DNA from: Gemmatimonadota bacterium
GTDB taxonomy: Bacteria > Gemmatimonadota > Gemmatimonadetes > JACCXV01 > JAHWKZ01
Assembly (NCBI GenBank): GCA_025937815.1
Contig: JAICQP010000001.1
Span: 67,891 to 101,234, forward strand
Direction: 5' to 3'
Length of the DNA stretch: 33,344 nt
Shown: in pieces, positions 1 to 33,344 of the stretch
Layout: each line of letters begins with the position of its first letter
Position numbering within the stretch: position 1 is the stretch's first letter
Notes under the pieces: generated by a model
What the model saw: the letters and a program-made list of their open reading frames with translations, nothing else
Database searches by the model: none
Told to the model about the DNA's origin: nothing
Translations under genes and position numbers: made by a program

Positions 1-6
1 AACGAC

Positions 7-1236
7 TTGACGGAGAACGGAACCGTGATCAAGCCGATCGTGTTCACGCCCATCGAGGAGGCGCTCGAAGCCATTCGGGCCGGGCGCATCCTTATCGTTG
101 TCGACGACGAGGACCGCGAGAACGAGGGCGACTTCATCATGGCCGCCGAGAAGGTCAGTCCCGAGGCGATCAATTTCATGGCGCGGGAGGGACGCGGCCT
201 CATCTGCGCTCCGATCACAAAGGAGCGCGCCGTGGAGCTGCGTCTGGCGCCGATGGTCCTGGAGAACACCGCGCTTCACGAGACGGCGTTCACGGTTTCG
301 GTCGATGCGCGCGCGGGCACGACGACCGGGATCAGCGCCTCCGATCGGGCGACCACGATCCGCGCCCTGGTCGACCCGGAAACGAGGCCCCCGGATCTGG
401 CGCGGCCCGGCCACGTCTTTCCGCTACTCGCCATGAACGGGGGAGTCCTGCGCCGGGCGGGGCACACGGAAGCGACCGTCGATCTGGCGAGGATGGCGGG
501 GCTGGGGCCGGCCGGGGTGCTCTGCGAGGTGGTGGACGACGACGGCACGATGGCGCGGCTCCCGCGGCTGATCGAGATCGCCCAGCGTCACGGCCTGCCG
601 ATCATCACGATCGAGGATCTGATCAAGTACCGCCGCACGAAGGAACGCCTGGTCGTCCGCGAGGCGCAGACCCCGCTGCCGACCGAGTGGGGCGATTTCC
701 AGCTCATCCTCTACGGCTCGACGATCAACGACGAGCACCACGTGGCCCTCGTCAAGGGAGAGGTCGCGGGGAAGCAGGACGTTCTCGTGAGGGTCCACTC
801 CTCGTGCTTCACCGGCGACGTGCTGGGGAGTCTCCGCTGCGACTGCGGGCCGCAGCTCCATCACGCCATGCGTCAGGTGGCCGAGGAGGGGGAGGGCGTA
901 ATCCTGTACATGCATCAGGAGGGTCGGGGCATCGGCCTGGTCAACAAGATGAAGGCCTACATGCTGCAGGATCAGGGGATGGACACGGTCGAAGCCAACG
1001 AGCATCTCGGATTCCGGCCCGATCCGCGCGACTACGGGATCGGCTGCCAGATCCTGGTCGACCTGGGGCTCACGACGCTGCGGCTGCTTACGAACAATCC
1101 CCAGAAGCGTGCCGCGATCGAGGGCTACGGCCTGAGCATAACCGAGCACGTTCCGATCGAGATGGAGCCCGGGCCCCACAACCGGCGCTACCTCGAGACG
1201 AAGCGCGACAAGCTCGGCCACACGCTGAGCCGCTGA
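7..1236 (+). CDS. ribBA: Bifunctional 3,4-dihydroxy-2-butanone-4-phosphate synthase / GTP cyclohydrolase II
   Basis: RibB motif [16 protein letters not shown]; RibA motifs [24 protein letters not shown] and HQEGRGIGL; followed by ribH. Confidence 0.97.
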
Positions 1237-1266
1237 TCTGATGCCGGGTCGCTGAGGAAGCGCCGC

Positions 1267-1776
1267 ATGGGAATCAGGGCCCAGCACGATGTCTCCGGGA
1301 AGAACCGCCGCGTGGCGCTCGTGATCGCGCGTTACAACGAGACGATCACGCAGGAGCTGGCGGCCGGCGCGCGCGCCGCGCTCCTGGCCGCCGGCGTCGC
1401 CGAAGCGGACATCTACGAGTACCAGGTCGCAGGCGCGTTCGAGCTGGCGCCGGCATGCCGCCAGCTGGTCGCGGTGGGTCCCGAGGTCGATGCGGTGGTG
1501 GCGCTGGGCGCGATCATCCGCGGAGAGACGCCGCATTTCGACGTCGTCGCCGGAGCGGCGGCGCGGGGACTCCAGCAGCTGGCCGGGGAGATCAACGTCG
1601 CCCTGGCGTTCGGTGTGCTGACGACCGACACCATCGAGCAGGCGAAGGCCCGCGCGGATCGGGGGCAAGGGGACAAGGGCGGCGAGGCCGCCCGGGCGGC
1701 GCTGGAGCAGGCCGAGCTCTACGATCGACTGCGTGAGGGCAGGAAGTCGACGGTCCGCGGCTTCCGGCTTTCATGA
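1267..1776 (+). CDS. ribH: 6,7-dimethyl-8-ribityllumazine synthase
   Basis: VALVIARYNETITQEL..., VAGAFELAPACRQL, ALGAIIRGETPHFDVV, FGVLTTDTIEQA; extended C-terminus. Confidence 0.96.
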   Translation: MGIRAQHDVSGKNRRVALVIARYNETITQELAAGARAALLAAGVAEADIYEYQVAGAFELAPACRQLVAVGPEVDAVVALGAIIRGETPHFDVVAGAAARGLQQLAGEINVALAFGVLTTDTIEQAKARADRGQGDKGGEAARAALEQAELYDRLREGRKSTVRGFRLS

Positions 1777-2195
1777 GACGGCGGCACAAGGCCCGCCGCT
1801 GGACGCTCCAGATCCTCTACGCGTGGGAAGTCCGCGGACGGGAGCGCGACCTCGAGGCCGAGGCCGCCGACTTCTTCGCCCGCCGCCAGCTCGCGAGCCA
1901 GACCAGAGACTACGCCGAGCGGCTGATCGGCGCGTTGTCGGCCAACCTCTCTGAGATCGACGCTACGCTCGCCGGCGCCGCGGAGAACTGGGACCTCGAG
2001 CGGATGGCGATCATCGACCGCAACATTCTGCGGATCGCCGTCGTGGAGCTCCTCCACGTGGACGACGTGCCCTGGAAGGTGGCGATCGATGAAGCGGTCA
2101 CGCTCGCCTCGCGCTATGGAGGCGCCGACTCGCCCAGATTCGTCAACGGCGTCCTCGACGCTCTCGCCCACAAGCTGAACCTGATCACTTCGTGA
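1773..2195 (+). CDS. nusB: Transcription antitermination factor NusB
   Basis: RRHKARRWTLQILYAWE N-terminus, LERMAIIDRNILRIAVVELL, VAIDEAVTLASRYGGADSPRFVNGVLD; 4-nt overlap with ribH. Confidence 0.95.
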   Translation: MRRRHKARRWTLQILYAWEVRGRERDLEAEAADFFARRQLASQTRDYAERLIGALSANLSEIDATLAGAAENWDLERMAIIDRNILRIAVVELLHVDDVPWKVAIDEAVTLASRYGGADSPRFVNGVLDALAHKLNLITS

Positions 2196-2947
2196 TCGGC
2201 CGAACCGCTTCGCGCTTCGGGCTCGTGGCCGACGTGCACGCCAACCTGCACGCCCTGAACGCGGTGCTTTCCACGCTGGCGGAAGAGGGGATCGAGGAGA
2301 TCTGGTGCCTGGGCGACGTGGTGGGGTACGGCGGGGATCCGGAGGAGTGCGTGGCGATCGTGCGCGAGCGGTGTGCCGGGACGGTGCGGGGTAACCACGA
2401 CGCCGCCGCCGTCGAAGCCGCGCTCCGCGCGAGCTTCAACCCGCACGCCCGCGCGGCGATCGAGCGCCAGGCGGATCTGTTGTCACGGGAAGCGCTCGAG
2501 TGGCTGGGCGCCCTTCCCGCCGTCCTCGAGCTCGAGGACGTCGTCCTCCTTCACGCCGGCTGCGCGGACCCCGAGGCCTTCCCGTACGTGCTCGGAGCCG
2601 ACGACGCGGAGCGCGAGCTGGAGGCGCTTCCCGGCCGCTGGGGATTCTACGGCCACACCCATCTGCCGGCCGTGTGGCGGATGGGCGAGGACGGGGTGGT
2701 GGAGGGTCTCCCCTGCGACCCATCGGGCACGGCCCCGCTCGATCGACCGGGCCGCTACCTTGCCAATCCGGGCGCCGTCGGGCAGCCGCGAGACGGCGAC
2801 CCACGAGCCGCGTGCGCGGTCTTCGATCGCGATGGCGAGGAGCTGCGCCTCCTGCGGGTCCCGTACGACGTCGCCGGCGCGCAATCGTCGATCCGGCGCG
2901 CGGGCATGCCGGAGGTCGAGGCCCTTCGGCTGGAGCGCGGGTTGTGA
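2192..2947 (+). CDS. Metallophosphoesterase (calcineurin-like, YfcE-like)
   Basis: GLVADVHANLHAL, CLGDVVGYGGDPEEC, GNHD, YGHTHLP motifs; GTG start overlaps nusB stop. Confidence 0.88.
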   Translation: MIGRTASRFGLVADVHANLHALNAVLSTLAEEGIEEIWCLGDVVGYGGDPEECVAIVRERCAGTVRGNHDAAAVEAALRASFNPHARAAIERQADLLSREALEWLGALPAVLELEDVVLLHAGCADPEAFPYVLGADDAERELEALPGRWGFYGHTHLPAVWRMGEDGVVEGLPCDPSGTAPLDRPGRYLANPGAVGQPRDGDPRAACAVFDRDGEELRLLRVPYDVAGAQSSIRRAGMPEVEALRLERGL

Positions 2948-3741
2948 CCGCGAGGCGGCCGGACGATACGATGCGCCGGGACACCTGGAGCCGGTTCTGG
3001 GAGAAGAAGGAGGACCTGGACGGGGTCTATCCCTCGAGCCCCGCTGTCCTCCAGGCTCTCGTTCGCCACCTGGGCGTGGAGCCCGCGCGTGTGCTGGAGA
3101 TCGGGTCGGGGACGGGCCGGGACACGGCCGCCCTGGCGGCCCGCGGCCACCGGGCCGTCGCCCTCGACGCGTCTTTCGAGGCGCTGGCGCTGACGGCGCG
3201 CGCGGCCCCCGCGCTCGTCGGCCGCGGGATCGTGGCCGGGGACGCCTTCCACCTCCCGTTTCCCGACCGCGCGTTCGACGCGGTGTTCCACCAGGGGGTG
3301 CTCGAACACTTCGGAAACCCTGCGGCGTTCCTGGCGGAGAACTTCCGCGTGACGAATCCGGGCGGACTGCTGGTCGTCGACGTGCCGCAGCGCTGGCATC
3401 CCTGGACGGCCATCAAGCGCGTCGCCATCCGCGCGGACCGCTGGTTCGCGGGCTGGGAGACCGAGTACTCGATCGACGAGCTCGAGGAGCTGGTGCGGCA
3501 GGCGGGCTTCGAGGTCGTCGAGTCCTACGGCGACACGATGGTCCCGAGCCTCGCATACCGCCTCCTGCGGGAGGGCGCGAAGCGCTGCTCGGTCGACCTG
3601 CCGCTGCGCCCCGCCGCTCCGCCGGTGCTGAGGGACGCCCGCGAGCGGCTCCGCGCCCGGCTCCTGGCCCCGCGCGCCGCGCGCTGGATCGCGCACACGA
3701 TCGGCGTGGTGGCCCGGCGGCCGGCCGCCGACCGACCGTGA
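2944..3741 (+). CDS. SAM-dependent methyltransferase
   Basis: VLEIGSGTGRDTAALAARGHRAVALDAS, DAVFHQGVLEHF, PGGLLVVDVPQ; GTG start at 2944 overlaps previous stop (ATG alternative 2971). Confidence 0.85.
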   Translation: MTARRPDDTMRRDTWSRFWEKKEDLDGVYPSSPAVLQALVRHLGVEPARVLEIGSGTGRDTAALAARGHRAVALDASFEALALTARAAPALVGRGIVAGDAFHLPFPDRAFDAVFHQGVLEHFGNPAAFLAENFRVTNPGGLLVVDVPQRWHPWTAIKRVAIRADRWFAGWETEYSIDELEELVRQAGFEVVESYGDTMVPSLAYRLLREGAKRCSVDLPLRPAAPPVLRDARERLRARLLAPRAARWIAHTIGVVARRPAADRP

Positions 3742-4856
3742 AGATCCTCGTCGTCAACTGGCAGGACTGGACGCATCCCGAGGCGGGCGGCGCCGAGATC
3801 CATCTGCGCGAGACCTTCCGCCGATTGGCCGATCGCGGCCACCGGGTCGACCTGCTGTGCGTCGCTCATCGGGACGCGCCGCGGGAGGAGCGCCTGGATG
3901 GGATCAACGTGATCCGCCGCGGCGGCTCGCGGGCGACCTTCAACTTCTCGGTCCCGCGCGTGTGGCGGGCGGCGCTCTCCCGGAACGGATACGACGTCGT
4001 CGTGGACGACATGAACAAGGTCCCGTTCTACACGCCGCTCTACGTCGATCCGCCAGTGGTGGCGCTCGTTCATCACCTTTTCGGCAGGACGATCTTCCAG
4101 GAGACGAACCCGTTGTTCGGGACGTACCTCCTTCTATCCGAGCAGCCGATCGCCGCCGTCTATCGCCGATGCCCGTTCATCGCGGTCTCGCCATCCACCG
4201 CCGCCGACCTCGAGCGCCGGGGGATCGATCGCGCCAGGATAACCGTGATCCACAACGGCATCCCCGCCATCCCGGACGAAGACGCGATCCTGGCCGTCCC
4301 CAAGGACTCCCAGCCGCTGTTCGTCTACCTCGGGAGGCTCAAGCGCTACAAGCGGGTCGAGCTCCTGCTGGAGGCCTTCGCCCGAATCGAGTCCGAGCTC
4401 CCCGGCGCGCGACTCGTGATCGCCGGCGACGGCGACCACCGGGCGGCGCTGGAGCGGGACGCACGGGCGCGCGGGATCGCCGGGCGCGTGGAGTTTCCGG
4501 GTTGGGTCGGGGAGGAGGACAAGTGGCGGCTCCTGCGCAGCGCGTGGGCGGTCGGCTACACCAGTCCCAAGGAGGGCTGGGGGTTCTCGTCGATCGAGGC
4601 CCAGAGGGTGGGGACGATCGCGATCGTGAGCGACGCGCCCGGACTGCGCGACACCGTCCTCGACGGCGAGACCGGCCACGTGGTCCCGCACGGCGACGTC
4701 GGAGCGCTCGCGGACGCCCTCCTCGCGGCCGCCAGGAATCCGGCCGAGCGCAGCCGCATGGAAGCCCGCGCGATCGAACGCGCGCGCACGTTCACGTGGG
4801 ACGCCGCGGCGGACGCGACCGAGTCGGTCCTGACGAACGCGGTCCGAGAGAGGTGA
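3738..4856 (+). CDS. Glycosyltransferase family 4
   Basis: VKILVVNWQDWTHPEAGGAEIHLRE N-terminus; VYLGRLKRYKRVELLLEAF; KEGWGFSSIEAQ; GTG start overlaps previous stop. Confidence 0.9.
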   Translation: MKILVVNWQDWTHPEAGGAEIHLRETFRRLADRGHRVDLLCVAHRDAPREERLDGINVIRRGGSRATFNFSVPRVWRAALSRNGYDVVVDDMNKVPFYTPLYVDPPVVALVHHLFGRTIFQETNPLFGTYLLLSEQPIAAVYRRCPFIAVSPSTAADLERRGIDRARITVIHNGIPAIPDEDAILAVPKDSQPLFVYLGRLKRYKRVELLLEAFARIESELPGARLVIAGDGDHRAALERDARARGIAGRVEFPGWVGEEDKWRLLRSAWAVGYTSPKEGWGFSSIEAQRVGTIAIVSDAPGLRDTVLDGETGHVVPHGDVGALADALLAAARNPAERSRMEARAIERARTFTWDAAADATESVLTNAVRER

Positions 4857-4915
4857 GGTTGCCACCCGAAGACAGCACCCCTAGCGTTAGGCCGCCCCTC
4901 GTTCTCGACACTTCC

Positions 4916-5884
4916 ATGAGCGGTCCGGTGGATCCGACGAGTCCCCGCAGAGACTTCGCCGTCATCGTCCCGGCCTACGACGAGGTCGAGAACATCGCCC
5001 CCCTCTTCGAGGCTTTGGCGGAGACGTGGAGGAAGCACGATCTCTCCGGAGAGGTCGTCGTCGTCGACGACGGGTCGAACGACGGGACCGCGGACGCGGT
5101 CCGCCATGCGGCGGCCGCTTTTCCGGGGACGGTTCGCGTGCTGCGGCACGCGCGGAACCGGGGCAAGACCGAGGCCCTCATGACCGGCGCGGACGCGACA
5201 TCCAGGCGCTGGCTCGTGCTGTTCGACGCCGATCTCCAGCATTCCCCCGAAGAGATTCCCCGTTTCCTGGACCGGCTCGGCGAAGGGTTCGACGTCGTCA
5301 CCGGGTGGAAGCAGGGCCGCTACGAGAAGCGGCTCGTGTCGGGGACGTACAACTGGCTCTCGCGCCGACTATTCGACGTGCCCGTCCACGATCTCAATGC
5401 CATGAAGGCCTTTCGCCGCGATATCCTCGAGGAGCTGCCGCTGCGGCACGACTGGCACCGGTTCTTCGTGGTGTTGGCGCACGACCGCGGCTACCGGGTG
5501 GGCGAGATACCGATCGAGCTCTACCCGCGGACGCGCGGACGCTCGAAGTACTCCGGCTGGGGCCGGATCGTCGTCGGCTCGCTCGACCTGCTGGCGGTCA
5601 AGACCCTGACTTCGTTCCTGCGGAAGCCCTTGCTCCTGTTCGGGACCTCGGGCGCGATCCTGGCCATGCTGGGCGTGATCGTGGGAGCCGTGGCGCTCTA
5701 TTACCGCTTCGCGCTCGGCCAGGGCTACCGGCCGCTCCTGTACCTGGTGACGCTCCTGATCGTGCTCGGCATGCTGCTGTTCGCTCTCGGCTTCCTGGCG
5801 GAGGCGGTGGCCCAGGTGCGTGACCGGGTCGATCAGGTCGAGCGCCGGCTGTCGGCCCGGAGAGACGCCGGAGCGGGGGAGTGA
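4916..5884 (+). CDS. Glycosyltransferase family 2 with C-terminal TM segments (DPM synthase/GtrB-like)
   Basis: FAVIVPAYDEVENIAPL, VVVDDGSNDGT, LVLFDADLQHSPEEI, GRSKYSGWGRI; C-terminal hydrophobic helices. Confidence 0.9.
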   Translation: MSGPVDPTSPRRDFAVIVPAYDEVENIAPLFEALAETWRKHDLSGEVVVVDDGSNDGTADAVRHAAAAFPGTVRVLRHARNRGKTEALMTGADATSRRWLVLFDADLQHSPEEIPRFLDRLGEGFDVVTGWKQGRYEKRLVSGTYNWLSRRLFDVPVHDLNAMKAFRRDILEELPLRHDWHRFFVVLAHDRGYRVGEIPIELYPRTRGRSKYSGWGRIVVGSLDLLAVKTLTSFLRKPLLLFGTSGAILAMLGVIVGAVALYYRFALGQGYRPLLYLVTLLIVLGMLLFALGFLAEAVAQVRDRVDQVERRLSARRDAGAGE

Positions 5885-7473
5885 AGCGGCCCGACTGGGC
5901 GTCGTCGCCACGCGCCTGGGCGATCGCGGGAGGCGCGGTCGCGATGGCGATCGCCGTCGCGGTCTTCGACCCCTATCTGTTCACCGGCGGCGACAACGTC
6001 GCCTACTACGCGCTCGCGAAGGCGCTCGCCACCGGGCGCGGCTATGTCGACCTGATCGAGCCGACTACGCCCGTGGAGACGGTCCTGCCGCCGGGCTTCC
6101 CGCTCCTCCTCGTGCCCTTCTACTGGATCTTCCGCGGCGAGATGGTCGGCCTCAAGGTCGAGTCGATGGTCGCCGGCGCCGTCGCGCTCTGGGCGCTCTG
6201 GTCCCTCGCCCGCCGCGACGAGGCCGTGCCGCCGTGGGCGGCCGCGGCGGCGGTGTGGCTCTTCGGATTGTATCCCGTGTTTCGCATCTACACGCATTGG
6301 GTTCTGTCCGACCTAAGCTACGTGGCGGTCACGCTGGTGGCGCTCGTCGCCTTCCAGCGGGCGGAGGACGGGGAGGAGACCGACCGGCCGTGGGGATGGT
6401 GGCTGGCCGCGACGCTGATCGCCGTGCTCGCGTTCTACGTGCGAACGGCGGGCGTCGCGCTCCTCGCCGCCGCCGGACTGTACGCGCTCCTCGGGCGCCG
6501 CTGGAAGCGACTCGGCGCGTTCGCGGCGATCGTCCTGGTGACCGCGGCGCCCTGGTTCTGGTGGACCTCGCAGAGGCCCCCGGAGACGGGCGGGTACCTG
6601 GAGCAGGTCTCGATCGAGAACCGGCTGGATCCGACCAGCGACCCGCTGGCGCCCGGCAGCTACCTCGAGCGGGTGGCATTCAACATCGAGCACTACGCGA
6701 CCGCCGATTTTCCGCAGCTGTTCTGGCCGCTGCGGCGCCTGCCGGTGGAGGGGCCGCCAATGCGCCCTCCGCCCGCGGTGCGGGTCTTCTCGCTACTCAT
6801 CGGAGGGATCCTCCTGGGAGTCGGGATCGGCGTCGCGCTCCGTGCGCGGAAGGCCGCGGTGTGGGACCTCTACGCGCTCGCCACGCTCGGAATCCTCGCC
6901 CTGTGGGCCTGGACCGGTGACCGGTTCTTCCTCACGCTGGCCCCGTTCCTCTACCTCTACATCCTGATCGGAGCGGACCAAGTAGCACGCTGGCTGTTCC
7001 GTTCCCCGCGGCCCGCCCAGGCGGCGATCGCGGCGCTGGCGGCGGTCATGGCGTTCGGAGCGCTGCGGGAGATACCGTCGCAATGGCGGTTCACGCGCGC
7101 CTGGCTGGACGGCGACCGGTGGGCGGGCTATCAGCCCTTCTGGCAGGACTACTTCGAGGTCGCCGAGTGGATCGGGATCGATGCGCCCGACGCGGTGATC
7201 GTCGCCCGCAAGCCGACCTTCGCCTGGTACTTCAGCGGCGGAAGGCCGAGCTTCGTATACCCCTTCCATGGAGATCCCGACGCCACGTGGCGGACGATCC
7301 GCGCGAAGGGGGCGACGCACATCCTGGTCGAGCCTCTGACGCGCGACTTCCTCGCGCGCGCTCTCGCGCCGCACATCGACGAGCTCGAAGTCGTGTACGC
7401 AGGCCAGAACCGGATCGCGATCGCGGTCCGGATCGCTCCCGCCACGCGCGTGGCGCCCGTCCGGGCGCCGTGA
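5881..7473 (+). CDS. Polytopic membrane glycosyltransferase (PMT/ArnT-like, GT39-type)
   Basis: Multiple TM segments; early acidic motif GGDNVAYYALAKALATGRGY; start overlaps previous stop. Confidence 0.7.
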   Translation: MKRPDWASSPRAWAIAGGAVAMAIAVAVFDPYLFTGGDNVAYYALAKALATGRGYVDLIEPTTPVETVLPPGFPLLLVPFYWIFRGEMVGLKVESMVAGAVALWALWSLARRDEAVPPWAAAAAVWLFGLYPVFRIYTHWVLSDLSYVAVTLVALVAFQRAEDGEETDRPWGWWLAATLIAVLAFYVRTAGVALLAAAGLYALLGRRWKRLGAFAAIVLVTAAPWFWWTSQRPPETGGYLEQVSIENRLDPTSDPLAPGSYLERVAFNIEHYATADFPQLFWPLRRLPVEGPPMRPPPAVRVFSLLIGGILLGVGIGVALRARKAAVWDLYALATLGILALWAWTGDRFFLTLAPFLYLYILIGADQVARWLFRSPRPAQAAIAALAAVMAFGALREIPSQWRFTRAWLDGDRWAGYQPFWQDYFEVAEWIGIDAPDAVIVARKPTFAWYFSGGRPSFVYPFHGDPDATWRTIRAKGATHILVEPLTRDFLARALAPHIDELEVVYAGQNRIAIAVRIAPATRVAPVRAP

Positions 7474-8678
7474 AGATCCTGCACGTCGTCACCGCCTGGC
7501 CGCGCGATCCGGAGGACGTGATCACGCCGTGGCTGGTGACGCTGGCCGAGAAGCAGGCCGCGCGCGGCCACGACGTCGACGTGCTGGCCCCGTCGTGGCG
7601 CGGGCTCGGGGACCAGCGGGGGACGGGGTACGCGGTGCGCCGGTTCCGCTACGCGCCCGCACGCTGGGAGCGGCTGACCCATGAGGAGACCGTGCCCGAT
7701 CGCCTGCAGCGCCATCCCGCGTATCTGGCGCTCGTGCCCGAGTACCTGGGAGCGGGCGTGGCGGCCGCCTGGAGGCTGGGCCACAGGCGCGGGTACGACG
7801 TCGTTCACGTGCACTGGGCCGTGCCGCACGGTCTCGCCGGTTGGGCCGCGGCGCGCGCGGCGCGGGCCTCCCTGGTGACGACGTTCTACGGCGCCGAGAT
7901 CCGGTGGGCGGAGAGGCGCTTTCCGCCGGCGCGCGCGTTCTTGCGCTGGTACTGCCGACGCTCGCGGCTGGTGGCGATCTCCGAGAGCACGCGCGCGATG
8001 ATCGCGCCCTATGCCGAAGGTCGCCCGGTGACGGTGATCCCGTACGGGGTTCCGCTGCCGGAGGAGGAGCCGGGCATGGAGGTGCGGCGGGAACCCGGCG
8101 CGCGCGCCGAGCCCTCTGGGCCTCCGCGGATCCTGTTCGTCGGCCGGCTCGTGGCCCGGAAGGGAATCGACCGCCTCCTCGAAGCGGTGGCCACGATCGC
8201 CGACCGCGAGTGGCGGCTCGAGATCGTCGGCTTCGGTCCGGAGCGCGATCCGCTCGAGGGGCGCGCGGCGGAGCTCGGACTATCGGACCGCGTGGAGTTC
8301 CTGGGTCGCGTCTCGAGCGACGAGCTGGTCGCGGCCTACCGCCGCGCGGCGTGTTTCGTCCTGCCCGCAACGCTCGACGAGCGGGCGGATACGGAGGGCC
8401 TCGGGGTGGTGCTGCTGGAGGCGATGTCGTACGGCGTGCCGGTCGTCGCCACCAGGAGGGGGGGCATCGTCGACGTTGTCGAGGACGGCCGCACGGGGCT
8501 GCTGGTCGAGGACGAGCCGGCGGCGATCGCGCGCGCGGTGGCGGCGGTCCTCGATGATCCCGCAAGAGGCCGCGCTCTGGGCATCGCCGGCCGCGCGAGC
8601 GTGCGCGAGCGATTCGGGTGGGATAGTATCGTGGACCGCCTCGACGCCGTGTACCGTTCCGCATCTGAACGGTCGTGA
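7470..8678 (+). CDS. Glycosyltransferase family 4
   Basis: VKILHVVTAWPRDPEDVITPW; ILFVGRLVARKGIDRLLEAVA; TEGLGVVLLEAMSYGVPVVATRRGGI; GTG start overlaps previous stop. Confidence 0.9.
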   Translation: MKILHVVTAWPRDPEDVITPWLVTLAEKQAARGHDVDVLAPSWRGLGDQRGTGYAVRRFRYAPARWERLTHEETVPDRLQRHPAYLALVPEYLGAGVAAAWRLGHRRGYDVVHVHWAVPHGLAGWAAARAARASLVTTFYGAEIRWAERRFPPARAFLRWYCRRSRLVAISESTRAMIAPYAEGRPVTVIPYGVPLPEEEPGMEVRREPGARAEPSGPPRILFVGRLVARKGIDRLLEAVATIADREWRLEIVGFGPERDPLEGRAAELGLSDRVEFLGRVSSDELVAAYRRAACFVLPATLDERADTEGLGVVLLEAMSYGVPVVATRRGGIVDVVEDGRTGLLVEDEPAAIARAVAAVLDDPARGRALGIAGRASVRERFGWDSIVDRLDAVYRSASERS

Positions 8679-9412
8679 GCAGCGCGTCGTACTACGTCCG
8701 GCACGTGAGCGGGCCCGAGTACCGCGCATCGCGTGTCCGCAAAGCCGAGCTCGTGTACGCGATGTGCGCCGAGCACCTGGCGGCCGGCGGCCGGATCGTA
8801 GATCTGGGCGCCGGGACCGGCATCATGACCCGCGCGCTCGAAGCGTTGAGCGGACGACCCATCGTGGGCTTCGAGATCGACCGAGCCTTCATGCAGGAGA
8901 CCGCGCGCATGGCCGTGGCCGATCTGGAGGAGCTTCCAGTCCCCGACGGGGCGATCGACTTCGGCATCGCCAACCACGTGTACGAGCACGTCGCGAACCT
9001 GGATAGCTTCTTCGCGGAGATCAGGCGCGCGCTGTCGCCCGGCGGTCGGGTGTACCTGACGGCCGGTAACCGTTTCGCGCTGATCGAGCCGCACTACCGG
9101 ATCCCCACGCTCTCGTGGTGGCCGCGCACCGTCTCTGATCGGCTGCTCCGCTGGAGCGGCCGCGGGGAATCCTACGCCGACATCCGCTTCACGACGCGAT
9201 CCCGGCTGGTGCGGACCGCCGCCCGGCACGGGCTCGTGCTCGAGGACGTCACCGACGAGGCGCTGACCACCCAGCTCGATCGCTACGAGAGCCTGCCGGG
9301 CCGCATCGCGGGCCGGGCTAGCCGGCTCCTGCCGGGCCCCGTCCGGGGCCGGCTCCTCGAGCTGGCATCGCCCCAGTGGTTCTTCTTCGTGCGCCACGCG
9401 GGTGCGGCATGA
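8675..9412 (+). CDS. SAM-dependent methyltransferase (class I)
   Basis: GGRIVDLGAGTGIMTRALE, IDFGIANHVYEHV, LSPGGRVYLTAGNRFALIEPHY. Confidence 0.85.
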   Translation: MSSASYYVRHVSGPEYRASRVRKAELVYAMCAEHLAAGGRIVDLGAGTGIMTRALEALSGRPIVGFEIDRAFMQETARMAVADLEELPVPDGAIDFGIANHVYEHVANLDSFFAEIRRALSPGGRVYLTAGNRFALIEPHYRIPTLSWWPRTVSDRLLRWSGRGESYADIRFTTRSRLVRTAARHGLVLEDVTDEALTTQLDRYESLPGRIAGRASRLLPGPVRGRLLELASPQWFFFVRHAGAA

Positions 9413-11841
9413 GCGCCGCCAAGCGGAAGGGGAAGGCCAAGCCGGCGGCACCCGGCCGGCCGGCGGGGAAGCCGGCGCCGGCGAAGAAACCGCCGCGGGT
9501 GCGGAGCGAGGACACCTCGCCCGAGATGGAGCGACGCGTCCGCTGGGCCGTCCTCGGCGCCATGGCCGTCGCGACGATCGCCTTCTTCGCGTCGTTCGTC
9601 TTCGACGGCGACGCGATGCTCTTCGGCACCGACATGCTCGCCCAGGCATACCAGAGCCGCGCCTTCGCGGTCCAGGAGGTTCTCGCGGGCCGCGGGCTGC
9701 CGCAGTGGAACCCGTACGTGTACGGCGGGCTCCCGTACCTGTCGATCCTGCCCTACCCGGTGTACTACCCTACTTCGCTCCTCTACTTCGTGATCGACCT
9801 CCACCGCGCGATCGGCTGGGCGTTCGTGCTCCACTTCCTCCTGGCCGGGGTGCTCGCCTACGCGCTGGCGCGGGAGCTCGGCCTCAAGGCCGGCGCGGCG
9901 GCGGTGACTGGAGTCGCGTACATGTTCACCGGCTACCTCGTGAGCCATCTCTATGCGGGGCAGGACGGGCGCATGTTCGCGATGACGTGGACGCCGGCCG
10001 TGTTCCTGTTCGCCGAGCGGGCCATCGCGCGCCGCCGGTTCCACTGGTTCCTGTGGATGGCGGCCGTGGTCGCGCTCCAGGTCTTCACGCCACACGTCCA
10101 GATGATGTACTTCGCCGCCATGGCGGTCGGCGCATACGTCCTGTTCCGGCTCCACCGACTCAGGGTCGCGCTGGGGGAGTGGCGTACGCCGCTCGTGCTC
10201 CTGGCCGGGTTCGCGGGCGCCTACGTCCTGGCCGGACTGATCACGCTGGTGGAGGTGTGGCCCACCTGGAACATGGTCCAGTTCTCCCACCGCGCCGAGC
10301 GGGGGTACGAGTACGCCTCGTCCTGGTCCATGCCGGTCCAGGAGACCGTGGCCATGATCTGGCCGCGGTTCCAGGGCTACCTCGAAGGCTACTGGGGCAC
10401 GAACCCGTTCAAGCTCCACACCGAGTACCTGGGCGCGGTTCCGGTCCTGCTCGCGCTCCTCGCCCTGACCGTCCGGCGGGACGCGACCGTCTGGTTCTTC
10501 GCCGCGCTCGCGGCGCTCGGCCTCGCGTTCGCCTGGGGCGGTGCGACGCCGCTCCACCGCGTCTTCTACTGGATCCTCCCGATGATGAAGTCCTTCCGCG
10601 CGCCGGCCATGATGTACTCGATCGTCGCTCTCGCGGTCATCGTCCTCGCGGGCCATGGCGCGCAGGCGCTCTACGACCGGCGGGCGGAGCTCGCCGACGG
10701 ACGCCACGTGGCGTGGAAGGTGATCGGGGGACTCGCCGCGCTCTGGATCGTCCTCTGGTTCTGGGCGGCCGGCTCCCCGGAGGGGTTCGGCGGATTCTGG
10801 CGGGGGCTACTCTATGGGGGATCGCTCGAGCCCGCGCGCGCGCAGGCGGCCTCGGCCGCGATGCCCGGGTTCGCCCGCGGGTTCGGACTGTTCGCGCTCT
10901 TCTGGGCGCTCGGCGCGGGGATCTGCTGGCTGGCGGCCCGGGAGCGGATCGCCGCGCTCGCCGCCTGCCTCGCGCTCGCGTTCCTGGCCGGCGCCGATCT
11001 GTGGCTCGTCGACCGGGACTTCTATGGGGTCGTGCCCGCCGAGCGGCTGGTCGAGCCGGGCCCCGCCGTCGAATGGCTGCGGGAGCAGCCCGAGCCCTTC
11101 CGGGCGCTGCCCCTGCCCGACGCGTTCGGACCCAACGACCTCATGCTGTTCGGCATCCAGACCGTCACGGGATCCCAGAACTTCCGCCTCCGCTGGTGGG
11201 ACGACCTCGTCGGCGAGGGCGGAGCGCGGCTGGCGGAGACCAAGCTCTGGCAGCTCCTCAACCTCCGGTACGTGATCGCGGGGCGACCGCTGGAGCTGGA
11301 GGGCCTCGAACCCGCGTTCGACGGCGGGCCGATCGTCTACCGATTCGACGGGACCGCGGGTGGCGCGTGGCTCGTCCACGAGGCGCGGACGCGGCCGGCC
11401 GGCGAGACGCCCGCGTCGGCGTTGCTCGACGACTCCTTCGACCCGCTGCGGACGGCGCTGCTGGAGCCCGGCGTGGCGCTGCCCCCCACGGCGCCCTCCG
11501 GGGGGCCGGCCTCCGCACCGGCGTGGACGATCCGCGAGCCCGATCGCCTCGCGCTGGATGTGGAGCCGGCCGCCGACGGGGTCCTCGTCCTCTCCGAGAT
11601 ATGGCATCCCTACTGGCGCGCGCGGGTCGACGGAGAGTCGGCCGAGGTCCTACAGGTCGACGTCGCGCTGCGGGGGATTCCGGTGACCGCCGGGCGCCAC
11701 ACCGTCGAGCTCGAGTTCCGCGACCCGCACGTCACCTACGGGGCGTGGGGGAGCGCGATCGGCCTCGCCATCCTGGTGGGCCTGCTGGTGGCGACCCGCG
11801 GACGACGCGACCCGGCTTCGTCGGAGCGGACGTCCGCGTGA
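9409..11841 (+). CDS. YfhO-family-like polytopic membrane protein
   Basis: TM-rich, GTDMLAQAYQSRAFAVQEVLAGRGLPQWNPYVYGGLPY near the N-terminus, C-terminal WHPYWRARVDGE...LRGIPVTAGRHTVELEF extracytoplasmic domain. Confidence 0.8.
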   Translation: MSAAKRKGKAKPAAPGRPAGKPAPAKKPPRVRSEDTSPEMERRVRWAVLGAMAVATIAFFASFVFDGDAMLFGTDMLAQAYQSRAFAVQEVLAGRGLPQWNPYVYGGLPYLSILPYPVYYPTSLLYFVIDLHRAIGWAFVLHFLLAGVLAYALARELGLKAGAAAVTGVAYMFTGYLVSHLYAGQDGRMFAMTWTPAVFLFAERAIARRRFHWFLWMAAVVALQVFTPHVQMMYFAAMAVGAYVLFRLHRLRVALGEWRTPLVLLAGFAGAYVLAGLITLVEVWPTWNMVQFSHRAERGYEYASSWSMPVQETVAMIWPRFQGYLEGYWGTNPFKLHTEYLGAVPVLLALLALTVRRDATVWFFAALAALGLAFAWGGATPLHRVFYWILPMMKSFRAPAMMYSIVALAVIVLAGHGAQALYDRRAELADGRHVAWKVIGGLAALWIVLWFWAAGSPEGFGGFWRGLLYGGSLEPARAQAASAAMPGFARGFGLFALFWALGAGICWLAARERIAALAACLALAFLAGADLWLVDRDFYGVVPAERLVEPGPAVEWLREQPEPFRALPLPDAFGPNDLMLFGIQTVTGSQNFRLRWWDDLVGEGGARLAETKLWQLLNLRYVIAGRPLELEGLEPAFDGGPIVYRFDGTAGGAWLVHEARTRPAGETPASALLDDSFDPLRTALLEPGVALPPTAPSGGPASAPAWTIREPDRLALDVEPAADGVLVLSEIWHPYWRARVDGESAEVLQVDVALRGIPVTAGRHTVELEFRDPHVTYGAWGSAIGLAILVGLLVATRGRRDPASSERTSA

Positions 11842-12812
11842 GCGAGTCCGGCCACGCGCGGGGCCGATGGCTCCTCCGGTGGTTCGAGCGGATCGCCGGA
11901 GGGGTCGTGGTCGCGTTCCTCGCGGTCTACCTGGCGCGGAACTGGTCGGAGGTGACCGCCCACCCGTGGACGATCCACTGGACGCGGATGGCGCTCGCCA
12001 CAATCGGCGTGCTCGGCGCCTACAGCGTGTTCGTCCTCTGCTGGCGGCGGATCCTCGGCCACCTCGGTGGCCGGCTCTCCATCCGGGACGCGCACCGGGT
12101 GTGGTACATCGGCAACCTCGCGCGCTACGTCCCCGGGAAGGTCCTCCAGCTCGCCGGCACGGCGTACCTGGCGCGCGCCAAGGGCGTCAGCCCGGTCCTG
12201 ACGGTGAGCGCGAGCCTCACGTCCCAGCTCTTCGTGCTGGCCGCCGGTCTGGTCGTAGCCGCGGCGACCCTGCCCGAGCTCGCGGCCGCGGCGGGCCGGG
12301 AGGCCGTATGGCCGATCGGGTTCGGGATCGCCGCGCTGCTCCTGCTCTTCGTGCTGACGCCCGCGCTCGACTTCGCGTACCGGCTGGCTCTCCGCGCGAT
12401 CGGCAGGAGCGAGTACCACGAGGCGGTGCCCGCCCGCGAGCGGATCGTGCTCCTCGCCGCGAACCTGGCGGCGTGGATGGTCTTCGGCGCGGGCTTCTGG
12501 CTCTTCGTCCGCGCGCTCACCCCGATCGAGGCCGACACGCTGGTCTCCATGATCGGCATCTCGGCCGCGGGATACGTCGGCGGCTACCTGGCGGTCTTCG
12601 TCCCCGGCGGGCTCGGCGTCCGCGAGGGCCTCTACGCGGTCCTCCTCGCGGCGTACGTGCCCCCGACCATGGCGGTCGCGATCGCGATCTTCTGCCGGCT
12701 CTGGCTCACCGCGTGCGAGCTCCTGCCGGTGTCCGTCCTGGTCGCGCGGTACGGGCTCGCCGATCTGCGGGCGGGCGGCTCCGAGCCGGCGCCGAGGCCC
12801 ATCCATGGGTAG
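11838..12812 (+). CDS. Lysylphosphatidylglycerol synthase TM-region / flippase-like integral membrane protein
   Basis: RYVPGKVLQLAGTAYLARAKGVS motif and GYVGGYLAVFVPGGLGVREGLYAVLL typical of the LPG_synthase_TM/UPF0104 family. Confidence 0.8.
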   Translation: MSESGHARGRWLLRWFERIAGGVVVAFLAVYLARNWSEVTAHPWTIHWTRMALATIGVLGAYSVFVLCWRRILGHLGGRLSIRDAHRVWYIGNLARYVPGKVLQLAGTAYLARAKGVSPVLTVSASLTSQLFVLAAGLVVAAATLPELAAAAGREAVWPIGFGIAALLLLFVLTPALDFAYRLALRAIGRSEYHEAVPARERIVLLAANLAAWMVFGAGFWLFVRALTPIEADTLVSMIGISAAGYVGGYLAVFVPGGLGVREGLYAVLLAAYVPPTMAVAIAIFCRLWLTACELLPVSVLVARYGLADLRAGGSEPAPRPIHG

Positions 12813-13569
12813 CGCCCTGGTCATCGTCCCGACCTACAACGAGCGCGACAACCTTCCCGCGATCGTCCCCCAGATCCTCGCCCAGGACGCGCGGCTCGAG
12901 GTCCTCGTCATCGACGACGGCTCCCCGGACGGGACCGGGGCGCTCGCTGACGAGCTCGCCGCCTCCGATCCGCGGGTGCACGTCATCCATCGGCCCGGCA
13001 AGCAGGGCCTCGGTACCGCGTACATCGCCGGATTCCACTGGGGGATCGATCACGGCTACGAGCTCGTCTTCGAGATGGACGCGGATTTCTCGCACGATCC
13101 CCGGCACCTCCCGGAGTTTCTCGAGCTCTCCGACGATTTCGACGTCGTCATCGGCTCGCGGTACATGCGGGGGGTGACGGTCGTCAACTGGCCGATGGGA
13201 AGGCTCCTTCTGTCGTGGCTCGCAAACTGGTACGCGCGAATCGTGACGGGGCTGCCGATCCACGACCTGACCAGCGGCTTCAAGTGCTATCGCCGGCGCG
13301 TGCTCGAGCGGCTGGACATCGACGCCATCCGGTCCAACGGCTACGCGTTTCAGATCGAGACTGTGTTCCGCGCCTGGCACGCGGGGTTCCGGGTGGGCGA
13401 GATGCCGATCGTCTTCGTCGATCGTAACGTCGGTGCGAGCAAGATGAGCAAGCGCATCGTCTGGGAGGCTATATGGATGGTCTGGCGGATGCGGTGGTGG
13501 AAGCTTACCGGGCGGCTCCATCGCGAGACCCGGAGAGCGGAGGAGCTGGCACAGGGGGACGCGGCGTGA
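12805..13569 (+). CDS. Polyprenol (dolichol-phosphate mannose synthase-like) glycosyltransferase family 2
   Basis: ALVIVPTYNERDNLPAIVPQIL, VIDDGSPDGTG, FEMDADFSHDPRHLPEFL, GSRYMRG; strong DPM1-type pattern. Confidence 0.93.
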   Translation: MGSALVIVPTYNERDNLPAIVPQILAQDARLEVLVIDDGSPDGTGALADELAASDPRVHVIHRPGKQGLGTAYIAGFHWGIDHGYELVFEMDADFSHDPRHLPEFLELSDDFDVVIGSRYMRGVTVVNWPMGRLLLSWLANWYARIVTGLPIHDLTSGFKCYRRRVLERLDIDAIRSNGYAFQIETVFRAWHAGFRVGEMPIVFVDRNVGASKMSKRIVWEAIWMVWRMRWWKLTGRLHRETRRAEELAQGDAA

Positions 13570-14420
13570 GCGGGGTCGCGGGCCGCGCGTTCACGAAGAT
13601 GTCGGGCGGCGGCAACGACTTCATCGTGTTCGACGACCGCGACGGGTGGTTCCCGCGCGACGAGGCCGGACCGCTCGTGGCCCGCCTCTGTCGGCGCGGC
13701 CTGGGCGTCGGGGCGGATGCGGTCGTTCTGCTGGCGCAGGATCCTCGGGCGGACTTCCGCATGGTGTACTACAACGCCGACGGCGGCGAGGCGCCGATGT
13801 GCGGCAACGCCGCGCTCTGTCTCGCCCGCTTCGCGCGCATCGTCGGGGCGGTGAACGGGACGGAGATGGAGTTCCGGACGGGGAGCGGACCGTTCCGCGC
13901 GCGGGTGGAGGACCCCCGCGGTCCCGAGGTGACGCTGTGGCTCGTGCCGCCGCGGGAGCTGACCCTCGACTATCCCGAGCTCGCTACACCGCCGTACCGG
14001 CGGGTGGGTTTTCTCGACACGTCGACGCCCCACGTCGTGGCCCTTCTGGTCTCGCCGGCGGTGGTCGAGGCCCTCGACCTCGCCGTCGAGGGACCGCGCT
14101 TCCGAAGGCACCCGAACTGGGAGCCGGTGGGCACGAACGTGAACTTCGTAGCCGCCGCCGATCGCTCGACCCTGCGGATGCGGACCTTCGAGAAGGGGGT
14201 CGAGGACGAGACCCTGTCATGCGGGACGGGTGCTACCGCGAGTGCGATTCTGGCCTGTCTGTGGGGGCTGGCGGATCCTCCCGTAACGGTCCTGACCAGC
14301 GGCGGGATCCCGCTCGTGGTCGACTTCACTCCTCCCGCGGATGCGGGATCCCTGCCCAGCGATCCGACGCTGACGGGCGAGGCGCGGGTCGTCTATCGGG
14401 GCACGATCGAAGAGATCTAG
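13566..14420 (+). CDS. dapF: Diaminopimelate epimerase
   Basis: FTKMSGGGNDFIVFDDRDG; MCGNAALCLARF and LSCGTGATASAI catalytic Cys motifs; GTG start overlaps previous stop. Confidence 0.94.
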   Translation: MSGVAGRAFTKMSGGGNDFIVFDDRDGWFPRDEAGPLVARLCRRGLGVGADAVVLLAQDPRADFRMVYYNADGGEAPMCGNAALCLARFARIVGAVNGTEMEFRTGSGPFRARVEDPRGPEVTLWLVPPRELTLDYPELATPPYRRVGFLDTSTPHVVALLVSPAVVEALDLAVEGPRFRRHPNWEPVGTNVNFVAAADRSTLRMRTFEKGVEDETLSCGTGATASAILACLWGLADPPVTVLTSGGIPLVVDFTPPADAGSLPSDPTLTGEARVVYRGTIEEI

Positions 14421-14450
14421 CTCGGACGTGGAGGAATCCTCTCGTCTGCC

Positions 14451-14963
14451 TCAGCAGGTTTCCGTCGCGGTCTCGCGGCTCTCCGTGTCGTAGCTCCAGA
14501 TCGCGCAGGTCTCGGGACCGACGGGTTGATCGCGACCGTCGGTGGGCCAGTGGACGATCCGCAGGCGGGGCTCCGAACCCGGGTCGGGCCGGACGAGGAT
14601 CGTCAGCGTGACCCCGTCGCCGGGGACCAGCGGGTCGCCGATCCAGTAGGCCTGCCCGCTCCGGATCTCGCCGCGCCACTCGAAGCGCGCGCCGGGGTCG
14701 GGGTTCTCCCGGTCGGGACGGACGCCGAGGAGCGCGCCCCCGTCCTCGATCCGGAGGTGGAAGTCCGCCACGGTCTCGGGGCCGCCGCCGTGGACGAGCG
14801 TGAACGGCCAGGCGATCGACTGGTCGTCACCATGTGCCGGCTGAGGCGGCGACAGCCGCACCGCACCCACCGCTCCGCCGCCCGTGCTCGCGCAGGCCCC
14901 CGCCATCACGAGCGCGATCCACGTTGCTGGACCGGCGGCCCCCTTCACGATGCCCTTCTTCAT
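14451..14963 (-). CDS. Hypothetical lipoprotein
   Basis: MKKGIVKGAAGPATWIALVMAGACAS signal with lipobox-like AGAC; divergent from leuS; no recognised domain. Confidence 0.6.
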   Translation of the reverse strand: MKKGIVKGAAGPATWIALVMAGACASTGGGAVGAVRLSPPQPAHGDDQSIAWPFTLVHGGGPETVADFHLRIEDGGALLGVRPDRENPDPGARFEWRGEIRSGQAYWIGDPLVPGDGVTLTILVRPDPGSEPRLRIVHWPTDGRDQPVGPETCAIWSYDTESRETATETC

Positions 14964-15055
14964 CCGCCCTCCCGGTGTCCTGAGCTCTCGCAACCTCGCC
15001 TGCCGGCGTCCGACCCATGATCGCGCGCGCTGCCGATGCGTGCAACCAGAGCCGA

Positions 15056-15084
15056 TTGATCTGCGGAACCAGATCCTGTACGAT
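15056..15084 (+). promoter_or_regulatory. Putative sigma70-type promoter for leuS (TTGATC-N17-TACGAT)
   Basis: TTGATC 15056-15061, TACGAT 15079-15084, 17-nt spacer; predicts a leader of roughly 115-120 nt before the leuS ATG. Confidence 0.5.
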
Positions 15085-15120
15085 CGACTCCGTCGGCCGT
15101 TCGGTTCCGGCGGTTGCTCG

Positions 15121-15145
15121 GGGAAGATCCGGATCCTAGCTTCCC
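15121..15145 (+). other. Leader hairpin 1 upstream of leuS
   Basis: gggaag (15121-15126) pairs with cttccc (15140-15145); loop contains the palindrome atccggat. Confidence 0.4.
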
Positions 15146-15156
15146 GTTTCCAGGAC

Positions 15157-15181
15157 GCGGCGGGACCTCGTGTCCCGCCGC
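15157..15181 (+). terminator. Strong GC hairpin (terminator/attenuator-like) in leuS leader
   Basis: Perfect 10-bp inverted repeat gcggcgggac-ctcgt-gtcccgccgc followed by atttcgttt, 26 nt before the leuS ATG. Confidence 0.55.
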
Positions 15182-15207
15182 ATTTCGTTTCCATCCCCGA
15201 GACGGCG

Positions 15208-17694
15208 ATGACCGAGAACCGCTACGATCCGAACGAGATCGAGCCGCGCTGGCGCCAGGCGTGGGAGGAGATGGATCTCTACCACGCCGATCTCGAGGGC
15301 GCCCAGAGGCCCTGCTACGCGCTCGTCATGTTCGCGTATCCGTCCGGCGACAGGCTCCACGTGGGTCACTGGTACCACTACGGCCCGGCGGATTCATGGG
15401 CGCGCTACATGCGGATGCGCGGGTACGACGTCTTCGAGCCCTTCGGCTTCGACGCGTTCGGCCTGCCCGCCGAGAATTTCGCCGTGCGTACCGGCGTCCA
15501 TCCCCGGGATTCGACCGAAGCGAACGTCACCAACATGATCGCCCAGCTGAAGCGCATGGGCGCGATGTGGGACTGGGCGCGCACGCTCGACACCTCCGAC
15601 CCCGGCTACTACCGCTGGACGCAGTGGCTCTTCCTGAAGCTGTACGATGCGGGGCTGGCCTATCGGAAGGCGGCGCCCGTCTGGTGGTGTCCGACGGATC
15701 AGACCGTTCTCGCCAACGAGCAGGTCGTCGGTGACAACGAGTGCGAGCGTTGCGGCACCCCGGTCGTCAAGCGCGACCTGACGCAGTGGTTCTTCAAGAT
15801 CACCGACTACGCGGACGAGCTCCTCGCCGGTCTCGAGGGCCTGGAGTGGCCGGAGCGCACCAAGACGCTCCAGCGCAACTGGATCGGACGCTCCGAGGGC
15901 GTCGAGATCGACTGGCGGATCCCGGCGACGGACGCCGTCGTACGGACGTTCACGACCCGCCCCGACACGTTGTACGGCGTGACGTTTCTCGCGCTCGCCC
16001 CCGAGCATCCGCTGCTGGACTCGATCGTCACCGCCGAGCGTCGCGAGACGGTGGAATCGTACCGCGCCCATGCGCGGCGGATGTCGGAGATCGAGCGCGC
16101 GTCCACCGAGAAGGAGAAGACGGGCGTCTTCACGGGTGCGAGCGCCATCCATCCGCTGACGCGCGAGCCGATCCCGATCTGGGTGGCCGATTTCGTGCTC
16201 GGGACGTACGGCACCGGCGCGATCCAGGGCGTTCCCGCGCACGACCAGCGGGACTGGGAATTCGCGAAGGCCCTCGGGCTTCCCATCGTCAAGGTGATCG
16301 AACCGGACGACCCCTCCGCCGCGGACGCGGAGATGGCCTACACGGGCCACGGGACCGTCGTGGACTCGGGGCCCTACACCGGGATGCGCAGCGAGCGGAT
16401 GCTCCACGACGTCATCGCCGAGCTGGCGCACGCCGGCCAGGGGCACAAGAGCGTCAACTACCGCCTGCGCGACTGGCTGGTGTCGAGGCAGCGCTATTGG
16501 GGCGCGCCGATACCGATCGTGCACTGCGCCCGCTGCGGGGAGGTGCCGGTCCCCGAGGAGGACCTTCCCGTCGAGCTTCCCTACGACGTCGATTTCTCGC
16601 TCGGGGCGGGGAAGAGCCCGCTCGAGCGCTCGCAATCGTTCATCGAGGTCGCGTGCCCGCGCTGCGCCGAGCCCGCCAGGCGGGACGCCGACACGATGGA
16701 CACCTTCGTGGACTCCTCGTGGTACTACTTCCGTTATCTGTCGCCGCAGGACACGGAGCGGCCGTGGAACCGCGCGCTGGTAGATCGATGGCTGCCCGTC
16801 TTCCAGTACTCAGGGGGGATCGAGCACGCCGTGCTGCATCTCTTGTACTCGCGCTTCGTGACCAAGGCGATGCGCGACCTCGGCCACGTGGGGATCGACG
16901 AGCCCTTCCAGCGCCTGTTCCACCAGGGCACGATCACGAACGCGGGCGCCAAGATGTCGAAGTCCCGCGGGAACGTCATCAGCCCGGACGAGTACGTGGC
17001 GCAGTACGGCGCCGACGCGTTCCGCGCCTACCTCATGTTCGGCTTCTCGTGGGCGGAGGGCGGCGACTGGAAGGACGAGGGAATCCGCGCGATCTCGGCA
17101 TGGCTTCAGCGCGTGTGGCGGCTGGTGGACCGTCACCGGATGCTGTTCGCGGATGGCCGCGCCCTCCATGAGGGCGATCCCACCGCCGAGGCAGCGCGGG
17201 ATCTGCTCCTCGTTCGCCACCGGTCGGTCAAGGGAGCCACCGAGGACCTCGCCGCCTGGCAGTTCAACACCGCCATCGCGCGCATCATGGAGCTCGTCAA
17301 CGCCCTGTACCAGTACGCGCCGGTCGAGGGCGAGCCGGCGCACGACGTTCACGAGCCGCTCCTGGCCGAGTGCCTGGAAACGCTGATTCGGCTGGTGGGC
17401 CCCATCGCCCCGCACCTCGCCGAGGAGCTGTGGTCGATGATCGGGCGCGAGCCTTCGGTCGTGGACGCGGGCTGGCCCGCGTTCGATCCGCAGGTCCTGG
17501 CCACCGGCGAGGTCACGGTCGCGATCCAGCTCAATGGAAAGGTGCGCGACGAGATGCGCGTGCCGCGCGATCTCCCGGAGGACGAGCTCAAGGACCGCGC
17601 CGCCCGCCACGGGCGGATACCCGAGCTCCTGGACGGGCGGCCGATCCGCAAGGCGATCGTGGTCCCCAACAAGCTGGTCAGCCTGGTGGTCTGA
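15208..17694 (+). CDS. leuS: Leucyl-tRNA synthetase
   Basis: MTENRYDPNEIEPRWRQAWEE; HIGH-type motif HVGHWYHYG; KMSKSRGN; editing-domain TTRPDTLYGVTFLALAPEHPL. Confidence 0.97.
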   Translation: MTENRYDPNEIEPRWRQAWEEMDLYHADLEGAQRPCYALVMFAYPSGDRLHVGHWYHYGPADSWARYMRMRGYDVFEPFGFDAFGLPAENFAVRTGVHPRDSTEANVTNMIAQLKRMGAMWDWARTLDTSDPGYYRWTQWLFLKLYDAGLAYRKAAPVWWCPTDQTVLANEQVVGDNECERCGTPVVKRDLTQWFFKITDYADELLAGLEGLEWPERTKTLQRNWIGRSEGVEIDWRIPATDAVVRTFTTRPDTLYGVTFLALAPEHPLLDSIVTAERRETVESYRAHARRMSEIERASTEKEKTGVFTGASAIHPLTREPIPIWVADFVLGTYGTGAIQGVPAHDQRDWEFAKALGLPIVKVIEPDDPSAADAEMAYTGHGTVVDSGPYTGMRSERMLHDVIAELAHAGQGHKSVNYRLRDWLVSRQRYWGAPIPIVHCARCGEVPVPEEDLPVELPYDVDFSLGAGKSPLERSQSFIEVACPRCAEPARRDADTMDTFVDSSWYYFRYLSPQDTERPWNRALVDRWLPVFQYSGGIEHAVLHLLYSRFVTKAMRDLGHVGIDEPFQRLFHQGTITNAGAKMSKSRGNVISPDEYVAQYGADAFRAYLMFGFSWAEGGDWKDEGIRAISAWLQRVWRLVDRHRMLFADGRALHEGDPTAEAARDLLLVRHRSVKGATEDLAAWQFNTAIARIMELVNALYQYAPVEGEPAHDVHEPLLAECLETLIRLVGPIAPHLAEELWSMIGREPSVVDAGWPAFDPQVLATGEVTVAIQLNGKVRDEMRVPRDLPEDELKDRAARHGRIPELLDGRPIRKAIVVPNKLVSLVV

Positions 17695-17722
17695 CGAGCC
17701 GGATCTACCCGCGCGGCGGGGG

Positions 17723-18982
17723 TTACTCCTCGATCAGCCGGGCGTGTCCACGCAGGATCTCCCGCACGCGATCGACCGGCAGCTCGCTTACCCGCACGTC
17801 GTCCGCCCCGACCATCGTCTCCGCCGCCACCATCGCATTGATGATCGCCTCCTCGGTGGCGCGCGCGACGGCATAGAACAGGGGCGTGATCGATTCGTTC
17901 GAGATCCGCCGCGTGGCGATGGACCCGTCCGCGCCGGCCTCGCCGAGCTCCGCCGTGCTGAAAGCGACGAAGATATCGCCGGATGGGTCCTCTCCCTTGC
18001 CTCCCATCCTCGCGATCCCGATGGTCGCGCGTTGCGCGAGGCGTTCCAGCTGATGGGGAAGGAGTGGAGCGTCGGTGGCGATGACGACGATGATGGACCC
18101 GAATCCGGCGTCGAATGGTCCCGTCGAGGTCGCACCGGCCTGGCGCTCCCGATCCGCGCACGAGGGTATTCCTTCCAGCCAGGGATGCGTCGGGGGATCC
18201 GGACCCAGGTGGCACGGCAGGAGCGAAGGGCCGAGCTCGCGACCTACCGGCACCCCCGCGATCGTGAGCTCGAACGGGTTTCCGTAGTTGCACTGGACCA
18301 GCACTCCCACCGTCCAGCCTCCGCCGTCGGCCGGGAGCCGCCGCGACGAGGTGCCGATGCCGCCCTTGTATCCGTGGCACACCATGCCGGTTCCTCCGCC
18401 GACGTTCCCCTCGGCCACGGCACCGCCTCGCGCCGAGTCCATGGCGGCGAACGCGTGCTCCTTCCGCACGTGGAACCCGTCGATGTCGTTCAGCGTCCCG
18501 TCCCACGTCTCGGCGACGACCGGGAGCGCGGCGATGCTCCCGCGACGGTTCGTCCAGTCGATGACCGCCTCGTGGGCGGCGCCGATGGAGTACGTGTTCG
18601 TCAAAAGGATCGGCCCCCCGAGGAATCCCGACTCCTCGAGCCACGTCGTGCCGGTCATCTCGCCGTTCCCGTTCAGGGTGTGCCAGCCCCCGAACACGTC
18701 GGTGTCGATCCCGTCGCGGCCGCGCGGGAAGATCGCCGTGACACCGGTTCGAACCGGTCCCCGGCCCGGGCTGCGGCGTCCCTCGCCGCGGATCAGCGTG
18801 GCATGACCCACCTCGAGACCAGCAACGTCGGTGATCGCATTGAGCGGTCCCGGCTCGCCATCGAATGGAATCCCGAGGTCACGGGCGCGCGGGGCCTCCT
18901 GCGCCAGGGCGGTCGTGCCGAGGAGGAAGGCCAGTGCCGCCGAAACGACGATGAGCGCGCCCTTCGTGATCGGCAGAAACAT
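17723..18982 (-). CDS. P1/DmpA-family (S58) peptidase, L-aminopeptidase/D-esterase-like, exported
   Basis: Signal peptide ...FLLGTTALAQ; DLGIPFDGEPGPLNAITDVAGLEVGHATLI; GNVGGGTGM; GFGSIIVVIATDAPLLP (Gly-Ser autocleavage/nucleophile region). Confidence 0.9.
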   Translation of the reverse strand: MFLPITKGALIVVSAALAFLLGTTALAQEAPRARDLGIPFDGEPGPLNAITDVAGLEVGHATLIRGEGRRSPGRGPVRTGVTAIFPRGRDGIDTDVFGGWHTLNGNGEMTGTTWLEESGFLGGPILLTNTYSIGAAHEAVIDWTNRRGSIAALPVVAETWDGTLNDIDGFHVRKEHAFAAMDSARGGAVAEGNVGGGTGMVCHGYKGGIGTSSRRLPADGGGWTVGVLVQCNYGNPFELTIAGVPVGRELGPSLLPCHLGPDPPTHPWLEGIPSCADRERQAGATSTGPFDAGFGSIIVVIATDAPLLPHQLERLAQRATIGIARMGGKGEDPSGDIFVAFSTAELGEAGADGSIATRRISNESITPLFYAVARATEEAIINAMVAAETMVGADDVRVSELPVDRVREILRGHARLIEE

Positions 18983-19038
18983 GGGGGTCTCCGGGACAGG
19001 AGGGACGGATTCCGCAGAACCCCTGAAATATAGGGCGC

Positions 19039-19068
19039 TTGACCGATTCCCGGGCCGGTCCGTAGAAT
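19039..19068 (+). promoter_or_regulatory. Putative sigma70-type promoter for the BMC operon (TTGACC-N18-TAGAAT)
   Basis: TTGACC 19039-19044, TAGAAT 19063-19068, 18-nt spacer, about 46 nt before the EutL-like ATG. Confidence 0.6.
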
Positions 19069-19114
19069 ACGCTGACCGCGATCCCCGAGGTTCTCCTCCC
19101 GATCCCGAGACCGG

Positions 19115-19762
19115 ATGCCCACGACGACGCTCACGCCGCGCGTGCTCGCGGTCCGCACCATTCCCAACGTCACTGCTCCCCTGGCGGAGGCCCTGGGGCT
19201 TACCGACGATCAGGCCGCGGTGGGTTTCCTCACCGTCGATCAGGACGATCCCACCTACGTGGCGATCGACGAGGCCACCAAGAAGGCTGCCGTGCAGGTC
19301 GTGTCCGCTCGCTCCTTCTATGGCGGAGCGGCCTACCCTTCCGGGCCGACGAGCGGAGAGACTCTCGCGATACTGGCGGGGGATCGTATCGCCGAAGTCG
19401 ATGCGGGACTTGATGCTGCAATCGCTCACCTCGAGTCGCGCGTGAGCTACCGCTCCACCGGGACGGGGGGCCGATACTTCGCCCATCTGATCGCCCAGAC
19501 CGGGAGCTACCTTTCGGCGCGAGCCGGGATCGCAGAGGGGCAGTCGCTCGCCTACCTGAAAGCCGCCCCGCTCGAGGCGACCTGGGCGCTGGATCAGGCG
19601 GTGAAGCAGGCCGCGGTGGATCTGGTCGAATGGATCGAGCCACCGAGCCCCACGAACATGGCCGGGGCGCTCCTCACAGGGAGCGAAGCGGATTGCCGCG
19701 CAGCGTGCGAGGCGTTCGAGAAGGCTGTTCTGGCTGTCGCCCGCGAGCCGGTGAGGTACTGA
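19115..19762 (+). CDS. eutL: EutL-type bacterial microcompartment shell protein (BMC-T)
   Basis: VRTIPNVTAPLAEALGL, DDPTYVAIDEATKKAAVQVVSARSFYGGAAYPSGPTSGETLAIL, AHLIAQTGSYLSARAGI, PPLEATWALD-like APLEATWALD, PPSPTNMAGALLTGSEADCRAACEAF: full-length EutL pattern. Confidence 0.95.
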   Translation: MPTTTLTPRVLAVRTIPNVTAPLAEALGLTDDQAAVGFLTVDQDDPTYVAIDEATKKAAVQVVSARSFYGGAAYPSGPTSGETLAILAGDRIAEVDAGLDAAIAHLESRVSYRSTGTGGRYFAHLIAQTGSYLSARAGIAEGQSLAYLKAAPLEATWALDQAVKQAAVDLVEWIEPPSPTNMAGALLTGSEADCRAACEAFEKAVLAVAREPVRY

Positions 19763-19765
19763 GGC

Positions 19766-20412
<647 letters not shown>

Positions 20413-20416
<4 letters not shown>

Positions 20417-21267
20417 CCGTTTCGGGTCCGTTCTCGATCGTCTTCGCGAACGCCAAAGGCGGCGTGGGGAAGACGACGTCGGCGGTGCACGTCGCCGGCG
20501 CGTTCGCACAGAGCGGGGTCGAGACCCTCCTCGTCGATCTCGATCCGCAGGCCTCCGCCACGCGCCACGTGGGACTCGACCCCGCCGCGCTCGACACGAC
20601 GCTGACCGACGTGTTGATCGACCCATCGCGCGGGATCGCCCCCGCCGTTCGCGCCACCCGCTATCCGGGCCTCTCCATCCTGCCCGCGCACGAGAGTCTG
20701 GGCACGCTCGAGTCGGAGCTGGCCTCGATGCCCGATCGGGAGAGCCTCCTGTCGGAGGCGTGGTCGGGCGAGCTGCCGTACAGGGCCGCCATCTTCGACG
20801 TCCCGCCCGCGCTGTCGCTCTACACGGTCAACGCGCTCAAGCTCGCGGACGCGGTCGTGATCCCCGTCCAGACGCACCCGTTCGCGCTGGCGAGCGTGCC
20901 GCGGACGATGGACCTCGTCGACCGCGTGCGCAGGCACCTCAACCCGCGGCTCGCGGTGCTCGGCTATCTCGCGACCCTGTACGATCGGCGGACGCGCGTG
21001 GCGCGCGAGTGCCTGGCGAACATGATGGAGGAGTGGGGCGAGCTCCTGATCGAACCGCCGATTCCCACCAACGTCGCGCTGGCGGAGGCCGCGCGCGACG
21101 GGCGGCTCCTCTTCGAGGTGGATCCCGAGTCGGCGGGCGCGGCCGCGTACTACCAGGCCGCGGCCGAGATCGTCGCCCGCTGGCGGACGGCGCGCGGCGA
21201 TCGGGAAGAACCGGGGATGGATCGGAGAGGACGCTCGGCGAAGCCCGCGGCCGGAGCGCGCGCGTGA
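20413..21267 (+). CDS. ParA/Soj-family (McdA-like) ATPase
   Basis: [27 protein letters not shown] deviant Walker [50 protein letters not shown] overlaps EutK-like stop (ATGA). Confidence 0.93.
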
Positions 21268-21599
21268 CCCGCCCCGTCTTTTCCGCCGAGGACGTGCGGG
21301 CGGCCGCGCGCAGGGGGGAGCTCACGCTCGCCGTGCCGCCGGACGCGATCGTGACTCCACTGGCGCGCGACGAGGCCGGTCGGCGGGGGATCGAGCTGGT
21401 CGAGGTTAAACCGGGGGCGGCGGCTTCTACGAGGTCCACCGCGGCGGCGGGACTCGCCGGGTCTCCGACCCGTTCGGCTACCTGCGATCCCGACGACGTG
21501 GAGCGGATCGTCGCGCGCGTGCGGGCGCGTATGCCGGGCGCCGACGCGTCGCAGGTCCGGGACATCGCCCGGCGGCTCCTCGAGCGGCTGGGCGGATGA
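21264..21599 (+). CDS. Small BMC-associated protein: EutQ/BMC-accessory-like N-terminus and amphipathic C-terminal helices
   Basis: [41 protein letters not shown] followed by low-complexity linker and [40 protein letters not shown] start overlaps ParA stop. Confidence 0.75.
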
Positions 21600-22615
21600 G
21601 CTCGCCGCGCGATCTCCTGGCGGATCTGTGCGAGCGCGCCCGGAAGCTCGGCCCGAAGAGGGTCGTCCTCGCCGACGGCGCCGACCCGCGCGCGGCCCGA
21701 GCCGCCCGGCGGCTCACCGACGAGCGGTTGGCCGCTGTCACGCTGCTCGGCGGTCCCATCGCGGTTCGGGAGGCGGCCGACCGGGCGGGCGTCGATCTCG
21801 ACGGGATCGCGCTCCTCACGCCGTCGAGCTCACCGCGGCTCGACGCCTACGCCGAAGAGCTCGCCGCCCGTTGGAAGGCGCGGGGCAGAACGGCGGGCGC
21901 GCGCGAAGCGCGGGCGCTGCTCGAGAGCGGGCCGGGGCTCGGGGCATGGCTCGTCGCCCGGGGCGAGGCCGACACCTGCGTGGGCGGGAACGTCTCGACC
22001 ACGGCAGAGACCGTGCGCGCCGCGATCCTCGCGATCGGCACCGCGCCCGGGATCGCGACCGTCTCTTCGGTATTCCTCATGGTCGCCGCCGATGGGACCA
22101 CATACACCTTCGCCGATTGCGGCGTCGTCGCCGACCCGACGCCGGACCAGCTCGCCGACATCGCGCTCGCGAGCGCCGACACCCACCGCGCGTTGACGGG
22201 GGAGGAGCCGAGGGTCGCGATGCTCTCCTTCTCGACCAAGGGGAGCGCGAACCACCCGCGGGTCGAAAAGGTCGTCGAGGCGACCCGCAAGGTGCGTGCG
22301 CGTCGCCCCGCGCTCGCCGTGGACGGGGAGCTTCAGCTCGACGCCGCGATCGTCCCCGAGGTGGCCGCAGCCAAGGCCCCCGGCAGCCCCCTGGCCGGCC
22401 GCGCCAACGTGCTCGTGTTTCCCGACCTGGACAGCGGCAACATCGGCTACAAGCTCGCCCAGCGGTTCGGCGGGATGACCGCGCTGGGACCGCTCCTCCA
22501 GGGCCTCGCAGCGCCCATGCACGACCTCTCGCGCGGCGCGTCCGCCGACGACATCGTGAACGTCGCGATCATCGGCTGCGTCCAGTCGGCGAGCGCGGGC
22601 GACCGTCGACGATGA
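21596..22615 (+). CDS. eutD: Phosphate acetyltransferase (EutD/Pta type)
   Basis: PTA_PTB family: [97 protein letters not shown]. Confidence 0.9.
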
Positions 22616-22637
22616 ACGGCTTTGCCGGAAGGCGACC

Positions 22638-24735
22638 ATGAGATACGGGTATCCGCTATTCGTCGCGTTCTCTCTCGGCTTGACGTTTGCTATCCCTGCG
22701 CCGGCCCAGGAAGACGTCGATCCATACCTGTGGCTGGAGGACGTCGAGGGGGATCGGGCGCTGGCCTGGGTCGAGGATCGGAACGAGGCCACCCTCGACG
22801 TCTTCGCCGGACGCGCCGTATACGATTCGATCTACGGCCAGAGCCTGGCGATCCTGAATTCCGCGGACAAGATCGACTACCCCGCCATCGTGGGCGATCG
22901 GATCTACAACTTCTGGCAGGACGCCGACCACGAGCGCGGGATCTGGCGGCGGACGAGCTGGGACTCGTACCTGACCGGCGACCCCGCCTGGGAGACGGTT
23001 CTCGACATCGACAGCCTCGCGGCCCGGGAAGGCGTGGAGTGGGCCTTCGGCGGGGCCGCATGCCTGGCGCCCGCGTATCGCCGCTGCCTCCCGCGGCGGA
23101 TCGGATGCGGTCGAGATCCGCGAGTTCGACGCCGAAGCGATGGAGTTCGTGGACGGCGGGTTCTTCCTGCCGGAGGCGAAGAGCAGCGTCGCCTGGCGCG
23201 GGCCGGACGTGCTCCTCGTCACCTCGGACTTCGGCGCGGGAACGTTGACCGAGTCCGGCTATCCCCGGATCGCGAAGCTCTGGAGACGGGGGACGCCGCT
23301 CGAGGAGGCCGAGGTCCTGTTCGAGGGAGAGGTCTCCGACGTCGGCGTGTGGGCGGGATCCGTCGACACGGCCGAGGAGCGCTTCACGCTGATCTACCAC
23401 GCCCCGACGTTCTTCGAGAGTCGGATCCATATCCTCGACGACGAAGGCGAGCTGCATCTGTTGGATCTCCCGCTCGACGCCGTCCCCGACCTGACCGGAA
23501 GGCACCTCGTCGTCTACCTCCGCTCGCCATGGGAAGTCGGCGGGCGGGGCTTCGCGCAGGGCTCCGTCCTGGCGATCGAGTACCAGCGATTCCTCGATGG
23601 AGACCGCGCGTTCGACCTCGTGGTCGAGCCCGGACCGCGCATCACCGTCGAGGGCGTGCGGGTAGTCCGGGGGGAGCTCGTGGTCCACGTCCTCGACAAC
23701 GTGATCGGCCGGCTGCTACGCTACCGCCACGAAGGCGAGACATGGATCGCCGAGCCGGTGCCCGCGCCCGACATGGGCGCGGTGAACGTCGTCGCGGCCG
23801 ATCCGCTCTCCGAGCGCTGGTTCTTCACGTTCGGCACCTGGAACCAGCCGACCACCCTCTACCTGGCCGATCCAGCCGGCGTGCGCGAAGTGCGGCGTCT
23901 GCCGGCCATGTTCGACGCGGAGGGTCTCGTCGTGCGGCAGCTCGAGGCGACCTCGGGGGACGGCACTCGGGTGCCGTATTTCCTCGTCCAACGGGAGGAC
24001 CTCGCCGAGGACGGTGAAAACCCGACTTTGCTCTACGCCTACGGCGGATTCCAGGTATCGTCGACCCCCTCCTACAGCGCGATCCGCGGCAAGGCCTGGC
24101 TGGAGCGCGGCGGGGTGTTAGCCGTGGCCAACATCCGCGGTGGTGGGGAGTTCGGGCCGGACTGGTGGAAGGCGGCCCAGAAGGAGAACCGCCAGCGGGC
24201 GTACGACGACTTCCTGGCGGTCGCGGAGGACCTCGTCGACCGCGGGATCTGCTCGCCGGAGCACCTCGGGATCGAAGGAGGGAGCAACGGAGGCCTGCTT
24301 GTCGGCGTCGCGATGACCCAGCGCCCGGAGCTCTTCCGGGCGGTCGTGGTCGAGGTCCCGCTGCTCGACATGCGGCGGTACCACACGCTCCTGGCGGGGG
24401 CCAGCTGGGTGGCGGAGTACGGGGATCCCGACGACCCCGCGGAGTGGGAGTACATCCGGCGCTACTCGCCGTACCAGAACGTCTCTCCCGACGAGGAGTA
24501 CCCGCGAGCCCTGTTCTACACCACCACCCGCGACGATCGCGTCCATCCCGGGCACGCGCGGAAGATGGCGGCGAAGATGCTGGACATGGGGCACCCCGTC
24601 TGGTACTTCGAGAACACGGAGGGCGGGCATGGAGCCGGCGTCACGCCGGAGCAACGGGCGCGCATGTACGCGATCATCTACACCTACCTGACCGAGCGAT
24701 TGATGGAGGGTGTCCCGGCCGGCCGACTTGAATAG
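22638..24735 (+). pseudogene. Prolyl oligopeptidase family (S9A) serine peptidase, frameshifted near 23088
   Basis: N-term half in frame of 22638 (signal peptide; QEDVDPYLWLEDVEGDRALAWVEDRN), then homology continues in the frame of ORF 23140-24735 (FFLPEAKSSVAWRGPDVLLVTSDFG... GGSNGGLLVG, DDRVHPGHARKMAAKM, EGGHGAG catalytic Ser/Asp/His). Confidence 0.8.
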
Positions 24736-24800
24736 CGGGGGCGTCGGCTTTAAACTCGCTCAACGGCTGGCCCCACCGCGATCGCTTCTGGGCCCCTGGC
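24722..24800 (+). pseudogene. Relic of a second phosphotransacetylase 3' region
   Basis: Conceptual translation ADLNSGGVGFKLAQRL..LGP matches intact Pta [19 protein letters not shown] (10/16 identical in the core); roughly 70% nucleotide identity over about 50 nt by eye. Confidence 0.6.
24728..24756 (+). promoter_or_regulatory. Putative promoter for BMC-H/aldehyde dehydrogenase (TTGAAT-N17-TAAACT), inside the pta relic
   Basis: TTGAAT 24728-24733 and TAAACT 24751-24756 with 17-nt spacer. Confidence 0.35.
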
Positions 24801-24896
24801 CGGTCGCCTTGAAAGGACTCCGATCTCTAGCACCGCGCCGTTCGCCGGCGCGCGAGACGCTCATCCGCACCACCCCTCGGCCGGGAGGAGGACCGA

Positions 24897-25172
24897 ATGG
24901 AAGCACTGGGGATGATCGAAACGCGCGGGCTGGTGGCGCTCATCGAGGCCGCCGACGCGATGGTCAAGGCAGCGCGTGTGACGCTCGTCGGGTACGAGAA
25001 GATCGGCGCTGGGTACGTGACGGCGCTGGTCCGCGGCGACGTCGCGGCCTGTCAGGCCGCCGTGGACGCCGGCGCGGCCGCCGCCAAGAAGGTTGGCGAG
25101 GTCGTCTCGGTGCACGTGATCCCGCGGCCGCACACGGACCTGGACGCGCACTTCCCGATCGTCGTCGAGTAG
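24897..25172 (+). CDS. BMC-H hexameric shell protein (EutM/PduA type)
   Basis: [79 protein letters not shown], canonical single BMC domain. Confidence 0.96.
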
Positions 25173-25194
25173 CAGTCTTCTCCGATCCGGGCGC

Positions 25195-26691
25195 GTGGCC
25201 TCGTGTCGCGCGCCCACCCGGCCGCCCGTGCCCCTGACCGAACGCGAGATCCGCACGATCGTAGATCGCATCACGGGCGAGCTGGACCGTAGCGGCCGCG
25301 CCGCTACCCCATCTGCCGTCGCTACCGCCGCTCGGCGGGAATCCTCCCCAAGTCCAACGACCGACCGGTCGCACAACCTCCTCGGCATCTTCGAGACGGT
25401 CGATCAGGCCGCCGCTGCTGCACGGTCCGCCCAGGCGGAGATCCGCACTCTGGAGCTCAGGGATAGGATCATCGCGAACCAGCGGAAGCGGCTTGGCGAG
25501 TCGGCTTTAGCACTCGCGGAGGAGGCGGTGGCCGAGACGAAGCTCGGCAACGTTCGCAGCAAGACCCTCAAGAACCAACTCGTGATCGATCGCACGCCGG
25601 GCACCGAGGACCTCCACCCGGAGATCCTTTCTGGCGACCACGGCCTGACCCTGACGGAGCTCGCGCCTTGGGGGGTGATCGGGGCAGTGACGCCATCCAC
25701 GAACCCGGCCGCGACGATCATAAACAACGGGATTTCCATGATTGCGTCGGGGAACGCGGTCGTGTTCGGCGCCCACCCGCTCGCGAAGAAAGTCACCAAT
25801 CACACGATCCACCTCATGAACGCGGCGTCCGCCGAGGTCGGCGGGCCGGAGACGCTCCTGACCGCAGTCTCCGAGCCCTCCATCGAGGCGGCGCAGGCCA
25901 TGTTCCACCACCGGGGGATCGACCTGCTCGTGGTGACCGGCGGCGGTGGGGTCGTCCGCGCAGCTCAGGAGTCGGACAAGCGTGTGATCGCCGCCGGGCC
26001 GGGGAACCCGCCGGTAGTCGTAGACCGGACCGCCGATCTCGCTCAGGCCGCACGGGACATCGTCGCCGGCGCGGGGTTCGACAACAACATCGTGTGCACG
26101 TGCGAGAAGGAGATCCTCGCCGAGGGTTCGATCGCCGACGAGTTGCTCTCCGAGCTCCAGCGGAACGATGCCGTCCTCCTGTCGATCGACGAGGCCGAGG
26201 CGCTGGCCCGTGCGATCCTCACCGACTATCCGGGGCCCGAGGCGCGGATGAACAAGGAATTCGTGGGGAAGGACCCGTCCGTCCTGGGGGAGCTGATCGG
26301 CAAGCGTGTCCCGGAGTCGACGCGGCTACTCGTCGCCGAGACGGGGAAGGACCACCCGTTCGCATTCCTCGAGCTCCTGACCCCCGTGATCCCCCTGATC
26401 CGTTGCCCGGACGTCGACACGGCGATCGACTGGGCCGTCGAGCTCGAGCACGACTTCAAGCACACGGCCTGCATGCACTCCAAGAACCTCGACGCGCTCC
26501 ACCGGATGGCGGTGGCGATGAACTGCTCGATCTTCGTCAAGAACGGCCCCAACCTGGCCGGGCTGGGGTTCGGCGGGGAAGGACCCACCGCGATGACGAT
26601 CTCGACCCCTACCGGCGAGGGCCCCACGTCCGCCCGTACCTTCATCCGCCGCCGTCGCTGCGTGCTGGTCGATTACTTCCGAATCGTGTGA
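25195..26691 (+). CDS. CoA-acylating aldehyde dehydrogenase (EutE/PduP type) with N-terminal encapsulation-peptide-like helix
   Basis: N-term PLTEREIRTIVDRITGEL; ELAPWGVIGAVTPSTNPAATIINNGISMIASGNAVVFGAHP; NNIVCTCEKEI catalytic Cys; alternative GTG start at 25228. Confidence 0.94.
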   Translation: MASCRAPTRPPVPLTEREIRTIVDRITGELDRSGRAATPSAVATAARRESSPSPTTDRSHNLLGIFETVDQAAAAARSAQAEIRTLELRDRIIANQRKRLGESALALAEEAVAETKLGNVRSKTLKNQLVIDRTPGTEDLHPEILSGDHGLTLTELAPWGVIGAVTPSTNPAATIINNGISMIASGNAVVFGAHPLAKKVTNHTIHLMNAASAEVGGPETLLTAVSEPSIEAAQAMFHHRGIDLLVVTGGGGVVRAAQESDKRVIAAGPGNPPVVVDRTADLAQAARDIVAGAGFDNNIVCTCEKEILAEGSIADELLSELQRNDAVLLSIDEAEALARAILTDYPGPEARMNKEFVGKDPSVLGELIGKRVPESTRLLVAETGKDHPFAFLELLTPVIPLIRCPDVDTAIDWAVELEHDFKHTACMHSKNLDALHRMAVAMNCSIFVKNGPNLAGLGFGGEGPTAMTISTPTGEGPTSARTFIRRRRCVLVDYFRIV

Positions 26692-26693
26692 AA

Positions 26694-26710
26694 CGGGGAG
26701 CAAAACCCCG
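26694..26710 (+). terminator. Possible weak terminator after aldehyde dehydrogenase
   Basis: cgggg-agcaaaa-ccccg 5-bp stem followed by a moderately T-containing stretch. Confidence 0.35.
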
Positions 26711-26777
26711 GCAGTTTGGCGTTTCATAGGACGATCGGCACCGTCCAGGCACGACACAACCGAGCACGGAGGTCCGC

Positions 26778-27731
26778 ATGACCCGGCTGGCATACTCGTT
26801 CCCCCGACGGCTTCTCCTGCCGATAGTACCCGCTTTATCGTGTCTTCTCCTCGCAGCGTGCGAGAAGGAGTATCCCACCGGTGCTTCGAGGGGGTCGATT
26901 GATCCTGCAGCCAAGCCCTCCAGCGGGGATCCGATCGTCTCGTCGACGGAGCCGGCCAGCGCTCCTCAGGACACGACGCTCGATGTCGTGGTCGTGGGTT
27001 CGAACTTCGACTCAGGTTCCCGCGTGGATTTCGCAATCGATGAGGTGACGACGGAAAAGGTCCGTACCAACTCCACGACGTTCGTCACTCCCAAGAAGCT
27101 CATTGCCAACATCACGATCGCGCTCGATGCCATTCCAGATCGATACGACGTGATAGTCACGACCACAAAAGGCAAGCGGGGCATCGGGATCGAGCGGTTC
27201 GAGGTCACGCTTCGCCAGGGCAGATCCAACCTCTACACGGTAACGTTCGGCGGGGACTTGGAGGGTTCCGTATCGGGAGTAATCGTCGATTTCAGGGATC
27301 CCTTGAAACAGATCACCACAAGCGGTGTGACCTTCCGTCCCGTTGCCGCAACCGGGGATCGAAGCGTGTGTCCCCGGATCAACGGAACTCCCGTCAGCGC
27401 TGCGGATTGGGCCGGGTTCTCTGATTGGGCGTGGCTCGGTGCCATGGATTTGGCTCGCCGGCGGAGCGGCAGTTTTCACCTGCAGCTTCTCGGGGATCAA
27501 GAGGATCAAGATGGGGGACATATCAACCTCGTCGTGAACCATACGCCGCTCACCGACACAGTCAACCTGACGACAGGCATCGCTTTCACGGAATTCCGCA
27601 ACGCCCGTGCGTTGGTGGGCCTTGCGAGTTGGGCAGAAACCGATGGGAGCGGTAGCCCTGTAACCGACGATCGCGATCGGTGCATCAACTTCACGATTAC
27701 TGCAGCTCCTTCTGGAACGGCCCCTCGGTAA
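26778..27731 (+). CDS. Lipoprotein with IPT/TIG-like N-terminal region and C-terminal domain shared with next gene
   Basis: Lipobox LLLAAC; STEPASAPQDTTLDVVVVGSNFDSGSRVDF... resembles an IPT/TIG fold pattern; C-terminal half aligns with 27818-28429 product. Confidence 0.75.
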   Translation: MTRLAYSFPRRLLLPIVPALSCLLLAACEKEYPTGASRGSIDPAAKPSSGDPIVSSTEPASAPQDTTLDVVVVGSNFDSGSRVDFAIDEVTTEKVRTNSTTFVTPKKLIANITIALDAIPDRYDVIVTTTKGKRGIGIERFEVTLRQGRSNLYTVTFGGDLEGSVSGVIVDFRDPLKQITTSGVTFRPVAATGDRSVCPRINGTPVSAADWAGFSDWAWLGAMDLARRRSGSFHLQLLGDQEDQDGGHINLVVNHTPLTDTVNLTTGIAFTEFRNARALVGLASWAETDGSGSPVTDDRDRCINFTITAAPSGTAPR

Positions 27732-27817
27732 AGCGCTGCCGCAATTTCCCGACCGGGATGCGTTGAATAGATCTCGAAGCGATTTCACGCCCCGCACCCG
27801 GAAGGGAGAACTGTAAA

Positions 27818-28429
27818 ATGTGCTCGTACCGAAAGCAGATCCTCCTGGTGGCAACCCTCGGATTCCTCGCAGCCTGTGAGGAAAGTTTCGGCCCTACGGA
27901 CACACCAACATCGCTCGAGCCGGCCGCCAAGCAAGCGCCCGCAGCGGTGTACGACTACGCGTTCACGGGAGACATCGAGGGAACGCTACTGAACGTGTCC
28001 GCGAGTCCCGCGGATCCGTTCAAGCAACTGAACTCCGGCGGACTCGACTTCGAGTTCGTCGCGGCTTCCGGGGACACCACCGCGTGCAACGAGAAGCAAC
28101 CCGACCTGACCCCCTCGGTCGCCGATTGGGGAGGCTATGCCTTGGCTCCGTGGGACGTGCAAGTCGATCTGAGCCGCAGAAAGCGCTCCGCGATTCATCT
28201 CCAGATCACGGGCACCCAGAACGACGGAGCGGGATCGATCAACCTCGCCGTCAACGACGTCCCATTCGCGGACGAGAACAACAACGGAGTGACGGCTGTC
28301 ATCGAGTTCCAGGACGCGAGGGCGCTCGTGTCAGCGTTATCGTACTCCGATACTCTCGACAGCGGGGGACCGGACTACGACCCGGACGATCGCTGCGTGA
28401 ATTTCACGATCACCGCAACAAAGCGTTAG
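27818..28429 (+). CDS. Lipoprotein, paralogue of the C-terminal half of the preceding protein
   Basis: Lipobox GFLAAC; shared blocks GDIEGTL, DPFKQ, AASGD, SVADWGGYA, DLSRRKRSAIHLQ, INLAVN, FQDARALVSALS, DDRCVNFTITA. Confidence 0.78.
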   Translation: MCSYRKQILLVATLGFLAACEESFGPTDTPTSLEPAAKQAPAAVYDYAFTGDIEGTLLNVSASPADPFKQLNSGGLDFEFVAASGDTTACNEKQPDLTPSVADWGGYALAPWDVQVDLSRRKRSAIHLQITGTQNDGAGSINLAVNDVPFADENNNGVTAVIEFQDARALVSALSYSDTLDSGGPDYDPDDRCVNFTITATKR

Positions 28430-28457
28430 CCTGCGGGAATTTCCCTCGGACTTAGGA

Positions 28458-28498
28458 GATCGTTCTGCGACGGCGGCTCCGTGAACGATCGGAGCCGC
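28458..28498 (+). terminator. Overlapping inverted repeats downstream of the lipoprotein pair (terminator-like / competing hairpins)
   Basis: gatcgttc 28458-28465 pairs with gaacgatc 28483-28490; gcggctcc 28473-28480 pairs with ggagccgc 28491-28498. Confidence 0.5.
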
Positions 28499-28832
28499 TT
28501 GTCGTATGCTCATGTTCAACCACTTTCAAGCTTCATGACACGGATTCTGAAGTGCTCCAATGCGGTGTCGTGCATCGCCACGTCGTTGTCGGGAGCCGGG
28601 ATCAGTCCGCTTCCATTGGTCTGATCGCAGCTCAGGAGCTGGGTTTCTTCGTCATTGAACGACTCTGCAACCCCGGATTGTCCTGGCCTGGATATTCGGA
28701 GAGGCAGCACGCAGAGATCGCGCAATCCGATGCCGGCTTCTCGTTCCATATCCGTAGTAGAACGCTCAATCCCGGCTGGGTCCTCGCTCCCCGGAGCTTC
28801 ACGTCTTCCGGAAAGAGGGTGTTTCTGATACA

Positions 28833-29567
28833 ATGACGCGGTCGGGACAAGCAGGAGCGTGGAATGCCGCGCTCGCGGCATGTCCCTCGATTCCCGGGAA
28901 ATCGGTGGCATTGACCGACGAGCTTCCGCTCGAACTCGCCAGTCTCCTAAGCGCGTCCGACAACGCCTCGGAGGAGCGCGCCTGGCAAAGCTTCATTGCG
29001 GTCCACAGCCGATTGATCCTGCACACCCTTCATCGGCTCGGCGGCGATCATGACACCGTGATGGACCGGTACGCGTACGTTATCGAGCAGCTTCGTCGAG
29101 ACCGATACCATCGGCTTCGAACCTACTCGCCGACCGAGCGAAGCAAGTTCACGACATGGCTGGTGGTGGTGGTCCATCGACTCGGACTCGACCACCATCG
29201 GCGGCGCTATGGCTCGTCAAGCGACGCGAAGGGGAACCATGATGCTCGCGTGACCCGCAGGCGTCTTGCGGACCTGCTTGCCGACCGGGTCGACGTCGAG
29301 ACCATGGCGGCGGCGGAGGCTGGAGCCCCCGACTCGGGGATCCGCTCGGAGGACCTGCATCGCTTGTTGAAAAGAGCCCTGGAACACCTCGATCCGCGGG
29401 ATCGGCTGTTGCTCCGTCTTCGCTTCGAGCTCGACCTGCCGGCGCGGAGGGTGGCCGAGCTCATGGGGCTGCCAACTCCCTTTCACGTCTATCGGCGCTG
29501 CAACCGGCTGTGCGAAGGGTTGCGGGTCGACCTCGCGCGAAGGGGCGTGGAGGATCAGGAGCCGTGA
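28833..29567 (+). CDS. ECF-like RNA polymerase sigma factor
   Basis: Region-2-like AWQSFIAVHSRLILHTLHRLGG...YVIEQLRRDRYHRLRTYSPTERSKFTTWLVVVVHRLGLDHHRRRYG; region-4-like LEHLDPRDRLLLRLRFELDLPARRVAELMGL; followed by zinc-finger anti-sigma. Start may be GTG 28905. Confidence 0.82.
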   Translation: MTRSGQAGAWNAALAACPSIPGKSVALTDELPLELASLLSASDNASEERAWQSFIAVHSRLILHTLHRLGGDHDTVMDRYAYVIEQLRRDRYHRLRTYSPTERSKFTTWLVVVVHRLGLDHHRRRYGSSSDAKGNHDARVTRRRLADLLADRVDVETMAAAEAGAPDSGIRSEDLHRLLKRALEHLDPRDRLLLRLRFELDLPARRVAELMGLPTPFHVYRRCNRLCEGLRVDLARRGVEDQEP

Positions 29568-29613
29568 GGATCCAGTCGGCAACTTCCCTGTGGGGCCGCG
29601 TTCCATATGAAGG

Positions 29614-30240
29614 ATGGATACGGCTATGCCTCGCTTCGCCATGGTCATTCCGATGACCCGCGTCGAGCATCTCGACCCGGGTTCGATGGCGGCGTATCTC
29701 GAGGGGAGGTGTGATTCGGAGGACCGCTCGCGCATCGAAGCGCATCTCGCCGAGTGCTCGGAATGTTGCGGAGAGCTGGTGGCGCTGGACCAGACGATTC
29801 GCACGCTGCCGAGTCGGAAGCGCGGCAGGACAGTGCTTCCTCTCCTTGCACTCGGGGCCGCCGCGGCGATTGGCGCGTTCATCGTTCTTCGCCCAGGGGA
29901 CAGGCCCGCGGAGCTCCCGGCGGGAGCACCGCCGATCGTCCAGCGATCCCGGCCGGAGTCGATCACTTCGATCGCGATCGTCGAGCCCGCTTCGGGGGCC
30001 AGGGTTGCGGCAGGCGAAGTGGTGTTGCGCTGGACGCCGGTCGAGCCCGAAGCCCGGTACCTGGTCACCGTGACGACCTCAGAGGGCGACAGCGTCTGGG
30101 CGCTTCTTACACCTGACTCCGCGGCGGCGATTCCCGTCGCACTCGACCAGGGCGGGGAGTATCTGTGGTACGTCGATGCGCTGTTGCCTGGCGGGGGAAC
30201 TGCGAGCAGCGGCATTCACCATTTCCAGGTGGTGCCGTGA
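29614..30240 (+). CDS. Zinc-finger (ZAS/zf-HC2-type) membrane anti-sigma factor with extracytoplasmic domain
   Basis: MAAYLEGRCDSEDRSRIEAHLAECSECCGEL (H-x3-C-x2-C); TM VLPLLALGAAAAIGAFIVL; periplasmic beta-rich region; start may be ATG 29626. Confidence 0.82.
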   Translation: MDTAMPRFAMVIPMTRVEHLDPGSMAAYLEGRCDSEDRSRIEAHLAECSECCGELVALDQTIRTLPSRKRGRTVLPLLALGAAAAIGAFIVLRPGDRPAELPAGAPPIVQRSRPESITSIAIVEPASGARVAAGEVVLRWTPVEPEARYLVTVTTSEGDSVWALLTPDSAAAIPVALDQGGEYLWYVDALLPGGGTASSGIHHFQVVP

Positions 30241-33194
30241 GGCGGTGGACCGTTGTCCTCGGAATCGGTGGAGCGGTGGCTGGAGCCGTCGCGCTTGTCG
30301 TGGTACTGCGGGAGTCGCCGGGACGCGTGGACGGCACCGTTGGGCCCGGCGCGCCGATGTCAGCCCTGGATTCGCTTATCGCGTCGGCGGAACCGCTGTA
30401 CTGGGACGGTGACTTCGAAGGGGCGCAGGCAATCTGGCGCGAGGCGCGCGCTCGCGCGATCGCGAGCGGTGATTCGATAGCCCTCGCCGGTTCGCTGACG
30501 TGGCTCGGCCTCGCCGCGTTCCGTCTGGGAGAGTACGAAGAAGCGCGCAGCCTGGGAGAGGATGCGCTCGCCCTCAAGCTCCGCCTCGATCTGAAGGACC
30601 ACCTTCCCAAATCCTACAACGCGCTCGGGCTCCTCGCCCTCAGCGAGGGGCGGCTCGGCGATGCCGCGGAGCTCTTCCGGCAGACCGCAGAGGCCTCACG
30701 GGCGGTCGACGATTCGGAGACCCTCGCCAAGGCGTCCAACAATCTGGGCCTCGTCTATACCGACCTCGGAGAGTTCGCCCGCGCGCGCCAGGGGTTCGAG
30801 GAAAGTGTGCGCGCGGCGCGAATGCTCGGCGATCCCCTGATCGAAGGCCGCGCCCTCAGCAACCTCGGGATGCTCGAATCGCGGCTCGGAGATCCGCTCG
30901 CCGCTGTCGACTTCTTCGAGCAGGCGCGTTTGCGGTACCGCGAGTCCGAGGACGTCACCGGGGAGCAGCACACGCTGGGCCAGCTCGGGGTGGCTCACGC
31001 GGCGCTGGGGGAGCCGCGCCTAGCGATCGCGGTCCTCGACAGCGCCCTCTTGCAGGCGCGCGAGCACGGTCTCCGACAGGAAGAGGCGAGCGATCTCGAG
31101 CAGATCGGGGAGATCCATGCCGAGGCCGGCGATCATCGACGCGCACTGGCATACTATCGGCAGGCTGGGGAAATCAACGCCGACCTGGGCCTGGTGATCG
31201 AGACCGGTGTCGATCTCCGGCGCGAAGCCGAGTCGTACATGGCGCTCGGCGACCGCGATCAGGCGCGTGCGCTGGCGGAGCGGGCCCTGGCCAGCCACCG
31301 CGCAGCCGGCGCGCCGGTCGATGCCCTGGAAGACCTCCTCGTGCTGGCCGATTTCGAGCGTTCTCCGGTCGCGTCGCTTAGATACCTGGACGAAGCGCGC
31401 GAGCTCGCGCTGCGACTCGACTCCCGCGCCGCGCGGCTCGGTGTCGCGCTCGCGGAGGCACGCCTCGCGGAGAGGCATGACGATCCCGAGGTTGCACTTG
31501 CGGCCCTGGAACGCGCCGAACCCGACTTGGCCGCTGCGAGCTACCTCGTTGTCGCGGAGGTGGAGGGACTTCGCGCCCAGGCGCTGACGCGTGTGAAGCG
31601 CCTCCCTCTGGCGGTGGCCGCGGGTCGCCGGGCGGTGGCTGCGGTCGAAAGAGCGCGCGGTGGCTACGCATCGGGCTACCTCAGAACCACGTTGCTCAGC
31701 GACCGCCGCGAGCTCTATGCACAACTCGTCGACGTCCTCCTCGAGATGGGGGAGGTCGAGGAGGCGTTCCAGGTCGCCGATGCCTCGCGGGGACGGGCTC
31801 TCCTCGAACACATAGCTCACGGGAGTCCGAATGGACGGATTCCTGCCTCCCCGCACGATCAAGGGGAGAGGCTGCTCCGCGAGATCGACGGCCTGGCGAC
31901 ACTTCTGGCCGAAACCGAGGCGATCCCTCCCGAAGAGCGGGATATCGACCACTCGACGACGATCTCGGGGATCGCCAGGCGTCTTGCGGACACCCGAGCC
32001 CGGTACGAGTCCCTGACCATCCACGTACACGAGAGAGACCCTGCCGAAGCACTCCTCGGCGGTCAACCGACAACGTCACTTGAAGTGCAAGCAGCTCTTA
32101 ACTATAGCGAGGCTCTTGTCGAGTATTACATCACGCCCCGAGTCCTGCGGATCTTCGTGTTGACTCCGGATCAGGTCGCGGTGCACAGCCGGCCAGTCCC
32201 CGCCACCGATCTCAGCCGCCAGGTTCGCCTGGCTCGCGAGCTCACCGGTGGGGCAACTGTCGGCAAAGGCCCGGATCCCGACGCCATCCTTAGGCGACTC
32301 CATGCTGAGCTCATCCAGCCGGCCGTTCAGGGTGGGGCGCTCGAAGGGGTCAGCCGGCTGATCATCGTCCCGCACGATGTACTGGCATACCTGCCCTTCG
32401 CGGCGTTACGGAATGGGGAGACAGGGCGGTATGTCGCGGAGCAGTACGTGCTGCTCGATTTGCCCTCCGCGGGCGCCCTGCCGGCTCTGCGGAGCACAAC
32501 CGGTGGTTCCGGGCGTCGGGGCCACACCGTCGCAATGGTTCCTTTTCCGCAGGATTTGCCCGGGTCGCTAATCGAGGGGAAGGCGATCGCACAAACTCAG
32601 GATCGCACCTCCTTGTTCGAGGGAGACCGGGCTACCGAATCGGCACTGCGCCGGGCCTTGTCTTCGGAGACGACGGTACATGTCGCTTCTCATGGGGCGC
32701 TCAACTTCCGAAACCCTCTCTTCTCGCGAATCGAGCTCTTCCGGAAGGTCATCGGGGACCCCGCGGACGATGGCCGGCTCGAAATCCATGAGATCCTGGA
32801 CTTCCAGATCCGAAGCCCGCTCGTGTTCCTGTCGGGCTGCGAAACTGGCGTCGGAGAGGCCTGGTCGAGCGGCTTCGCGCGAGGTGAGGATTACGCTACG
32901 CTGGCCAGTGCCTTCCTCTACGCGGGTGCCGGATCCGTCGTCGCAACCCTCTGGCGGATCGACGATCGGGGGGCGGCCGAGCTGGCGACTCGTTTCTACC
33001 GGCACCTCCGTGAGCACTCCCCGGCCGAGGCCCTCGCCCTGGCCCAGCGGGAGCTGATTCGCTCCGAGATTTACCAGAGGCCGTACTACTGGGCGGGGTA
33101 CCGGATCTCGGGCGACGATGCCGGTTCGCCCTCGCGGTCTGCCCGAGCACGCCTCGACTCACAAAACTATGCCATGTTCTGGAGTCCGCCCTAG
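30237..33194 (+). CDS. Membrane-anchored TPR-repeat CHAT-domain (caspase-like) protease
   Basis: N-terminal TM; tandem TPRs (e.g. ASNNLGLVYTDLGEFARARQGFEESVRAARMLGD); CHAT His/Cys motifs VHVASHGALNFRNPLFS and PLVFLSGCETGVGEA; GTG overlaps anti-sigma stop. Confidence 0.9.
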   Translation: MRRWTVVLGIGGAVAGAVALVVVLRESPGRVDGTVGPGAPMSALDSLIASAEPLYWDGDFEGAQAIWREARARAIASGDSIALAGSLTWLGLAAFRLGEYEEARSLGEDALALKLRLDLKDHLPKSYNALGLLALSEGRLGDAAELFRQTAEASRAVDDSETLAKASNNLGLVYTDLGEFARARQGFEESVRAARMLGDPLIEGRALSNLGMLESRLGDPLAAVDFFEQARLRYRESEDVTGEQHTLGQLGVAHAALGEPRLAIAVLDSALLQAREHGLRQEEASDLEQIGEIHAEAGDHRRALAYYRQAGEINADLGLVIETGVDLRREAESYMALGDRDQARALAERALASHRAAGAPVDALEDLLVLADFERSPVASLRYLDEARELALRLDSRAARLGVALAEARLAERHDDPEVALAALERAEPDLAAASYLVVAEVEGLRAQALTRVKRLPLAVAAGRRAVAAVERARGGYASGYLRTTLLSDRRELYAQLVDVLLEMGEVEEAFQVADASRGRALLEHIAHGSPNGRIPASPHDQGERLLREIDGLATLLAETEAIPPEERDIDHSTTISGIARRLADTRARYESLTIHVHERDPAEALLGGQPTTSLEVQAALNYSEALVEYYITPRVLRIFVLTPDQVAVHSRPVPATDLSRQVRLARELTGGATVGKGPDPDAILRRLHAELIQPAVQGGALEGVSRLIIVPHDVLAYLPFAALRNGETGRYVAEQYVLLDLPSAGALPALRSTTGGSGRRGHTVAMVPFPQDLPGSLIEGKAIAQTQDRTSLFEGDRATESALRRALSSETTVHVASHGALNFRNPLFSRIELFRKVIGDPADDGRLEIHEILDFQIRSPLVFLSGCETGVGEAWSSGFARGEDYATLASAFLYAGAGSVVATLWRIDDRGAAELATRFYRHLREHSPAEALALAQRELIRSEIYQRPYYWAGYRISGDDAGSPSRSARARLDSQNYAMFWSPP

Positions 33195-33203
33195 AAATAC
33201 TGG

Positions 33204-33344
33204 TCAGTCCAGCGAGGGCGTGATGATCTCCCGGGCCAGGCGCGCGATCTCGACGGGGCCGAGGACGACTGCCTCGCGCTGGAAGAGGCCCTCCACGGCT
33301 GACCGGTGGACGCGGATCTTGTAGCGACTCACGGCCAATCCGCC
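33204..33344 (-). CDS. 3' end of an uncharacterised minus-strand ORF running off the window
   Basis: Open reading frame ...VSRYKIRVHRSAVEGLFQREAVVLGPVEIARLAREIITPSLD*; no recognisable family from this fragment. Confidence 0.4.
   Translation of the reverse strand, partial: GGLAVSRYKIRVHRSAVEGLFQREAVVLGPVEIARLAREIITPSLD

Follow-up and report, generated by a model that had tools for sequence, protein, structure and literature searches.

In the 33,344-nt stretch of Gemmatimonadota DNA that we analyzed (the window), an ECF sigma factor, a zinc-finger anti-sigma factor and an exported, caspase-like TPR-CHAT protein are encoded by consecutive genes, and this arrangement recurs in related genomes. 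The unit looks like a known single-protein switch divided between two proteins, in which a CHAT protein outside the inner membrane would control expression inside. Its gene order, the conservation of that order, the export signals, the predicted fold, the active-site letters, the neighboring lipoproteins, a gene fusion and a site-2 protease gene are all seen in the sequence. Taken as a whole, we tentatively read the locus, at close to an even chance of being right, as a split DdvA-type transmembrane sigma switch with CHAT acting as the site-1 protease in the clade of the window.

Gene products and their predicted topology

The features are listed in Table 1. According to the gene calls in the window, the sigma, anti-sigma and TPR-CHAT genes follow one another on the plus strand, and the GTG start of the last (30237) overlaps the anti-sigma stop by 4 nt. 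Gene starts were set mechanically throughout; that of the sigma gene is uncertain because homology begins at about residue 25, and an alternative GTG lies at about 28905. The sigma product scored 60.8 bits against TIGR02937 (cut-off, 42.9). No ECF promoter motif shared 5' of the sigma genes rose above shuffles in the 9 + 17 loci compared. Between the lipoprotein genes and the sigma gene, the segment from 28455 to 28520 was predicted to fold at -31.8 kcal/mol (z -3.8). The hairpin within it has no U-tract and is absent from the terminator scan results; it may end the lipoprotein transcript, making sigma, anti-sigma and CHAT a separate unit. The gene neighbors across the window resemble housekeeping and microcompartment genes.

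Table 1. Coordinates of the features described, as positions in the window
Feature	Coordinates	Strand	Basis
Lipoprotein with IPT/TIG module (residues ~50-147)	26778..27731	+	Lipobox LLAAC, TIG match
Second lipoprotein	27818..28429	+	Lipobox FLAAC
Hairpin	28466..28506	+	3' of lipoprotein genes, 5' of sigma
ECF sigma factor	28833..29567	+	TIGR02937; directly 5' of anti-sigma in relatives too
zf-HC2 zinc-finger anti-sigma factor	29614..30240	+	PF13490 match, fold model
TPR-CHAT (caspase-like) protein, exported, membrane-anchored (predicted)	30237..33194	+	PF12770, fold, orthologue signal peptides

The anti-sigma product matched zf-HC2 (PF13490) with 31.2 bits (cut-off, 22.2). Its zinc motif is H44-x3-C48-x2-C51, and H-x3-C-x2-C was present in 12 of the 12 sequences aligned. 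One TM helix was predicted (residues ~73 to 91). An AlphaFold model, built with 12 homologues, consisted of a three-helix N-terminal domain, the TM helix, a linker and a C-terminal beta sandwich (residues ~120 to 207), which Foldseek matched to fibronectin type III (FN3) modules. The linker between the TM helix and FN3 comprises 25 residues (92 to 116), was modeled with low confidence and is probably flexible; no conserved cut-site motif was detected in it. With topology and zinc binding taken from prediction, the protein is composed of a cytoplasmic zinc-binding part, a TM segment and a periplasmic FN3 domain.

The product of the third gene is 985 residues long, with TPR repeats at ~43 to 475 and a CHAT domain at 683 to 960 that matched PF12770 with 186 bits across the full profile. 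In an alignment with the Craspase TPR-CHAT protein, His819 and Cys868 fall on the conserved His and Cys that form the catalytic dyad of Craspase. With a CHAT domain and a predicted His-Cys dyad, the protein is a member of the CHAT peptidase family as judged from its sequence. Its structural model (mean pLDDT of 79) found matches among separase, Csx29/TPR-CHAT, LGN-type TPR proteins and the transmembrane anti-sigma factor DdvA.

At its N terminus (MRRWTVVLGIGGAVAGAVALVVVL), the window protein carries positive charge followed by a hydrophobic TM helix (residues ~4 to 25), without a lipobox. Nearly all of its close orthologues carry lipoprotein signal peptides, with lipoboxes that include LALAC (L230), LSGC (L232), LAAC (L234 and L082), LPAC (L236), LAGC (L034), IAAC (L105) and WLGC (L068); the other orthologues with a lipobox are L033, L035, L233 and L237. 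At one locus (L042), seen once and in one assembly only, the anti-sigma factor (zinc finger-TM-FN3) and TPR-CHAT share one frame of 1,426 residues, a short linker taking the place of the CHAT signal peptide. Because of the export signals of the orthologues and this fusion, TPR-CHAT is predicted to be periplasmic, on the same side as FN3. The same two sequence observations lead us to reject a cytoplasmic CHAT.

The first-pass annotation of this DNA had described three genes in this order with a 4-nt overlap of the last pair, intact CHAT His and Cys motifs, an N-terminal TM helix in the CHAT protein and a TM anti-sigma factor with a periplasmic beta domain. Its coordinates hold, and the helix at ~4 to 25, the alignment of His819 and Cys868 with Craspase and the TM helix and FN3 fold of the model agree with the rest. 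It had also named topology as a critical check; the signal peptides and the L042 fusion place CHAT and the cleavable region of the anti-sigma factor on one side, the periplasmic one, and the opposite-sides arrangement that it had given as a refutation is not the one predicted. Its hypothesis of a protease that senses through its TPRs and acts on the anti-sigma factor or another effector is supported in part.

Conservation of the locus and of the active site

We examined what lies around roughly 100 CHAT genes, taken from 200 genomes of the phylum and from close relatives. Neighbors were called with profiles built on these loci rather than with curated models, and the counts cover loci with at least 1.7 kb of readable upstream DNA. 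In the tree of CHAT domains, the window clade has 10 members (SH-aLRT of 99) and its sister clade has 16 (98), the sister relation being supported at 81. Upstream of CHAT, 9 of the 10 window-clade loci carry both zinc-finger and sigma genes. Within the sister clade, a sigma gene precedes CHAT in 11 of 12 loci; among these, the anti-sigma factor is a separate gene in between in ten and is fused to CHAT in one. Elsewhere in the phylum, 9 of 66 CHAT genes have both sigma and anti-sigma genes beside them. The conserved neighborhood that had been proposed as a check is therefore present, at a frequency far above chance. Members added later had an identical gene order. One orthologue, 49% identical to the window protein, has no sigma or anti-sigma gene nearby (L034).

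Sigma/zinc-finger neighbors were also seen in distant CHAT lineages (L046, L048, L067, L084, L093 and L108), so the link between sigma/zinc-finger genes and CHAT arose or persisted more than once. Outside the phylum, a profile scan yielded a single clear trio (L134), of the sister type. A single-protein scan of genome contigs gave no matches. In the literature that we searched, no description was found of ECF/zf-HC2/TPR-CHAT units outside CRISPR.

Window-clade members are 37 to 49% identical to the window TPR-CHAT protein, and the His and Cys are invariant in 10 of 10. In the sister clade, the catalytic His is gone in 16 of 16 CHAT domains (Y in 13; S, A or F in the others) and the Cys is retained. 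The loss maps to one change on the CHAT tree, and members added later fit this pattern. By their sequences, these proteins should be unable to cleave by the usual dyad. A universal proteolytic switch at all such loci is ruled out by this loss. Because the sister clade lost the His yet retained the locus, proteolysis is not the whole function, and a function common to both clades would not require CHAT catalysis.

Lipoprotein partners and related systems

Two lipoproteins are encoded 5' of the trio; the first-pass annotation mentioned neither these nor the relative DdvS/DdvA. The first scored 19 bits against TIG, below the cut-off of 20.9, and 30.6 bits against NCBIfam NF058597 (cut-off, 30). 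The second shares 42% identity with the C-terminal domain of the first. With the TIG module as the query, matches were obtained in 18 of 390 genomes. A TIG lipoprotein is encoded within a few kilobases of 12 of 19 window-clade CHAT copies, often directly 3' of CHAT, and no homologue of the TIG protein of the window was found at the other survey loci. The CHAT and TIG lipoprotein genes often adjoin on the same strand, with a 7-nt gap in L230 and an overlap in L233 and L237. The window stops at the contig end, with only ~150 nt of readable DNA 3' of CHAT, and a lipoprotein gene at that position may be hidden by the contig end. In one genus (G027, G030, G051 and G319), the trio occurs without adjoining lipoproteins. 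Likeness among the TIG lipoproteins is confined to the TIG module, and their C-terminal parts vary (L033 has a PQQ propeller). In the sister clade, the gene 3' of CHAT often encodes a lipoprotein that carries a Big_5 Ig-like domain and, in several cases, RCC1 or PD40 propellers. Together, the TIG and Big_5 findings indicate that Ig-like lipoproteins with a variable C terminus are paired with TPR-CHAT in both clades. We propose the TIG lipoprotein of the window as a surface or sensor partner.

In the PDB, the CHAT profile matched DdvA of Myxococcus xanthus best (8rot/8rw5; Bernal-Bernal et al. 2024, Sci Adv 10:eadp1053; E = 2.5e-18) when the CHAT part alone was used, as a full-length query gave mostly TPR matches. 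DdvA was matched independently by fold (E of ~7e-12). The entries are deposited as a CHAT domain-containing protein of 991 residues, and the CHAT region of DdvA aligns with the C-terminal half of the profile alone (145 to 298 of 313). Bernal-Bernal et al. reportedly described DdvA, in 2024, as having a cytoplasmic domain that binds zinc, a TM helix and, in the periplasm, a TPR-CHAT part with an incomplete active site, and are said to have proposed autoproteolysis in trans followed by RseP. As in DdvA/DdvS, an ECF sigma factor and a transmembrane anti-sigma factor are linked to CHAT in the window, and the CHAT part matches by profile and fold. The window has the adjoining ECF sigma gene, the predicted zinc-binding domain with one TM helix and, as predicted, the periplasmic TPR-CHAT part. 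DdvA is a single polypeptide, whereas the anti-sigma factor and TPR-CHAT are here two genes with separate membrane anchors, fused only in L042, and we therefore call the unit DdvA-like and not a DdvA. Unlike DdvA, the window anti-sigma factor has an FN3 domain of its own, the window CHAT spans PF12770 from end to end, genes for IPT/TIG lipoproteins lie beside the trio and no defense island was seen at the loci. DdvA is the anti-sigma factor of the ECF sigma factor DdvS, and the signal inactivating it was not known as of 2015 (PMC4374960). DdvS controls a CBASS/CRISPR-Cas island (PMC12288465).

In type III-E CRISPR (Craspase), the TPR-CHAT protease Csx29 cuts Csx30, the inhibitor of CASP-sigma, and frees the sigma factor (PMC10028731). 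There too, a TPR-CHAT protease is encoded with an ECF sigma factor and its inhibitor, and the His, the Cys and an N..NP..S motif align with those of the window. Csx29, however, acts in the cytoplasm in concert with Cas7-11 and a guide RNA, whereas the window TPR-CHAT protein is predicted to be exported; Csx30, unlike the window anti-sigma factor, is not a zinc-finger membrane protein. No cas gene occurs in the window gene calls and no cas-like neighbor recurs at the survey loci; on the DNA covered, membership in Craspase is rejected. The proposed logic, in which a one-pass anti-sigma factor is cut first at site 1 in the periplasm and next at site 2 within the membrane, is that of the RseA/DegS/RseP sigma-E pathway. 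Here, the site-1 protease would be a CHAT protein with TPR rather than the PDZ-trypsin DegS, and the anti-sigma factor is a zinc-finger and FN3 protein without RseA domains (14 bits against the RseA model, far below the cut-off of 165). Being of the zf-HC2 type, it falls outside the RseA/DegS pathway. Its PF13490 domain is that of the zf-HC2/ZAS family, which has variable extracytoplasmic domains; ordinary ZAS members, in contrast, have no TPR-CHAT partner.

Proposed mechanism and alternatives

From these observations we infer a physical contact, a cut, a signal and a regulon. The cytoplasmic zinc-finger domain of the anti-sigma factor would hold the ECF sigma factor at the inner membrane. TPR-CHAT would be tethered to the membrane from the periplasm, through an uncleaved TM helix in the window and through a lipid anchor in nearly every orthologue, and would serve as the sensory arm of the anti-sigma factor, the role of the fused TPR-CHAT part of DdvA. 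The TPR superhelix would read a signal, probably the state or a ligand of the adjoining IPT/TIG lipoproteins, and this would switch the arm. In the window clade, the intact His-Cys CHAT would most likely make the site-1 cut, within the 25 residues of the periplasmic linker. Degradation would then be completed by a site-2 (RseP-type) protease together with proteases of the cytoplasm, freeing the sigma factor. A gene for the site-2 protease family M50 is present in the same genome. In the sister clade without His, the arm would act without catalysis of its own, and binding alone can suffice in such relatives. Craspase Csx29/Csx30 is, by analogy, a precedent in which a TPR-CHAT protein acts on the inhibitor of a sigma factor (PMC10028731). 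A more specific version, which we consider possible though somewhat doubtful, is an undescribed four-part envelope system in which a lipid-anchored periplasmic CHAT would be a dedicated site-1 protease of the zinc-finger anti-sigma factor, the TPRs would bind surface lipoproteins whose IPT/TIG module is constant and whose C-terminal domains vary, and the protein of the sister lineage would be a binding-only pseudo-enzyme.

The main rival, which we regard as unlikely, makes CHAT the output: a sigma factor freed by another site-1 protease would induce TPR-CHAT, which would mature or release the IPT/TIG lipoproteins on the cell surface. The adjoining or overlapping CHAT and TIG lipoprotein genes (L230, L233 and L237), both for exported lipoproteins, are consistent with this, as are the constant N-terminal module and variable C-terminal domains of the TIG lipoproteins and the frequent inclusion of targets in ECF operons. 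However, the L042 fusion and the single chain of DdvA place TPR-CHAT on the anti-sigma factor itself, and the clade without His retains CHAT beside its lipoproteins. It is less probable still that TPR-CHAT is a non-catalytic sensor or scaffold throughout, shielding the anti-sigma factor from, or exposing it to, a general site-1 protease, with the dyad incidental or minor. The retention of the Cys and gene order in all 16 sister-clade members after a single loss of the His argues for such a role, as does the partial CHAT profile match of DdvA; the invariance of His and Cys at 37 to 49% identity is poorly explained by incidental retention.

Besides a proteolytic switch, the first-pass annotation had suggested a stress/defense circuit. 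A version modeled on DdvS/DdvA, in which the sigma factor would activate antiphage genes upon an infection signal at the cell surface, draws on the island controlled by DdvS, the nearest studied relative (PMC12288465), and on the role of TPR-CHAT as a defense protein in Craspase. Against it, no defense gene recurs within six genes of the trios, where only the lipoproteins recur, no defense protein model beats the generic TPR or CHAT matches, and the window neighbors read as noted above; the link is without support in the neighborhoods examined and we rate it very unlikely. That the three genes are functionally unrelated chance neighbors might be argued from the 57 of 66 CHAT genes outside the two clades that have no such neighbors, and from L034, which stands alone. 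Conservation over many genera in two sister clades, the 4-nt overlap and the gene fusion refute this, and we give it almost no weight.

To our knowledge, the signal and the activation step of DdvA are unproven, partly since sensor, protease and anti-sigma factor share one chain. Under the split DdvA-type reading, the version described here lets these three be deleted, mutated or purified singly. The clades with and without the catalytic His form a natural, ready comparison for asking whether sigma release is driven by proteolysis through CHAT. Among possible inputs to the periplasmic TPR arm, the lipoprotein partners are the first candidates.

A natural anti-sigma/TPR-CHAT fusion

In genome G014, one locus (L042) encodes a single 1,426-aa frame in which the zinc-finger anti-sigma factor, its TM helix, the FN3 domain and the TPR-CHAT protein are joined in a natural fusion, the only such case in about 100 CHAT frames surveyed. 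The CHAT signal peptide is absent from this frame.

Coordinates of the features discussed; microcompartment genes are assigned from sequence only
Feature	Locus (genome)	Position
Probable phosphotransacetylase	Window	within 21596-26691
Small BMC shell-like protein	Window	24897-25172
CoA-acylating aldehyde dehydrogenase	Window	25195-26691
Probable portion of microcompartment locus	Window	21596-26691
Anti-sigma/TPR-CHAT fusion	L042 (G014)	8220-12500 (-)
CHAT close orthologue	L034 (G030)	6688-10260
Extra ECF sigma gene beside trio	L035	3902-5294
Extra ECF sigma gene beside trio	L036	729-2127

Other CHAT loci

A close orthologue, 49% identical to the window's CHAT, retains the lipobox, His and Cys (L034), with neither a sigma nor an anti-sigma gene close to it. 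The sole further CHAT gene of the window's genome (L045; G000:C41; 33% identical) also lacks both, and the gene itself is truncated by the contig end. Two distant sigma/zinc-finger/CHAT loci (L046, L048) carry a TPR-like periplasmic part in place of the anti-sigma FN3 domain. In one genus (L035, L036), a second ECF sigma gene adjoins the trio's sigma gene in opposite orientation. Among 80 named loci examined, the single clear trio outside the window's phylum was from Terrabacteria group bacterium ANGP1 (L134); its CHAT is of the His-less type (ATSG).

The His-less sister clade

The sister clade comprises L038-L044, L054, L058, L063, L065, L066, L070, L071, L075, L079 and L215-L220, with sigma and anti-sigma genes ordered as in the window. 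Large lipoproteins with Big_5 Ig-like domains are encoded immediately 3' of the CHAT gene in L038, L039, L040, L041 and L042; several bear RCC1 or PD40 propellers, and some occur in tandem copies. In these CHAT proteins, which are predicted to be exported, the catalytic His is replaced, mostly by Tyr, and the Cys is retained. Judged by these residues, the clade is a predicted pseudo-protease lineage.
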